The notes under the pieces are model-generated. The model searched no databases, was not told the origin of the DNA, and saw only the letters and a program-made list of their open reading frames with translations. The translations under genes were made by a program, and so were the position numbers. A stretch of DNA of 64,000 nucleotides from Actinotalea subterranea. Lineage in GTDB: Bacteria > Actinomycetota > Actinomycetes > Actinomycetales > Cellulomonadaceae. The stretch lies in contig NZ_VTTP01000002.1 in NCBI RefSeq assembly GCF_008364845.1, positions 62,001 through 126,000 of the forward strand, given 5' to 3'. Below are positions 1 to 64,000 of this stretch, piece by piece (positions within the stretch are counted from its first letter, which is position 1; every line of letters begins with the position of its first letter).

Positions 1-2
1 GC

Positions 3-332
3 TCCGCCGCAGCGGACGCCCCGGTGCGTGACCGGGTGCGTGGCGCGGCGGCGCCGGCCCGGGCGGCGTCGGGTGCGCCGACGGGGCAGCGACGCGCCGC
101 CCCGGTCGTGCCCACGCTCATCGCGAAGGGCCTCGACGGGCCCGAGCGGCGCGTGCCGCTGCAGTACTCGGCGCCGAGCATCGACGGCGACGCGTCGGCG
201 GTCGTGTCGGCGGAGGCGGCGGCGACGGAGAAGGACGGCCAGACGTTCCCCGGCACGCCGCGGAACGCCCAGTGCCCGTGCGGCTCCGGCAAGAAGTACA
301 AGGTGTGCCACGGGAAGAACGACGAGGACTGA
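3..332 (+). CDS. secA: SecA preprotein translocase ATPase, C-terminal end (partial)
   Basis: Only the last 109 codons are in the window; the gene begins upstream of base 1. The visible tail is the low-complexity Ala/Arg/Pro linker followed by the SEC-C zinc-binding motif [14 protein letters not shown] (C-x-C-x8-C-H) at the extreme C-terminus. In SecA this motif binds zinc and contacts SecB or ribosomes; the motor domains are not visible here. SEC-C motifs also occur in unrelated proteins, but the following Rv3235-like gene is a usual secA neighbour in actinobacteria. A strong hairpin follows the stop. Confidence 0.88.
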
Positions 333-350
333 CCGCACCAGGCCCTGCAC

Positions 351-391
351 GCGGAAGGCGTCGACCCCGTTCGGGGGTCGACGCCTTCCGC
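351..391. terminator. Intrinsic-type hairpin between secA and the Rv3235-like gene
   Basis: A perfect 18-bp stem (351-368 with 374-391) closes a 5-base loop. It lies between convergent genes and can serve both strands. There is no clear T-run, as is usual in high-GC actinobacteria. Confidence 0.85.
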
Positions 392-438
392 GTCTCGCGT
401 GCCGAGTGCTGGGTCCGCCGTACCCGGGCGCCGTCGCG

Positions 439-1074
439 TCAGCCGATCTGCATCACGGTCACGCGCCAGCGCCCCCGATGCGTCTCCAGACGGATCGCGG
501 CGGCACGGACGCGGTCACCGTCGTGGATCACCACGCTCGCCTCGACGGTGTCCGGCCCGATGCGTGAGACCACGGTGCTGCGGACGGTGGCCTGGCCGGC
601 GCGAACGGGTCGGCCGCGTACCGCGCCGGCGCGCGGACCGGCGACCTCAGCGGGCGCGACCGGCCTGGCCCTGCGCGCTGCCGCCGCCGCGGATGCGCGC
701 TCGGTCGCTGCCGTCGAGCACGCGCGCGTGAGGTCGTCGTAGACCTCTGAGGTGACCCAGCGCGTGAGCTGGGCGAGCGGACGACGGCCCGCGACCGCCT
801 CGATCGCCGCGAGCACGACGGCGCCGCACAGGGGAGCGGGGTCGGGTGGGCTGGCGGGGGTCACCGTGGCGGCCACGGAGGCGATCGGCCATGAGGCCTC
901 CGTGACGGGCGACAGCACCGAACGTCGCAGGGGCCCGGCGAGGTGGCTCGCGGTCCGCGCGGTGCGCACGGACTCGGGCTCCGCGCGGGGCGGGAGAAGG
1001 AGTCGCGGGCGGGGCGTGGTGCGGTGGGCGAGGGTGCGGTGCGCAGAGGCGGGGGAGACGGTCAGGGCGGTCAC
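439..1074 (-). CDS. Rv3235 family protein
   Basis: A 211-residue protein with a GTG start and a well-placed GAGGAG Shine-Dalgarno. The N-terminal ~90 residues are Ala/Arg/Pro-rich and probably disordered. The C-terminal ~100 residues form a compact domain ending in VVIHDGDRVRAAAIRLETHRGRWRVTVMQIG-like strands, the hallmark of the Rv3235 family found next to secA across actinobacteria. Molecular function is unknown. The neighbouring LysM gene is on the same strand and upstream, 42 bases away, so the two may be co-transcribed. The family call rests on recognition plus synteny. Confidence 0.7.
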   Translation of the reverse strand: MTALTVSPASAHRTLAHRTTPRPRLLLPPRAEPESVRTARTASHLAGPLRRSVLSPVTEASWPIASVAATVTPASPPDPAPLCGAVVLAAIEAVAGRRPLAQLTRWVTSEVYDDLTRACSTAATERASAAAAARRARPVAPAEVAGPRAGAVRGRPVRAGQATVRSTVVSRIGPDTVEASVVIHDGDRVRAAAIRLETHRGRWRVTVMQIG

Positions 1075-1116
1075 AGGTGCTCCTCGGTGGCGTGGGCGGG
1101 TGGCGGTGTCCGGGGC

Positions 1117-2247
1117 TCAGGCGGGCGGCGCCGCGAGCCTCTGACCTGGCTGGATCACGTCGGGGTCGTCCCCGATGACGGCGCGGTTCGCGGAGTACCA
1201 CCGGGGCCACGCGGCGGCGACGTCGGCATCCGTCGCGTCCGGGGGCAGGTGGGCGGCTGCGATGGCCCAGAGCGTGTCGCCGGGAGCGACCTCGTGCTGC
1301 TGGGCCGCGGCAGCGGGTCCGTCGGACGCGGGGGCGGCCGACCGGTCGAACCCCGCAGGGTCGCCCGTCGGCGCCGTCGCCTGGGTGCCGGTCGCGCCCG
1401 TCGTACCGACCGTGCCGGTCGCGCCGGTCGGCGTCGAGGCGGCTGCGGTCGCACCCTCTGGGGCGGGCCCGTGCTCCAGCCCCGACGGCCCCGGTGCGGC
1501 GGGGGCCGCGCCCGTGAGGGCCGCGGTGCCCGCACCGGTCCCCGAGGGTCCTGTCGTCGTGGCGGCCTCCGAGCGGTCTGCAGCGACGGTGCCCTGCGGG
1601 TCGGTCCCGGCCACGGGCGCGGTGCCGGAGGTCGGTGTCTCGACGGCCGTGCCGACCGACGTGCCGGCCGACGTGCCGGCCGACTGCTCGCCGGGTGCGA
1701 CGGGCGCGGTCGTCGTCAAGTCGAGCGGCGCGGCGCGCTCGGAGGTCGCGGCCCCGGAGGCCGTCACGGTCCAGCCGAGGTCCGGCTCGGCCGCGGTCGC
1801 GAGGCCGGCCGTCGCGCCGAGGCTGAGCCCTGCGGTGACGGTGACGGCGAGCGCTCGTCGGACGACGGCGGGGGTGAGCCGGGCTCCCGCGGCCTCGAGC
1901 CGGCGGCCGCCGAGGCCCACGGCTCGAGTGGCCGCCGAGAGCGCGAGGAGTGCGCACCCGAGCGCCAGGACGACCGCGGCGACCGCGCCCGCGCCGAGGA
2001 ACGGGAGGGCGACGAGCTCGTCCACCGAGGCCCGGAGCAGTCCGCCGGTTCCGTCCGCGACGAGTGCGGCGAGCGAGGACCACGCGGCCGACGTCAGTGC
2101 CGTCGCGGCGCCCGTGGCGAGTGCCGTGGCCCCGGCGGAGCGCACGAGGCCGACGCGCGGTCGGGCGGGCCCGACGTCGTGCCTCGACGGGTGTGCGTGA
2201 TCGTTCCTGGACACGTGCGGCCCCCTGCGGAGTGGTGCGCTCGACAT
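1117..2247 (-). CDS. LysM-domain membrane-anchored protein
   Basis: A 376-residue protein. Residues ~30-160 contain several hydrophobic stretches (an Ala-rich segment near 35-60, a second around 85-110, a third around 130-155), consistent with membrane helices. A long Thr/Pro/Ala/Gly-rich linker of ~150 residues follows. The C-terminal ~60 residues are a LysM module (HEVAPGDTLWAIAAAHL... IQPGQRL), which binds peptidoglycan or chitin-type glycans. It is likely a wall-associated protein with the LysM outside. The ATG at 2247 has no Shine-Dalgarno; a GTG at 2214 (VSRNDHAH) has a purine-rich AGGGGG seven bases upstream and may be the true start. Confidence 0.75.
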   Translation of the reverse strand: MSSAPLRRGPHVSRNDHAHPSRHDVGPARPRVGLVRSAGATALATGAATALTSAAWSSLAALVADGTGGLLRASVDELVALPFLGAGAVAAVVLALGCALLALSAATRAVGLGGRRLEAAGARLTPAVVRRALAVTVTAGLSLGATAGLATAAEPDLGWTVTASGAATSERAAPLDLTTTAPVAPGEQSAGTSAGTSVGTAVETPTSGTAPVAGTDPQGTVAADRSEAATTTGPSGTGAGTAALTGAAPAAPGPSGLEHGPAPEGATAAASTPTGATGTVGTTGATGTQATAPTGDPAGFDRSAAPASDGPAAAAQQHEVAPGDTLWAIAAAHLPPDATDADVAAAWPRWYSANRAVIGDDPDVIQPGQRLAAPPA

Positions 2248-2249
2248 GC

Positions 2250-2279
2250 GTTTGATGTCGTTTGATGATGTTTGACCTT
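2250..2279. repeat. Three tandem 10-bp repeats in a divergent promoter
   Basis: GTTTGATGTC, GTTTGATGAT and GTTTGACCTT lie head to tail with exactly 10-bp spacing. They sit in the 122-bp gap between the LysM gene (minus) and the gene starting at 2370 (plus). The block is markedly AT-richer than its surroundings. One-helical-turn phasing suggests a regulator that binds cooperatively on one face of the helix; the regulator is unknown. Confidence 0.6.
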
Positions 2280-2369
2280 GGCACGTGTTGTCTGATGTGT
2301 CCAGTTCGTCCTTGGCTTGTGGACGGCGCCGTGTCCGTGGGGCTCGGTGGCGTGCCCTACGGTGTCGCC

Positions 2370-2897
2370 ATGCGCTGGGACGCCCTGTTCGCCGACATGG
2401 AGATGCAGCTCGCTGCGGCGTCGGCCCAGGACGTCGCGCTCGAGGTGGCCGATCGCACGCGCACCGAGCGGGCGAGCGTGCTGCTCGCCGACCGCCTACG
2501 GGCGGCCCGGGGCGAGGTGGTGCTCACCCTGCGGTCGGGCGTCGTCGCCGGACGTGTCGTCGACGTCGGGCCCGCCTGGGTGCTCCTGGTGGACGGCGCT
2601 CGCGAGCACCTGGTGCCGCTCGCGTCGGTGGTCACGGTCGCCGGCCTTCCCCACGCGGCCGCGCCCCAGGAACGCTCTGCGCTGCGGCGGCTGGGCCTCG
2701 GGCACGCGCTGCGCGCCGTCGCACGGGACCGCAGCCTCGTGCGGCTCGTCACGGTCGGGGGAGCCGTGCTCGGGCGCATCGACGCGGTCGGCGCCGACCA
2801 CCTCGACGTCACGCCCGCCTACGAGGACTCCGGCCGTCCGACGGGCGAGACCCGCGCGCTGACGTTCGCCGGCATCGACGTCATCAGCGCAGGCTGA
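2370..2897 (+). CDS. Conserved hypothetical protein
   Basis: A 175-residue protein starting MRWDALFADMEMQLAAA. The reading frame is open upstream to 2262, but the ATG at 2370 is preceded by TACGGT six bases before it, a leaderless arrangement, and this start gives a sensible soluble protein. The first ~45 residues look like an amphipathic helix pair. The rest is beta-rich (VVLTLRSGVVAGRVVDVGPAWVLL, then VRLVTVGGAVLGRIDAVGADHLDV), resembling two small barrel-like strands units of the kind seen in RNA- or DNA-associated SH3-like folds. I do not recognise a named family. It is convergent with the HTH gene downstream. Confidence 0.75.
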   Translation: MRWDALFADMEMQLAAASAQDVALEVADRTRTERASVLLADRLRAARGEVVLTLRSGVVAGRVVDVGPAWVLLVDGAREHLVPLASVVTVAGLPHAAAPQERSALRRLGLGHALRAVARDRSLVRLVTVGGAVLGRIDAVGADHLDVTPAYEDSGRPTGETRALTFAGIDVISAG

Positions 2898-2974
2898 CCC
2901 ACCTCGTCACGCGTGAGGCCGACGGCCTGTCGATCGGTGCGAGGTCCGCAGCCGGTGGTGCGTCAGGGCGGGTC

Positions 2975-3211
2975 TCAGCCTGCGTCCTCGTCGGTGCCCG
3001 GGCCCGTCCCGCCCGAACGCACGCGCTCGCGGGACTGCGCGTACATCCGCTCGATGTACGCCTCGAGCTCCGACGCCTCGACGCGCCACACCCCGCGGCC
3101 GCCGATCTGGATCGCGGGCAGCTCGCCGCTGCGCACGAGCGCGTAGGCCTGGGGGGAGGAGATGTTCAGGATCTCCGTGACGTCAGCGAGGGTCAGGAAG
3201 CGGGCCGCCAT
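2975..3211 (-). CDS. Small helix-turn-helix (excisionase/AlpA-type, MerR-like) DNA-binding protein
   Basis: A 78-residue protein starting MAARFLTLADVTEILN. Residues 5-52 form a winged helix-turn-helix of the excisionase/BldC type: FLTLADVTEILNISSPQAY is the HTH, and GRGVWRVEASELEAYI is the wing plus final helix. The C-terminal ~20 residues are charged and disordered. Such proteins are common in actinobacteria as transcription factors rather than phage excisionases, and no integrase is nearby. The frame is open further upstream, but this ATG gives the standard family start. It is divergent from the SAF-domain gene, whose promoter it might regulate. Confidence 0.82.
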   Translation of the reverse strand: MAARFLTLADVTEILNISSPQAYALVRSGELPAIQIGGRGVWRVEASELEAYIERMYAQSRERVRSGGTGPGTDEDAG

Positions 3212-3390
3212 GGCCGCAGTCTCGCACGGGGCGGGACCCCTACCCGCGTCGTCCACACCGTGCGCGTGGGGGCCGGCTGTGCACAGGGTCGCCGACCGGC
3301 ACACGAGGACGGCCGGACACGGCATGATGGGCGCGGAAAACGGACCTACCGGGACGTTCGGGACGCCTCGGTACACGGAAGCAGGGGGCC

Positions 3391-4080
3391 ATGCACAACG
3401 CGAAGCATCCGCTCGGGGCGCCGTCGAGCCCACCGGCCGTGCGCCTGCGGCGGCCGGGGTGGCGCGACCCTCGGCTGCTCCTGGGGCTCGTCCTCGTCGC
3501 GAGCTCCGTGGCGCTCGGCTCGTGGCTCGTGGCGTCGGCGGGGCGCACGGTGCCGGTGTACGTGGCGGGCGAGACGCTCGTCCCGGGGCAGGCCCTGGGC
3601 GCAGGTGACGTCTCGGTGCGGCAGGTGCGTCTCGAGGGCGGCACCGCCGCCTACCTCTCGGCCGAGGACCCGGTACCCGAGGGGCTCGTGCTCACCCGGA
3701 CGGTGGACGAGGGCGAGCTCGTCGCGCGGTCGGCCGTCTCCGCGGAGGTCGACCTGGGCCTGCGCCCGGTCGCCGTCGAGCCGGCGGGCCCGCTGCCCCG
3801 CGGTGTCGTCACGGGATCCACGGTGGACCTCTGGTTCGTCCCGCAGCCCGCGGGCGGCGCGGGAGGTGCGGGCGTCGGCGCCGCTGAGGCAGCCCCACGT
3901 GAGCTCGCCACGGGCCTGACGGTCGCGGAGGTCGCGGAGCCCGACGGCACCTTCGCGGTCGGCACGGAGCCCACGGTGCACGTGCTCGTCCCCGTCGCCG
4001 ACCTCCCCGACGTGCTGGCCGCGCTCGCGGCCGAGGGATCCGTCGAGATCGTGCACGTCCCGGGCTCGGCATCCCGATGA
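3391..4080 (+). CDS. SAF-domain (CpaB-like) membrane-anchored protein
   Basis: A 229-residue protein. Residues ~25-50 form one membrane helix (LLLGLVLVASSVALGSWLVA) after an arginine-rich cytoplasmic end. A SAF domain follows (VPVYVAGETLVPGQALGAGDV), as found in CpaB/RcpC pilus-assembly proteins. Its stop overlaps the start of the CpaE/MinD-like gene (ATGA at 4077-4080), so the two are translationally coupled. The CpaB-CpaE pairing hints at a Tad-pilus-type ancestry, but no CpaF ATPase, TadB/C or pilin gene is present in this window. Confidence 0.82.
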   Translation: MHNAKHPLGAPSSPPAVRLRRPGWRDPRLLLGLVLVASSVALGSWLVASAGRTVPVYVAGETLVPGQALGAGDVSVRQVRLEGGTAAYLSAEDPVPEGLVLTRTVDEGELVARSAVSAEVDLGLRPVAVEPAGPLPRGVVTGSTVDLWFVPQPAGGAGGAGVGAAEAAPRELATGLTVAEVAEPDGTFAVGTEPTVHVLVPVADLPDVLAALAAEGSVEIVHVPGSASR

Positions 4081-5522
4081 CGGCGGGGGTCCTCTGCGCC
4101 GTGCGCGGCGGCGCGGAGACGGCGGTGGTGCGCGACCTCGGCGCGTCCGCCGGGCGTCTGGACGTGACCCGGCGCTGCGCCGACCTGGGTGAGCTCCTCG
4201 CCGCGGCCGCGGCCGGCCTGGGCCACGTCGCCGTCGTCTCGACGGACCTCCCGGGGCTCGACCGGGAGGCCGTCAACCACCTGCACGGCTCAGGGGTCCG
4301 GGTCGTCGCCCTGGCCGACGACCGCGCCGGGTGGCCGGCCGCTCGCGTCTGGTCGCTCGGCGTGGACGCGGTGGTGCCCGACGGCTCGGCGGGAACGGGC
4401 TCGACGGACGCCGTCCTGCAGGTCCTCGCCGACGCGGACGAGGGCCTCCCGCCCGGTGCCCGGGCCGCGGCCGCGGGGGTCGTGACGGCCCGGTCGACCG
4501 CGAACGGGTCCGCCGCGGGCGCCCCGATGGAGCAGCGGCACGCGGCACGCCTCGGCCCGGCGTCGAGCCAGGGCGTGCTCCCGGACCACGCGGGCGAGCG
4601 CACCGCCCGTGAACCGTCCGCGGGTGTGACGGCGGACCACCTGGTGCCCGGCTCCGAGCGGGGTGGTGCGAGCCCGGGCCCGGCGGCGCCACCGGGGACG
4701 GTCGTGGCGGTGTGGGGCCCGACGGGGGCGCCCGGCCGCACGACCGTCGCGGTCAACCTCGCCGCCGAGCTGGCCGCGCTCGTCGACCCGGGGCGGGACC
4801 CGGTCCTGCTCGTCGACGCCGACACCTACGGTGGAACGATCGCGCAGATGCTGGGGCTGCTCGACGAGGCCCCCGGGATCGCCGCCGCCGCGCGGGCCGC
4901 GGCTGTCGGACGGCTCGACGACGCGACCCTCGCCGGGCTCACCCCGGCGCTCGACTCCGGGCTGCGGGTCCTCACGGGCCTGACGCGCGCGGACCGCTGG
5001 CCCGAGGTCCCGGCATCGGCGCTCGACGTCGTGTGGGCGGCCGCGCGCCGCCTCGCGACATGGACCGTCGTCGACTGCGGCTTCGCCGTCGAGCAGGACG
5101 AGGCCCTGAGCTACGACACGCGCGCGCCACGCCGCAACGCCGCGACGCTCTCCGCTCTCGCCGAGGCCGACGTGGTCGTCGTGGTCGGTGCGGGCGACCC
5201 CATCGGCCTCCAGCGGCTCGTGCGTGCGCTCGGGGAGCTCTCCGAGCTCGGCGTCCCGCCCGAGGGGCGCGTGGTCGTCGTCAACCGCGTGCGCGCCTCC
5301 GCGAGCGGCCCGCGGCCCGAGGAGGCGATCCGCGACGCGCTGCGGCGCTACGCGGGTGTGACCCGCGTCGAGCTGGTCCCCGACGACCGGGCGACGTGCG
5401 ACGCCGCGGTGCTCGCTGCGCGGACCCTGGCGGAGCAGGCGCCGGGCTCACCCGCGCGGCGCGCCGTGGCGGCGCTCGCGCGTGCCTTGGTGCCCGCGCC
5501 GGCCACGGCAGGGGCACACTGA
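4077..5522 (+). CDS. CpaE/MinD-like P-loop ATPase with N-terminal pseudo-receiver region
   Basis: A 481-residue protein. Residues 1-~140 resemble the receiver-like N-terminus of CpaE. A ~60-residue variable linker follows. From ~205 onward is a MinD/ParA-type ATPase: deviant Walker A VWGPTGAPGRTTVAVNLA, Walker A' aspartate in VLLVDADTYGGTI, and switch region TVVDCGF. The P-loop has Arg where most members have Lys (GAPGRTT); this variant recurs in actinobacterial CpaE-like proteins, so activity is plausible but unproven. Probable role: polar localisation of a secretion or pilus apparatus, together with the SAF-domain partner. Confidence 0.82.
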   Translation: MTAGVLCAVRGGAETAVVRDLGASAGRLDVTRRCADLGELLAAAAAGLGHVAVVSTDLPGLDREAVNHLHGSGVRVVALADDRAGWPAARVWSLGVDAVVPDGSAGTGSTDAVLQVLADADEGLPPGARAAAAGVVTARSTANGSAAGAPMEQRHAARLGPASSQGVLPDHAGERTAREPSAGVTADHLVPGSERGGASPGPAAPPGTVVAVWGPTGAPGRTTVAVNLAAELAALVDPGRDPVLLVDADTYGGTIAQMLGLLDEAPGIAAAARAAAVGRLDDATLAGLTPALDSGLRVLTGLTRADRWPEVPASALDVVWAAARRLATWTVVDCGFAVEQDEALSYDTRAPRRNAATLSALAEADVVVVVGAGDPIGLQRLVRALGELSELGVPPEGRVVVVNRVRASASGPRPEEAIRDALRRYAGVTRVELVPDDRATCDAAVLAARTLAEQAPGSPARRAVAALARALVPAPATAGAH

Positions 5523-5526
5523 ACAG

Positions 5527-5997
5527 ATGCGCATCTACCTGCCCTGCACCTTGGCCGAGCTCGGGGCCAAGGCCGGCCTGAGCCCGAGGGTCGTGCACGC
5601 GGTGACGCCCGCGCTGCGGGCCGCCCTGCCGGACGAGGACGAGGAGGGCCTCGAGTACGCGGCCCAGCTCCTGGCCGCGGACGACAGCCTCGACCGGCTG
5701 GACCCCACCTCGGTGGGTGGGCGCCGCCGCGTCGTCGTCGCCGCGGACGTCCCCGCGGCGGTCGTGGACTCCGTCGACGAGGGTGAGGAGCACGCCCCGA
5801 GCGCGGTGCGCCTGACGACGTCGGTGGGCTGGGACGACGTCGCGTGCGCCCATGTCGACGAGCCCGCCGCGGAAGGCGACGTCGTCGCGGCGGCTGCGGG
5901 TGATGAGGCCGCGCTCGAACGTCTCGCGGAACGCGACCTGCTCTGGTACGACGTGAGCGAGCTGGGCCGCCTCGCCGTCAAGGCGAACCACGTCTGA
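5527..5997 (+). CDS. Conserved actinobacterial protein (DUF6912-like)
   Basis: A 156-residue acidic soluble protein starting MRIYLPCTLAELGA. The N-terminal strand MRIYLP and a pattern of alternating strands and helices (RRRVVVAADVPAAVV, then SVGWDDVACAHVDEPAAEGDVVAAA) match a small family usually found next to histidinol-phosphatase genes, as here. Function is unknown. It starts four bases after the CpaE-like stop. CACACT lies six bases before the ATG, so a leaderless internal promoter is possible. The family name is given from memory with moderate certainty. Confidence 0.75.
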   Translation: MRIYLPCTLAELGAKAGLSPRVVHAVTPALRAALPDEDEEGLEYAAQLLAADDSLDRLDPTSVGGRRRVVVAADVPAAVVDSVDEGEEHAPSAVRLTTSVGWDDVACAHVDEPAAEGDVVAAAAGDEAALERLAERDLLWYDVSELGRLAVKANHV

Positions 5998-6006
5998 CCC
6001 GGGGAC

Positions 6007-6807
6007 CTACCGGCCGAACGGGTCCAGGAGCGCGAGCACCTGGTCGTGGAGCGCGCCGTTCGTCACGAGCGCAGAGCCGCCCAGGGGGCCCGGGACGCCC
6101 TGGACGGACGTGAACCGCCCGCCGGCCTCCGTGACGATCGGCACGAGAGCCGCCATGTCGTGCAGCGCGAGCTCGGGCTCGGCGGCGATGTCGACGGCGC
6201 CCTCGGCGACGAGCACGTAGGACCAGAAGTCGCCGTAGCCCCGGGTGCGCCACACCGACCGGGTGAGGTCAAGGAACGCCTCGAGGCGTCCCTGCTCCTC
6301 CCACCCGCTCAGGCTCGAGTAGGACAACGAGGCGTCCTCGAGCTTCGTCACGGCCGAGACCTGCAGCCGTGACGCCGCGGCCAGCGACTTGCCGGTCCAG
6401 GCCCCTGAGCCCACCGCCGCCCACCAGCGGCGGCCCAGCGCGGGGGCGCTCACGAGGCCCAGCACGACCTCGCCGGCGTCCATGAGCGCGATGAGCGTGG
6501 CCCACACGGGCACGCCCCGCACGAAGTTCTTGGTGCCGTCGATCGGGTCGACGACCCACTGGCGGGGCCCGTGGCCCGTGTCCGGGAGCTCCTCGCCGAT
6601 GACCGCGTCGCGAGGCCTCGTCCGCGCGAGCTGCGAGCGCACGATCTCCTCGGCGTGGCGGTCCGCGTCGGTCACGGGTGTGGTGTCCGGCTTGGTCTCG
6701 ACGGTGAGGTCCTGCGCCTTGAACCGCGACATCGTCAGGGCGTCGACCTGGTCGGCGATCACGTGGGCGAGGCGGAGGTCGTCGTCGTACCCGGGACGCA
6801 GGGTCAT
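6007..6807 (-). CDS. hisN: Histidinol-phosphatase (inositol monophosphatase family)
   Basis: A 266-residue member of the inositol monophosphatase superfamily. Metal-binding motifs are visible: VIGEELPD, WVVDPIDGTKNFVRG (DPIDGT) and the C-terminal LHDMAALVPIVTEAGG region. In actinobacteria this subgroup dephosphorylates histidinol phosphate in histidine synthesis. It lies downstream of aroA and rsgA on the same strand, but also has its own leaderless-type promoter box (TACGGT, six bases before the ATG). A general inositol-phosphatase activity cannot be excluded. Confidence 0.88.
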   Translation of the reverse strand: MTLRPGYDDDLRLAHVIADQVDALTMSRFKAQDLTVETKPDTTPVTDADRHAEEIVRSQLARTRPRDAVIGEELPDTGHGPRQWVVDPIDGTKNFVRGVPVWATLIALMDAGEVVLGLVSAPALGRRWWAAVGSGAWTGKSLAAASRLQVSAVTKLEDASLSYSSLSGWEEQGRLEAFLDLTRSVWRTRGYGDFWSYVLVAEGAVDIAAEPELALHDMAALVPIVTEAGGRFTSVQGVPGPLGGSALVTNGALHDQVLALLDPFGR

Positions 6808-6822
6808 GGCTGCACCGTATCG
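6803..6822 (-). promoter_or_regulatory. Leaderless promoter of hisN
   Basis: On the minus strand TACGGT (6814-6819) precedes the hisN ATG by six bases, with no Shine-Dalgarno. The 20-base block CGATACGGTGCAGCCATGAC is identical to the one at the malY-type gene start (33147-33166). Confidence 0.65.
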
Positions 6823-6868
6823 CTCGCGGCGCCCGGGCCCGGGGACATGATCACCGCGGCGCGGCCGT

Positions 6869-7936
6869 TCAGGCGGGTTCGCCCGCGCGGGCCGCGAGGA
6901 GCCGTCGCATCGAGTCGACGCGCGCGGCCCGCGCGGCGTGCTCCTCGCCCTCGGCGGCCGCCACCCACTCGTCGAGCGCGCAGTCGGGTGCGTCGGCCGC
7001 GTGCGAGCAGCCGCGGGGGCAGTGGTCGGTCGCGACCCGGGCCAGGTCGCCGAACGCGGCGAGGAGGCTCTCGACCTGCACGTGGGCGAGGCCGAACGAG
7101 CGGACGCCGGGTGTGTCGATGACCCATCCGGACCGGTCGGGCAGGCGCAGGGCGACGGCGGAGGACGACGTGTGCCGGCCGCGCCCGGTCACGTCGTTGA
7201 CGACGCCTGTCGCGCGGGAGGCGTCGGGCACGAGCGAGTTGACGAGTGTCGACTTGCCGACGCCCGAGTGGCCCACGAGGACGGAGGTGCGTCCCGTCAG
7301 GCGCGCGCGGACCTCGTCGAGGCCGTGGATGACCGGTCGACCGTCCGGGCCGGGCGCGCCGTCCGCGGGCCGGGAGGTGACGACGACCTCGACCCCGATC
7401 GGCGCGTACATCGCGACGAGCTCGGCGGGGTCCGCGAGGTCGGCCTTCGTGAGGCACAGCAACGCGTCCATGCCGGCGTCGTACGCGGCGACGACGCACC
7501 GGTCGATCATGCGCGTCCGGGGCTCGGGGTCGGCGAGCGCGGTGACGATGACGAGCTGGTGGGCGTTCGCGACGATGACGCGCTCGACGGGGTCGGTGTC
7601 GTCGGCGGTCCGGCGGAGCACGGTGGACCGCTCCGAGATGCGCACGATCCGCGCGAGGCTGCCGGCCGCGCCGCTCGTGTCCCCGACGACGTCCACGAGG
7701 TCTCCGCACACGACGCGCTCGCGGCCCAGCTCGCGGGCCTTCATGGCCGTCGCGATGCGCTCACCGCCGGTGTCGGGGTCCACGAGGAGCGTGTACCTGC
7801 CGCGGTCGACGCCGGTGACCAGCGCGCGGTCGGCGTCGTCGTGGTCGGGCCGCTGCTTGGTGCGGGGCCGCGACCCCCGCGGGTTGGGCCGGGTGCGGAC
7901 ATCGCTCTCGTCGTAGCGGCGGGCGCGGGACCTCAT
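6869..7936 (-). CDS. rsgA: Ribosome small-subunit-dependent GTPase A
   Basis: A 355-residue circularly permuted GTPase involved in late 30S subunit maturation. Motif order is as expected for RsgA: OB-fold N-terminus, then G4 (TKAD), G1 (GHSGVGKST), G3 (DTPG), then the C-terminal zinc-knuckle HCPRGCSHAADAPDC. The open frame extends upstream into aroA, but the ATG at 7936 (MRSRARRYDES) starts just after the aroA stop and gives the usual length. It is likely translated from the aroA transcript. Confidence 0.93.
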   Translation of the reverse strand: MRSRARRYDESDVRTRPNPRGSRPRTKQRPDHDDADRALVTGVDRGRYTLLVDPDTGGERIATAMKARELGRERVVCGDLVDVVGDTSGAAGSLARIVRISERSTVLRRTADDTDPVERVIVANAHQLVIVTALADPEPRTRMIDRCVVAAYDAGMDALLCLTKADLADPAELVAMYAPIGVEVVVTSRPADGAPGPDGRPVIHGLDEVRARLTGRTSVLVGHSGVGKSTLVNSLVPDASRATGVVNDVTGRGRHTSSSAVALRLPDRSGWVIDTPGVRSFGLAHVQVESLLAAFGDLARVATDHCPRGCSHAADAPDCALDEWVAAAEGEEHAARAARVDSMRRLLAARAGEPA

Positions 7937-7943
7937 GCGGGTG

Positions 7944-9278
7944 TCACAGGGCCCGGCTCGCGAGCATCGCGCCCCACAGCGCGACGAAGTCGGGGAGCGT
8001 CTTGGCCGTCGTGGCGACGTCGACGACCTCGACGCCCGGCACGCGCAGCCCGAGGAGGGCACCAGCGGTCGCCATGCGGTGGTCGTGGTAGGTCTCGAAC
8101 GTCGCACCGTGCATGGGCCGCGGTGTCAGCACGAGTCCGTCGGCGGTCTGCTCGACCTGCCCCCCGAGGCGCGTGATCTCGGTCGCGAGCGCCGCGAGCC
8201 GATCGGTCTCGTGGCCGCGCACGTGCGCCACGCCCCGCAGCCGGGACGGCGAGTCCGCGAGCGCGGCGAGCGCGGCGATCGTCGGCGTGAGCTCGCCCGC
8301 CTCGTGCAGGTCGACGTCGATCCCGTGCACGACGCCGGTACCCGTGACGGTCATGACGTCACCGTCGAGGGTGGCCTGCCCGCCCATCGCCGTGAGGATG
8401 CCGGGCAGCAGCGCGCCCGGCTGCGTCGTGACGGCCGGCCAACGGGGCACCCGGACCGTCCCGCCGGCGACGAGCGCGGCGCAGAGGAAGGGTGCGGCGT
8501 TGGACAGGTCCGGCTCGACCGTGACGGTCGCCGCCGTCGGCACGCCGGGTGCGACGACCCAGAGGTCGGGGCGCGAGTCGTCGACGACGACGCCCGCCTC
8601 GCGGAGCACGCGCACGGTCATCTCGATGTGGGGCAGGCTCGGCAGCGTGCGGCCCGTGTTGCGGACGGTGAGCCCCTCCTCGAAGGCGGGCGCCGCGAGC
8701 AGCAGGCCCGACACGAACTGGCTCGAGGCGCTCGCGTCGACGTCGACGAGACCGCCGCGGGCGCGTCCCCGGCCGTCGACGGTGAACGGCAGGGTGCCGC
8801 GGCCGCCGTCGTCCACGCTGACGCCCAGCGCGCGGAGCGCCGCGAGCACGGGACCCACGGGTCGGGAGCGTGCCGTGGGCTCGCCGTCGAACCGCACGGT
8901 GCGCCCGACGAGCGCGGCGACCGGCGGGAGGAACCGCATGACGGTCCCGGCGAGGCCGCAGTCCACGTCGAGGAGACCCTCGTGCGCCGACGTCCCGGCG
9001 CGGGCGGCATCGAGCTCCAGGGGGCTGACGTGCCAGTCGGGGCCCGTGGTGTCGACCTGCGCGCCGAGCTGCTCGAGCGCGCGCGCCATGTTCAGGGTGT
9101 CGCGCGAGCTCAGGGCGCCGCGCAGGGTGCCGGGCCCGTCGGCGAGGGCCGCGAGCACGAGGTGCCTGGCCATGAGGGACTTCGAGCCCGGGACGGGGAC
9201 GACGGCGTCGAGCGGGCCGGTGGCCACGGGTGCGCTCCACGGAGCGGTCGGGCTGCTGTCCGGCGTCACGGTGGGCAT
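7944..9278 (-). CDS. aroA: 3-phosphoshikimate 1-carboxyvinyltransferase (EPSP synthase)
   Basis: A 444-residue enzyme transferring the enolpyruvyl group of PEP to shikimate 3-phosphate in the pathway to chorismate and aromatic amino acids. Visible motifs: [18 protein letters not shown] (PGSKS, substrate binding), RFLPPVAAL, and the C-terminal [17 protein letters not shown]. The ATG is preceded by TAGCCT at six bases distance (minus strand, 9285-9290) with no Shine-Dalgarno, so the mRNA is probably leaderless. It is first gene of aroA-rsgA-hisN. Confidence 0.95.
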
Positions 9279-9314
9279 GCGCCGAGGCTACCGGGGCAGC
9301 CGGTGGCGCCGCGG

Positions 9315-9367
9315 CTCGGTCCGCCCGGACGGCCGGCCCGGCGCCCGGACGGCAGGCCCGGACCGAG
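9315..9367. terminator. Hairpin with internal direct repeats between the DoxX gene and aroA
   Basis: CTCGGTCCG (9315-9323) pairs with CGGACCGAG (9359-9367). Inside are two 19-base copies of GCCCGGACGGC[C/A]GGCCCGG (9323-9341 and 9343-9361). It probably terminates the DoxX transcript ahead of the aroA promoter. Confidence 0.5.
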
Positions 9368-9408
9368 CGCCCGCGCAGCGCGTGGGGCGGGTGCCGCCAC
9401 GAGCGGCC

Positions 9409-10050
9409 TCAGGACGCGGCGCGACGGGCCTCTCGCACGGCCGCACGGGTCTGCCGGGCGGCCTCCGCGACCGCGAGCCGGGCCTCGCGCGCCGCCGCGT
9501 GGTCGACGCGAGCGTGCCCGATGCGCCAGCCCATGCTCGGCCGGCCCTCGCGGTCGGCGGCAACGGCGAGGGCGCCTCCGATCATCGAGAGGTTCCGCCA
9601 GAAGCGCTCCCGCAGGGCGGCCCGGTCCGCACCGCCCGCCCGCACGGAGGCCCCGGAGACCCCGCCCGTCGCGCCGACGGGACGTGCGAAGCGCCCGCGT
9701 TCCGGCGCGGCAGCGTCCGAGGCCGTCGCGACGAGGCGCGCGGACGCGCCGAACGGCTGGTTCACGACGGCGAGCGGCACCGTCAGCGCGGCGAGCGACA
9801 GGGCCGCGGTCCGCGGTGCCCGGCCGGTCGCGAGCATGAGGCCGGAGCAGAGCATGAGGGCGCCGTGCAGCCGCACGAGGCGGCGCAGGTCGGCGCTCCC
9901 GGGCGGTGCCGGGAGGTCGACCTTCGTCCCCAGCGCCTGCCATGACGCCTCGGCCCGCGCGACGTGCGGCGCCGGGGTGCGCACGGCGTCGAGCCCCTCG
10001 GTGATGAACCAGGCGGCGAACAGCGGTCGGGCGATCCGACGGACGAGCAT
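9409..10050 (-). CDS. DoxX family membrane protein
   Basis: A 213-residue protein. The N-terminus ([23 protein letters not shown]) and the helices [16 protein letters not shown] and [20 protein letters not shown] match the four-helix DoxX fold. A C-terminal ~90-residue Arg/Ala-rich extension follows ([17 protein letters not shown]... then a charged helix). DoxX proteins are linked to thiosulfate:quinone oxidoreduction or redox and thiol stress; the exact role here is not clear. It is divergent from sigR, a thiol-stress sigma factor, which fits a redox role. AGGAG Shine-Dalgarno before the ATG. Confidence 0.85.
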
Positions 10051-10174
10051 CGTTGTCTCCTCATGGTGGCTGCGCGCGGGCCGTACCTGCTCCGCACGCT
10101 AACGCGTCCGCGGGCGTGCGGCACGGGCTGCGGCCTGCCCCGCCGGTCTCCGCGCCATCTCGTCGGGCGTGCGG

Positions 10175-10200
10175 GGAATCGGTCGGCGGCCGCGCGTGTT
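10175..10200 (+). promoter_or_regulatory. SigR-type autoregulatory promoter upstream of sigR
   Basis: GGAAT (10175-10179), exactly 18 bases, then GTT (10198-10200). This matches the published SigR/SigH consensus GGAAT-N18-GTT. Transcription would start near 10207, two or three bases before the in-frame ATG at 10210, giving a longer SigR isoform. Confidence 0.8.
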
Positions 10201-10288
10201 CTCACCCACATGACCTCGACCGTCCTGGAGCGACCGTCCGTGGCGCGCGACCTGGCGACCGGGTGGCCGCCCTCGGCCGTGCAGCCAG

Positions 10289-10294
10289 TAGGCT
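10289..10294 (+). promoter_or_regulatory. Leaderless -10 box for the short sigR start
   Basis: TAGGCT lies eight bases before the ATG at 10303, and no Shine-Dalgarno precedes that ATG. This fits a housekeeping promoter producing a leaderless mRNA for the shorter SigR. No convincing -35 is visible. Confidence 0.5.
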
Positions 10295-10302
10295 CGTGGT
10301 TG

Positions 10303-10950
10303 ATGAGCGAGGAGACCCACCGGGCCCCCGAGGCGGAGGACTCCGGCGCCCGGGCCGCCCGGTTCGAGCAGGAGGCGCTGGTCTACGTCGACCAGCTGTA
10401 CTCGGCCGCCCTGCGGATGACGCGCAACCCGTCCGACGCCGAGGACCTCGTCCAGGAGACGATCGCCAAGGCGTTCGCCGCGTTCCACCAGTACCGGCCG
10501 GGGACCAACCTCAAGGCGTGGCTGTACCGGATCCTGACCAACACCTTCATCAACACGTACCGGAAGAAGCAGCGCGAGCCGCTGCAGTCCGGTGCCGACG
10601 AGATCGAGGACTGGCAGATCGCGCGGGCGGCCTCCCACACGTCGACGGGGCTGCGCTCGGCCGAGGCCGAGGCGCTGGACAACCTGCCGGACTCGGACGT
10701 CAAGGCGGCCCTGCAGTCGATCGGCGAGGAGTTCCGCATCGCGGTGTACCTGGCCGACGTCGAGGGGTTCGCCTACAAGGAGATCGCCGAGATCATGGGC
10801 ACCCCGATCGGCACCGTGATGTCGCGCCTGCACCGTGGCCGCCGTCAGCTCCGGGAGCTGCTCACCGACTACGCGCGCGAACGAGGGCTCGTACCTGCTG
10901 CCCCGCCCGTGCCGGCCGGGTCGTCCACGGGGGAAGGGGAGGACGCGTGA
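10303..10950 (+). CDS. sigR: ECF-type RNA polymerase sigma factor SigR/SigH (thiol-oxidative stress)
   Basis: A 215-residue group IV sigma factor. Region 2 is [34 protein letters not shown]...[22 protein letters not shown]; region 4 is [40 protein letters not shown]. Close relatives direct transcription of thioredoxin, mycothiol and proteolysis genes after disulfide stress. A second in-frame ATG at 10210 adds 31 residues and sits directly downstream of a SigR-type promoter, as in Streptomyces where the longer SigR' is an unstable product. The anti-sigma gene overlaps the stop (GTGA). Confidence 0.93.
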
Positions 10951-11258
10951 GCGCCGATCACACGGACGACGCCGGGACCACGGCCCCGCACGGCCACGCG
11001 CCGCACGACCATGCCGTCGACTGCACCGAGGCCCTCTCGCGCCTGTTCGAGTTCCTCGACGCGGAGGTCGACGAGCTCGAGGGCGACCGGATCCGCCAGC
11101 ACCTCGCCGACTGCGAGCCGTGCCTCGCGGAGTACGACGTCGAGGACCACCTCAAGAAGCTCGTGCGCAGGTCCTGCTTGGACGCCGCGCCCGCCGAGCT
11201 GCACGTGCGGATCCGTCAGCAGCTGACGATCCTGCGCACCCAGGTAGAGCTGGGCTGA
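10947..11258 (+). CDS. rsrA: Zinc-binding anti-sigma factor RsrA
   Basis: A 103-residue anti-sigma factor of the ZAS family, GTG start overlapping the sigR stop. It has the redox-sensing set: Cys in [14 protein letters not shown], then the H-x3-C-x2-C motif HLADCEPC, and a further Cys (RRSC). In the family these residues bind zinc; oxidation to a disulfide releases zinc and frees SigR. The His-rich N-terminal extension ([13 protein letters not shown]) is longer than usual and may add metal binding. It forms a two-gene operon with sigR. Confidence 0.92.
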
Positions 11259-11312
11259 CCGCCCGGCCCGGGTCGCGGACCTCGGTTCTCAGAGCCGAGC
11301 CGGACCGAGCCG

Positions 11313-11350
11313 GACGGCGGGCGTCCCTGGTGAACCAGGGGCCCGCCGTC
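11313..11350. terminator. Bidirectional hairpin between rsrA and the bL37 gene
   Basis: Left arm 11313-11330 and right arm 11335-11350 form a ~16-bp stem with a 2-base bulge and a TGAA loop. It lies between convergent genes. Confidence 0.75.
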
Positions 11351-11356
11351 GGCGGC

Positions 11357-11431
11357 TCAGGCGTTGGGACGGTTGCCGTGGTTGGCGGCGCTGCCCTTGC
11401 GGGAGCGGCGCTTGCGACCGCGCTTGCTCAT
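11357..11431 (-). CDS. 50S ribosomal protein bL37 (24 residues)
   Basis: The 24-residue product begins MSKRGRKRRSRKG and ends ANHGNRPNA. It is extremely basic and matches the actinobacteria-specific large-subunit protein bL37 first seen in mycobacterial ribosome structures. An AAGGAG Shine-Dalgarno is correctly spaced before the ATG, and a strong hairpin follows the stop. It is too short for routine gene calling. It sits between the sigR-rsrA operon and pilT. Confidence 0.88.
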   Translation of the reverse strand: MSKRGRKRRSRKGSAANHGNRPNA

Positions 11432-11572
11432 GGCTGGCTCCTTGCTCTGACAGACCGACCGAATGGACGGACGGCGGCGTCCATGGTCCCACACCGGCGA
11501 CCGTGCGCGGTGCGCCGTACTCGGGGGCCCGCGCCGTTCAAGTCCGGACCCCGGACGCCCGATGGACCAGAG

Positions 11573-12655
11573 GTGAGCGCACAGTCCGTCATCCCCCTCC
11601 TGCACGCCCTCGTGAGCGCCAACGGCTCCGACCTGCACTGCAAGGTCGGCTCCGCGCCGCGCGTGCGCGTCGACGGCCGTCTGCGCCGGCTCCAGGTGCC
11701 CGACCTGACCCCCGCCGACACCATCAACATGGTCGCCGAGGTCCTGCCCGCGGAGACCCGCGACGAGTTCGAGCGGACGCACGAGGCGGACTTCGCCTTC
11801 TCGCTCAGCGGCGTCGGCCGGTTCCGGGTCAACGCCTACCAGGCGCGCGGGACGCTCGGCCTCGTGTTCCGTCGGGTCTCGATGGGCGCGCAGACGCTCG
11901 AGGAGCTCGGGCTCCCGGAGATCGTCGGGGAGCTCGCGCTCGAGCCGCGCGGCCTCGTGCTGGTGACGGGCCCGACGGGCTCGGGCAAGACGACGACGCT
12001 CGCGTCGATGGTCGACCTCGTCAACACGTACAAGGAGGTCAACATCGTCACGATCGAGGACCCCATCGAGGTGCTGCACAAGGACAAGAAGGCGATCGTC
12101 TCCCAGCGCGAGGTGCGGTTCGACACGGCGGACTTCACGGTCGCGCTGCGTGCGGCGATGCGCCAGGACCCCGACGTGATCCTCGTCGGCGAGATGCGTG
12201 ACGTCGAGACCGTGCGTGCGGCGCTGTCCGCGGCCGAGACGGGCCACCTCGTCCTGTCGACGCTCCACACGATCGACGCGCAGGAGACGATCAACCGCAT
12301 CGTCGACTTCTTCCCGCCGCACGAGCAGAAGCAGATCCGCGGAGCGCTCGCCCAGGCGCTGCGCGGCGTCGTCTCGCAGCGCCTGTCCCGGCGCGCGGAC
12401 GCCTCGGGCCGGGTCGCGGTCATCGAGGTCATGGTCAACACGGGCCGCACCGCCGAGGCGATCGTCGACCCGTTCAACGCACCGCCCATCGAGGACCTGA
12501 TCCGCGAGGGCGAGTACTACAAGATGCAGACCTTCGACCAGCACATCTTCACGCTGGTGCGCGACGGCGTCATCACCTACGAGGACGGCTGCCTCGTGGC
12601 CAGCAACCCGCAGGACCTGACGGTCGAGCTCCGGGCCGCCGGCATCGTGCACTGA
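11573..12655 (+). CDS. pilT: Type IV pilus retraction ATPase PilT (stand-alone)
   Basis: A 360-residue hexameric secretion ATPase. The N-terminal PAS-like part begins VIPLLHALVSANGSDLHCKVG. The motor has Walker A GPTGSGKTTT, the Asp box VTIEDPIEVLH, Walker B DPDVILVGEMRDVET, and the His box TGHLVLSTLHT. PilT powers retraction and twitching. GTG at 11573 is chosen because it gives the family N-terminus; an in-frame ATG at 11483 would add 30 unrelated residues. No other pilus gene adjoins it, so its partners must lie elsewhere. Confidence 0.88.
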   Translation: MSAQSVIPLLHALVSANGSDLHCKVGSAPRVRVDGRLRRLQVPDLTPADTINMVAEVLPAETRDEFERTHEADFAFSLSGVGRFRVNAYQARGTLGLVFRRVSMGAQTLEELGLPEIVGELALEPRGLVLVTGPTGSGKTTTLASMVDLVNTYKEVNIVTIEDPIEVLHKDKKAIVSQREVRFDTADFTVALRAAMRQDPDVILVGEMRDVETVRAALSAAETGHLVLSTLHTIDAQETINRIVDFFPPHEQKQIRGALAQALRGVVSQRLSRRADASGRVAVIEVMVNTGRTAEAIVDPFNAPPIEDLIREGEYYKMQTFDQHIFTLVRDGVITYEDGCLVASNPQDLTVELRAAGIVH

Positions 12656-12673
12656 CGGCGCGGCGTCCTGACG

Positions 12674-12706
12674 TCGCGCGCGGCCCGGTGCGAGCCGGGC
12701 GCGCGT
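12674..12706. terminator. GC-rich hairpin between pilT and the SGNH gene
   Basis: GCGCGCGGCCCGG and CCGGGCGCGCG can form a stem with a small bulge around TGCGAG. The genes on either side are convergent. Confidence 0.45.
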
Positions 12707-12716
12707 GGGCGGGGAG

Positions 12717-13322
12717 CTAGACCGCGTCCTCGGGCAGGCCCAGCCACCGGTGCCAGCCGGTGTGGAGCACGAGCCACGCCATGAGCCCGTAGCCGGCCTG
12801 ACCGGGCGTCTGGCCGTCACCGCTCGCGAGGTCCGCGAGCCACTGGTCGTGCTGCGCGAGCGGCGCGTACGTCTCGACGTAGGGCACCCGGCGTCGGCCG
12901 GCGACGTCGGCGAACGCGGCCGAGAGCTCGGCCTGGCGGTCGGGCTCCCCGTGCGCGGTGGGCGGCGGGCCGACGACGAAGGTGCTCAGGCGGCGGGACT
13001 CCGCCACGTCGAGGATGTTGGCGAGGTTGAGCCTGCTGCGTGCGAGGGAGACGCCCGCGGCGAGGTCGGCGTGGCCGAGCCCGATGACGAGGTGGTGGCT
13101 GCCGTCGGGCGGCGGCGGGCCGAACCGGATCGCGGTCTCGGCCTCCCAGCGGCCCGAGAGCGCCGTGGTGGTCTCCTGGGGCACCGCGAGCGTCATCACG
13201 TAGGGCGACGGCTCGAGGGGCGTGCGCGCCGTGACGCGCCCCACCCAGCCGAGCCCCTTCGGGTCGCCCGTGCCGGCGACGAGCTCGTCGCCGATCACAC
13301 AGATGCGCTGTGCGCGGTCCAC
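12717..13322 (-). CDS. SGNH/GDSL-like protein lacking the usual catalytic residues
   Basis: A 201-residue protein with the SGNH-hydrolase layout. Block I reads ICVIGDELVAGTGDPKGLGW, where the nucleophile Ser of GDSL is replaced by Glu. Block III is GLGHADLAAGVS. The final block reads DGQTPGQAGYGLMAWLVLH, where the catalytic Asp-x-x-His is lost. It therefore probably has the fold without classical esterase chemistry, or uses an altered mechanism. GGGAGG Shine-Dalgarno before the GTG start (VDRAQRICV). Partner or substrate unknown. Confidence 0.78.
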   Translation of the reverse strand: MDRAQRICVIGDELVAGTGDPKGLGWVGRVTARTPLEPSPYVMTLAVPQETTTALSGRWEAETAIRFGPPPPDGSHHLVIGLGHADLAAGVSLARSRLNLANILDVAESRRLSTFVVGPPPTAHGEPDRQAELSAAFADVAGRRRVPYVETYAPLAQHDQWLADLASGDGQTPGQAGYGLMAWLVLHTGWHRWLGLPEDAV

Positions 13323-13473
13323 CAGGTCCTCCCGCAGGTCGATGACGTCTGCGTGCCAGTCTGGTGGACCCGGACCGTGAGGCAGGGGAGGACGCGCTGA
13401 CGGAGCGTGCCGGGGGATGCGCGCCCTGGTCGCCGGGCGGCTGCTCCGGGGGCCACGCGGCGTCGTACGGGGG

Positions 13474-13653
13474 TCAGGGCAGGCGCGCAGCGCCCCTCGG
13501 CCCGTACGCGGCGTCGCCCGTCTCGTACCAGGCCGGGTGGGACGCGGGTGGCGGTCGACGCCCGTACCCGTCGCCGCGCACGGTGCGGACCAGGGCGACG
13601 CCGAGGGTGACGGCGGCCACGGAGACCAGGAGCAGGATCACGACGAGGCTCAT
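13474..13653 (-). CDS. Small single-span membrane protein
   Basis: A 59-residue product. Residues 2-24 form one hydrophobic helix (SLVVILLLVSVAAVTLGVAL) followed by a basic, Pro/Gly/Tyr-rich cytoplasmic tail (RTVRGDGYGRRPPPASHPAW). The ATG is preceded by a weak purine stretch. It is divergent from the GlxA-type regulator. Its composition and topology look like a real small protein rather than a shadow frame, but I know no family for it. Confidence 0.58.
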   Translation of the reverse strand: MSLVVILLLVSVAAVTLGVALVRTVRGDGYGRRPPPASHPAWYETGDAAYGPRGAARLP

Positions 13654-13746
13654 GGCAGAGAGTCTTCTCTCGCCGAGGATCTGCCACGAGTGGCGCGTCC
13701 GTCGATGTTCGTCGACTTCCTGCCACCGTCGTGCCACGATGCGTGG

Positions 13747-14715
13747 ATGCTGCGTTCCGTGACCGCGATCGTCCTGCCGGGTGTGGCGCCGTTCGAGCTC
13801 GGCGTCGTCTGCGAGATCTTCGGCATCGACCGGAGCGACACGGGGGGCCCCGCCTTCGACTTCTCGGTCTGCACGCCGAGCCCGGGCCTCGTCCCCGCCA
13901 AGACAGGCCTGTCGATCCTCGTCGAGCAGGACCTGAGCCGGGCCGACGACGCCGACCTCGTGGTGGTGCCCGCCTACGGCGACGACAGGGACGTGCCCGA
14001 CGTCGTGCTCCAGGCCGTGCGCGACGCCGAGGCGCGCGGGGCGTGGGTCATGAGCGTGTGCAGCGGTGCCTTCGCGCTGGGCCGCGCGGGCCTCCTCGAC
14101 GGTCGCCGCTGCACCACGCACTGGATGTACACCGACCGCCTGGCCGAGCAGTTCCCGCTCGCCGAGGTCGACCCGGCCGTGCTCTACGCCGAGGACCGCC
14201 GTGTCGTGACCAGCGCAGGCACCGCCGCGGGCATCGACGCGGGCCTGCACCTCGTGCGGCGCGAGCTGGGCGCCGCGGCTGCGGCGGCCATCGCACGCCG
14301 CATGGTCGTCCCGCCGCACCGAGACGGCGGGCAGGCGCAGTACATCGACACACCCATCCCGTGCGGTGACGGCGAGCTGGCTCCCGTGCTCACGTGGATC
14401 GTGGAGCACCTCGAGGAGGAGATCACCGTGCCGTCGCTCGCACGGCGAGCGCGGATGTCGGAGCGCACGTTCGCGCGGCGCTTCCGCGCGGAGACGGGCA
14501 CGACGCCCGCGGGGTGGACGGCGCGTCAGCGGCTGCTGCGCGCCCAGGAGCTGCTCGAGGGCACCGACCTGCCGATCGAGGAGGTCGGTCGACGCGCGGG
14601 CTTCGGCGGCGCCGCCGGCCTGCGCCACCACTTCGCGCGGTCGATCGGGACGAGCCCGCTCGCCTACCGCAGGGCGTTCGCCGCCCCCGCGACCTCGGCC
14701 GCCGCGCTCTCCTGA
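13747..14715 (+). CDS. GlxA-family transcriptional regulator (DJ-1/PfpI domain plus AraC HTH)
   Basis: A 322-residue regulator. Residues ~1-185 form a DJ-1/PfpI-like domain with the elbow VMSVCSGAFALGRAGLLDGR and the following THW. Residues ~215-315 form an AraC-type double HTH (ITVPSLARRARMSERTFARRFRAETG, then LPIEEVGRRAGFGGAAGLRHHF). Such proteins often control genes for small nitrogen or amine compounds; the ligand is unknown here. The frame is open upstream, but MLRSVTAIVLPG is the standard family start, with CACGAT six bases before it. Confidence 0.88.
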   Translation: MLRSVTAIVLPGVAPFELGVVCEIFGIDRSDTGGPAFDFSVCTPSPGLVPAKTGLSILVEQDLSRADDADLVVVPAYGDDRDVPDVVLQAVRDAEARGAWVMSVCSGAFALGRAGLLDGRRCTTHWMYTDRLAEQFPLAEVDPAVLYAEDRRVVTSAGTAAGIDAGLHLVRRELGAAAAAAIARRMVVPPHRDGGQAQYIDTPIPCGDGELAPVLTWIVEHLEEEITVPSLARRARMSERTFARRFRAETGTTPAGWTARQRLLRAQELLEGTDLPIEEVGRRAGFGGAAGLRHHFARSIGTSPLAYRRAFAAPATSAAALS

Positions 14716-14749
14716 CCCACACCGGGTGCGCGACGGACCACCCGGTCCC

Positions 14750-14782
14750 GCTCCTCGGCGTCCCGGGCGGACGTCGAGGAGC
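14750..14782. terminator. Bidirectional hairpin between the GlxA-type gene and kgd
   Basis: A 14-bp stem (14750-14763 with 14769-14782, one G-T pair) with a 5-base loop between convergent genes. Confidence 0.75.
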
Positions 14783-14803
14783 CTGGGGCCGGGCGGCGGC
14801 GGG

Positions 14804-17800
14804 TCAGCGCGCGAACGCCTCCTCGACGAGGGCGACCTGCTCGCTCGCGTGCTTCTTGGACGAGCCCGCCGCCGGCGAGGCGGACGCGGCGCGTGAGACA
14901 CGTCGCACCGGGCGCCCCAGCTCGGGCGCGAGCTGCACCGTGATGAACGTCCACGCGCCCTGGTTGGCCGGCTCCTCCTGGACCCAGACCAGCTCGGCGT
15001 CACCGAACGGGGCGACGGCGTCGGCCACGCCCTGCGGGTCGAGCGGGTAGAGCTGCTCGAGGCGCACGATGGCCGTCCGGGTGTCGCCGGTCTTGGTGCG
15101 GTGCGCGAGCAGGTCGTAGTAGACCTTCCCCGAGCACAGGAGCACACGGTCGACCCCACCGGGACCCACGTCCGGGTCGCCGATGACCGGGCGGAACGTG
15201 CCCGTCGTGAAGTCCTCCACGGGCGACGACGCGGCCTTGAGGCGCAGCATCGACTTGGGCGTGGCCACCACGAGCGGCCGCCGCGGGCGGTCGTACGCCT
15301 GGCGACGCAGGAGGTGGAAGTAGGAGGCCGGCGTGCTCGGTGCCGCGACGGTCATGTTGTCCTCCGCGCACAGCTGGAGGAACCGCTCGATGCGGGCCGA
15401 GGAGTGGTCGGGTCCCTGGCCCTCGAACCCGTGCGGGAGGAGCAGCACGACGGAGGAGCGCTGCCCCCACTTCTGCTCGGCCGAGGAGATGAACTCGTCG
15501 ACGATCGTCTGGGCGCCGTTCGCGAAGTCCCCGAACTGCGCCTCCCACAGCACGAGAGCGTCCGGACGCTCGACCGAGTAGCCGTACTCGAAGCCCATCG
15601 CGGCGTACTCGGAGAGCGAGGAGTCGTACACCCAGAACTTCGCCTGGTCGCTCGAGAGGTACACGAGCGGGGTCCACTCGGCCCCGGTCTCGCGGTCGTG
15701 GAGCACGGCGTGGCGCTGCACGAAGGTCCCGCGGCGCGAGTCCTGCCCGGCGAGGCGCACGGGCGTGCCCTCGACGAGCAGGGACCCGAAGGCCAGGATC
15801 TCGCCGAAGCCCCAGTCGATGCCGCCCTCGCGGGACATCAGCTCACGCTTGGCCTGGAGCGCCTCGAGCTTGGGGTGGACGGTGAAGCCGGCCGGGGGGC
15901 GCACGTGCGCCCGGCCGATGCGGTGCAGCACCTCGGGGTCGACCGCGGTCTTCCAGCCGACCATGATGCCGGCGTCCTCGAGCTGGGACTCGGGCTTCTC
16001 CAGGCCCGCGATCGGCTCGGCCGACGCGGGCGGCGTGTAGCCACCCTCGCGCGTCTCCGTGAACACGTGCTCGAGCCGGCTCTGGTAGTCCTGGAGCACC
16101 TGCGACGCCTCGTCGACGGTGATGTCCCCGCGGCTCACGAGCGCCTCGGTGTAGAGCTTGCGCGCCGACCGCTTGGCCTCGATGAGGTTGTACATGAGCG
16201 GCTGCGTCATCGAGGGGTCGTCGCCCTCGTTGTGACCGCGGCGGCGGTAGCAGATCATGTCGATGATCACGTCACGGTCGAACTGCTCGCGGAACTCGAA
16301 CGCTAGCTCGGCGACGCGCACGCACGCCTCGGGGTCGTCCCCGTTGACGTGGAAGATCGGGACCTGGAGGCCCTTGGCGACGTCGGTGCAGTAGTACGTC
16401 GAGCGGGACGAGGACGGCCCCGTCGTGAAGCCCACCTGGTTGTTCACGATGACGTGCACGGTGCCGCCGGTGCGGTACCCGCGCAGCTGCGCGAGGTTGA
16501 GCGTCTCGACGACCACGCCCTGGCCGGCGAACGCGGCGTCGCCGTGGATGAGGATCGGCAGCACGGAGAAGCCGTCGCCGCCGAGGTCGATGCGGTCCTG
16601 CTTGGCCCGCACGATGCCCTCGAGCACCGGGTCGACGGCCTCGAGGTGCGACGGGTTCGCGGCCAGGTACACCTGCGTGGACGCGCCCGACTCCGCCGTG
16701 AACGTGCCCTCGGTGCCGAGGTGGTACTTGACGTCACCCGAGCCCTGGACGCTCTTGGGGTCCTGGTTGCCCTCGAACTCCGCGAAGATCTGGCCGTAGC
16801 TCTTGCCCGCGAGGTTCGCGAGCACGTTGAGCCGCCCGCGGTGCGACATGCCGATGCAGACCTCGTCGAGACCGTTCTCGGCGGCCCGGGACAGGACGGC
16901 GTCCAGGAGCGGGATGAGCGACTCGCCACCCTCGAGCGAGAAGCGCTTCTGCCCGACGAACTTGGTCTGGAGGAAGGTCTCGAAGGCCTCCGCCGCGTTG
17001 AGGCGGCGCAGGATGCGCAGCTGGTCCTCGCGCGGCGTGCGGGCGTAGCCCGACTCGAGACGCTCCTGGAGCCAGCGGCGCTGACGCGGGTCCTGCAGGT
17101 GCATGTACTCGACGCCGACGGTGCGGCAGTACGAGTCGCGCAGCAGCCCGAGGATCTCCCGCAGCGTGGCCTTCGGCTTGCCCGTGAAGCCCGCCGTCGG
17201 GAAGACGCGGTCGAGGTCCCACAGGGTCAGGCCGTGGCTCTGGATGTCCAGGTCCGGGTGCTTGCGCTGGCGGTAGGCGAGCGGGTCCGTCTCCGCCATG
17301 AGGTGCCCGCGCGAGCGGTACGCGTGGATGAGCTCGGCGATGCGCGCGGGCTTGGCGAGCTCGGTGTCCTGGTCGACGGTGTTGTCGCGGACCCAGCGGA
17401 CGGGCTCGTAGGGCACGCGCAGCGCGGTGAAGACGCGCTCGTAGAAGCCGCCCTCGCCGAGGAGCTTGGCGCCGACGATGCGCAGGAAGTCACCGGACTG
17501 CGCACCCTGGATGATCCGGTGGTCGTACGTCGAGGTGAGCGTGAGGACCTTCGAGACGCCGAGGCGGGCGAGCTGCTCGTCGGAGGCGCCCTGGAACTCG
17601 GCCGGGTAGTCCATGGCGCCGACGCCGACGATCGTGCCCTGGCCGGCCATGAGCCGCGGGACGGAGTGCACCGTGCCGAGGGTCCCCGGGTTGGTGAGCG
17701 AGATCGTGGTCCCCGCGAAGTCCTCGACGGTGAGCTTGTTGGCCCGCGCGCGCCGGACGAGGTCCTCGTACGCGGCGACGAACTGACCGAAGTCCATCGT

Positions 17801-18757
17801 GTCCGAGCCCTTGATGCTCGGGACGAGGAGCTGGCGCGTGCCGTCGGGCTTCGCCAGGTCGATCGCGAGGCCGAAGTTCACGGCCGCGGGCTGCATGATG
17901 GCCGGCTTGCCGTCGACGAGCGTGTAGCTCGCGTTCATGGCCGGCATGTCGGCGAGCGCCTCGACGACGGCGAAGCCGATGAGGTGCGTGAAGGAGACCT
18001 TGCCGCCCCGGCTGCGCGCGAGGTGGTTGTTGATGACGATGCGGTTGTCGACCATCAGCTTCGCCGGGACCGCGCGCACCGACGTCGCGGTCGGGACCTC
18101 GAGGCTGCTCTCCATGTTGGCCACGACGCGCGCGGCGGGCCCGCGCAGGCGCTCGACCGTCGGCTCGGCGGCGGTCCGCCTCGCCTTGAGGCGCGCGGAC
18201 GGCACCTCGGCGTACGGCGCCGTCGCCGGTGTGGCGGCGGCGATCGGCGCGGTGATGGTCGCGTCGGCGTCGGGCTCGCGCGGCGTGCGGGGCGTGGCCT
18301 GCGCGGGGGAGCGCTGAGCCTGGGCGTCCGGCGCCGGACGGTCCTCCGGCGCGCGCGGGGCGGGCTGCGGCGTCGCCTGGGCGCTCGCGGTGCCCGGTGC
18401 GCTCGTGCTGCTCGGCGCGGCCGCCGCCCCGGTCGGCGGGGCGGCATGGGGCGTCCCCGGGGCGCCGTCGGCACCGGCCGCGGGCCGGGCGGGTGCTGCG
18501 TCGGCGGACGGCCGCGGCGGTGCGGCGGGTGCGTCGCCGGCTGTCGTCGGCTCCTGCTCGTCCGCGGCGGACCGGCCGGCCTGGGCGCCGGTGCCCTGGG
18601 CCTTCTCGTTCCGTGGGCGGTAGTCCTCGAAGAAGTCCCACCACGCCGGGTCGACCGCGTCCTTGTCGGTCAGGTATTGCTCGTAGAGCTCGTCCACGAG
18701 CCACTCGTTCGCACCGAACGCAGCACGCACAGCATCGGGTTCTGCCTTCTGGGACAC
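14804..18757 (-). CDS. kgd: Multifunctional 2-oxoglutarate decarboxylase/dehydrogenase E1-E2 fusion
   Basis: A 1317-residue actinobacterial fusion enzyme of the TCA cycle. The N-terminal segment [30 protein letters not shown] is the E1 lid helix. A ~200-residue Pro/Ala-rich linker follows. Then comes an E2-type acyltransferase core with [14 protein letters not shown], then the thiamine-diphosphate E1 domain ([41 protein letters not shown]). It converts 2-oxoglutarate to succinyl-CoA with separate E3, or to succinate semialdehyde. GTG at 18757 ([10 protein letters not shown]) is chosen by homology; the frame stays open upstream. No lipoyl domain is present, as usual for this fusion. Confidence 0.95.
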
Positions 18758-18819
18758 GCCGGGATCGCCCACTTCCACCACGGACTTTGGACCGTTGTCA
18801 GGGTCTGCTTGGTGTGTCC

Positions 18820-18825
18820 ACCCTA
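18820..18825 (-). promoter_or_regulatory. Possible kgd -10 box
   Basis: TAGGGT on the minus strand, 62 bases before the kgd GTG, fits the TANNNT -10 consensus. No clear -35 is seen. The rest of the 228-base gap to the ABC permease gene shows no recognised element. Confidence 0.35.
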
Positions 18826-18985
18826 GGCCACGCAAGGCCCCCGCGGCGCCTGAACGCGCAGGTGGCGGGCCATGAACGCCCGGTCGGCCACGCGGCGGTC
18901 GAGGTGCGGTCACGGCGACGCAAACGGTGGGCCGAAAGTCCCCCAAGATCCCCAAGCGCGGGTCCGGGCGACGTCCCGAGCGGCC

Positions 18986-19807
18986 TCACGTGATGTCGCG
19001 TCGAAGGGTCGTGACGCGGCCCACGGCCGCCATCACGAGCCCGTAGCCGACGAGGACGAGGAGGCCCTGCCACCACGGGAGCAGCTCGGCCACGCCGGTG
19101 GAGCTGTAGAGGCTCGCCCCGGTCACGGACTCCCCGGCCGCGCCCGGCAGCCACTTGCTCAGCCCGGCCGTCACCTCGGACGACCCGAGGAGCATGCGCG
19201 CGATCGGCTCGACGAACTGCGTGAAGGCCAGGAGCGTCACGATCGCCGCGACCTGGTGGGTCAGCACGGTGCCGAAGCCGACGCCGACCATCGCCCACAC
19301 CGCGAGGACGAGGACGGACAGCCCGATCGTGCGCCACGTCTCGAGGTCCCCGAGGGCCGTCGCCTGGTCGCGCAGCGCGAGCACGGCCGCGCCCGGGAGC
19401 ACCGTGAAGAGCGTCCCGACGAGGCCGAAGACCAGCCCGAGCGGGAGGCTCGCGAGGAGCTTGGCGCCGAGCACCACGCTGCGCCGCGGCTCGGCGAGGA
19501 ACGTGGGCGTGACGGTCATGTGCCGGAACTCGCCGGTGACCGCCAGGGCACCGACCACGACGGGGAACACGTAGCCGAGCGCCGGCGCGAGCGTGTACAC
19601 GGTCATCGCGATGGCTGTCGCGTCGAGGGTTGCGCCCGTGGGCTCTCCGTTCATGCCCGTGAAGGCCGCGTCCGCACCGTCGACCGTGAAGAAGAAGGCC
19701 ATCCCGGCGCCGAGGAACGCCATGTACACGGCCATGCACAGGAGCAGGCCCCACCACAGGCGTGTGGTCACGAGCTTGCGGAACTCGGTCGTCAGGGCTG
19801 CCCTCAT
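18986..19807 (-). CDS. ABC-2 type transporter permease
   Basis: A 273-residue integral membrane protein with six hydrophobic segments, beginning LVTTRLWWGLLLCMAVYMAFLGAGMAFFF and ending LLPWWQGLLVLVGYGLVMAAVG. The region YVFPVVVGALAVTGEFRHMTVTPTFLAEPRR is typical of ABC-2 permeases in drug- or lipid-export systems. It overlaps the upstream ATPase gene by four bases, so the pair forms one exporter. Substrate unknown. Confidence 0.88.
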   Translation of the reverse strand: MRAALTTEFRKLVTTRLWWGLLLCMAVYMAFLGAGMAFFFTVDGADAAFTGMNGEPTGATLDATAIAMTVYTLAPALGYVFPVVVGALAVTGEFRHMTVTPTFLAEPRRSVVLGAKLLASLPLGLVFGLVGTLFTVLPGAAVLALRDQATALGDLETWRTIGLSVLVLAVWAMVGVGFGTVLTHQVAAIVTLLAFTQFVEPIARMLLGSSEVTAGLSKWLPGAAGESVTGASLYSSTGVAELLPWWQGLLVLVGYGLVMAAVGRVTTLRRDIT

Positions 19808-20877
19808 GCGGCACCTCCGGGCTGCGCGTGCCGTCCCGGTTCACCGGGTTCACCTGTGTCAGCGGGAGGTGTCGGTCCGGGTGGTGCCGCCGAGCGGTGC
19901 GCGGCGACGTGGCCGCCGTCCCCCGCGGGGCCCGCGGGCCCCGCGGTGCCGCCTCCCGTGAGCCGCAGGAACACGTCCTCGAGGCCGACCTCGCGCACCG
20001 CGAGCTCGTGCACCTCGAGGCGTGCGGCGAAGGCGGCGGCACCCACCTGGGCGGCGTCGACGTCCTGCAGGGTCACCGACCCGGGCCGTTCGCCCTCGGC
20101 GGGGACGACGAGCGTGGGCCAGCGTTCCGCGACCAGACGCGCGAGCCCGTCGACGTCGGGCGACGAGACCCGCACGGTGCGCGTCGTGAGGCGAGCGAGG
20201 TCGGCGAGCGGCGATGCGTGCACGAGCCTGCCGTGGGCGATGATCACGACGTCGTCGACCGTCTGCTGGACCTCGGAGAGCACGTGGCTCGACACCAGGA
20301 CGGTCCGTCCCTCGCCCGCCAGGTGGCGCAGGAACGCCCTGAGCCACGCGATGCCCTCGGGGTCGAGGCCGTTGGCGGGCTCGTCGAGCACCAGGACGCG
20401 CGGGTCGCCCAGGAGCGTGGCGGCGAGGCCGAGTCGCTGGCGCATCCCGAGGGAGAACCCGCCGACCCTGCGGCCGGCGACGTCGGCGAGGCCCACGAGC
20501 GCCAGGACCTCGTCGCACCGCGTGTCGGGGACGCCCACCTGCGGTGCGTAGACGCGCAGGTGGTCGCGTGCCGTGCGGCCCGGGTGGAAGCTCGCGGCCT
20601 CGAGCGCGGCGCCGACGACGCGGGCTGGGTGGTCGAGCTCGTGGTAGTGCCGGCCGCCGATCGTGGCCGAGCCCCCGGAGGGCCGGACGAGGCCGAGGAG
20701 CATGCGCAGCGTCGTCGTCTTCCCCGCGCCGTTGGGCCCCAGGAAGCCGGTCACGCGACCCGGCCGGACCGTGAACGACAGGTCGTCCACCGCCCGGACG
20801 ACGCCGAACGACTTGGAGAGGTGGTCGACGACGACGGTGCCGTCGGGCGAGGGGTCGTGGAGGCTGCGCGGGCTCAC
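19804..20877 (-). CDS. ABC transporter ATP-binding protein (DrrA/CcmA type)
   Basis: A 357-residue ATPase. Walker A GPNGAGKTTTLRMLLGLVRP, signature FSLGMRQRLGLAATLLG, Walker B VLVLDEPANGLDPEG and switch His in VLVSSHVLSEV are all intact. The C-terminal ~60 residues are a Pro/Gly-rich tail. It pairs with the permease downstream and follows the histidine kinase gene with a GTGA overlap. The operon order regulator-kinase-ATPase-permease suggests the exporter is the target of this two-component system, as in bacitracin- or lantibiotic-type stress modules; this is inference. Confidence 0.92.
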   Translation of the reverse strand: MSPRSLHDPSPDGTVVVDHLSKSFGVVRAVDDLSFTVRPGRVTGFLGPNGAGKTTTLRMLLGLVRPSGGSATIGGRHYHELDHPARVVGAALEAASFHPGRTARDHLRVYAPQVGVPDTRCDEVLALVGLADVAGRRVGGFSLGMRQRLGLAATLLGDPRVLVLDEPANGLDPEGIAWLRAFLRHLAGEGRTVLVSSHVLSEVQQTVDDVVIIAHGRLVHASPLADLARLTTRTVRVSSPDVDGLARLVAERWPTLVVPAEGERPGSVTLQDVDAAQVGAAAFAARLEVHELAVREVGLEDVFLRLTGGGTAGPAGPAGDGGHVAAHRSAAPPGPTPPADTGEPGEPGRHAQPGGAA

Positions 20878-21968
20878 GGTGCCACGCTAACGGTCGGCGG
20901 GAACCGTCGCGGACGATCGACGGGAAGCGTCACGCGCATGACGCAGCCGCTCGTCGAGTCGGCGACCCGCACCGTGCCGCCGTGGAGCTGGACGGCCCAC
21001 CGGACGATCGCCAGGCCCAGCCCGGTGCCGCCCGTGCTCTGCTGGCCCGTCTGCGCGGGCGCGTTGCCGCGCGTGAACCGTTCGAAGACGCGCGTGCGGT
21101 CCGCCGCCGGGATCCCTGGTCCCTGGTCGACGACGTCGACGACCACGGCCGCGCCGGCACGGCGGGCCTCCAGACGCACCGTCCCGCCGGCGGGGGAGTG
21201 CCGGATCGCGTTGTGCAGCAGGTTCGCGACGACCTGGTGCAGCCGCTCCTCGTCCGCGGGCAGGGTGAGGTCCGCCGGCTGGACCTGCACCACGACCCGG
21301 AGGTCCTTGTCGACGGTGAGCGGCTCCGCGGCCGCTGCGGCCTCGCGCAGGAAGTCCTCGAGCCGCACGTCCGTGATGTCCAGTCCGACGGCCCCGGCCT
21401 CGATGCGGGAGAGGTCCAGCAGGTAGGCCACGAGGCGGCCGAGACGCTCGGTCTGCGCGAGGGCGGCCTCGAGCGCAGCGGGGTCGGGCTCGCTCACGCC
21501 GTCGACCATGTTCTCGAGCTGTGCCCGCAGGGCGGTCACGGGCGTGCGCAGCTCGTGCGAGACGTTCGCGACCATCTCGCGGCGCAGCAGGTCGGCCTGC
21601 TCGAGGTCCTCGGCCATCGTGTTGAACGCAGTCGCGAGCTGGCCGACCTCGTCGCGGCTGCTCGCGCGCACGCGCTGGGAGTAGTCGCCCGACGCCATGG
21701 CGCGCGCGGCCGCCGTCATCTCGCGCAGCGGCGACGTCATGCCCCGTGCCAGCACCTGCACGCCGATGACGGACACCACGACGGCCAGGGGGAGCGTGCG
21801 GGTCGGGCCGAGGTGGTTGTACAGGCCGACCCAGGTGATGAACGCCGCGAGCGTCACGGTCGCCGTCACGAGGACGCCGAGCTTGATCTTGATCGACGAG
21901 AACCGGTCGAGCGGACGGACGTCCGGGAGCCGCCCGCGTCCCGCGTGGCGGGGAGCGGGCGCCGTCAC
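20874..21968 (-). CDS. Membrane sensor histidine kinase with HAMP domain
   Basis: A 364-residue kinase. Two hydrophobic segments at ~30-50 and ~55-75 flank only a short extracellular loop (NHLGPTRT), so it probably senses the membrane itself or an intramembrane signal. HAMP follows (ARGMTSPLREMTAAARAMASGDY). Then the H-box ANVSHELRTPVTALRAQLEN with phospho-acceptor His, the N-box ANLLHNAIRHSP, G1 DQGPGIPAADRTRVFERF and G2 GTGLGLAIVRWAV. GTG start overlaps the regulator stop (GTGA at 21965-21968). An alternative longer frame upstream is not credible. Confidence 0.9.
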   Translation of the reverse strand: MTAPAPRHAGRGRLPDVRPLDRFSSIKIKLGVLVTATVTLAAFITWVGLYNHLGPTRTLPLAVVVSVIGVQVLARGMTSPLREMTAAARAMASGDYSQRVRASSRDEVGQLATAFNTMAEDLEQADLLRREMVANVSHELRTPVTALRAQLENMVDGVSEPDPAALEAALAQTERLGRLVAYLLDLSRIEAGAVGLDITDVRLEDFLREAAAAAEPLTVDKDLRVVVQVQPADLTLPADEERLHQVVANLLHNAIRHSPAGGTVRLEARRAGAAVVVDVVDQGPGIPAADRTRVFERFTRGNAPAQTGQQSTGGTGLGLAIVRWAVQLHGGTVRVADSTSGCVMRVTLPVDRPRRFPPTVSVAP

Positions 21969-22777
21969 TGGTCCGACGGCTCGAACGCGTAGCCGACGCC
22001 GTGGACGGTCCGCACGAGGTCCGGCCCGAGCTTGCGGCGCAGCGCCTTGACGTGGGAGTCGACCGTGCGGGTGCCGCTCGCGTCGACCCAGTCCCACACC
22101 TCCGCGAGCAGCCGTTCGCGGGTCAGCACGGTGCGCGGGCTCTGCGCCAGGGTCACGAGGAGGTCGAACTCGGTGGGCGTCAGGTGCACGGGGCTGCCCG
22201 CGCGCGAGACGCGACGCTGCGCCCGGTCGATCACCACGTCACCGGCGACGATGGCGGGCTCGGCCGGTGCCTGCTCGGCGAGCTGGGCCGAACGCTCGAC
22301 GCGCCGCAGGAGCGCCTTCGTCCGCGCGACGAGCTCACGCATCGAGAACGGCTTCGTCATGTAGTCGTCGGCACCGACGCCGAGGCCCACGAGCATGTCC
22401 GTCTCGTCGTCGCGTGCGGTGAGCATGATCACGGGGACGGGTCGCTCGACCTGGATGCGTCGGCACACCTCGAGCCCGTCGATGCCGGGCAGCATCACGT
22501 CGAGCACGACGACGTCGGGGGCGAGCTGCGACGCCATGGACACGCCCGTGTGCCCGTCGGGCGCGATCTCGACGCGCCAGCCCTCGGCGCGCATGCGGTG
22601 CGCCACGGCGGCGGCGATGGCGGGCTCGTCCTCGACGACGAGCACGACGACCGAACCCGTGTCCCGCGTGGCCCCGGCGGTCGTGCCGGGCCGCGGGGCG
22701 GCCCCGCCGGCGCCGGTCATGGCCCCGGGTGAGCCGGGGACGCTGCCGAGGGGACGGTCCGACCTCATGGATGGCAT
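21965..22777 (-). CDS. OmpR/PhoB-family response regulator
   Basis: A 270-residue regulator. After a ~45-residue disordered N-terminus, the receiver domain has the acidic pair EDE, phospho-acceptor Asp in DVVVLDVMLPGIDG, Thr in IMLTARDDE and Lys in YMTKPF. The C-terminal winged helix (VHLTPTEFDLLVTLAQSPRTVLTRERLLAEVWDW... RTVDSHVKALRRKLG) is OmpR type. The start is uncertain: ATG 22777 has CAGGCT six bases upstream (leaderless style); ATG 22768 is in frame nearby. It is first gene of the kinase/ABC operon. Confidence 0.9.
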   Translation of the reverse strand: MPSMRSDRPLGSVPGSPGAMTGAGGAAPRPGTTAGATRDTGSVVVLVVEDEPAIAAAVAHRMRAEGWRVEIAPDGHTGVSMASQLAPDVVVLDVMLPGIDGLEVCRRIQVERPVPVIMLTARDDETDMLVGLGVGADDYMTKPFSMRELVARTKALLRRVERSAQLAEQAPAEPAIVAGDVVIDRAQRRVSRAGSPVHLTPTEFDLLVTLAQSPRTVLTRERLLAEVWDWVDASGTRTVDSHVKALRRKLGPDLVRTVHGVGYAFEPSDQ

Positions 22778-22803
22778 GCCCCAAGCCTGGCACAGCCCTC
22801 CGT

Positions 22804-22809
22804 TATGCT
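22804..22809 (+). promoter_or_regulatory. -10 box ahead of a leaderless leader ORF
   Basis: TATGCT ends nine bases before ATG 22819, so the transcript would begin at or within three bases of that ATG. Confidence 0.55.
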
Positions 22810-22818
22810 GGCCGCACG

Positions 22819-22953
22819 ATGACCAGCTCAAGTCTGAGCCGGTACCGGTCCGCCGGTGCCGGCTCACCCCAGGTCCCTGTCGCCGGGCTCGTGCCCGGCT
22901 CCCACCTCACGCTGCACGCCCGCGGGCGTGCCACCGGCGAGCCCCCATGCTGA
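22819..22953 (+). CDS. Putative 44-residue leader peptide upstream of the CorC/hemolysin genes
   Basis: A 44-codon frame (MTSSSLSRYRSAGAG... ATGEPPC) begins right after a TATGCT -10 box with no Shine-Dalgarno, as expected for a leaderless mRNA. Its stop overlaps the ATG of the next gene (ATGCTGA, 22947-22953), which itself lacks a good Shine-Dalgarno. Translation of the leader would thus deliver ribosomes to the transporter start. The peptide has no recognised domain; it may matter only through its translation. No experimental support is visible. Confidence 0.45.
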   Translation: MTSSSLSRYRSAGAGSPQVPVAGLVPGSHLTLHARGRATGEPPC

Positions 22954-24269
22954 GCGACTGGCTCATGGTGCTGCTCGGCGTCGCGCTGACCGCCGGCACC
23001 GCGGTCTTCGTGGCGGCGGAGTTCTCGCTGGTCACGCTCGACCCGGGCGTCGTCGACCGTCAGGTCGCGGAGCGCCCTGATGCGCGCTCGCGCTCGGTCC
23101 GCCGTGCTCTGGCGGAGCTGTCGACGCAGCTCTCCGGGGCGCAGGTGGGCATCACGGTCACGACGATCCTGCTCGGCTACACGACGCAGCCCGCGATCGC
23201 CTCGCTCCTCGCGGGCCCCCTGGGGGACGCCGGGCTCGCCGAGGCGGCCGCGACAGGCGTCGCCGCGGTCCTGTCGATCCTCGTCGTCAACGGGTTCTCG
23301 ATGCTGTTCGGCGAGCTCGTGCCCAAGAACCTCGCGCTCAGCGCGCCGCTCGCCACCGCGCGCGGGGTGGCGCCCGCCCAGCGCGGCTTCACGACGGCGC
23401 TGCGCCCCGTCATCAGGGTGCTGAACGACAGCGCGAACGCGCTCCTGCGGCGTGTCGGCGTGGAGCCGCGCGAGGAGCTCTCGGGCGGTCGCTCGGCCCA
23501 GGAGCTGATCTCCCTGGTGCGCCGTTCGGCCGAGGTCGGGACGCTCGACGTCGGCACGGCGACGCTCCTGACCAACTCGATCGAGCTCGACACCCTCACC
23601 GCGGTCGACGTGATGACCGACCGGACTCGCGTCGAGGTGGTCCGCCGCGACGAGACCGCGGCGGACGTCGTCGAGCGTGCGCGGGCCACGGGCCACTCGC
23701 GCTTCCCCGTGATCGACACGTCGCACGACGACATCGTGGGGCTGGTGCACCTGCGGCGCGCCGTCGCCGTCCCCTACGAGCGGCGCGGGGACGTGCCTGC
23801 CGCGGCGCTCATGGACGACGCGCCGCGCGTGCCCGAGACGGTCCGGCTCGGGCCCCTGCTGGTCGAGCTGCGCGAGCACGGCATGCAGATGGCTGTCGTC
23901 GTGGACGAGTACGGCGGGACCGCCGGGGTCGTGACCCTCGAGGACGTCATCGAGGAGCTCGTCGGCGAGGTCGCGGACGAGCACGACCCCCGCCGGGCCG
24001 GCGTGCACCGGACAGCCGACGACTCGTGGAGCGTGCCGGGCCTGCTCCGGCCCGACGAGCTCACCGAGGGCACAGGCCTGCGGGTCCCCGACGACGGCGC
24101 CTACGAGACCCTCGGCGGGCTCCTCATGGAGCGGCTCGGCAGGGTCCCGCGGGCGGGCGACGTGGTGCACGTGCCGGGCGTCGCGCTCCAGGTCGAGCAG
24201 ATGGACGGGCGGCGCGTGGAGCGCATCCGGGTCAGGGCCGTCGAGGAGCGGGAGGAGGAGGACTCATGA
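22947..24269 (+). CDS. Hemolysin/CorC-family protein (CNNM-type membrane domain, CBS pair, CorC_HlyC)
   Basis: A 440-residue protein. The N-terminal ~200 residues are a DUF21/CNNM membrane domain (MVLLGVALTAGTAVFVAAEFSLVTL, GAQVGITVTTILLGY, NGFSMLFGELVPKNLALS). A CBS-domain pair follows (VDVMTDRTRVEVVRR... FPVIDTSHDDIVGLVHLRRA; MQMAVVVDEYGGTAGVVTLEDVIEELVGEV). A C-terminal CorC_HlyC transporter-associated domain ends the protein (SWSVPGLLRPDELTE... YETLGGLLMERLGR). The family is linked to Mg2+/Co2+ handling rather than true hemolysis. It is coupled to the next gene by ATGA. Confidence 0.9.
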   Translation: MLSDWLMVLLGVALTAGTAVFVAAEFSLVTLDPGVVDRQVAERPDARSRSVRRALAELSTQLSGAQVGITVTTILLGYTTQPAIASLLAGPLGDAGLAEAAATGVAAVLSILVVNGFSMLFGELVPKNLALSAPLATARGVAPAQRGFTTALRPVIRVLNDSANALLRRVGVEPREELSGGRSAQELISLVRRSAEVGTLDVGTATLLTNSIELDTLTAVDVMTDRTRVEVVRRDETAADVVERARATGHSRFPVIDTSHDDIVGLVHLRRAVAVPYERRGDVPAAALMDDAPRVPETVRLGPLLVELREHGMQMAVVVDEYGGTAGVVTLEDVIEELVGEVADEHDPRRAGVHRTADDSWSVPGLLRPDELTEGTGLRVPDDGAYETLGGLLMERLGRVPRAGDVVHVPGVALQVEQMDGRRVERIRVRAVEEREEEDS

Positions 24270-25384
24270 GCACCGGCCTCGCCATCACGCTCGGCGTGCT
24301 GCTGCTCGCCGCGAACGCCTTCTTCGTCGGCGCCGAGTTCGCCATCATCTCGGCGCGCCGGAGCGCCATCGAGCCGCTCGCCGCGGCCGGCTCGCGGCGG
24401 GCGCGCGTCGTCCTGTGGGCGATGGAGCACGTGTCCCTCATGCTCGCCTGCGCGCAGCTGGGCATCACCGTGTGCTCGACCTCCCTCGGCGTCGTCGCCG
24501 AGCCCGCGATCGCGCACCTCATCGAGGGGCCGTTGCTCGCAGCGGGCCTCCCCGAGGGTGCCGTGCACCCGGTCGCGTTCGTCGTCGCGCTCGGGGTCGT
24601 CGTCTACCTGCACGTCGTCCTCGGCGAGATGGTCCCGAAGAACCTCGCGGTGGCCGGCCCGGACCGGGCCGTCCTGTGGTTCGGGCCGCCGCTCGTGTGG
24701 ATCGGCCGGGCAGTCAGCCCGGTCATCACGGCGCTCAACTGGCTCGCCAACCACATCGTCCGCCTGTTCGGCGTCGAGCCCAAGGACGAGGTGGCGTCGG
24801 CGTTCACGGCCCAGGAGGTCCAGTCAATCGTCGAGCGGTCGCAGGCCGAGGGGCTGCTCGACGACGCCCAGGGCCTGCTCGCCGGTGCGATCGAGTTCAG
24901 CGACCGCACCGCGCGCGAAGTGATGGTCGAGGTCGGGGACCTCGTCTCCGTGCCGCAGGGCTGCTCCGTGGCCGACGTCGAGCGACTCGTGTCGCGCACG
25001 GGCTTCAGCCGGTTCCCTGTGATCGACGCCGCGGGGGACCCGGTGGGCTACCTGCACCTCAAGGACGTCCTGTATGCCGGGCCCGACGAGCGTGACGCGC
25101 CCGTGCCTGCGTGGCGTGTCCGCGCGCTCGCGCAGGTGCGCCCGGACGACGAGGTCGAGGAGGCGCTCGCGGCGATGCAGCGGTCGGGCACGCACCTCGC
25201 CCGCGTCGTCGGGCCGCGGGCGGGCGACGCCACGGCGGGGGCGCAGGGCTCGCCCGGCCCGGTGACGGCGGACTCCGACGTCACCGCAGGCGGCGAGGTC
25301 CTCGGGGTCGTCTTCCTCGAGGACATCCTCGAGGAGCTCGTCGGCGAGGTCCGTGACGCGATGCAGCGCGGTCAGATCGGCTGA
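24266..25384 (+). CDS. Second hemolysin/CNNM-family protein
   Basis: A 372-residue paralogue of the preceding gene, which it overlaps by four bases. The CNNM membrane domain is clear (LGVLLLAANAFFVGAEFAIIS, CAQLGITVCSTSLGVVAEPAI, YLHVVLGEMVPKNLAVAGP), as is the CBS pair (ARFPVI-like FSRFPVIDAAGDPVGYLHLKDVLY; GVVFLEDILEELVGEV). It lacks the C-terminal CorC_HlyC domain that its partner has. The two probably act together, perhaps as a heterodimer. Confidence 0.9.
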   Translation: MSTGLAITLGVLLLAANAFFVGAEFAIISARRSAIEPLAAAGSRRARVVLWAMEHVSLMLACAQLGITVCSTSLGVVAEPAIAHLIEGPLLAAGLPEGAVHPVAFVVALGVVVYLHVVLGEMVPKNLAVAGPDRAVLWFGPPLVWIGRAVSPVITALNWLANHIVRLFGVEPKDEVASAFTAQEVQSIVERSQAEGLLDDAQGLLAGAIEFSDRTAREVMVEVGDLVSVPQGCSVADVERLVSRTGFSRFPVIDAAGDPVGYLHLKDVLYAGPDERDAPVPAWRVRALAQVRPDDEVEEALAAMQRSGTHLARVVGPRAGDATAGAQGSPGPVTADSDVTAGGEVLGVVFLEDILEELVGEVRDAMQRGQIG

Positions 25385-25483
25385 ACGGGACGTGAACAAC
25401 GCGGGGATCGCGCCGTGAACGCGACGAGAGCGCGCCGCCCGCCGGCGGCCCCTGTGCAGCACCAGGTCGGGACCAAGGGCCGC

Positions 25484-25520
25484 TTGGCTCAGGACGGCCG
25501 ACCCGTTACTGTTTCGTAAT
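25484..25520 (+). promoter_or_regulatory. Promoter with overlapping palindrome upstream of the VanY-type gene
   Basis: TTGGCT (25484-25489), 17 bases, TACTGT (25507-25512). Overlapping the -10 is GTTAC-N6-GTAAT (25505-25520), whose TTAC/GTAA arms form an inverted repeat. It could be an operator for a wall-stress regulator of the MtrA type; that identity is inference. Confidence 0.55.
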
Positions 25521-25644
25521 CACCGCCGCCGCGCCGAGGATCCCCCTGTGCCGGCGGCCGGCGGTCACGTTCCCACGGCCACGCGCCGTGGGACCAGCAT
25601 GTCGGTGCGCGTCCCGCCCGAGGGCGGCAGCAGTCGGAGGTCCG

Positions 25645-26562
25645 GTGGAGCCAGAGCAGTCGCGGTCGCGGCTCGACTCGGCGACCTCGGCGGGCTCCTC
25701 AGGGACCGCGCACGGCGCCGTGACACCCGCTCCTCCCTCGCGTCGTGCGATGCGCCAGGCCGCGTCCCCGCAGACCGGTCCGGGCGCCGTCAGCCCGTCG
25801 CGCGCGGAGCGCCGGGAGCGCAGCCGCACGCGCAGGACCACGTCGGTGGGTGCTGCCCCGCGTTGGCTTCCGCGCGCGGGCGTCCTCGCCGCCCTCGCGA
25901 CAGCGACCATCGCGGTGCCGCTCGCGGGCGCCGGTCAGCCGGCGCAGAGCGGTTCGACGACGCAGGCCGCCGTCGCCGCGCTCGGCTACCCCACCGCGAT
26001 GGAGGTGCTCGCCTCCGACGTCCAGCAGACGACACCGACGTCGCTCCTCGCCGGCGTGCCGGGCGCCGAGCGGGTCTCGGACACCACCAGCCGCTCCCTG
26101 ACCAGGGACCCGCTCCCCGGCTGCGACGGCCAGGCGCGGGAGTCCGGGCAGAACGGTCAGATCCCGTCGTCCGACCTGTGCGCGCTCTGGGAGCCCGACC
26201 AGATGCTCCGGGGGGACGCTGCCGTCGCCCTGTCCGAGCTCAACCTCAACTTCCGCGCCGCGTTCGGTCGCGACATCTGCCTGACGGACTCGTACCGTTC
26301 GCTCGCCGAGCAGCGTCGTCTCGCCTACACTAAGCCCGGTCTCGCGGCGTCCCCCGGGACCTCGAACCACGGCTGGGGCCTCGCGATCGACCTGTGCACC
26401 TCGGAGAACAGCAAGTCGGACGTGATGTCCTGGCTCTCCGACAACGGACCGATCTTCGGCTGGGACAACCCCCAGTGGGCCCGTCGCGGCGGCTCGGGCG
26501 CGTTCGAGCCGTGGCACTGGGAGTACGTGCCGGGTACGACGGAGATGGGCACCAACTACTGA
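25645..26562 (+). CDS. M15/VanY-type D-alanyl-D-alanine carboxypeptidase
   Basis: A 305-residue exported peptidase. After a basic Arg/Ser-rich ~75-residue cytoplasmic end comes one hydrophobic segment (AGVLAALATATIAVPLAGAG), a signal anchor. The C-terminal domain has the zinc motifs SNHGWGLAIDLCT (H-x6-D) and EPWHWEYV (HxxW-type His). It would trim D-Ala-D-Ala peptidoglycan stems outside the membrane. GTG at 25645 is chosen for the GGAGG four bases upstream; the frame is open a further 19 codons. Confidence 0.88.
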   Translation: MEPEQSRSRLDSATSAGSSGTAHGAVTPAPPSRRAMRQAASPQTGPGAVSPSRAERRERSRTRRTTSVGAAPRWLPRAGVLAALATATIAVPLAGAGQPAQSGSTTQAAVAALGYPTAMEVLASDVQQTTPTSLLAGVPGAERVSDTTSRSLTRDPLPGCDGQARESGQNGQIPSSDLCALWEPDQMLRGDAAVALSELNLNFRAAFGRDICLTDSYRSLAEQRRLAYTKPGLAASPGTSNHGWGLAIDLCTSENSKSDVMSWLSDNGPIFGWDNPQWARRGGSGAFEPWHWEYVPGTTEMGTNY

Positions 26563-26579
26563 CGTCGCCCGGCGCCGGC

Positions 26580-26606
26580 CCGCCCTACCCGTGACGGGCA
26601 GGGCGG
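26580..26606. terminator. Hairpin between the VanY-type gene and the aldose epimerase gene
   Basis: CCGCCCT (26580-26586) pairs with AGGGCGG (26600-26606), with an inner CCCG/CGGG. The flanking genes are convergent. Confidence 0.55.
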
Positions 26607-26625
26607 CACCGCACCGCCGACGAGC

Positions 26626-27579
26626 TCAGATCAGGCAGGCGCCCCAGGTCACCTCGTGGCTCTGGCCAGGCGCGAGCGTGATGAGGCGCTCGCCGGTGCG
26701 GAACGCGTCCGCGATGCAGCTCATCGGCTCGGCCGCGACGCCTGTGCGTCGGTAGTCGACGGCACCGAGGTGGTCGCCCGTGCAGATCTGCCAGGTGTCC
26801 ATCGACTCGTCCATCCACACCGCCGCCGTGCGGCCGTCCGGACCTTCGACGCGGATCCAGGACAGGCCGTCCTCGTCACGGAGCACGTCGACGTAGGCGT
26901 CGTCGAGGTCGAGGCCGCGCAGCGACCGCGGCTCTCGGAGGTCGTAGTCGCCCTCGGCCGGCGTCGTGCCGGTCGGCAGGAGGCGGTCGTCGACGGTCAC
27001 GCGCGTCGCCGCGTCGAGGCGGACCGTGCACTCGTCGAGGGACGCGCCGCCGGGGGAGAGCCACGGGTGGAACCCCACGCCGTACGGGGCGGCACCAGTC
27101 CCGAGGTTCGTGGCCGACGTCTGCACGTGCAGGCCGGTCGCCGTCAGGCGGTACGTGACCTGCATGAGCAGGTCGAACGGGTAGCCGCCGCTGGGTGCGA
27201 GCCGCAGCCGCAGCGTCACGGCCTCGCCCGCCGCGTGCGCGGCGTCGTCGACCGGGACCACCGACCACCGCTGCCACATGACGAGGCCGTGGAGAGCCGT
27301 CCCCAACGCGGGCTCGGTGATGTCGAGCTGGAGGTCGGCCCCCTCCCACGTGTAGCGGCCGTCTCGGATCCGGTTCGGCCACGGGGCGAGCACGGCGCCG
27401 TGGCCGGCCGGTGCCGGGACGTCTGCGGGGAAGGGGGTGAAGACGTCACGGCCCCCGACGGTGTAGACCCGGACCTTGGCACCGACGTCCGTGATCGTGA
27501 CGCGCTGGTCGCCCGACACGAGCTCGATCTGGTGGCCGGACAGGGGAGCGGGAGCCGTGGCGGCGATGTCGTGATTCAC
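26626..27579 (-). CDS. Aldose 1-epimerase family protein
   Basis: A 317-residue beta-sandwich sugar mutarotase. Family motifs: PWPNRIRDGRYTWEG (substrate-binding Arg), ALHGLVMWQRW (catalytic-type His) and GVGFHPWLSPGG (second His). A C-terminal Glu-type position lies near the end (ISCIADAFRTGE). It probably interconverts sugar anomers, perhaps in polysaccharide use. It starts with GTG; TAGCGT lies six bases upstream (27586-27591 on the minus strand), a leaderless signature. Monocistronic. Confidence 0.88.
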   Translation of the reverse strand: MNHDIAATAPAPLSGHQIELVSGDQRVTITDVGAKVRVYTVGGRDVFTPFPADVPAPAGHGAVLAPWPNRIRDGRYTWEGADLQLDITEPALGTALHGLVMWQRWSVVPVDDAAHAAGEAVTLRLRLAPSGGYPFDLLMQVTYRLTATGLHVQTSATNLGTGAAPYGVGFHPWLSPGGASLDECTVRLDAATRVTVDDRLLPTGTTPAEGDYDLREPRSLRGLDLDDAYVDVLRDEDGLSWIRVEGPDGRTAAVWMDESMDTWQICTGDHLGAVDYRRTGVAAEPMSCIADAFRTGERLITLAPGQSHEVTWGACLI

Positions 27580-27640
27580 CCGGTCACGCTATCGGCCGCG
27601 GGGGAGCGGGACCACGACCAAGGTCTCGGACGCGGTGGGT

Positions 27641-28126
27641 TCAGGCCCCGTCGAGCTGCTGAGCCAGGGAGTCGAGCTGGGCGGAGAGCGCCTCGAGGGC
27701 CGTCTTGAGGGCGCCCTCGGCGTCGCCTGCGACGGCGTCGAGCTGGGTGTCCGCGGAGGCGAGCGCCTCCTTGGCGGCCGCGACGGTGGCCTCCGCCTCG
27801 GGTCCCGCGGTGGCCGCGGCTCCCTCGACCGCCGTACGCGCCTGGTCGAGTGCCGCCGTCGCCGAGGCGGTTGCGGCCTCGATCTCCGCCCGGCGTGCGG
27901 GGTCGAGTGCCGCGTCGTTGAGCGTGGTCTCGACGTCCTGGAGCGATGCGCGCGCGTCGTCCACGCCCGTCTGGACCTGCTCGCCGAGGCGGTCGAGGTC
28001 GACCTCCGGCACGTCGTCCGCGAGTCCGCACGCCCCGGTGAGCAGGAGGCCGCCCACGAGTGCGGCGACGCCCGCCAGGCGGCGTCGGGAGGCGGTGGGT
28101 CGGGCCGGGGCTGCGTCGGGGGTCAT
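27641..28126 (-). CDS. Small coiled-coil lipoprotein
   Basis: A 161-residue exported protein. The signal peptide (RRRLAGVAALVGGLLLTGACG) ends in the lipobox LTGAC, so Cys becomes the lipidated N-terminus. The mature part is Ala-rich with heptad-like runs (VQTGVDDARASLQDVETTLND; ATASATAALDQARTAVEG), predicting a long helical coiled coil outside the membrane. AGGAG Shine-Dalgarno before the ATG at 28126. Family and function unknown. Confidence 0.8.
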   Translation of the reverse strand: MTPDAAPARPTASRRRLAGVAALVGGLLLTGACGLADDVPEVDLDRLGEQVQTGVDDARASLQDVETTLNDAALDPARRAEIEAATASATAALDQARTAVEGAAATAGPEAEATVAAAKEALASADTQLDAVAGDAEGALKTALEALSAQLDSLAQQLDGA

Positions 28127-28206
28127 GCGCGCTCCTGGGTGGTGTGGGGGAGCTCCCAGTCTGCCTTGCCCGGCCGGCGGGGTCGTGCCGACAGGCCCCG
28201 GACGCA

Positions 28207-28240
28207 GGTGTGCCCGCTCGCGCGACCGAGCGGGCACACC
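28207..28240 (-). terminator. adhE terminator
   Basis: A perfect 14-bp stem (28207-28220 with 28227-28240) and 6-base loop sit just past the adhE stop. Confidence 0.85.
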
Positions 28241-28247
28241 CAGAGCG

Positions 28248-30986
28248 TCAGGACGCGGAGGAAGTCTCCTGGGCGGACTTCTCCGCCACTCCTGTCGCCG
28301 TGCGCCGTGAGCGCACGTCCTGCAGCGACGTCCCGTAGTACGCCGCAGTCATGAGGTCCTTCATGTCGTCCAGCATCGGCATCCGCGGGTTGGCGGGTGC
28401 GCACTGGTCCTCGTAGGACCGCATCGCCAGGTCGTCGAGCTTGCCGATGAAGGCCTGCTCGGACACGCCCTGGGCCGCGAAGGAGGCCGGGATGCCGACC
28501 TTGTCACGGAGCTCCTCGACTGCGCGGGCGTACGACTCGACGCCCTCGGCCGGGGTCGACGCCGGCAGGCCGAGCGTCTTGGCGATCTCCTGGAAGCGCT
28601 CCGGGGCGACGTAGTGCTCGTACTTCGGCCAGCTCGTGAGCTTGGTCGGCACGGTGCCGTTGTACCGGATGACGTGGGGCAGGAGGGTCGCGTTCGTGCG
28701 GCCGTGCACCAGGTGGAACGTCGAGCCGATGGTGTGAGCCATCGCGTGCACGATCCCGAGGAACGCGTTGCCGAACGCCATGCCGGCGATCGTCCCGGCG
28801 TTGTGCATCTTCTCGCGTGCCTGCGTGGCCTCGCCGCCACCCGTGACCGACGCCTCGAGGTTCTCGAAGATCAGGCGGATCGCGTGCAGGGCCATGCCGT
28901 CCGTGAAGTCGTTCGCGTAGACCGAGACGAACGCCTCCGTGGCGTGCGTGAGGGCGTCGAAGCCCGAGTCCGCGGCGAGCGACTTGGGCATCATGCCCGT
29001 GAGCGCCGGGTCGATGATCGCGACGGTCGGGGTCAGCGCGTAGTCGGCGAGCGGGTACTTGACGCCCGTCTTCTGGTCGGTGATGACCGCGAACGGCGTC
29101 ACCTCCGCGCCGGTGCCCGAGGTCGTCGGGATGCAGACGAGCTTCGCGCGCTCGCCGAGCGTCGGGAACTTGAACGCGCGCTTGCGGACGTCGAAGAACT
29201 TCTCGCGCATGTCCGCGAAGTTGATCTCCGGGTGCTCGTACCGCAGCCACATGACCTTCGCGGCGTCCATGGGCGAGCCACCACCGAGCGCGATGATCGT
29301 GTCCGGGTTGAACTCACGCATGAGCTCCGCGCCGCGGTCGACCGTCGCGAAGGAGGGCTCCGGCTCGACGTTGTCGATGATCTGCAGCGAGATCTTCTCG
29401 GAACGGCGTGCCAGGACGTCGAGGATCTTGTCGACGAACCCGAGCTTGGTCATGGTCGCGTCGGTGACGATCGTGACGCGGCTGACGTCACGCATGTCCT
29501 CGAGGTAGCGGATCGCGTTCGGCTCGAAGTACGTCTTGCCCGGGACCTTGAACCACTGCAGGTTGTTGTTGCGACGACCGATCCGCTTGATGTTCACCAG
29601 GTTGACCGCCGAGACGTTGTTCGAGACCGAGTTCGCGCCGTAGCTGCCGCACCCGAGCGTGAGCGAGGGGATGAAGGCGTTGTAGATGTTGCCGATGCCG
29701 CCGAGCGACGAGGGCGAGTTCCAGATGACGCGGATCGCCTTGACGCGACCGCCGAACTCCTCGACGAGCTCCGCGTCCTCCGAGTGGATCGCGGCGGAGT
29801 GGCCGAGACCGTCGAACTCGACCATCTGCTCGGCGAGCTGGATGCCGTGCTCGCGGGACTCGGCGCGCAGGACGGCGAGGACCGGGCACAGCTTCTCGCG
29901 CGTCAGGGGCTCGGCGGGGCCGACGAGCGACACCTCAGCGAGGATGATCGAGGCGTCCTCGGGGACCGTGAAGCCGGCCTTCTCGGCGATCCACTGCGGG
30001 GACTGGCCGACGACGGACGCGTTGAGCTTGGCGCCGCCGCAGTTCGCGTCCTGGGCCTCGACGCCGAAGATGAAGCGCTCGAGCATCGCCTTCTCGGCGG
30101 GCGTGCACCGGTACGCGTGCAGCCGGTCGAACTCGACCATCGCCTCGTCGTAGATCTCGGTGTCGAGGATCACGGCCTGCTCGGACGCGCAGACCATGCC
30201 GTTGTCGAACGCCTTGGACAGGACGACGTCGTTCACGGCGCGCTTGAGCTTCGCGGACTTCTCGATGTACGCCGGGACGTTGCCGGCACCGACGCCGAGG
30301 GCCGGCTTGCCGCACGAGTAGGCGGCCTTGACCATCGCGTTGCCACCGGTCGCGAGGATGAGCGCGACGCCGGGGTGGTTCATCAGCTCGTTGGTCGCGG
30401 CGATGGACGGCTCGGCGACCCACTGGATGCAGTGCTCGGGCGCACCCGCGGCGACAGCCGCGTCACGCACGATGCGGGCGGCCGCGACCGAGCTCTCCTG
30501 GGCCGACGGGTGGAACGCGAAGACGATCGGGTTACGCGTCTTGAGCGCGATGAGCGACTTGAAGATGGCGGTCGACGTCGGGTTCGTCACCGGCGTGATG
30601 CCCGCGATGACACCGACCGGCTCCGCGATCTCGACGATTCCGTGCAGCTCGTCGCGGCCCACGATGCCGACCGTCTTGAGGTCTGCCATCGAGTTGGTGA
30701 CGTGCTCGCAGGCGAAGATGTTCTTGACGGCCTTGTCCTCGAACACGCCGCGGCGCGTCTCGGCGACCGCGAGCTTCGCGAGCTCACCGTGCTGGTTGAG
30801 GGCTGCGACCGACGCCTTCTTGACGATGTGGTCGACGTCCTCCTGCGTGAAGGACGCGTAGGCGGCGAGCGCCTTCGTGGCGCCGGCGACGAGGGCGTCG
30901 ATGGGCGAACCCATTGCCTCGGCGGCGCTCGCGGCTGCCGGTGCGGCAGCCTCGGGGGCCTTGCTTCGTACGGCTCGTGTGGCCAC
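28248..30986 (-). CDS. adhE: Bifunctional acetaldehyde-CoA/alcohol dehydrogenase
   Basis: A 912-residue fermentation enzyme that reduces acetyl-CoA to acetaldehyde and then ethanol, regenerating NAD+. The N-terminal ALDH domain has the catalytic Cys in FDNGMVCASEQAV. The C-terminal iron-dependent ADH domain has GGGSPMDAAKVMWL, TSGTGAEVTPFAVITD, and metal-binding His in MAHTIGSTFHLVHGRTNA. GTG at 30986 (VATRAVRSKAP) has a GGGAGAA Shine-Dalgarno; the open frame upstream is antisense to hsp20. It is divergent from hsp20. Its presence indicates mixed-acid or ethanol fermentation under low oxygen. Confidence 0.95.
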   Translation of the reverse strand: MATRAVRSKAPEAAAPAAASAAEAMGSPIDALVAGATKALAAYASFTQEDVDHIVKKASVAALNQHGELAKLAVAETRRGVFEDKAVKNIFACEHVTNSMADLKTVGIVGRDELHGIVEIAEPVGVIAGITPVTNPTSTAIFKSLIALKTRNPIVFAFHPSAQESSVAAARIVRDAAVAAGAPEHCIQWVAEPSIAATNELMNHPGVALILATGGNAMVKAAYSCGKPALGVGAGNVPAYIEKSAKLKRAVNDVVLSKAFDNGMVCASEQAVILDTEIYDEAMVEFDRLHAYRCTPAEKAMLERFIFGVEAQDANCGGAKLNASVVGQSPQWIAEKAGFTVPEDASIILAEVSLVGPAEPLTREKLCPVLAVLRAESREHGIQLAEQMVEFDGLGHSAAIHSEDAELVEEFGGRVKAIRVIWNSPSSLGGIGNIYNAFIPSLTLGCGSYGANSVSNNVSAVNLVNIKRIGRRNNNLQWFKVPGKTYFEPNAIRYLEDMRDVSRVTIVTDATMTKLGFVDKILDVLARRSEKISLQIIDNVEPEPSFATVDRGAELMREFNPDTIIALGGGSPMDAAKVMWLRYEHPEINFADMREKFFDVRKRAFKFPTLGERAKLVCIPTTSGTGAEVTPFAVITDQKTGVKYPLADYALTPTVAIIDPALTGMMPKSLAADSGFDALTHATEAFVSVYANDFTDGMALHAIRLIFENLEASVTGGGEATQAREKMHNAGTIAGMAFGNAFLGIVHAMAHTIGSTFHLVHGRTNATLLPHVIRYNGTVPTKLTSWPKYEHYVAPERFQEIAKTLGLPASTPAEGVESYARAVEELRDKVGIPASFAAQGVSEQAFIGKLDDLAMRSYEDQCAPANPRMPMLDDMKDLMTAAYYGTSLQDVRSRRTATGVAEKSAQETSSAS

Positions 30987-31044
30987 GGGTTTCTCCCGGT
31001 CATCTGAGATTTCGGATGGAGGGATCGCCCTTGATCCGTGCTCA

Positions 31045-31087
31045 ACGCTAGGTGGGGCCATTCGGGTGTACGTGTGCCAAAGGTCCT
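31045..31087 (-). promoter_or_regulatory. adhE promoter with a weak DosR-like box
   Basis: On the minus strand TAGCGT (31045-31050) is a plausible -10, with a start near 31038. AGGACCTTTGGCAC (31074-31087) would centre near -42 and matches 9 of 14 bases of the DosR core GGGACTWWAGTCCC. No good -35 is visible, as expected for an activated promoter. The whole 300-base gap to hsp20 holds only this and the hsp20 control sites. Confidence 0.45.
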
Positions 31088-31146
31088 TTCGGAAGGCCGC
31101 GCGACCTGCGATCGCGACCCAGGTGAGGCTGCCGTGAGGGCTGTTC

Positions 31147-31160
31147 GGGATCTTCGTCCC
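31147..31160 (+). promoter_or_regulatory. DosR/DevR-like box upstream of hsp20
   Basis: GGGATCTTCGTCCC matches 11 of 14 bases of the mycobacterial DosR core GGGACTWWAGTCCC. It lies six bases before the hsp20 -35 and shares GGA-Y-CTTCGTCC with two sites at the atp operon. Confidence 0.55.
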
Positions 31161-31165
31161 ATGTC

Positions 31166-31192
31166 TTGGCACTCGACGGTCGAGAGTGCTAA
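31166..31192 (+). promoter_or_regulatory. CIRCE element (HrcA operator) overlapping the hsp20 promoter
   Basis: TTGGCACTC-N9-GAGTGCTAA differs at one base from the consensus TTAGCACTC-N9-GAGTGCTAA. The 5' arm supplies TTGGCA as -35 and the 3' arm runs into TAATAG (31190-31195) as -10, so HrcA binding would block RNA polymerase directly. Confidence 0.9.
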
Positions 31193-31286
31193 TAGTTGAC
31201 GTGTAGCCGCCCGGCAGGAGCGGACCTCCACCGGGCTCACGCGGTGCTCCGGAGCCGCCGGTGCACCATCGAAGGAGGTGGTGAGC

Positions 31287-31787
31287 GTGGCTACCCGTCT
31301 CGACCCGTTCGTCGACCCCACCCGTTGGGTGGACTCGCTCCTCGGCTCCGTGCGCGAGGCAGCAGCACCCCAGGTCCCGGGGATGCCCATGGACCTGTAC
31401 CGCGCCGGTGACCACTACGTCCTGCACGTCGACCTCCCGGGCGCAGACCCGGGCAGCGTCGACGTGAACGTGGAGGACCGCACCCTGACGATCCGCGCCG
31501 AGCGCACCGCGCGCACGGAGAGCGACGTCCAGTGGCTCGCACGCGAACGCCCGTCCGGCACGTACGTCCGCCAGCTGACGCTCGGTCGGGGCCTGGCCCT
31601 CGACCGCGTCGAGGCGAGCTACGCCGACGGCGTGCTGACGCTGACCATCCCGGTCGCCGAGGAGGCCAGGCCGCGCAAGATCAGCATCCAGCACGCGACG
31701 CCGACCACGGCGCCCGCCGCGATCGGCACGGCGCCCACGGCGGAGCAGCCCGAGCAGCCCGTGCAGCCGGTGCAGCCCGCGAGCTGA
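31287..31787 (+). CDS. Hsp20/alpha-crystallin small heat-shock protein
   Basis: A 166-residue chaperone. The alpha-crystallin domain spans ~35-135 (MDLYRAGDHYVLHVDLPGADPGSVDVNVEDRTLTIRAER... VEASYADGVLTLTIPV), with the conserved A-x-x-x-N-G-V-L-like motif ASYADGVLTL. A Pro/Gln-rich tail follows. It holds unfolded proteins in an ATP-independent way. A nearly perfect Shine-Dalgarno (GAAGGAGGTG, 31271-31280) is spaced eight bases from GTG 31287; GTG 31278 is too close. Control by CIRCE and a DosR-like box is seen upstream. Confidence 0.93.
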   Translation: MATRLDPFVDPTRWVDSLLGSVREAAAPQVPGMPMDLYRAGDHYVLHVDLPGADPGSVDVNVEDRTLTIRAERTARTESDVQWLARERPSGTYVRQLTLGRGLALDRVEASYADGVLTLTIPVAEEARPRKISIQHATPTTAPAAIGTAPTAEQPEQPVQPVQPAS

Positions 31788-31796
31788 CCAGCACGC

Positions 31797-31834
31797 CGAC
31801 GGCCCGGTCCTGGTGCACCCGGACCGGGCCGTCG
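31797..31834. terminator. Bidirectional hairpin between hsp20 and the MalY-type gene
   Basis: A perfect 14-bp stem (31797-31810 with 31821-31834) around a 10-base loop, between convergent genes. Confidence 0.85.
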
Positions 31835-31870
31835 TGCGCTGGCGGCCGGCCTCGGGCTCGTCAGGGCTCG

Positions 31871-33151
31871 TCAGGTCCCGTCAGCCAGCCGGGCGATGCG
31901 CCGGCCCGCCTCGACGACGAGTGCGCGGGGCATCGCGAGGTTGAGCCGGACGTGGCCCCGTCCGGGTGCCCCGCACGCGGCCCCGTCGACGACCTCCACG
32001 CCGGCCCGGGTGCGCACGTGGCCGCCGAGATCCGCGGGTACCCCCGCCGGCAGCACCGGTCGCAGGTCGAGCCACGCGAGGTAGGTGCCCTCGGGCGGGG
32101 CGTAGCCGACCTGCGTGGTCCGTCCCTCGCCCGCAGCGTCCGCGAGCGTCCGGGCGAGGGCGGCACGGTTGCCGTCGAGGTAGCGGAGCGCGGCGTCGAG
32201 CCACGGGCCGCCGTCGCGGTAGGCGGCGGTCGCGGCGACGGCGCCCAGCGTCGAGGCGCCCTCGGCTGCTCGCTCGCCGAACCGGGCCCACGCCGAGACG
32301 TCGGCGTCGTCGGACAGGAGGACCTGGGCGCACTTGAGGCCGGCGACGTTCCAGGCCTTCGACGCCGACGTCGCGGTGACCGTGTGCGCCGCCGCCGCGG
32401 GGGAGATGGCGGCGTAGGGGAGCTGCGTGCGGCCCGGGAGCACGAGGGGTGCGTGGATCTCGTCGGAGAAGACCCTGCCGCCGTGCGCCTCGACGACGTC
32501 GGCGAGCGCCTCGAGCTCCTCGCGCTCGAACACCCGACCCGTCGGGTTGTGGGGGTTCGTCAGGACGAGGAGGTGCCCGCCCGCGCGGAAGGCAGCGGCG
32601 ATGGTGTCGAGGTCGAGGGCCCATCGCCCGTCCTGCGCGCGCGTCATCGGGGCCTGGAGGACCTGACGGTCCCAGGCGTGCGGGGCAGTCAGGAACGGCA
32701 TGTACGACGGCGTCGGCACGATGAGCGGGGAACCGGGGCGGGAGCGCTCCTCGACCGTGATCCGGAGCGCCGCGAGCACGTCGGAGACCATGTGGACCCG
32801 GTCGGCGTCGACGTCCCACCCGTACCGCTGCCGGTACCACCCGGCGCACGCGCTCGCGACGCCGGCCTGCACGGAAGGTGGGACGTAGCCCGTCAAGCCG
32901 CGCTCGACGGCGGCGTGCAGCGCGGCCGTGACGGCGGGGGCGGTGCCGAGGTCCGACTCCGCCACCCAGGCGGCGATCTCGGCGCCGGTGCCTGTCCACT
33001 TCAGGCTGCCGCGGGCGCGCAGGTCGTCGGGCCCGAGCCGGTCGACCTGCCGCACGAGGGCGTCGTCGGTGCCCTGGACGGCGTCCACGGGGCCAGCGGG
33101 GAAGGGGCTGCCGGCTGCGGCACCGGGGGCGGGCGTCGGGGTGCTCGTCAT
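31871..33151 (-). CDS. MalY/PatB-type PLP-dependent C-S lyase (aminotransferase class I/II fold)
   Basis: A 426-residue fold-type I PLP enzyme. Family motifs: WVAESDLGTAPAV near the N-terminus, LTNPHNPTGRVF, FSDEIHAPLVLPG and the PLP-binding Lys in TSASKAWNVAGLKCAQ. This set marks the MalY/PatB cystathionine beta-lyase group, which cleaves C-S bonds of cystathionine or cysteine conjugates, though some members act as regulators. The start carries the same leaderless promoter block as hisN (TACGGT, six bases before ATG). Monocistronic. Confidence 0.88.
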   Translation of the reverse strand: MTSTPTPAPGAAAGSPFPAGPVDAVQGTDDALVRQVDRLGPDDLRARGSLKWTGTGAEIAAWVAESDLGTAPAVTAALHAAVERGLTGYVPPSVQAGVASACAGWYRQRYGWDVDADRVHMVSDVLAALRITVEERSRPGSPLIVPTPSYMPFLTAPHAWDRQVLQAPMTRAQDGRWALDLDTIAAAFRAGGHLLVLTNPHNPTGRVFEREELEALADVVEAHGGRVFSDEIHAPLVLPGRTQLPYAAISPAAAAHTVTATSASKAWNVAGLKCAQVLLSDDADVSAWARFGERAAEGASTLGAVAATAAYRDGGPWLDAALRYLDGNRAALARTLADAAGEGRTTQVGYAPPEGTYLAWLDLRPVLPAGVPADLGGHVRTRAGVEVVDGAACGAPGRGHVRLNLAMPRALVVEAGRRIARLADGT

Positions 33152-33166
33152 GGCTGCACCGTATCG
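33147..33166 (-). promoter_or_regulatory. Leaderless promoter of the MalY-type gene
   Basis: TACGGT (33158-33163, minus strand) lies six bases before the ATG. The 20-base block is identical to that at hisN (6803-6822). Confidence 0.65.
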
Positions 33167-33194
33167 ACGCCCTCCCCAGGGCCGCCCGCCGCGA

Positions 33195-33644
33195 TCAGCT
33201 CACGTCCCCCCGCCAGGCACCCGTCTCGGCGCCACGGGACTCGATGAACTCCTTGAACCGCTTGAGGTCTGCCTTGACCTGCGCGTCGTCGACGCCGACG
33301 GCGGCACCGAGCTTCTCGACGATCGACTCGGTCTCCCAGTCGATCTGCACCATGACGCGCGTGGTCGACTCGCCGAGCCGGTGGAACGTCACGACGCCGC
33401 CGTGCGTCTTGCCGTCCACCGAGCGCCAGGCGACGCGCTCGTCGGGGTGCTGCTCCGTGATCTGCGCGTCGAACTCCCGCTCGACCCCGCCGATGGAGGT
33501 CTTCCAGTGCGTGAGCGTGTCGCTGAGCTGCGTCACCGAGTCCACGCCGCCCATGAACTGGGGGAACGACTCGAGCTGGGTCCACTGGTTGTACGCGGTC
33601 GTCACGGGGACGTCCACATCGATCGACTGCTCGACGTTCGGCAT
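33195..33644 (-). CDS. SRPBCC-fold (polyketide cyclase/START-like) protein
   Basis: A 149-residue protein beginning MPNVEQSIDVDVPVTTAYNQWTQLESFPQFMGGV, the classic SRPBCC N-terminus; GESTTRVMVQIDWETESIVEKLGAAVGV forms later strands and the long C-terminal helix. The fold has a hydrophobic pocket that binds small lipophilic ligands, but no specific ligand can be read here. GAGGAGG Shine-Dalgarno supports ATG 33644 over the longer frame. It is divergent from the bldC leader. Confidence 0.87.
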   Translation of the reverse strand: MPNVEQSIDVDVPVTTAYNQWTQLESFPQFMGGVDSVTQLSDTLTHWKTSIGGVEREFDAQITEQHPDERVAWRSVDGKTHGGVVTFHRLGESTTRVMVQIDWETESIVEKLGAAVGVDDAQVKADLKRFKEFIESRGAETGAWRGDVS

Positions 33645-33902
33645 GCCTGCCTCCTCGTGGTGGTCGGTGTGGTGTCCCGCCACGGTAGGTCGGTCCCGGG
33701 CGGGCCGCGCGTCGGGGCGTCGCGGCGGAAGCCGGCCGGGTCGACCGGGTAGGGGTGTCCGGGAGGTCCCGGGCCGCAGGCGCGCCGGGAGCCGTACGCG
33801 CGGGCATCCCTACCGTCCCGGGCTGGGCAAGCGTTGCGGCGAACGGGTGAATCTGGCCCTCGAGGGGCGCCCGGCTTTGCGTAGATGTCCGGATTGTGTC
33901 AA

Positions 33903-33999
33903 CCTGTCCGCGTCAGCGAAAAGGGCAAACCCACCGCGAGGTGGGGACGCAAAGCCAACGGGACCCCAGAGGTCGGCCGGGCTCACCGAACGACAGGAG
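33903..33999 (+). promoter_or_regulatory. Class I cyclic-di-GMP (GEMM-I) riboswitch controlling bldC
   Basis: The conserved blocks are present in order: AAAAGGGCAAACC (33919-33931), hairpin CCACC-GCGA-GGTGG with the GNRA tetraloop (33931-33944), GGGGACGCAAAGCC (33942-33955), then the second helix CGGGACC... GGTCGGCCGGG and ACCGAA (33985-33990). CCTGTC (33903-33908) can pair with GACAGG (33992-33997), and this 3' strand overlaps the bldC Shine-Dalgarno AGGAG (33995-33999). Ligand binding could therefore hide the ribosome site; the direction of control is inferred. Confidence 0.92.
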
Positions 34000-34005
34000 T
34001 GGACG

Positions 34006-34227
34006 ATGTCAGCTCAGACCTCCAACCGTAACGACGCCCCCGGGGCTCTCCTCACGCCTTCCGAGGTGGCCGGGATGTTCCGCGTCGACCCGAAGACCGT
34101 GACGCGCTGGGCCAAGGCCGGCAAGCTCTCGGCGATCCGCACGCTCGGCGGCCACCGCCGCTACAGCGAGTCCGAGGTCCGCAGCCTGCTCTCCGGCGTC
34201 CCGCAGCCGCGCGAGGGCGAGGACTGA
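34006..34227 (+). CDS. bldC: BldC, MerR-like developmental DNA-binding protein
   Basis: A 73-residue protein. The winged HTH is LLTPSEVAGMFRVDPKTVTRWAKAGKLSAIRTLGGHRRYSESEVRSLL, essentially the whole Streptomyces BldC core. BldC binds head to tail along AT-rich direct repeats and times entry into development in Streptomyces. Its role in a non-sporulating actinobacterium is less clear. ATG 34006 has AGGAG six bases upstream, inside the edge of the c-di-GMP riboswitch. It is monocistronic with a hairpin after the stop. Confidence 0.95.
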   Translation: MSAQTSNRNDAPGALLTPSEVAGMFRVDPKTVTRWAKAGKLSAIRTLGGHRRYSESEVRSLLSGVPQPREGED

Positions 34228-34238
34228 TCGTCCTCGCC

Positions 34239-34262
34239 GGGTAGGGCCCCAGGGTCCTACCC
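34239..34262 (+). terminator. bldC terminator hairpin
   Basis: GGGTAGG (34239-34245) pairs with CCTACCC (34256-34262) just after the bldC stop. The rest of the 130-base gap shows nothing else. Confidence 0.55.
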
Positions 34263-34359
34263 CTCTGCACGCCTCCAGCGTCGCCCTTCATCGGTCCTCG
34301 CAGCACCCCCGCCCGGGGGAGCGGCGAGGACCGCGGCATGTCCGGGCGGTGCCACCTGC

Positions 34360-35055
34360 TCAGGCCTTCGCTGCGAGCCGCTCGAGGCCGTCCAGGACGA
34401 GGTCCAGCCCGAACTCGAACTCCGTCTGGTCGTCGCACCATCCGAGCGTCGAGTCCGGGTCGTCGTGGGCGACCTCCATGAACATCGCGACGAGGTTCGG
34501 GATCTGTGGGGCGATCTGCGAGAGCATCGCCTGCGTCTCGTCGTCGCCGCCCTCGGGCTCGCCCAGCTCGAGCGTGAACCCGTAGATGCGGCTCCCCAGC
34601 GCGTGCAGGCCGTGGTGGACGAGGTCCCAGGAGAGACCGCCCGCGCGCATGAGGGCGACGACTCCGTCGACGTGGCGCGCGGCGGACAGGGTCATGACGT
34701 TGCGCGACTCCATGACCTGGGGCGCCCACCGGTGCCGCAGCATGACGGTGCGCGCCGCGAGGATGCGCACTCGGATCGCGTCGCGCCACCCGCCCTCCCC
34801 GGGTGGTGCGGCGGCACGGCTGACAGCGTCGTGGAGCTCGTCGAGCACCACCTCGACGGCGCCGTCGAGGATGCCGTCCTTGCCTCGCACGTGGTGGTAG
34901 AGCGACATGGCCTCGACGCCGAGGTCGTCGCCGAGTCGACGCATGGTGAGTGCGGTGACGCCGTCCTGGTCGGCGATCTCGACCGCGCGACGCAGCACGC
35001 GCTCGCGGGTCAGCCCGGGGCGCCGTCGTGCCGTCGTGCCCGTCGTGTCGCCCAC
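34360..35055 (-). CDS. TetR/AcrR-family repressor
   Basis: A 231-residue regulator. The N-terminal HTH is LTRERVLRRAVEIADQDGVTALTMRRLGDDLGVEAMSLYHHVRGKDGILDG, typical of the TetR subgroup with a TetR_C-type ligand domain. The C-terminal ~160 residues are helical (SWDLVHHGLHALGSRIYGFTLELGE). GTG start. It is divergent from an oxidoreductase gene with two palindromes in between, so it probably represses that gene and responds to its substrate. Confidence 0.9.
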   Translation of the reverse strand: MGDTTGTTARRRPGLTRERVLRRAVEIADQDGVTALTMRRLGDDLGVEAMSLYHHVRGKDGILDGAVEVVLDELHDAVSRAAAPPGEGGWRDAIRVRILAARTVMLRHRWAPQVMESRNVMTLSAARHVDGVVALMRAGGLSWDLVHHGLHALGSRIYGFTLELGEPEGGDDETQAMLSQIAPQIPNLVAMFMEVAHDDPDSTLGWCDDQTEFEFGLDLVLDGLERLAAKA

Positions 35056-35139
35056 ACCCCCAGCCTCTCACTCTCCCGCGGGCGTCTCGTACGACGCGCG
35101 CGTCCTGGGCTGCGTGTCCGGACGGCGTGCCGGGAGCCG

Positions 35140-35168
35140 TTGACCGCAGCCGCCGACGGCTCTACCTT
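35140..35168 (+). promoter_or_regulatory. Consensus-like promoter of the oxidoreductase gene
   Basis: TTGACC (35140-35145), 17 bases, TACCTT (35163-35168). Confidence 0.75.
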
Positions 35169-35192
35169 ACAAGATAAGTCTTACGCCGTAAG
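35166..35192. promoter_or_regulatory. Double palindromic TetR-type operator
   Basis: CTTACAAGATAAG (35166-35178) and the perfect palindrome CTTACGCCGTAAG (35180-35192) lie side by side, 14 bp apart centre to centre, overlapping the -10 box and the start of transcription. This is the pattern expected for two TetR dimers. Confidence 0.75.
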
Positions 35193-35237
35193 GCCGATCG
35201 GACCAGGTGGCCGGCCAGGCCGCGAGGAGGAACCACG

Positions 35238-36287
35238 ATGACCACGCCACAGACGCACGGCCAGCACTCGCGAGACGCGGCCGAGGGGGCTGGCCCCACG
35301 GTCATGCGCGCCGCGGTCAACCGCAGCTTCGGCGGCCCCGAGGTCGTCGCGGTCGAGCAGGTGGCCCGGCCGCAGGCCGGCCCGGGGGAGCTGCTCATCC
35401 AGGTCCACGCGTCGGACGTGAGCGTCGCGGACCACCGGATGCGCGCCCGCGACCTCCCGCCCGGCTTCGCACTCGTCGGTCCGTTCCTGCTCGGCTTCGG
35501 GGCACCACGACGCCCCGTGCTCGGCATGGAGGTCGCCGGGGTGGTCGAGGCCGTGGGCAGCGGCGTCACGACCTTCCGCCCCGGGGACCGGGTCGCCGCA
35601 GCGACCGGCGCGCACTTCGGCGGGCACGCCGAGTACGCCGTCGTCCGCGCGGACGCCCGCGGGGCGGTCGCCCACGTGCCGGACGGCCTGACCTTCGAGG
35701 ACGCCGTCGCGCTCGTCTTCGGCGGGCACACGGCGCTGCCGTTCCTGCGCGGAGGCCGCGTCGGTGCGGGCAGCGAGATCCTGGTCAACGGTGCGTCCGG
35801 CGCGGTCGGCGTCATGGCGGTCCAGCTCGCCAAGCACCTGGGTGCGCGCGTGACGGGCGTGTGCAGCGCGAGGAACGCCGAGCTCGTCCTCGGCCTTGGC
35901 GCCGACGCCGTCGTGGACTACGAGACCGAGGACTTCACCCAGCGCGGCGAGACGTACGACGCCGTGGTCGAGTGCGTCGGGAACGCGCCGTTCCGACGGG
36001 CCCGCCGCGTGATCCGGCCGGGCGGCGCGATGCTCGCGGTCGTCGGGAGCTTCGGTGACCTGCTCGCGGCCCGGTGGAACCAGGCGCGCACGGGGATCCG
36101 CGTCGTCACGGGCGACCTCGGGGCGACGTCGGACGACGTGGCCCTGCTCATGCGGCTCGCGAGCGAAGGGACGATCCGGCCGGTGGTCGACCGGACGTAC
36201 GACCTCGACGAGATCGTGGAGGCGCACCGGTACGTCGACACCGGACGCAAGCGAGGCGCCGTCGTGCTGCGGGTGCGTGGAGAGTAG
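35238..36287 (+). CDS. Zinc-independent medium-chain (quinone-type) NAD(P)-dependent oxidoreductase
   Basis: A 349-residue MDR-family enzyme. It has the N-terminal GroES-like fold (GGPEVVAVEQVARPQAGPGELLIQVHASDVSVADH) and the nucleotide-binding VNGASGAVGVMAVQLAKHLGA. The Cys/His/Glu zinc ligands of alcohol dehydrogenases are absent, placing it near quinone oxidoreductases. Substrate unknown. GAGGAGG Shine-Dalgarno. The double operator suggests tight TetR control, perhaps a detoxification response. Confidence 0.88.
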   Translation: MTTPQTHGQHSRDAAEGAGPTVMRAAVNRSFGGPEVVAVEQVARPQAGPGELLIQVHASDVSVADHRMRARDLPPGFALVGPFLLGFGAPRRPVLGMEVAGVVEAVGSGVTTFRPGDRVAAATGAHFGGHAEYAVVRADARGAVAHVPDGLTFEDAVALVFGGHTALPFLRGGRVGAGSEILVNGASGAVGVMAVQLAKHLGARVTGVCSARNAELVLGLGADAVVDYETEDFTQRGETYDAVVECVGNAPFRRARRVIRPGGAMLAVVGSFGDLLAARWNQARTGIRVVTGDLGATSDDVALLMRLASEGTIRPVVDRTYDLDEIVEAHRYVDTGRKRGAVVLRVRGE

Positions 36288-36357
36288 GAACGCGACGCTG
36301 CGGTCCTTGGTTGCGTGGGCACATCGCACCGCTGACCTGCGCCGACGCGCGCACGAC

Positions 36358-36391
36358 GAAGCCCCGGCCACCATGGGTGGACCGGGGCTTC
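36358..36391. terminator. Hairpin shared by the oxidoreductase gene and tRNA-Arg
   Basis: GAAGCCCCGG (36358-36367) pairs with CCGGGGCTTC (36382-36391), with an inner CACC/GGTG. It follows the 3' end of the tRNA on the minus strand and the oxidoreductase on the plus strand. Confidence 0.8.
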
Positions 36392-36397
36392 GTGACG

Positions 36398-36470
36398 TGC
36401 CCGCGATAGGATTCGAACCTACGACCTTCTGCTCCGGAGGCAGACGCTCTATCCCCTGAGCTACGCGGGC
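36398..36470 (-). tRNA. tRNA-Arg, anticodon CCG
   Basis: On the minus strand a full cloverleaf can be drawn: acceptor GCCCGCG/CGCGGGC, D-arm with TAGCTCAGGGGATAGAGC, anticodon stem TCTGC/GCAGA with loop CTCCGGA (anticodon CCG), and T-loop GGTTCGAATCC. The 73 bases do not include CCA. It reads CGG Arg codons, which are frequent in this high-GC genome. Confidence 0.96.
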
Positions 36471-36521
36471 GGGGCGGTGCAGAACACTACCAGCCTGCTC
36501 CGCTGACGCTGCACCCGACTG

Positions 36522-37190
36522 TCAGCGGTGCCGCTCGCCGACGAGGCCCATGAGCTCCGACAGGTAGCGGTCGATCTCCCGCATCGCGGCGCGTGCGTCG
36601 CCGTCGGCGACCGCCTCGACGAGCGCGTGGTGCGAGTCGTCGTCGTGCGCCGGGTGCTCGAAGTTGAAGCGGATGTTCTCGCTGATCGCGTCCTGCAGGT
36701 TCTCGTAGAGCGCGAGGAGGACGGGGTTCTGGGCCGCCTGGGCGATCGTGCGGTGCAGCACGAGGTCGGCCTCGACCATCCGGTCGAGCTCACCGCTCGC
36801 GAAGGCCGCGGCGCGCGTGTCCCGCAGGGCACGGAGCTCGGCGACCTGCGCGTCGGTGCGTCGGAGCGCCGCGAGCCGTGCGGCCTCGACCTCGAGGCTG
36901 CGCCGCACCTCGAGGACGTCGCGCTGGTGCGCGCCCGCGATCTGGCGGCCCATCGCGTTGCCCAGCTCGGAGTCGGAGATCACGTAGGTGCCGGAGCCCT
37001 GGCGGCGCTCGAGCATCCCCGCGTGGACGAGCGACTGGACGGCCTCACGCACGGTGTTGCGCCCGACGCCGATGAGCTCCGTGAGCTCGGGCTCGGCCGG
37101 GATGCGGGTGCCGACCTGCCAGGCGCCCGACGTGATCTGCTGACGCAGGCGGCCGACCGCGAGGTCGATCAGGTTCGTGCGGCGAGTCAT
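36522..37190 (-). CDS. FadR-subfamily GntR transcriptional regulator
   Basis: A 222-residue regulator. The winged HTH is LIDLAVGRLRQQITSGAWQVGTRIPAEPELTELIGVGRNTVREAVQSLVHAGMLERRQGSGTYV. The C-terminal FCD helical domain (LDRMVEADLVLHRTIAQAAQNPVLLALYENL... HHALVEAVADGDARAAMREIDRYL) keeps the metal-binding Asp/His pattern. The ligand is probably a small organic acid. GGAGATG precedes the ATG. It is divergent from an MFS transporter gene, a likely target. Confidence 0.9.
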   Translation of the reverse strand: MTRRTNLIDLAVGRLRQQITSGAWQVGTRIPAEPELTELIGVGRNTVREAVQSLVHAGMLERRQGSGTYVISDSELGNAMGRQIAGAHQRDVLEVRRSLEVEAARLAALRRTDAQVAELRALRDTRAAAFASGELDRMVEADLVLHRTIAQAAQNPVLLALYENLQDAISENIRFNFEHPAHDDDSHHALVEAVADGDARAAMREIDRYLSELMGLVGERHR

Positions 37191-37336
37191 CCCATCTCCG
37201 GACGTAGGCGTGAGAGGCAGTCAACACCGCGAGCGGGGTCGAGCGCACCTTCCGTCCCATGCTTCACCCGCTGCTGCCCTGGTCGCGCCCGGCCGCATAC
37301 AGTGCCTGCGACCCCGACCCCTGGTGATTCGGTCCC

Positions 37337-38635
37337 ATGCCCCATCCCGCTGCGCAGCACCCGACGACGCCGGCCCGCCACCCGTGGCGCGGCCGGCTCG
37401 TCGTCCTCACCGGCCTGCTCCTGGTCGCGCTCAACCTGCGCGTCGCGATCGCGTCCGTCTCGCCGGTGCTCGACGTCATCAGGGCCGAGGTCGCTCTCTC
37501 GGCCGCCCAGGCGGGGCTCCTCGGCACGGTGCCCGTCGCGTCGTTCGCCGCGTTCGGGTCGATCGCCCCGCTCGTGGCGCGCCGCCTCGGGCTCGAGCCC
37601 ACCCTGGTGGCGGCGATGCTGCTGTCCGCCGTCGGTGAGGTCGTGCGCGCCACGACGACGACGGCGGCCGGCTTCCTCGGCTGGTCCGTCATCGCGCTCG
37701 CGGGGATGGGCATGGGCAACGTGCTGCTGCCGCCGCTGGTCAAGCGGTACTTCCCCGACCGGATCGGTGCCGTCACGGCGGCGTACTCCGTCGCGATGTC
37801 GTTCTCGACGGCCGTCCCGCCGCTGCTCGCCGTGCCGAGCACGCAGCAGCTCGGATGGCGTGTCTCGATCGCCGTGTGGGCCGCCGTCGGCGTCGTCGCC
37901 GTGGTGCCGTGGCTCGTCGTCATCGGCCGGTCCGCCGCGGCGCGTGCGGGGTTGCGGGAGGTGCTGCGGCGCTCGCCCCAGGACACGCCCGCGCTCGCGT
38001 CCCGGCACCGCGCGTCGGGCCGCGTGTGGCGCAGCCCGCTCGCGTGGGCGCTCGCGCTCGCGTTCGCGATGAACTCCCTCAACTCCTACGTGGTGTTCGC
38101 GTGGCTCCCGCAGCTGCTGCTCGACGCGGGGGTCGACGCCGCCCGGGCGGGCGGGTGGCTCTCGTACGTCGCGGTCCTGGGCCTCGTCCCCGCGCTCGTC
38201 GCCCCGCCGCTCGCCGTGCGCCTGCGCAACCCGTTCGTGCTCGCGCTCGGCTTCGTGGCGTGCTTCCTGGTGGGGGGCACCGGCCTCCTGCTCGACCCGG
38301 CCGGGGCGACCGTCGTGTGGGCGTCGCTCGTCGGCGTCGGCCTCGGGACGTTCCCGCTGCTCCTGGCGCTGATCAACCTCCGCACGCGCACCTCGGCGGG
38401 CGCGACGACACTGTCGGGCTTCACGCAGGGCGTGGGCTACACGCTCTCGGGCGTCGGACCCGTGCTCGTGGGCGTGCTCTACGGAGCGACCGGCGGCTGG
38501 GCGGCGCCGTCGGTCGTGCTCGCGACGTCGAGCGTGGTTCTGCTGGTCGCCGCGGCCCTCGCGTGCCGGCCGGTGATGCTCGAGGACACGTGGGTGCGGG
38601 GCCCTGGCCGCGGGCTCGATACCCTTTCCACGTGA
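37337..38635 (+). CDS. MFS transporter, CynX/NimT-like
   Basis: A 432-residue 12-helix transporter. The start [53 protein letters not shown] is typical of the CynX/NimT (cyanate/nitroimidazole) group. Eleven or more hydrophobic segments are visible. Substrate unknown; the divergent GntR regulator may sense it. A TACAGT box (37298-37303) lies 33 bases before the ATG. The stop overlaps the argS GTG. Confidence 0.88.
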
Positions 38636-40314
38636 CCCCTGCCGAGCTCTCCGAGGCGCTGCGCGCCGTCCTGACCGCCGCCGTCGCCGACGGCTCGCTC
38701 CCGCTCGACCCGGCCGCGGTGCCGGCCGACGTCGTCGTCGAGCGTCCGCGGTCGCGTGAGCACGGGGACTGGGCGACGAACGTCGCGATGCAGCTCGCCA
38801 AGAAGGCGGGCATGGCGCCCCGTGCGTTCGCCGAGGTCCTCGCCGCACGCCTCGCCGACGTCCCGGGCGTCGCGTCCGTGGCGATCGCGGGCCCCGGGTT
38901 CCTCAACATCACGCTCGACGTGGCCGCGGCGGGCGAGCTCGCGCGCACCGTCGTCGAGGCGGGTGCGGGGTTCGGCCGCGGCACGGCGCTCGCGGGTGAG
39001 CGCATCAACCTCGAGTTCGTGTCCGCCAACCCGACGGGCCCCATCCACATCGGCGGCGTGCGCTGGGCGGCGGTCGGCGACTCGCTGGCCAGGATGCTCC
39101 AGGCCTGCGGCGCGGACGTGGTGCGCGAGTACTACTTCAACGACCACGGCTCCCAGATCGACCGGTTCGCACGGTCGCTGCTCGCCCGCGCCCGCGGGCA
39201 GGAGGCGCCCGAGGGCGGCTACGGCGGCCAGTACATCGCGGACATCGCCGACTCCGTCCTGGAGCGCGTGCGTGCCGCGGGCGAGCCCGACCCGCTGACC
39301 CTGAGCGACGACGAGGCCCAGGAGGTCTTCCGCGCGCACGGCGTCGAGCTCATGTTCGGTGAGATCAAGGCCAAGCTGCACGACTTCCGGGTCGACTTCG
39401 ACGTCTACTTCCACGAGGACTCGCTGCACGAGTCGGGTGCCGTCGAGCGTGCTGTCACGAGGCTGCGCGAGCTCGGCCACGTCTACGAGGCCGACGGCGC
39501 CACGTGGCTGCGGACCACCGAGTTCGGTGACGACAAGGACCGCGTGATCCTCAAGTCGGACGGGCAGGCCGCCTACATCGCCGGCGACCTCGCGTACTAC
39601 CTGGACAAGCGCGAGCGCGGCTTCGACCGGGCGATCATCATGCTCGGCGCCGACCACCACGGGTACATCGGCCGCATGATGGCGATGTGCTCGGCCTTCG
39701 GTGACACGCCCTGGGTGAACCTCGAGATCCTCATCGGTCAGATGGTCAACCTCGTCAAGGACGGGGAGCCCGTCCGGATGAGCAAGCGCGCCGGCACCAT
39801 CGTGACCCTCGACGACCTCGTCGACGCCGTCGGCGTGGACGCAGCGCGGTACTCGCTCGCGCGCTCCTCGGCCGACAGCATGATCGACCTCGACCTGGAC
39901 CTCCTGACCCGAGCCACGAACGAGAACCCGGTCTTCTACGTCCAGTACGCGCACGCACGGACCCGGAACGTCGCGCGCAACGCGGCCGACCTGGGGGTGC
40001 GGCGCGAGGACGGGTTCGACCCGTCGCTGCTCGACCACGTCTCGGAGTCCACGCTGCTGGCGAAGATCGGCGAGTTCGGCCGGGTGGTCCTTCAGGCCGC
40101 GGAGCTGCGCGAGCCGCACCGCGTCGCCCGGTACCTCGAGGAGCTCGCCGGGGCGTACCACAAGTGGTACGACCAGAAGCGCTTCGTGATCCCCAAGGGT
40201 GACGAGGACGTCGCCGACGTCCACCGCACCCGGCTGTGGCTCAACGACGCCACGGGAACGGTGCTCGCCAACGGTCTTGACCTGCTCGGCGTCAGCGCCC
40301 CGGAGCGCATGTGA
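38632..40314 (+). CDS. argS: Arginyl-tRNA synthetase
   Basis: A 560-residue class I synthetase charging tRNA-Arg. The HIGH motif is [19 protein letters not shown], the KMSKS-like loop is [18 protein letters not shown], and the C-terminal DALR anticodon-binding domain ends [12 protein letters not shown] start overlaps the MFS stop. TACCCT lies six bases before the GTG (38620-38625), so argS can also be transcribed on its own as a leaderless mRNA. A tRNA-Arg gene lies 2.2 kb upstream. Confidence 0.95.
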
Positions 40315-41765
40315 CGGCGGGAGCCGACCACCACGTCTGGCCTGCGAGCACCCGCGTCGGGCCCGACGGCGTGGTGAGCGTCGGCGGCGTGCGCCTGACC
40401 GACCTCGCGGCGGAGCATGGCACCCCCGCGTACGTGCTCGACGAGGCCGACTTCCGGGCACGTGCGCGCGGCTACCGTGTCGCGTTCACCGAGGCCTTCG
40501 CGCCGCTCGGCGTCCCGGTCGACGTGTACTACGCGGGCAAGGCGTTCCTCAGCGTCGCCGTGGCGCGCTGGGCGCACGAGGAGGGCCTGCGCATCGACAC
40601 GTCGACGGGTGGGGAGCTCGCCGTCGCCCTGCGCGCCGGCATCCCCGGCGCCGACATCGGGCTGCACGGCAACAACAAGTCGGACGCGGAGATCGACCGG
40701 GCGCTCGCGGCCGGCGTGGGCCGCATCGTCATCGACTCCACCGCCGAGATCGACCGCGTGGCCGCCGCCGTGCGCCGTCGGGCCGAGGCCGGTCCCGCCG
40801 TGGCGCGGCCGGGGCGCGACCCAGAGGCCGCGGTGCGCGCGCCGGTCATGGTGCGCGTGACGACGGGCGTGCACGCCGGCGGCCACGAGTACATCTCGAC
40901 CGCGCACGAGGACCAGAAGTTCGGGCTCTCCATCGCGGGCGGCCAGGCGCTCGCCGCGCTCGAGGCCGTGCTGGCCCGGCCCGAGCTCGAGCTCGTCGGC
41001 ATCCACTCGCACATCGGCTCGCAGATCCTGGACCCCTCGGGGTTCGCCGTCGCCGCCCGGCGGGTCCTCGAGCTGCGGGCCGAGCTCGCGGCACGGACGG
41101 GCCACCTCGTCCCCGAGGTCGACCTGGGCGGGGGCTTCGGCATCGCGTACCTGGCGGGCGAGGTGCCGCTCGACCCGGTGCGCACCGCCAAGGACGTCGC
41201 GGGCGTCGTCGAGGAGACCTGCGCGCGGCTCGGCACGCCGGTCCCACGGCTCTCGATCGAGCCGGGGCGCGCCGTCGTCGGCCCGACCACCCTCACGCTC
41301 TACACGGTCGGGACGGTCAAGCCCGTGACCGTGGACGTCGCGCCGACGGCCCCGGGTGCTCCGGGCGACCCGGGCGAACCGGGTGACGGCACGGGGGCGG
41401 TCACGACCCGCACCTACGTCTCCGTCGACGGCGGGATGAGCGACAACCTCCGGCCCGCGCTGTACGGCGCGCGGTACACGGCGGCGGTCGTCTCGCGGGC
41501 GGTCGGGACGCAGACCGTGCGCGCCCGCGTCGTGGGCAAGCACTGCGAGAGCGGTGACATCGTGGTGCACGACGTGGACCTGCCGCAGGACATCGCCGCA
41601 GGGGACCTGCTCGCGGTGCCCGCGACCGGCGCGTACGGCCGCTCCATGGCGTCCAACTACAACCACGTGCCGCGGCCACCCGTCGTGGCGGTCCGGGACG
41701 GGGGCGCCCGCGTCCTGGTGCGACGCGAGACCGAGGACGACCTGCTCGCGCTCGACCTCGGCTGA
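40311..41765 (+). CDS. lysA: Diaminopimelate decarboxylase
   Basis: A 484-residue fold-type III PLP enzyme that decarboxylates meso-DAP to L-lysine, the last step of lysine synthesis. The PLP Lys is in [15 protein letters not shown]; other motifs are [26 protein letters not shown] (phosphate-binding glycines) and [17 protein letters not shown] (active-site Cys). GTG start overlaps the argS stop, and argS-lysA is a well-known actinobacterial operon. A Pro/Gly-rich insert ([17 protein letters not shown]) interrupts the barrel near residue 350. Confidence 0.95.
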
Positions 41766-41847
41766 GCGAACGGGACTCGACCGAGCCTTCACAGGATGTG
41801 CCCGAGAGGTGGCACGCGCGGGCCCGCGTCTACGCCAGGGTGGACGC

Positions 41848-42924
41848 ATGGACACCGAACCTGACGGCCGCCCGGGCGGCGACCAGTGGCCCCTCGTCGC
41901 CGGCTACCTCAACGCGGCCAGCATGGGCGTCCCGTCGCGCGCCGTGGTCGCGGCGATGCGCGCGGACCTCGACCGCTGGAGCACCGGGACCGCCACGGCG
42001 CCGGGCTACGACGAGGACGTGCGCCGTGCCCGCGCCGCGTTCGCCCGGCTCGTCGGTGCGGACGTCGGGCGCGTGGCCGTCGGCTCGCAGGTCTCCGCGC
42101 TCGTCGGGCTCGTCGCCGCGAGCCTTCCCGACGGCGCCCGCGTCGTCTGCCCAGAGGGGGAGTTCACCTCGGTCGTCTACCCCTTCCTCGTCCACGCCGA
42201 CCGCGGCGTGCGCGTCGAGACCGTCCCGGTCGCCGGGCTCGCCGACGCGGTGCGGCCGGGCGTCGACCTCGTCGCGTTCTCCCTGGTCCAGTCGGCCGAC
42301 GGCGCGCTGGCGGACGCCGACGCGATCCGTAGCGCAGCGCGAGAGGCCGGGGCGATCGTGCTGGCCGACCTCACGCAGGCCGCGGGCTGGCTCCCCGTCG
42401 ACGCGGGCGACTTCGACGTCACCGTCACGGGCGCCTACAAGTGGCTGTGCGCGCCCCGCGGCTCCGCGTTCATGACGGTCAGCCCCGAGCTGACGTCCCG
42501 CCTGCGCCCCCTCTACGCGGGCTGGTACGCGGGGGAGAGCCCGTGGGACTCCGTGTACGGCTCGGACATGCGCCTCGCCGCTGACGCCCGCCGCCTCGAC
42601 CTCTCGCCGGCGTGGCCCGTGTGGGCGGGGACGGCGCCCGCGATCGAGCTGTTCGCGGACCTTGCCGGCCCGGGCGCACCTCACGTGGACGCGGTCCGCG
42701 GGCACGGGGCAGGCCTCGCCGACTCCGTGCGTCGCGGGCTCGACCTCGAGCCGACCGGCTCGCCGATCCTCTCGCTGCCCGACGCCGACGGCCGGGTCCA
42801 GGCCGCGCTCGAGGCCGCCGGGTGCCGCGTGGCCGCCAGGGCGGGCGGCGTCCGCATCGCCTTCCACCTGTGGAACGACGGGGCCGACGCGCGGCGCGTG
42901 CTCGACGCCGTCCGCGCGCGCTGA
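41848..42924 (+). CDS. Aminotransferase class V-fold PLP enzyme
   Basis: A 358-residue PLP enzyme of the cysteine-desulfurase/aminotransferase V superfamily. It begins YLNAASMGVPSRAVVAAMRADLDRWSTG; the PLP Asp lies in IVLADLTQAAGWLPVD and the Lys in VTGAYKWLCAPRGSAFM. No substrate-specific feature is clear; an NifS/SufS role is unlikely because the catalytic Cys loop is missing. It sits between lysA and hom without overlap. CAGGGT six bases before the ATG hints at a leaderless mRNA. Confidence 0.82.
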   Translation: MDTEPDGRPGGDQWPLVAGYLNAASMGVPSRAVVAAMRADLDRWSTGTATAPGYDEDVRRARAAFARLVGADVGRVAVGSQVSALVGLVAASLPDGARVVCPEGEFTSVVYPFLVHADRGVRVETVPVAGLADAVRPGVDLVAFSLVQSADGALADADAIRSAAREAGAIVLADLTQAAGWLPVDAGDFDVTVTGAYKWLCAPRGSAFMTVSPELTSRLRPLYAGWYAGESPWDSVYGSDMRLAADARRLDLSPAWPVWAGTAPAIELFADLAGPGAPHVDAVRGHGAGLADSVRRGLDLEPTGSPILSLPDADGRVQAALEAAGCRVAARAGGVRIAFHLWNDGADARRVLDAVRAR

Positions 42925-43078
42925 CCTGCGCCGAGCTGCGCCGACGGCCGTCGACCCGCGCGTCGGCGGACACCCGGCCGCCCGCGGGCGGCTGCACCCG
43001 TATCCTGGGCGCGCCCGGACGCGGGCGCGGCCGGTGACGAGCCGTCGCGGGGCGTCCTGCCGTACCGAGGAGAGGTGG

Positions 43079-44386
43079 ATGGTCGTGGCCCACGAGGGTG
43101 CGGTGCGCGTGGCGCTGCTCGGCTGCGGCGTCGTCGGGACGGAGGTCGCGCGCCTGCTCGTGGCGTCGCAGCGTGACCTGGCGGCTCGCGTCGGGGCACC
43201 GCTCGAGCTCGTCGGCATCGCCGTCCGGGACGTCGAGGTCCCGCGGGACCCCGTCGTCGACCCGGCACTGCTCACGACCGACGCCGAGGCCCTGGTCGAC
43301 CGGGCGGACGTCGTCGTCGAGGTCATGGGCGGCATCGAGCCGGCGCGCACGCTCCTGCTGCGCGCCCTCGCGCGCGGGGCCGCCGTCGTGACGGCGAACA
43401 AGGCGCTGCTCGGCCAGGACGGACCGACCCTCTACGCGGCCGCCGACGCCGCAGGCGCCGACCTCTACTTCGAGGCCGCGGTCGCCGGGGCGATCCCGCT
43501 CGTCCGCCCGGTGCGGGAGTCCCTCGCGGGGGACCGCATCACACGCGTGCTCGGGATCGTCAACGGCACGACCAACTACGTGCTCGACCAGATGACGACG
43601 ACGGGCCTCGAGCTCGACCAGGCCGTCAAGCAGGCGCAGGAGCTCGGCTACGCCGAGGCGGACCCGACCGCGGACGTCGAGGGGTTCGACGCGGCGGCGA
43701 AGGCCGCGATCCTCGCCTCGCTCGCGTTCCACACCCGGGTGAGCGTCGACGAGGTCCACCGTGAGGGCATCAGCTCCGTGACCGCCGACGACGTCGAGTG
43801 GGCGGGCCAGACGGGCCACGTGATCAAGCTGCTCGCGATCGCCGAGCGCGTCGACGGCCCGGACGACGGCGTCGTCGTGCGCGTCCACCCCGCACTCGTC
43901 CCGCTCGGCCACCCCCTCGCGGGCGTGCACGGCGCCTTCAACGCGGTCTTCGTCGAGGCCGAGGCCGCAGGCGAGCTCATGTTCTACGGGCGCGGAGCAG
44001 GCGGCGCGCCGACGGCGAGCGCGGTTCTCGGCGACGTCGTGACCGTGGCGCGCCACCGGGTGCTGGGCGGCAAGGGCCCGGTCGAGTCGAGCTACGCGGA
44101 CCTCCCGGTCCACCCGGTGGCCCAGGCCCTGACGCGCTACCAGATCCACCTGCGCGTCGCCGACCGGCCCGGGGTGCTCGCGCAGGTCGCGCAGGTCTTC
44201 TCGACCCACGGCGTGTCCATCGAGGCGGTCCGTCAGGGCCGCGCCTCGGTCGGTGCCGACCTGGCCGACCTGCTGGTCGTGACCCACGCCGCACGCGACG
44301 CGGCGCTCGCCGCGACCGTCACCGAGCTCGCGGGCCTGCCCGCGGTCGACAACGTCCAGTCCGTCCTGCGAGTCGAAGGAGCCTAG
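43079..44386 (+). CDS. hom: Homoserine dehydrogenase
   Basis: A 435-residue enzyme reducing aspartate semialdehyde to homoserine. The Rossmann motif is VALLGCGVVGTEVARLL; the catalytic core has GIVNGTTNYVLDQM and LGYAEADPTADVEGFDAAAKAAILASLAFH. A C-terminal ACT domain (HLRVADRPGVLAQVAQVFSTHGVSIEAVRQG) probably gives threonine feedback inhibition. GAGGAGAGG Shine-Dalgarno before ATG 43079. First gene of hom-thrC-thrB. Confidence 0.95.
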   Translation: MVVAHEGAVRVALLGCGVVGTEVARLLVASQRDLAARVGAPLELVGIAVRDVEVPRDPVVDPALLTTDAEALVDRADVVVEVMGGIEPARTLLLRALARGAAVVTANKALLGQDGPTLYAAADAAGADLYFEAAVAGAIPLVRPVRESLAGDRITRVLGIVNGTTNYVLDQMTTTGLELDQAVKQAQELGYAEADPTADVEGFDAAAKAAILASLAFHTRVSVDEVHREGISSVTADDVEWAGQTGHVIKLLAIAERVDGPDDGVVVRVHPALVPLGHPLAGVHGAFNAVFVEAEAAGELMFYGRGAGGAPTASAVLGDVVTVARHRVLGGKGPVESSYADLPVHPVAQALTRYQIHLRVADRPGVLAQVAQVFSTHGVSIEAVRQGRASVGADLADLLVVTHAARDAALAATVTELAGLPAVDNVQSVLRVEGA

Positions 44387-45457
44387 GTGGCCCACCAGTG
44401 GCGCGGCGTCATCGCCGAGTACGCCGACCGCCTTCCCGCCCACCTGCTCACGCACGTGGTCACGCTCGGGGAGGGCGGCACGCCGCTCGTGCCCGCGCGG
44501 GCGATCAGCGAGCGGACGGGCGCCGACGTGTGGCTCAAGGTCGAGGGGATGAACCCCACGGGCTCGTTCAAGGACCGCGGGATGACGACGGCGATCTCCG
44601 CGGCCGCCGCGCGCGGCGCCCGGACCGTGGTGTGCGCGTCGACCGGGAACACCTCCGCGTCCGCCGCGGCCTACGCGACCGCGGCCGGGATGACGTGCGC
44701 CGTGCTCGTCCCGGACGGCAAGATCGCGATGGGCAAGCTGAGCCAGGCCGTGGCGCACGGCGCGCGGCTGCTGCAGGTCGACGGCAACTTCGACGACTGC
44801 CTCGTGGCGGCCCGCAAGCTCGCCGAGTCCTACCCGGTCGAGCTCGTGAACTCCGTCAACCCCGATCGCATCGAGGGCCAGAAGACCGGCGCGTTCGAGA
44901 TCGTCGACGCGCTCGGCGACGCCCCGGACGTCCACGTGCTGCCCGTCGGCAACGCCGGCAACATCACGGCGTACTGGAAGGGCTTCACCGAGTACGCGGC
45001 CGACGGCCCCGCGACCCGGACGCCCGCCATGTGGGGGTTCCAGGCCGCGGGCGCGGCGCCCATCGTCGCCGGCCACCCGATCACGGAGCCCGAGACGATC
45101 GCCACGGCCATCCGCATCGGCAACCCCGCGTCGTGGCCGCAGGCCCTCGCGGCCCGTGACGAGTCCGGCGGGCTGATCGAGGCCGTGACCGACGAGCAGA
45201 TCCTCGACGCGCACCGGATCCTCGCGGCCGAGGTCGGCGTCTTCGTGGAACCGGCGTCGGCCTCCGGTGTCGCGGGCCTCCTCATGCTCGCCGCACAGGG
45301 ACGGGTGCCCGCGGGCACCCGCATCACCATCACGGTGACCGGTCACGGGCTCAAGGACCCCCAGTGGGCGCTGCGGACGGCCGACGGCTCCGAGGTGCGG
45401 CCCGTCCGCGTCGGTGCGGACGTCATGTCCGTCGCCGCCGCGCTCGAGCTCGACTGA
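44387..45457 (+). CDS. thrC: Threonine synthase
   Basis: A 356-residue PLP enzyme converting O-phosphohomoserine to threonine. The PLP Lys is in [16 protein letters not shown], and the glycine loop is [18 protein letters not shown] start directly abuts the hom stop; AAGGAG is well placed inside the hom end. Length fits the short actinobacterial type. Confidence 0.96.
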
Positions 45458-45468
45458 CCGGCCACGCG

Positions 45469-46425
45469 ATGCGGCTGGGTAGCGACCACGTCCGGGTGCG
45501 GGTCCCTGCGACCAGCGCCAACCTCGGGCCGGGCTTCGACGCGCTCGGGCTCGCCCTGGGACATGTCGACGAGATCGACGTCAGGGCGCTCGGGAGCCCC
45601 GAGGTCACCGTCGAGATCGAGGGGGAGGGCAGCGACGACGTCCCCCGGGGCGAGGACCACCTCGTGGTCAGGGCGATCCGTGCCGCGCTCGACGAGGTCG
45701 GTGCGCCGCAGGTGGGCCTGCACCTGACCTGCGTGAACCGGATCCCGCACGGCCGGGGCATGGGCTCCTCGGCTGCTGCGGTCGTCGCGGGCATCCTCGC
45801 GGCCCGCATGCTCATCGGCGAGCCCGAGGCGCTCGACGACCGGACCGCGCTCCGGCTCGCGACGGCGTTCGAGGGGCACCCCGACAACGCCGCGCCGGCG
45901 CTCCTCGGTGGCGCGACGGTCGCGTGGACCGACGACGACGGGCCGCACGCGTCCACCCTGCCGGTGCACGCCGACGTCGTGCCGGTCGTCCTCGTCCCCG
46001 CCGTGCGCTGCGCGACCCGCACCGCGCGGGGTGCGCTCCCGGCGACCGTCCCGCACGCGGACGCGGCCTTCACGGCGGGACGCGCGGCGCTCCTCGTGCA
46101 CGCCGTGTGCCACCGGCCGGACCTCCTCCTCGACGCCACCGCGGACCGGCTGCACCAGGACTACCGGGCCGCCGTCATGCGCGGCTCGTGGGAGCTCGTG
46201 CGAGCACTGCGCGACGTGGGCCAGGCCGCGGTCGTCTCGGGTGCGGGCCCCGCGGTGCTCGTCCTCGAGCGTGCGGCCGACTCCGACGCCGCGGCCCGGG
46301 CGCGCGCCGAGCTGCTCGGACCGGTGGCACCCGACGGGTCGACGCCGTCCGGATGGCGGGTCCTGACACCCGGCATCGCGCATGCCGGGGCGGTCGCGGA
46401 ACGCGTCCGGACGCACCTCGGGTGA
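45469..46425 (+). CDS. thrB: Homoserine kinase
   Basis: A 318-residue GHMP kinase phosphorylating homoserine. Motif 1 is VPATSANLGPGFDALGLAL, the ATP loop is RIPHGRGMGSSAAAVVAGI, and motif 3 is QAAVVSGAGPAVLVLE. ATG 45469 begins 11 bases after the thrC stop; the longer open frame is out of keeping with the family. Completes threonine synthesis from homoserine with thrC. Confidence 0.95.
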   Translation: MRLGSDHVRVRVPATSANLGPGFDALGLALGHVDEIDVRALGSPEVTVEIEGEGSDDVPRGEDHLVVRAIRAALDEVGAPQVGLHLTCVNRIPHGRGMGSSAAAVVAGILAARMLIGEPEALDDRTALRLATAFEGHPDNAAPALLGGATVAWTDDDGPHASTLPVHADVVPVVLVPAVRCATRTARGALPATVPHADAAFTAGRAALLVHAVCHRPDLLLDATADRLHQDYRAAVMRGSWELVRALRDVGQAAVVSGAGPAVLVLERAADSDAAARARAELLGPVAPDGSTPSGWRVLTPGIAHAGAVAERVRTHLG

Positions 46426-46683
46426 GATCCGACACACGCGCACCCGGCCTCCGGCCGCGGTGGTACCGTGGAGCATCCCCCCGGTGCTTCGTGCGGAGAA
46501 CGTGCTCGTCCGCGGCACAGATCCCCTGGACCGGCGGGCCTCAGCCGCCACCTGATCGAGCCGACGTCGTCGTACGACGGAGCCGCGGCTGAACACCGAT
46601 CCGGCCTCATGGCGCGGACGTCGACCCAGCGCGGCCCACCACCCCTGTGATGCAGGCCGCCGAACGAGGGGGAAGGATCCTTC

Positions 46684-48690
46684 GTGACCGACACCATCGA
46701 TGCTGCGACGAGCAGCCCCGCGACCACCGCGGCGGCCGGCAGCACCAACCGCGGCGCCGCGCTCTCGACGCTGCGGCTCCCCGAGCTCCAGGCACTGGCC
46801 TCCGAGCTGGGCGTGCCCGGGACGTCCGGGATGCGCAAGAGCGACCTCATGAACGCGATCAAGGAGCACCGGGCGGGTGCCCCGACCGCTGCCGCCCCGC
46901 GCCGCGCGTCGAGCAGCGCCCGTTCGACGCAGGGCCGCGCCACCGCGCCGACCCGTCGCGCAGCCGCCGCCGCGTCCGCGCCCGTCGAGGCGCCTGCCAG
47001 CAGCCAGCCCAAGCTCGACCTCCCGGAGCCCAGGATCGAGCTCCCGGAGCCCAAGGAGACGCCGACCGAGCGCACCGCCACCGCGGCCGCCACGGGCCGC
47101 ACGCGTGACGCCGACCGTGGTCACGGGGGCGAGAGCGCCGACGAGCGCGCCGCGCGCGCCGCCGCCGCCGCCCGGTCCGTGACCGTCGAGGGACGCCGCT
47201 CCCGCCGTGCCGGCCGCGCGGAGGGTGCGCCGGCGTCGACCGACGACTCCGCCCCCGTCGTGGAGAGCGCCGACGCCGACCGCGCGCAGCGGGACGCCCA
47301 GCGTGACGGCGGCCAGCGTGAGGCGGCCCAGCGCGGCGACGCGCAGAACCGCCAGGCCGCCCAGCAGCGCCAGCAGCCGGGCCGCGCCGTCGAGGTGTTC
47401 GACGACGAGGAGGGCGGCGGCCGCCGTCGCCGTGGCCGCTACCGCGACCGTGACCGCAACAAGCGCCGCACCGGCCGCACGGGCCAGGGCGAGCTCACGG
47501 GCTACGACGACGTCGAGGTCAACGACGACGACGTGCTGCTGCCCGTCGCGGGCATCCTCGACATCAAGGACAACTACGCGTTCGTGCGCACCTCCGGCTA
47601 CCTGCCGGGGGACAACGACGTGTACGTGTCGATGAACCAGGTCAAGAAGAACGGCATGCGCAAGGGCGACGCCGTCGTGGGCGCCGTGCGGCAGCCGCGC
47701 GAGGGGGACCCGCAGCCGCAGGGCCGCAACAGCAAGGTCAACGCGCTGGTCCGGCTCGACTCGATCAACGGCATGTCGCCCGAGGAGTCACGCGCCCGCC
47801 CCGACTTCGGCAAGCTCACGCCGCTGTACCCGCAGGAGCGTCTGCGGCTCGAGACGGCGCCCAACGTCCTGACCACGCGTGTCATCGACCTGGTCGCGCC
47901 GATCGGCAAGGGTCAGCGTGGCCTGATCGTCTCGCCGCCCAAGGCGGGCAAGACGCTGGTGCTCCAGGCGATCGCCAACGCGATCACCACGAACAACCCC
48001 GAGGTCCACCTCATGGTCGTGCTCGTCGACGAGCGCCCCGAGGAGGTCACGGACATGCAGCGCACCGTCAAGGGCGAGGTCATCGCCTCGACCTTCGACC
48101 GGCCGGCGGACGACCACACGACGGTCGCCGAGCTCGCGATCGAGCGGGCCAAGCGTCTCGTCGAGCTGGGCCAGGACGTCGTCGTGCTCCTGGACTCGAT
48201 CACCCGGCTGGGCCGCGCGTACAACATCGCGGCGCCCGCCTCGGGCCGCATCCTGTCCGGCGGCGTCGACTCGAGCGCGCTCTACCCGCCGAAGCGCTTC
48301 TTCGGTGCGGCGCGCAACATCGAGAACGGCGGCTCGCTGACGATCCTCGCGACGGCCCTGGTCGAGACGGGGTCCAAGGCCGACGAGGTCATCTTCGAGG
48401 AGTTCAAGGGCACCGGGAACATGGAGCTCAAGCTCTCCCGCCAGCTCGCGGACAAGCGGATCTTCCCGGCGGTGGACGTGGACGCCTCGGGCACGCGCCG
48501 CGAGGAGATCCTCATCCCGGCCGACGAGCTCAAGATCAGCTGGAAGCTGCGCCGGGTGCTGAGCGCCCTCGACCAGCAGCAGGCGATCGAGCTCATGCTC
48601 GGCAAGCTGCGGGAGACGCACTCGAACGTCGAGTTCCTGCTCCAGGTGCAGAAGACGACGCCGTCCGCCCCCGGGCACGGCAGCGACTGA
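46684..48690 (+). CDS. rho: Transcription termination factor Rho (actinobacterial long form)
   Basis: A 668-residue hexameric RNA helicase. Rho_N (LSTLRLPELQALASELGVPGTSGMRKSDLMNAI) is followed by a ~200-residue insert rich in Ala, Arg, Asp and Gln (QRDAQRDGGQREAAQRG; RRRRGRYRDRDRNKRRTG) absent from E. coli Rho. Then the RNA-binding cold-shock-like domain (GILDIKDNYAFVRTSGY) and the motor: P-loop SPPKAGKTLVLQ, Q-loop/R-loop region, VVVLLDSITRLGRAYN. GTG start with GGAAGG. The 258-base upstream gap holds TACCGT (46464-46469) as a possible -10 and a 12-bp palindrome at 46568. Confidence 0.96.
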   Translation: MTDTIDAATSSPATTAAAGSTNRGAALSTLRLPELQALASELGVPGTSGMRKSDLMNAIKEHRAGAPTAAAPRRASSSARSTQGRATAPTRRAAAAASAPVEAPASSQPKLDLPEPRIELPEPKETPTERTATAAATGRTRDADRGHGGESADERAARAAAAARSVTVEGRRSRRAGRAEGAPASTDDSAPVVESADADRAQRDAQRDGGQREAAQRGDAQNRQAAQQRQQPGRAVEVFDDEEGGGRRRRGRYRDRDRNKRRTGRTGQGELTGYDDVEVNDDDVLLPVAGILDIKDNYAFVRTSGYLPGDNDVYVSMNQVKKNGMRKGDAVVGAVRQPREGDPQPQGRNSKVNALVRLDSINGMSPEESRARPDFGKLTPLYPQERLRLETAPNVLTTRVIDLVAPIGKGQRGLIVSPPKAGKTLVLQAIANAITTNNPEVHLMVVLVDERPEEVTDMQRTVKGEVIASTFDRPADDHTTVAELAIERAKRLVELGQDVVVLLDSITRLGRAYNIAAPASGRILSGGVDSSALYPPKRFFGAARNIENGGSLTILATALVETGSKADEVIFEEFKGTGNMELKLSRQLADKRIFPAVDVDASGTRREEILIPADELKISWKLRRVLSALDQQQAIELMLGKLRETHSNVEFLLQVQKTTPSAPGHGSD

Positions 48691-48728
48691 CGCACCGCGA
48701 CCACTGATCGCGGTCGGCCCGGCGGTCG

Positions 48729-48754
48729 GGAAGTTTTCGGGCTTCCCCACCGTT
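48729..48754 (+). promoter_or_regulatory. SigR-type promoter of rpmE
   Basis: GGAAG (48729-48733), 18 bases, GTT (48752-48754): four of five -35 bases and the full -10 of the SigR consensus, with exact spacing. The -35 also lies in a GGGAAG/CTTCCC inverted repeat that may act as the rho terminator. Confidence 0.6.
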
Positions 48755-48834
48755 CTGGCAGACTGTCCCCTTGGTTCCGGTTCACGTGGGCGAGCCCGCC
48801 TGCGACCCGGCGACCACCTGACGAGGAGAAGCCC

Positions 48835-49056
48835 GTGAAGAAGGACATCCACCCGCAGTACGTCGCCACCACGGTGACGTGCACCTGCGGCAACACGTTC
48901 ACCACCCGCAGCACCGCGACGAGCGGCAGCATCCACGCCGACGTCTGCAGCGCGTGCCACCCGTTCTACACGGGCAAGCAGAAGATCCTCGACACCGGTG
49001 GCCGCGTGGCCCGGTTCGAGGCGCGGTACGGCAAGAAGGCCGACGCCGCCAAGTAG
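48835..49056 (+). CDS. rpmE: 50S ribosomal protein bL31, zinc-binding type
   Basis: A 73-residue protein starting [13 protein letters not shown] start with GAGGAG. Four Cys that can bind zinc are present: TCTCGNTF (two) and VCSACHPFY (two). Zinc-type L31 is a member of the SigR regulon in Streptomyces, where thiol stress and zinc loss call for its replacement. The SigR-like promoter 75 bases upstream fits that. Confidence 0.96.
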
Positions 49057-49062
49057 CACCCT

Positions 49063-49134
49063 CGACGCCGGCGGTCCGCCGCCCGGTCGCAGCGCCCTCC
49101 ATGGCGCTCGACCGCGGCCGGCCCGCCGGCGTCG
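49063..49134. terminator. Large nested stem-loop between rpmE and prfA
   Basis: An outer 12-bp stem (49063-49074 with 49123-49134) encloses an inner 11-bp hairpin (49085-49096 with 49103-49113, one bulge, loop CTCCAT). It is much larger than a usual terminator and may attenuate or process the rpmE-prfA transcript. Confidence 0.7.
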
Positions 49135-49173
49135 TCGTGTCCTGTGGGGCCCGGTCGGGAGAGGGAGAGCGCG

Positions 49174-50265
49174 ATGAGCGAGACGCTGGACGCCGTCGGG
49201 CCCCTGCTCGCGGAGCACGCGGACATCGAGGCCCGCCTCGCCGACCCGGCGGTGCACGCCGACGCGGTGCGTGCGCGCACCCTGGGCCGCCGGTACGCCG
49301 AGCTCGGCCGCGTCGTCGCCGCGTACCGTGCGTGGGAGCAGGCCGCGGGCGACGCGGAGGCCGCCCAGGAGCTCGCGGCCGACGACGCGGCGTTCGCCGA
49401 GGAGCTGCCGACGCTGCGCCGCACGGCCGAGGAGGCCGCCGCGGTGCTCCACCGCGTGCTCGTGCCGCGTGACCCCGACGACGCGCGTGACGTGCTCCTC
49501 GAGATCAAGGCGGGCGAGGGCGGCGAGGAGTCGGCCCTGTTCGCGGGCGACCTGCTGCGCATGTACCTGCGGTACGCGGAGCGGCGCGGGTGGAGCACCG
49601 AGGTGCTCGACGCGACCCAGTCGGACCTCGGCGGGTACAAGGACGTGACGATCGCCGTGAAGTCGCGCGGGGCGGTGGCTCCCGAGGACGGCGTCTGGGC
49701 CCACCTGAAGTACGAGGGTGGCGTGCACCGTGTGCAGCGCGTCCCCGTCACCGAGTCGCAGGGGCGCATCCACACGTCGGCAGCAGGGGTCGTCGCGCTG
49801 CCGGAGGCCGACGACGCGACCGAGGTCGAGATCGACCCGAACGACCTGCGGATCGACGTCTACCGGTCCTCCGGTCCCGGCGGCCAGTCCGTGAACACGA
49901 CGGACTCCGCGGTGCGCATCACGCACCTGCCCACGGGCCTCGTCGTCTCGTGCCAGAACGAGAAGTCCCAGCTGCAGAACAAGGAGCAGGCCCTGCGGAT
50001 CCTGCGCGCCCGGCTCCTCGCGGCGCAGCAGGAGCAGGCCGCAGCCGCCGCGTCGCAGGCGCGCCGCTCCCAGGTCCGCACGGTGGACCGGTCGGAGCGC
50101 ATCCGCACCTACAACTTCCCGGAGAACCGCATCGCGGACCATCGGACGGGGTACAAGGCGTACAACCTGGACCAGGTGCTCGACGGCGACCTCGAGCCGG
50201 TCGTGCGGTCGGCTGTCGAGGCCGACGAGGCCGCGCGCCTCGCGGAGGCCGGGGCGGCACGATGA
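49174..50265 (+). CDS. prfA: Peptide chain release factor 1
   Basis: A 363-residue class I release factor for UAA/UAG. The GGQ loop is [20 protein letters not shown]. The anticodon-like tripeptide region lies in domain 2 before it. The N-terminal helical domain spans ~1-100. ATG 49174 has a purine-rich GAGAGGGAGAG upstream. The stop overlaps prmC (ATGA). Confidence 0.96.
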
Positions 50266-51200
50266 CGCCGGCCCGGCCGGGCACGTCCCTCGACGTCGCC
50301 CTGCGCGAGGGGGCCGGGCGGCTCGCCGCAGCCGGAGTCGGCTCGCCGCACGCCGACGTCGAGCTCCTCGCGGGGCACCTGCTCGGCCTCGGCCGGGGCG
50401 AGGTGCGCGCCGCCGCGGTGCTCGGCCGTCCGGCGCCCGACGGCCTCGAGGAGCTCGTCCGGCGTCGCGCCGACCGTGTGCCGCTCCAGCACCTGACCGG
50501 GACCGCGCCGTTCCGTGGGCTCGAGCTCGCCGTCGGGCCCGGCGTGTTCGTGCCGCGCCCCGAGACCGAGGCGGTCGCCCAGGTCGCGGTCGACGCCGCG
50601 CACGCCGCGGTCGCCGCGCGAGGCGCGGCCGTGGTCGTCGACCTGTGCACGGGCTCGGGCGCGATCGCCCTCGCCGTCGCGCACGAGGTCGCCGGGGCAC
50701 GGGTCCACGCGGTCGAGCTCGACGCCCGCGCCGAGGCCTGGGCCAGGCGCAACCTCGACAGCCTGCCCGCGGGTGCCCGGGTCACGCTCGTCCGCGGCGA
50801 TGCGCGGACCGCCCTGCCCGAGCTCGCGGGGACCGTCGACGTCGTGGTGTCCAACCCGCCGTACATCCCGCCGGACGCGGTGCCGGTGGACCCGGAGGTC
50901 CGGGACCACGACCCGGAGGTCGCCCTGTACGGGCTCGGGCCGGACGGCCTGCTCGTGCCGCGTGGTGTCGCCGCGGCGGCCGCCCGTCTCCTGCGGGTCG
51001 GGGGGGTGCTCGTGATGGAGCACGCCGAGGTCCAGGCACCGGCCGTGCGGCGTCTGGTCGCCGAGGTCGTGCGCGACGACGGCACGCCCGCCTTCACCGA
51101 CGTCGCGACGCGGACCGACCTGACGGGCCGGGACCGCATGGTCGTCGCCCGGCGGGCCGCGCCGTCGGGCAGCCCGGTCGTGAAAGACTCGCGCCCGTGA
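50262..51200 (+). CDS. prmC: Release factor glutamine methyltransferase
   Basis: A 312-residue SAM-dependent enzyme that methylates the Gln of the GGQ motif in release factors. Catalytic NPPY is present ([14 protein letters not shown]), with the SAM loop [16 protein letters not shown] and acidic VHAVELD. It overlaps its substrate gene prfA by four bases. Typical domain order: helical N-terminal region, then Rossmann fold. Confidence 0.95.
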
Positions 51201-51904
51201 CGCTCATGCAGTGCAGCGACCCCGCGACGTGGGGTCCCGCGATCGACGAGGCGGTCAACGTCCTGGGGCGTGGCGGTCTGGCCGTCCTGCCGACGGACAC
51301 GGTCTACGGCATCGCCGCCGACGCGTTCACGCCCCCGGCCGTCGCGGCGCTGCTGGCCGCGAAGGGTCGGGGCCGGCAGATGCCGCCACCGGTGCTCGTC
51401 CCCGACGTCCGCACGCTCGACGGCCTGTGCGTCGGCGTCACCCAGGCCGTGCGTGACCTCGTCGCGGCGTTCTGGCCCGGCGGCCTCACGGTCATCTGCC
51501 GCGCGCAGCCGTCCCTCGCGTGGGACCTCGGCGAGACCCACGGCACCGTCGCCGTCCGGATGCCCGACCATCCCGCCGCCCTCGCGCTCCTGCGCCGCAC
51601 GGGCCCGCTCGCCGTCTCCAGCGCCAACCTCACGGGACGGCCGGCAGCCCTGACCGCGACCGAGGCGCATGAGCAGCTCGGCGGGTCGGTCGCCGTCTAC
51701 CTCGACGCCGGCCGCGTCCCGGGCGGTGTCGCCTCGTCGATCGTCGACGCCACGGACCCTGCCGGGACGCTGCGCCTCGTGCGTGCCGGCGCCCTCAGCC
51801 TCGACGAGCTGCGGGCGGTCGCGGACGTCCTCGGGCCCGACGACCGGACCGACCCGACGGACCAGGCGGAGGCGTCCACGGCGCCCGGTGGGGGCGCCGG
51901 GTGA
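51197..51904 (+). CDS. L-threonylcarbamoyladenylate synthase (Sua5/YciO/YrdC family)
   Basis: A 235-residue enzyme making the threonylcarbamoyl-AMP used for t6A37 of tRNAs that read ANN codons. YrdC core motifs: LAVLPTDTVYGIAADAF, LAAKGRGRQMPPPVLV, WPGGLTVICRA, VAVRMPDHP, LAVSSANLTGRPA. GTG start overlaps prmC (GTGA), and it in turn overlaps the next gene. The extended Sua5 domain is absent, so it is the short type. Confidence 0.93.
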   Translation: MTLMQCSDPATWGPAIDEAVNVLGRGGLAVLPTDTVYGIAADAFTPPAVAALLAAKGRGRQMPPPVLVPDVRTLDGLCVGVTQAVRDLVAAFWPGGLTVICRAQPSLAWDLGETHGTVAVRMPDHPAALALLRRTGPLAVSSANLTGRPAALTATEAHEQLGGSVAVYLDAGRVPGGVASSIVDATDPAGTLRLVRAGALSLDELRAVADVLGPDDRTDPTDQAEASTAPGGGAG

Positions 51905-53025
51905 GGGTCTACCTGCTCCTCATGCTCGTCGCGGCGGCCGTCACCTACCTGACGACGCCGCTCGCGCGGTGGATGGCGCTGCGCTCGGGTGCGATCACCG
52001 CGGTGCGGGAACGCGACGTCCACGCGACGCCGACGCCGCGCATGGGCGGCGTCGCGATGTTCCTCGGCATGGCGGTCGCGCTCGTGCTCGCGGCGCAGAT
52101 GCCGTTCCTCGAGGGTGTGTTCGAGACGTCCAACACGGTGTGGGCGATCCTGGGCGGTGCCGCGCTCGTCGGGCTTCTCGGCGCGGCTGACGACATCTGG
52201 GACCTCGACTGGTACACCAAGCTCTTCGGCCAGGTGCTCGCGGCGGGGTTCATGGCGTGGCAGGGCGGCGTGCAGCTCTACTCGGTGCCCATCGCGGGCC
52301 AGACCATCGGGTCGAGCGGCATGTCGCTCGCGGTGACGGTCCTGGTCGTCGTCGTCGCCATCAACGCCGTGAACTTCGTCGACGGGCTCGACGGGCTCGC
52401 CGCGGGGCTGATCGCGATCGGCGGGGCGGGCTTCTTCGCCTACACCTACCTCCTGTCGATCGACGCGAGCCCGCTGGACTACTCCGACGAGGCGAGCCTC
52501 GTCGTCGCGGTGCTCGTGGGCGCGTGCCTCGGGTTCCTGCCCCACAACTTCCATCCGGCGCGCATCTTCATGGGCGACTCGGGCTCGATGATCATCGGAC
52601 TCACCATCGCAGCAGCGGGCATCGTGGTCACCGGGCGCATCGAGCCGCTCGAGGTCTCGGCGCGTCAGCAGCTCCCCGCGTTCCTGCCGACCCTCCTGCC
52701 GGTCGCCGTGCTCATGCTCCCGCTGCTCGACATGGGGCTCGCGGTGATCAGGCGCGTCGGACGCGGGAAGTCGCCGTTCCACCCCGATCGCAGCCACCTG
52801 CACCACCGCATGCTCCAGCTCGGGCACTCGCACCGGCGCGCGGTCGTCATCATGTACCTGTGGACGGCGCTGTTCGCGTTCGGCGCCGCGTCGCTCATGG
52901 TCTGGACGACGACGACCGTGCTCGTGGCCACCGGCGTCGGCGCGATCCTGATCCTGGCCCTGACCCTGGGCCCGCTCGGCGGCAAGGCCCGCCGCCCCAC
53001 CCCTTCGCGAGGAGCCCGACCATGA
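51901..53025 (+). CDS. Undecaprenyl/decaprenyl-phosphate glycosyl-1-phosphate transferase (WecA/MraY superfamily)
   Basis: A 374-residue protein with about ten hydrophobic helices. Catalytic motifs: the DDIWD loop AADDIWDLDWYTKL, NFVDGLDGLAAGL and FMGDSGSMIIGL, with the basic loop HPDRSHLHHRML. It attaches a sugar-1-phosphate to the lipid carrier to begin arabinogalactan-, teichoic- or other wall-polymer synthesis. In actinobacteria this WecA-type gene usually precedes the atp operon. GTG start, overlapping on both sides. Confidence 0.92.
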   Translation: MRVYLLLMLVAAAVTYLTTPLARWMALRSGAITAVRERDVHATPTPRMGGVAMFLGMAVALVLAAQMPFLEGVFETSNTVWAILGGAALVGLLGAADDIWDLDWYTKLFGQVLAAGFMAWQGGVQLYSVPIAGQTIGSSGMSLAVTVLVVVVAINAVNFVDGLDGLAAGLIAIGGAGFFAYTYLLSIDASPLDYSDEASLVVAVLVGACLGFLPHNFHPARIFMGDSGSMIIGLTIAAAGIVVTGRIEPLEVSARQQLPAFLPTLLPVAVLMLPLLDMGLAVIRRVGRGKSPFHPDRSHLHHRMLQLGHSHRRAVVIMYLWTALFAFGAASLMVWTTTTVLVATGVGAILILALTLGPLGGKARRPTPSRGARP

Positions 53026-53498
53026 CCGAGAACGTGCCGAGCGCCGCGGACGAGCCGGCTCCCGACGTGACCGGCCAGGGCGCCCCTGCCGCGGACCCCG
53101 TGCGCGACGTCCTCCAGCAGGCCCTGCGGGGGATGCTGGTCCTCGTCGCGGTCGTGACGGTCGTCGGCGTGGTCGTGGGTGGCATCGTCGCCGGGCTCCC
53201 CGGTGTCTGGGGCGCCCTCATCGGCGCTGCCGTGGCGCTCCTGTTCAGCGGGACGACGGTGGTCTCGATGATGCGGACGACGACGGCGTCCGTCACCACG
53301 ACCGGGGCAGTGATCCTCGGCGCCTGGCTCGTCAAGATGATGGTGCTCGTGGCGCTCTTCGCCGTGCTCGACGGCATGGACTTCTACGACCGACGAGTGC
53401 TGGTGGGGGTCGTCCTGGTCGGCGTCGTGGGCTCGGCCTACCTCGACTACCGGGCCGTGAGCCGGGGCCGCGTGCCCTACACCGAGCCGTCGGCCTGA
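53022..53498 (+). CDS. AtpI-like membrane protein
   Basis: A 158-residue membrane protein with four hydrophobic segments (GMLVLVAVVTVVGVVVGGIVAGL, WGALIGAAVALLFSG, TTGAVILGAWLVKMMVLVALFAVL, RVLVGVVLVGVVGSAYLDY). Position and topology match the AtpI proteins that precede ATP synthase genes and help assemble the c-ring. It overlaps the WecA-type gene (ATGA). A DosR-like palindrome follows within five bases of its stop. Confidence 0.82.
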   Translation: MTENVPSAADEPAPDVTGQGAPAADPVRDVLQQALRGMLVLVAVVTVVGVVVGGIVAGLPGVWGALIGAAVALLFSGTTVVSMMRTTTASVTTTGAVILGAWLVKMMVLVALFAVLDGMDFYDRRVLVGVVLVGVVGSAYLDYRAVSRGRVPYTEPSA

Positions 53499-53502
53499 GG
53501 AA

Positions 53503-53570
53503 GGACGAAGGTCCGTGGCGAGGGTTGTGAGCGGATGCACAAGTGCGGACACGCGGTCGGACGAAGGTCC
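53503..53570. promoter_or_regulatory. Paired GGACGAAGGTCC palindromes upstream of the atp operon
   Basis: Two exact 12-base copies at 53503-53514 and 53559-53570, centres 56 bp apart. The reverse complement GGACCTTCGTCC shares 11 of 12 bases with the hsp20 box at 31147. Confidence 0.65.
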
Positions 53571-53579
53571 CCGATGGGT

Positions 53580-53585
53580 TAGGAT
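53580..53585 (+). promoter_or_regulatory. Likely atp operon -10 box
   Basis: TAGGAT. TCGGAC (53557-53562), 17 bases upstream, is a weak -35. The second palindrome lies between the two. Confidence 0.5.
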
Positions 53586-53690
53586 TTCGGCGATCCAACA
53601 TGACCTGGTCCGACGGCGCGCCTGCACGGCGGTTCCCGTTGCACCAACGACCCGGGGGAGTGCGCTCTGTCCACCGTCGCGACGAACCTC

Positions 53691-54479
53691 ATGATCGCCG
53701 CCTCCGGTGAGGGCGGCGGGTTCCACCCGCCGTCGATCGCCGAGTTCTTCCCCGCGGCCTTCGCCTTCGAGGGCACCCCGTTCGAGATGAACCGGATCAT
53801 CCTGGTCCGGCTCGTCGCCACCGCGGTCCTCGTCGCGCTCTTCGTGGTCGCCGCGCGCCGTGCCCAGCTCGTGCCGGGCCGCGGCCAGAACGTCGCCGAG
53901 ATGGCGCTCGACTTCGTCCGGGTCAACATCGCCCAGGAGACGATGGGCCACAACGCCAAGCGGTTCCTGCCGATGCTCACCACGATCTTCTTCGCGGTGC
54001 TCGCCATGAACCTCACCGGCGTGGTGCCGCTGCTCAACATCGCGAGCACCTCGCTCATCGGCATGCCGCTCGTGCTGGCCGCCTGGGTGTACGTCATGTA
54101 CCTCGCCGTGGGCATCAAGAAGTTCGGGCTCGGCGGCTACCTCAAGAACAACCTGCTGCCGCCCGGCCTCCCGCCGGTGCTGTACGTCCTCGTGACGCCG
54201 ATCGAGGCGCTCCAGGTGTTCGTCTTCCGGCCCGCGACCCTCGCCCTGCGACTCACGGCCAACATGATCGCCGGCCACCTCATCCTCGTCCTGTGCTTCG
54301 GCGCGACCCACTTCTTCCTCTTCGAGGCGGGAGGCGCCCTCAAGGCCGCGGCGGCGCTGTCGCTCACGGCCGGCGTGGCCTTCACACTCTTCGAGGTGCT
54401 GGTCGCCGGGCTGCAGGCGTACATCTTCACCCTCCTGGCCGCCGTGTACCTGAACATGGCGGTCGAGGAGGAGCACTGA
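53691..54479 (+). CDS. atpB: F1Fo ATP synthase subunit a
   Basis: A 262-residue membrane subunit forming the proton half-channels. The essential Arg is in FRPATLALRLTANMIAGHLIL. About six membrane helices are visible. The Shine-Dalgarno GGGGGAG (53654-53660) lies 30 bases before this ATG but six bases before an in-frame CTG at 53667, which would add STVATNL; a CTG start is therefore possible. Confidence 0.94.
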   Translation: MIAASGEGGGFHPPSIAEFFPAAFAFEGTPFEMNRIILVRLVATAVLVALFVVAARRAQLVPGRGQNVAEMALDFVRVNIAQETMGHNAKRFLPMLTTIFFAVLAMNLTGVVPLLNIASTSLIGMPLVLAAWVYVMYLAVGIKKFGLGGYLKNNLLPPGLPPVLYVLVTPIEALQVFVFRPATLALRLTANMIAGHLILVLCFGATHFFLFEAGGALKAAAALSLTAGVAFTLFEVLVAGLQAYIFTLLAAVYLNMAVEEEH

Positions 54480-55392
<913 letters not shown>

Positions 55393-55393
<1 letters not shown>

Positions 55394-56208
55394 TGCGGGG
55401 AACCAGTGCGGCGTCGCTCGAGCAGGTGGCACGGGCCTTCGAGCCCGTGCTGCAGGCCGCGGGTGACGACGCCTCGACGCTCGGCGCCCAGCTGTTCGCC
55501 GTCGTCGACGCGCTCGACTCCTCCGGATCCCTGCGCCGGGCGCTGAGCGACCCGTCACGGGACGGGGACGCGAAGGCCGGGCTGGCGAGCGGGCTGCTCG
55601 CCGGGCGGGTCGACCCGCGGGTCGTCGACATCGTCTCGGCGTTCGCCCGGGCGCGCTGGTCGGCCGAGGCGGACCTGACCGAGGCCGTCGAGCAGGTCGC
55701 GGCGGACGCGGTGCTCGCGGGCGCCCAGTCCGCGGGCCTGCTCGCGCAGGTCGAGGACGAGCTGTTCCGGCTCGACCGGACCCTCGTGGGGCAGCGCGAG
55801 CTGCGCCGCGCGCTCACCGACCGCTCGGCGACGTCCGAGAACCGGACGGCGCTCGTGCGTCGGCTCATCGAGGGCAAGGTCACGGCACCCACGCAGCAGC
55901 TCGTCGAGCGCGCCGCAGCCACCCCCCGGGGCCGGACCATGGCCACGACCCTCGCGCTCCTGGGACGGCTCGCCGCCCGCCGGCGCCAGCGGCTGCTCGC
56001 CGCGGTGTCGACGGCGTCGCCGCTGACCGAAGCGCAGGTCACCAGGCTGCGCTCGCTCCTCGAGAACGCCTACGGGCGGCAGATCCAGCTGAACATCGCC
56101 CTGGACCCCCAGGTCCTCGGCGGGCTGCGGATCCAGGTCGGGGCCGAGGTGGTCGACTCGACCGTGCTGGCCCGGCTCGACGACGCACGACGCCGGCTCG
56201 CGGGCTGA
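55393..56208 (+). CDS. atpH: F1Fo ATP synthase subunit delta
   Basis: A 271-residue stalk subunit, at the long end of the family as in other actinobacteria. The C-terminal family signature [35 protein letters not shown] is clear. The ATG shares one base with the atpF stop (TGATG). Confidence 0.93.
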
Positions 56209-56305
56209 CGCGGGCATCACGACGCACCGAGCCGCCCACCGTGCGCGGCTCGCACAGGATGTGGACGACAGCACCGGACGGTGCGGTCACGACAGGAGAG
56301 AGACC

Positions 56306-57937
<1,632 letters not shown>

Positions 57938-57939
57938 GC

Positions 57940-60383
<2,444 letters not shown>

Positions 60384-60394
60384 GGAGCGCACAG

Positions 60395-60679
60395 GTGGCG
60401 AACCTCGAGGTCGACCTCGTCGCTGCGGACCGCAAGGTCTGGTCGGGCGAGGCCAGCATGATCAGCGCACCGGCCGCGGACGGCGACATCGGCATCCTGC
60501 CCGGGCACGCGCCCGTGCTGGCGGTGCTGCGCGCCGGCACGGTCCGGATCACCGCGGTCGACGGGGGGTCGCACGTCGTCCAGGTCGACGCGGGCTTCCT
60601 GTCCGTCGACGACAACCAGGTCACCGTCGTGGTCGACACCGCCCGGGACGCGGTGCCCGGCACGACCGGCAGGCACTGA
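60395..60679 (+). CDS. atpC: F1Fo ATP synthase subunit epsilon
   Basis: A 94-residue subunit with only the N-terminal beta-sandwich (VDLVAADRKVWSGEASMISAPAADGDIGILPGHAPVLAVL). The C-terminal helical hairpin is missing, as in several actinobacteria; this removes the usual epsilon-inhibition element. Confidence 0.94.
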   Translation: MANLEVDLVAADRKVWSGEASMISAPAADGDIGILPGHAPVLAVLRAGTVRITAVDGGSHVVQVDAGFLSVDDNQVTVVVDTARDAVPGTTGRH

Positions 60680-60691
60680 GGCGCGCCGACC

Positions 60692-61123
60692 GTGGAGGTG
60701 CTGGCCGCGCTGCTGGGGGTCGGGGCGCTGCTGCTCGCCCTGGCCGTGCCGCTCGGCCTGTACCTCTCACGGCAGAGCACCCTCTCCCGCCGCGTCGGCT
60801 CGTTCACGTGCCAGCTGCGCGACGAGCTGCCTGACGAGGACACGGGCTGGGTCGCCGGCATCGCCCAGTACGGCACCGCGCGGATCGTCTGGTGGCGCAC
60901 GCTCTCGCTCGCGCCCCGCCCGGCCCGCACCTGGTCCCGCAACGACCTGGTGCTGCTCGAGCGGGTCCCGCTCGACGAGGTCGACGACGCCGGCAGGGCG
61001 ATGATGCTCGTCCATTGCCGCCACCACGAGGAGAGGTTCCAGCTGACGATGTCCGTCGCCGCCTGCGCAGGGCTCGTGTCCTGGCTCGAGTCCGGTCCGC
61101 GGCCCGTCGGGAGGGTGCTCTAG
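60692..61123 (+). CDS. DUF2550 membrane protein
   Basis: A 143-residue protein. One N-terminal helix ([23 protein letters not shown]) then a soluble beta domain ([36 protein letters not shown]). It matches the DUF2550 family found after atpC in actinobacteria. Function unknown. It shares one base with nucS (TAGTG). Confidence 0.88.
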
Positions 61124-61818
61124 TGCGGCTCGTCGTCGCGCAGTGCTCGGCGCGCTACACGGGCCGCCTCTCGGCCCACCTCCCGCTCGCGACGCGCCTC
61201 CTCGTGGTCAAGGCCGACGGCAGCGTGCTGCTCCACTCGGACGGCGGGTCGTACAAGCCCCTCAACTGGATGAGCCCGCCGTGCTCGCTCGCCGTCCTGG
61301 ACCCGGCGCCTGACGCCGCCGATCGGGGCGTGACCCAGGTGTGGCACGTCCAGCACACCAAGTCCGACGACCGGCTCGAGATCGAGCTGCACGACGTGCT
61401 GCACGACTCGGCCCACGACCTGGGCGTGGACCCCGGGCTCGTCAAGGACGGCGTCGAGGCGCACCTCCAGGCGCTCCTCGCCGAGCAGATCCAGCTCCTC
61501 GGCCACGGGCACGTGCTCGTGCGACGCGAGTACCCGACCGCCATCGGCCCCGTCGACATCCTCGCGCGGGACGCCTCGGGCGGCTCGGTCGCCGTGGAGA
61601 TCAAGCGCCGCGGCGACATCGACGGCGTCGAGCAGCTCACGCGGTACCTCGAGCTGCTCAACCGTGACCCGCACCTGGCCCCCGTGCGCGGAATCTTCGC
61701 CGCGCAGGAGATCAAGCCGCAGGCCCGCGTCCTCGCGCAGGACCGCGGGATCAGCTGCCTCGTCCTCGACTACGAGGCGATGCGCGGCGTCGACGACGTC
61801 GACTCACGGCTCTTCTGA
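61123..61818 (+). CDS. nucS: Mismatch-specific endonuclease NucS (EndoMS)
   Basis: A 231-residue nuclease that cuts at mismatches and replaces MutS/MutL in actinobacteria. Catalytic residues are seen in [14 protein letters not shown] (Asp) and [13 protein letters not shown] (Glu, Lys). The C-terminus DDVDSRLF looks like the sliding-clamp-binding tail. GTG start overlaps DUF2550. Confidence 0.95.
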
Positions 61819-61865
61819 CCGGACGGGGACGCCGTGCCGACGAGGACGCGCTGCCGGGGCCGCTC

Positions 61866-62552
61866 GTGAACGACGCGGGTGGTGCCGCCGAGCGGGCCGC
61901 GGCCGCGCGTCGGGAGCGGCTCGCGGCGCTGCGACGCAGCTACGAGCGCTCGACGCTGGCCGAGGCCGACCTCGCGCAGGACCCGTTCGTCCAGTTCCAC
62001 CGGTGGTTCGACGACGCGCTCGCCGCCGGCCTGACCGAGCCCAACGCGATGGTCCTCGCCACGGCGGGACCGGACGGGACACCGTCGGCCAGGGTCGTGC
62101 TGCTCAAGGGCCTCGACGAGCGTGGGTTCGTCCTCTTCACCCACCACGGCTCCCGCAAGGGCCGCGAGATGCTCGCGAACCCGCGTGCGTCGCTCGTGTT
62201 CCCGTGGTTCGAGATCGACAGGCAGGTCGTGGTCGTCGGCGACGTCGAGCAGGTGGATCGCGCGACGACGCGCGAGTACTTCCGGACCCGCCCGCGCGAC
62301 TCGCAGATCGCCGCGTGGGCGAGCACCCAGTCGAGCGTCCTGGCGTCCCGCCGGGAGCTCGACGACCGGTTCGCGCAGGAGTCCGCGCGCCGTGTCGACG
62401 ACGCCGAGGTCCCCGTGCCCGACCACTGGGGCGGGTTCCGCGTGGTGCCGCAGACGATCGAGCTGTGGCAGGGGCGCGTCTCGCGGCTGCACGATCGGCT
62501 GCGCTACCGCCGCGACGGCCACGGCTGGGTCGTCGAGCGCCTCGCGCCCTGA
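61866..62552 (+). CDS. pdxH: Pyridoxamine 5'-phosphate oxidase
   Basis: A 228-residue FMN enzyme making pyridoxal phosphate. Motifs: PNAMVLATAGPDGTPSARVVLLKGLDERGFVLFTHHGSRKG (FMN and PLP binding) and C-terminal VPDHWGGFRVVPQTIELWQGRVSRLHDR. GTG start; no strong Shine-Dalgarno seen. Confidence 0.95.
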   Translation: MNDAGGAAERAAAARRERLAALRRSYERSTLAEADLAQDPFVQFHRWFDDALAAGLTEPNAMVLATAGPDGTPSARVVLLKGLDERGFVLFTHHGSRKGREMLANPRASLVFPWFEIDRQVVVVGDVEQVDRATTREYFRTRPRDSQIAAWASTQSSVLASRRELDDRFAQESARRVDDAEVPVPDHWGGFRVVPQTIELWQGRVSRLHDRLRYRRDGHGWVVERLAP

Positions 62553-62662
62553 CGCGTCCCTGGCCCAGTGCCCTGGCCTCTCCCGGGACCGACGGACCGG
62601 CACGTCCGGGCCCGGGTCCCTCGGCCCAGCGCCCGGGACGGGCAGGGGGCCACAATGGGAGC

Positions 62663-63892
62663 ATGATCGCCTCGCAGACGCCGTCCGGAGCCCTGACCTA
62701 CCGCGGACGCGTGGTGACCCCTGGCGGCGTCCTCGACGACGGGCTCGTCGTGCTCGAGGGCGAGCGGATCGCCTGGGTCGGCGCCGCCGAGGCGGCACCG
62801 CAGGGCATCGACGTGCCGCCCGCCGCCCCCGGCCCGCGGGCCACGATCGTGCCCGGCCTGGTGGACATCCACTGCCACGGGGGTGGGGGAGCGGGCTTCC
62901 CCGACGTGGCCGACGCCCAGGCCGCCCGCACGGCGGTCGCCGAGCACCTCGCGCACGGCACCACGAGCCTCGTCGCGTCGCTCGTCACCGCCGATGCCGA
63001 GACGCTGGTGCGGCGCACGGCGATGCTCGCCGAGCTCGCCGCGGCGGGGGAGATCGTCGGCATCCACCTCGAGGGGCCCTTCCTCTCCCGCGCGCGCTGC
63101 GGGGCGCAGGACCCCGCCCTCATGCAGGCCGGCAGCGCCGCGCTCGTGCGTGAGGTCGCGCGTGTGGGCGGCGGCTGGTTCGCGACCATGACGATCGCAC
63201 CCGAGGTCCCGGGCGTGCTCGGTGCCGGCGGCGCGCTCGAGGCGCTCGCCGAGGTGGGTGCGGTCCCGTCCATCGGGCACACCGACGGCTCGGCCGAGCT
63301 GACCGAGGAGGCGCTGGTCGCGGCCCGGCGGGCCCTGGGCGCCGAGGGGACCCGCTCCGGGCGGCCGACGGCGACCCACCTGTTCAACGGCATGCGCGCG
63401 CTCCACCACCGCGACCCGGGCCCGGTGGCCGCGTGCCTCGCGGCTGCCGCCCGCGGCGAGGCGGTCGTCGAGCTCGTGGCCGACGGCGTCCACCTCTCAC
63501 CGGCGACGGTCCGCACCGTGTTCGACCTCGTCGGGCCCGGTTCCGTCGCACTCGTCACTGACGCGATGGCGGCGGCGGGGATGCCCGACGGACGCTACGA
63601 CCTCGGGTCGATGCAGGTCAGGGTCGTGGACGGCGTCGCGCGCCTGGCGGACGGCGACGCGATCGCCGGCGGGACGGCCCACCTCCTCGACGTCGTGCGC
63701 AGCACGGTCGCCGCGGGTGTCCCGGTCGCGCACGCGATCGAGGCCGCGACGGCGACACCCGCGTCGGTGCTCGGCCGCACCGACATCGGTGCGCTCGCGG
63801 CGGGGCTGCGTGCGGACGTGCTCGTGCTCGACGACGACCTGCGGCCCCTCGAGGTCGTGCGCGGCGGTCGCGTCGTGGTGCCCTCCGCCTGA
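62663..63892 (+). CDS. nagA: N-acetylglucosamine-6-phosphate deacetylase
   Basis: A 409-residue amidohydrolase removing acetate from GlcNAc-6-P in chitin and wall recycling. Metal and catalytic motifs: VDIHCHGGGGAG, GIHLEGPFLS (metal Glu), PSIGHTDGSAE, ATHLFNGMRALHHRDPG and the catalytic Asp in VTDAMAAAGMPDG. ATG 62663 has CACAAT six bases upstream and no Shine-Dalgarno, so it may be leaderless. It is followed by a hairpin. nagB is not in the window. Confidence 0.95.
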   Translation: MIASQTPSGALTYRGRVVTPGGVLDDGLVVLEGERIAWVGAAEAAPQGIDVPPAAPGPRATIVPGLVDIHCHGGGGAGFPDVADAQAARTAVAEHLAHGTTSLVASLVTADAETLVRRTAMLAELAAAGEIVGIHLEGPFLSRARCGAQDPALMQAGSAALVREVARVGGGWFATMTIAPEVPGVLGAGGALEALAEVGAVPSIGHTDGSAELTEEALVAARRALGAEGTRSGRPTATHLFNGMRALHHRDPGPVAACLAAAARGEAVVELVADGVHLSPATVRTVFDLVGPGSVALVTDAMAAAGMPDGRYDLGSMQVRVVDGVARLADGDAIAGGTAHLLDVVRSTVAAGVPVAHAIEAATATPASVLGRTDIGALAAGLRADVLVLDDDLRPLEVVRGGRVVVPSA

Positions 63893-63942
63893 GACGACTC
63901 CCGCCGCTGGGGCGGCCGACGGCCACCCCAGGGGTCGCGTGC

Positions 63943-63960
63943 GCCCGGATGAGTCCGGGC
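63943..63960 (+). terminator. nagA terminator hairpin
   Basis: GCCCGGA (63943-63949) pairs with TCCGGGC (63954-63960). A longer-range GACGACTC/GAGTCGTC (63893-63900 with 63969-63976) could extend it. Nothing else is seen to the end of the window. Confidence 0.55.
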
Positions 63961-64000
63961 CATCCCGTGAGTCGTCGGCGCGCAGGGTTCCACGCCACGC

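Follow-up and report, generated by a model that had tools for sequence, protein, structure and literature searches.

A c-di-GMP-I riboswitch in front of a BldC-family paralog in Actinotalea subterranea and its relatives

A short leader in the genome of Actinotalea subterranea raises the question whether an RNA that senses c-di-GMP sits on the ribosome-binding site of a gene for a BldC-type regulator and, if so, which BldC this is and how its synthesis would be controlled. We analysed a stretch of 64,000 nucleotides around this locus (the window; contig NZ_VTTP01000002.1, positions 62,001 to 126,000 of the forward strand) together with genomes of the same family, order and phylum. The features of the locus are the following.

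33877-33882, + strand: putative −35 box TTGCGT; the TTGnnn/nAnnnT pattern occurs in 31 of 39 leaders
33886-33890, + strand: TGTCC box within the promoter spacer, conserved in the majority consensus of 39 aligned leaders
33900-33905, + strand: putative −10 box CAACCT, which aligns with CATAGT in Cellulomonas leaders
33912-33914, + strand: 5′ strand of helix P1, GUC (GTC in the DNA), partner of 33992-33994
33914-33990, + strand: c-di-GMP-I (GEMM-I) riboswitch aptamer (RF01051, 51.1 bits)
33917-33918, + strand: inner P1, C33917 and G33918, pairing with 33987-33988
33992-33994, + strand: 3′ strand of P1, GAC, abutting the Shine-Dalgarno sequence
33995-33999, + strand: Shine-Dalgarno sequence AGGAG, 0 nt after P1
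34006-34227, + strand: gene best read as a BldC-family paralog, 73 aa, a single wHTH domain (NF033787, trees)

The gene extends from an ATG at 34006, picked on the basis of the Shine-Dalgarno sequence and the homologues (the longest open reading frame in this frame begins further upstream), to a TGA at 34225-34227, and is flanked by an SRPBCC-type (Polyketide_cyc) gene and a TetR gene. The original prediction had placed a GEMM-I aptamer upstream of this bldC-type gene, ending close to its Shine-Dalgarno sequence, and both statements are borne out. A search of the window with RF01051 gave a significant match at 33914-33990 on the plus strand (51.1 bits against a gathering score of 35, E 4.7e-7), which covers positions 1-87 of the 87 of the model and is untruncated. 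RF01051 was the only c-di-GMP-I-type family reported in the window at gathering thresholds, RF03167 being absent. The last base of the aptamer, 33990, lies 4 nt ahead of AGGAG and 15 nt from the ATG.

The secondary structure was examined in an alignment of 39 leaders (38 of them distinct), consisting of the window and L128-L165; L035, L038, L168 and six bldC-like leaders that were fetched later stand outside this set. Among the 38 distinct leaders, 95.8% of the cells of the aptamer and P1 are paired, and seven pairs show changes on both sides, compared with a mean of 1.8 in shuffled alignments. There are 18 further pair types, and the covariation score is 0.169 versus 0.094 in the shuffles; on none of these measures did any of 500 shuffles reach as high. 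When the structure is slid to other registers, at most 42.4% of the cells pair. One pair of the second stem, in columns 95/123, fails in 18 of the 38 leaders. The two-stem structure with compensatory changes by which membership of RF01051 is judged was thus found. The three outer pairs of P1, 33912-33914 with 33992-33994, are standard in 38, 36 and 39 of the 39 leaders. In L129, L132 and L133, two of the three change together, G-C to U-A and C-G to G-C; these leaders are related, and their two-sided changes, which become visible only with a shift of the alignment, probably represent one event. A U-U mismatch interrupts P1 in three others, and in one leader the outer pair is lost.

By comparison with the Vc2 sequence, we take G33924, A33951 and C33986 to be the equivalents of G20, A47 and C92, of which the latter two are kept in all 39 leaders and the first in 38, the remaining one having a C. 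These three residues contact c-di-GMP in Vc2, as described in PMC4744006. Judged from its sequence, the window RNA would bind c-di-GMP. The one exception at G20, the natural leader L139 (G047), may be a relaxed, altered or dead sensor.

How common is this arrangement? We sampled 121 genomes of the Cellulomonadaceae, the family of A. subterranea; 119 have a BldC-family gene and 38 have c-di-GMP-I riboswitches, 125 copies in total. From coordinates alone, at least 37 of these 125, distributed over 33 of the 38 genomes, stand 45-82 nt ahead of a BldC HTH match; this is a lower bound, as the join used 79 rows of the BldC list. After the downstream genes had been read, the number of riboswitches that precede a bldC-like gene rose to 48, in 37 of the 38 genomes, by the addition of L164, L165, L035, L038 and L168 and of six more, including L300, the only degenerate gene among the 48. 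The exception is G022, the only riboswitch-bearing genome without such a pair. The other 77 riboswitches precede small proteins (38), longer reading frames (30) or genes that were left unclassified (9), start sites in this survey having been chosen by a simple script; many of the 30 longer frames have, by eye, starts that resemble secretion signals. In L294 and L306 (G079:C31:119791-120301), riboswitch-BldC modules occur in tandem with aptamers about 360 bp apart.

A pattern combining the aptamer core and the BldC recognition helix at fixed spacing is stringent and overlooks many true cases; within the order, it matched 17 of 396 genomes. These all belong to the Cellulomonadaceae and represent 3 of 109 genera; the reversed control of this pattern gave no match among the matches listed. 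The riboswitch itself extends beyond the family, a phylum-wide scan for RF01051 having given matches in 155 of 396 genomes, 152 of them above the cut-off, but the flanks of the best 30 of these loci (L186-L215) contained no BldC-like recognition helix. In an Rfam scan of 80 named BldC loci, ten had a c-di-GMP-I-type match just upstream of bldC, all of them among the 14 named Cellulomonas or Actinotalea, including A. lenta, C. persica, C. uda and C. alba; the scan found no riboswitch at the 64 named loci not assigned to the family. Two differently titled loci, L099 and L116, are riboswitch-less BldC copies of the family genomes G036 and G053; the former, titled Proteobacteria bacterium, looks like a misassigned bin, and the latter is titled Actinomycetes bacterium. 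Conservation of the leader ahead of bldC-like genes extends over several genera of the Cellulomonadaceae. The riboswitch is real, conserved and of the canonical c-di-GMP-I type on a BldC paralog; this kind of switch is already known, and the unexpected element is its BldC-type target.

That the gene belongs to the BldC family is clear from its protein. It matches NCBIfam NF033787 (HTH_BldC) with 102.3 bits at a cut-off of 77, has Pfam HTH_17 and MerR matches, and scores 98.2 and 97.3 bits against the BldC structures 6amk and 6ama, respectively. At 73 aa from the ATG at 34006, it is a lone wHTH domain of about 70 residues, as is characteristic of the family. The genome contains three BldC-family genes over the cut-off and five RF01051 copies. 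A riboswitch is found directly upstream of two of the three, namely the window's gene and G000:C21:570769-571056 (minus strand); G000:C27:80794, the third, scores highest and has no riboswitch. The second riboswitch-bearing paralog, L160, has diverged, and its Shine-Dalgarno sequence is weak.

Trees indicate that the gene is not bldC itself, as had been assumed. A first tree comprised 88 BldC rows, of which 50 have a riboswitch and 38 do not. One branch with support 98/89 splits the two labels; the split recurs in 98% of 200 bootstrap trees, and shuffled labels require 28.7 changes on average, although this set is biased because the riboswitch rows had been fetched for having one. We therefore enlarged the tree to 121 rows by adding 33 from riboswitch-bearing genomes, 31 of which are riboswitch-less copies. 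All 31 fall on the side of Streptomyces coelicolor BldC, across a branch whose support of 90/93 is below the program's strict mark. The labels mix only at L247, which was labelled as having none because its contig begins within an aptamer. Both trees comprise 71 columns, are unrooted and have many unresolved forks and an unsettled bootstrap, and both were built without six later BldC-like genes (L284, L294, L295, L300, L306 and L309). Riboswitch labels were assigned by reading the sequence for L035 and L038 and by Rfam for L040, which is the same gene as L159. The window gene does not group with S. coelicolor BldC, as an orthologue would, but lies in a separate lineage, while the copies on the S. 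coelicolor side have no riboswitch. It is thus best read as a BldC paralog, which we call BldC2 (gene bldC2). Like the BldC of Streptomyces (PDB 6ama and 6amk), it consists entirely of one wHTH domain; it differs in its paralogous lineage and in its riboswitch, which the BldC-side copies lack.

Upstream of the aptamer, the pattern TTGnnn, 16-18 nt, nAnnnT, whose end was required to lie 5-14 nt upstream of the end of base 4 of the Rfam match, is present in 31 of the 39 leaders versus 2.6% of mononucleotide shuffles. It fails in L132, L138, L143, L151, L153, L160, L162 and L164 and in all six later-fetched bldC-like leaders, and a generic consensus scan did not find a sigma-70 site at TTGCGT/CAACCT. 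Transcription is predicted to start near 33912, the first base of P1. Among 83 other riboswitch leaders of the family, one has the TGTCC box plus −10 pattern, and none of the six bldC-like leaders among these does. The TTGC-N5-TGTCC box (33877-33890 in the window, and in relatives), found upstream of riboswitch-bldC2 genes, is a possible operator. By eye, an element resembling TAnnnT is present at a similar distance in many leaders of other riboswitch genes.

We consider it very likely that the c-di-GMP-I riboswitch makes up nearly the entire leader of bldC2 and that closure of P1 alters the access of ribosomes. Transcription from about 33912 would yield a leader that is nearly aptamer alone. 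Binding of c-di-GMP would fold the aptamer and close P1 (GUC 33912-33914 with GAC 33992-33994), and because P1 ends exactly where the Shine-Dalgarno sequence starts, the ligand state would change the access of ribosomes to bldC2. A perfect AGGAG follows P1 within 0-2 nt in 31 of the 39 leaders. No terminator-like site was found within 33700-34400, and we infer that control acts at translation. Through this step, c-di-GMP probably sets the amount of a BldC-family regulator that is made. The BldC of Streptomyces binds DNA direct repeats in a head-to-tail manner, as described in PMC5859096; BldC2, by analogy, would bind direct repeats as an oligomer, and the level of c-di-GMP would then determine the dose of BldC2 and, through it, the output of a regulon.

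The direction of the switch is less clear, and c-di-GMP riboswitches are described as working both ways, Cd1 switching off and Vc1 switching on (PMC4744006). That closure of P1 lowers translation has, in our estimate, slightly better than an even chance. P1 in the window is short (3+2 pairs) and itself leaves the Shine-Dalgarno sequence unpaired. In ViennaRNA calculations with the aptamer and P1 enforced, the Shine-Dalgarno sequence becomes more closed in 22 of the 39 leaders and more open in 10; in the window, its unpaired probability falls from 0.45 to 0.07. On average, the enforced fold is about 9 kcal/mol less stable (−40.8 versus −49.8), before the energy of ligand binding and tertiary structure is taken into account, and the unconstrained minimum-energy folds, by eye, often lack the full aptamer.

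That closure of P1 instead raises translation falls a little short of an even chance. The specific form of such an ON switch that we examined, in which the ligand-free Shine-Dalgarno GGAG (33996-33999) pairs with CU 33982-33983 and CC 33986-33987 and is freed by c-di-GMP, is a reasonable contender, though we doubt it more than we believe it. Its four pairs can form in 78.3% of cells, versus at most 53.3% in slid registers, and the hairpin is visible, by eye, in several unconstrained folds of Cellulomonas-type leaders; moreover, PMC4744006 describes Vc1 of Vibrio cholerae as a riboswitch in which c-di-GMP raises expression. Against this, not one of the pairs shows a two-sided change, a result that all 500 shuffles equalled, and both strands are conserved for other reasons, one as aptamer core and the other as Shine-Dalgarno sequence. 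The pairs at 33986 and 33987 also fail in 12 and 14 of the 39 leaders, respectively.

It is highly unlikely that the aptamer senses another cyclic dinucleotide, be it c-AMP-GMP or the one recognised by the c-di-GMP-I-GGC variant (RF03167). Among the homologous BldC leaders, six (L042, L044, L065, L069, L078 and L086) resemble RF03167 in that they exceed its gathering score and are listed there by Rfam. The consensus of that family, however, carries GACGCGAAG, with a G in place of A47 to which we presume the name GGC refers, judging from the model. This G is seen in none of our 39 leaders, all of which have A, and on this ground we reject membership of RF03167. Three of the RF03167 matches, which we inspected, also have A where the model has G, and we therefore read them as canonical c-di-GMP-I riboswitches. 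As for c-AMP-GMP, the variant that senses it (GEMM-Ib) has an A at the position of G20, which none of the 39 leaders has. A change of G20 to A allows an RNA of this kind to bind cGAMP, according to PMC7288161.

More improbable still is the switch that had originally been proposed, in which CCTGTC at 33903-33908 pairs with GACAGG at 33992-33997 and hides the Shine-Dalgarno sequence. The letters are in place and form a perfect six-pair complement in the window, and CCTGTC recurs in close relatives; the pairing itself is at best weakly supported by the alignment. Its six pairs form in 13, 12, 32, 17, 21 and 27 of the 39 leaders. Among the 38 distinct leaders, 52.6% of the cells are paired, versus a shuffled mean of 49.5%, and on three of the five measures, namely cells paired, covariation score and two-sided cells, the helix exceeds most shuffles (19, 18 and 5 of 500, respectively, are as high). 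The number of two-sided pairs, on the other hand, is equalled by 462 of 500 shuffles, and slid registers come close, with up to 46.1% of cells paired and, in one of them, a covariation score of 0.174 versus 0.170 in register. In L161, CCTGTC is kept but the opposite side reads GACGAA. Furthermore, CCTGTC overlaps the putative −10 box and lies upstream of the predicted start near 33912, which would place it outside the RNA. Owing to its poor conservation and the likely −10 box over its 5′ half, we reject this helix as the main switch; the pairing that the alignment supports is P1.

That the stretch before the gene merely resembles a riboswitch, as a relic or by chance, and has no function is barely credible, for while all tests were in silico and the second copy in the same genome (L160) is diverged with a weak Shine-Dalgarno sequence, the E value of 4.7e-7 in the window, the covariation of the aptamer and P1, and the recurrence of the riboswitch-bldC pairing at narrow geometry in 37 of 38 riboswitch-bearing genomes argue against it.

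A c-di-GMP-I riboswitch ahead of bldC2 would link c-di-GMP by RNA to a transcription factor of the BldC family. The leader shares with other RF01051 riboswitches its sequence, two-stem architecture, ligand-contact residues and 5′ position, and differs from them in its BldC-family target and in being little more than an aptamer whose P1 abuts the Shine-Dalgarno sequence. As in the control of Streptomyces development by BldD, c-di-GMP feeds a Bld-type regulator; in BldD, however, the ligand binds the protein, as PMC6428758 describes, whereas here the RNA would sense it. The same text reports that BldC of S. venezuelae activates the cyclase gene cdgE, a wiring opposite in direction to that of the window. 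The suggestion of a second wiring of c-di-GMP into Streptomyces-type development is not supported, as the window gene is read as a paralog and the 64 named BldC loci outside the family lack the riboswitch. We found no report of the riboswitch-bldC arrangement in the open-licence literature, in so far as its text was available, and a mention in supplementary gene tables is quite possible. If confirmed, the system would mean that Bld-type regulators receive the same messenger along two unrelated paths, through protein in BldD and through RNA here. The fixed pairing of riboswitch and bldC2 would make the function of BldC2 directly testable by varying c-di-GMP, and the minimal leader, an aptamer followed by a Shine-Dalgarno sequence, would offer a compact translational sensor for high-GC actinobacteria.

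A second class of genes follows the same riboswitches. By a rule-based count that includes L304, 36 of the 125 riboswitches of the family directly precede small proteins of 43-66 aa that end in PxQ (for example L001, L011, L012, L020, L031 and, in the A. subterranea genome, G000:C22:276550-276624 on the minus strand), and two more, L258 and L259, end in PTP as judged by eye. The ending, (V/I/L)PxQ, resembles the tail of BldC, and the spacing from the riboswitch is similar. A tryptophan stretch is kept in 31 of the 36, as RWA in 11, and in some its context, VPPQxLARWA, recalls the VDPKTVTRWA of BldC. Local hhalign of these proteins against BldC gave a probability of 1.5% and a P value of 0.035; with other settings, a further run reached a score of 9.97, whereas the highest of the 57 usable shuffles, out of 60 in which columns were permuted, was 8.91. 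For eight of the proteins, Pfam returned two matches only, both near E 0.2, and no NCBIfam family was found. This similarity is weak, and homology to BldC is only suggestive. L300 and L304 encode degenerate BldC-like proteins behind c-di-GMP-I riboswitches and may be intermediates between BldC and the PxQ proteins. It is conceivable, but unlikely, that a BldC copy gained the riboswitch and multiplied with it, so that c-di-GMP would dose both BldC2 and microproteins derived from BldC, which would cap or poison the head-to-tail oligomer of BldC2; such an RNA-gated oligomer circuit would place a DNA-coating protein and its microproteins under one messenger.

Hosts of the riboswitch have many cyclases and often carry flagella. 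Five or more GGDEF matches are present in 36 of the 38 riboswitch genomes versus 4 of the 83 others, and flagellin in 33 versus 23, respectively, kinship being ignored in both comparisons; the genome of A. subterranea itself has 22 GGDEF matches, and counts near 27 per genome are lower bounds. The surroundings of bldC2 vary among loci, suggesting that the leader and the gene move as a unit. Among ten other loci viewed, L135, L136, L137 and L139 share a neighbour that we take, from its sequence, to be peptide-deformylase-like. In L144 and L145 (G091 and G016), a gene with a GGDEF domain lies about 2.6 kb from riboswitch-bldC2 on the opposite strand, and at L314 (G008:C1:2660642-2660718) a riboswitch precedes a gene that by eye resembles an EAL phosphodiesterase, a possible feedback loop. 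Elsewhere in the window, at 48771-48815, an L31-Actinobacteria ribosomal protein leader was detected (RF03158, 54.8 bits).
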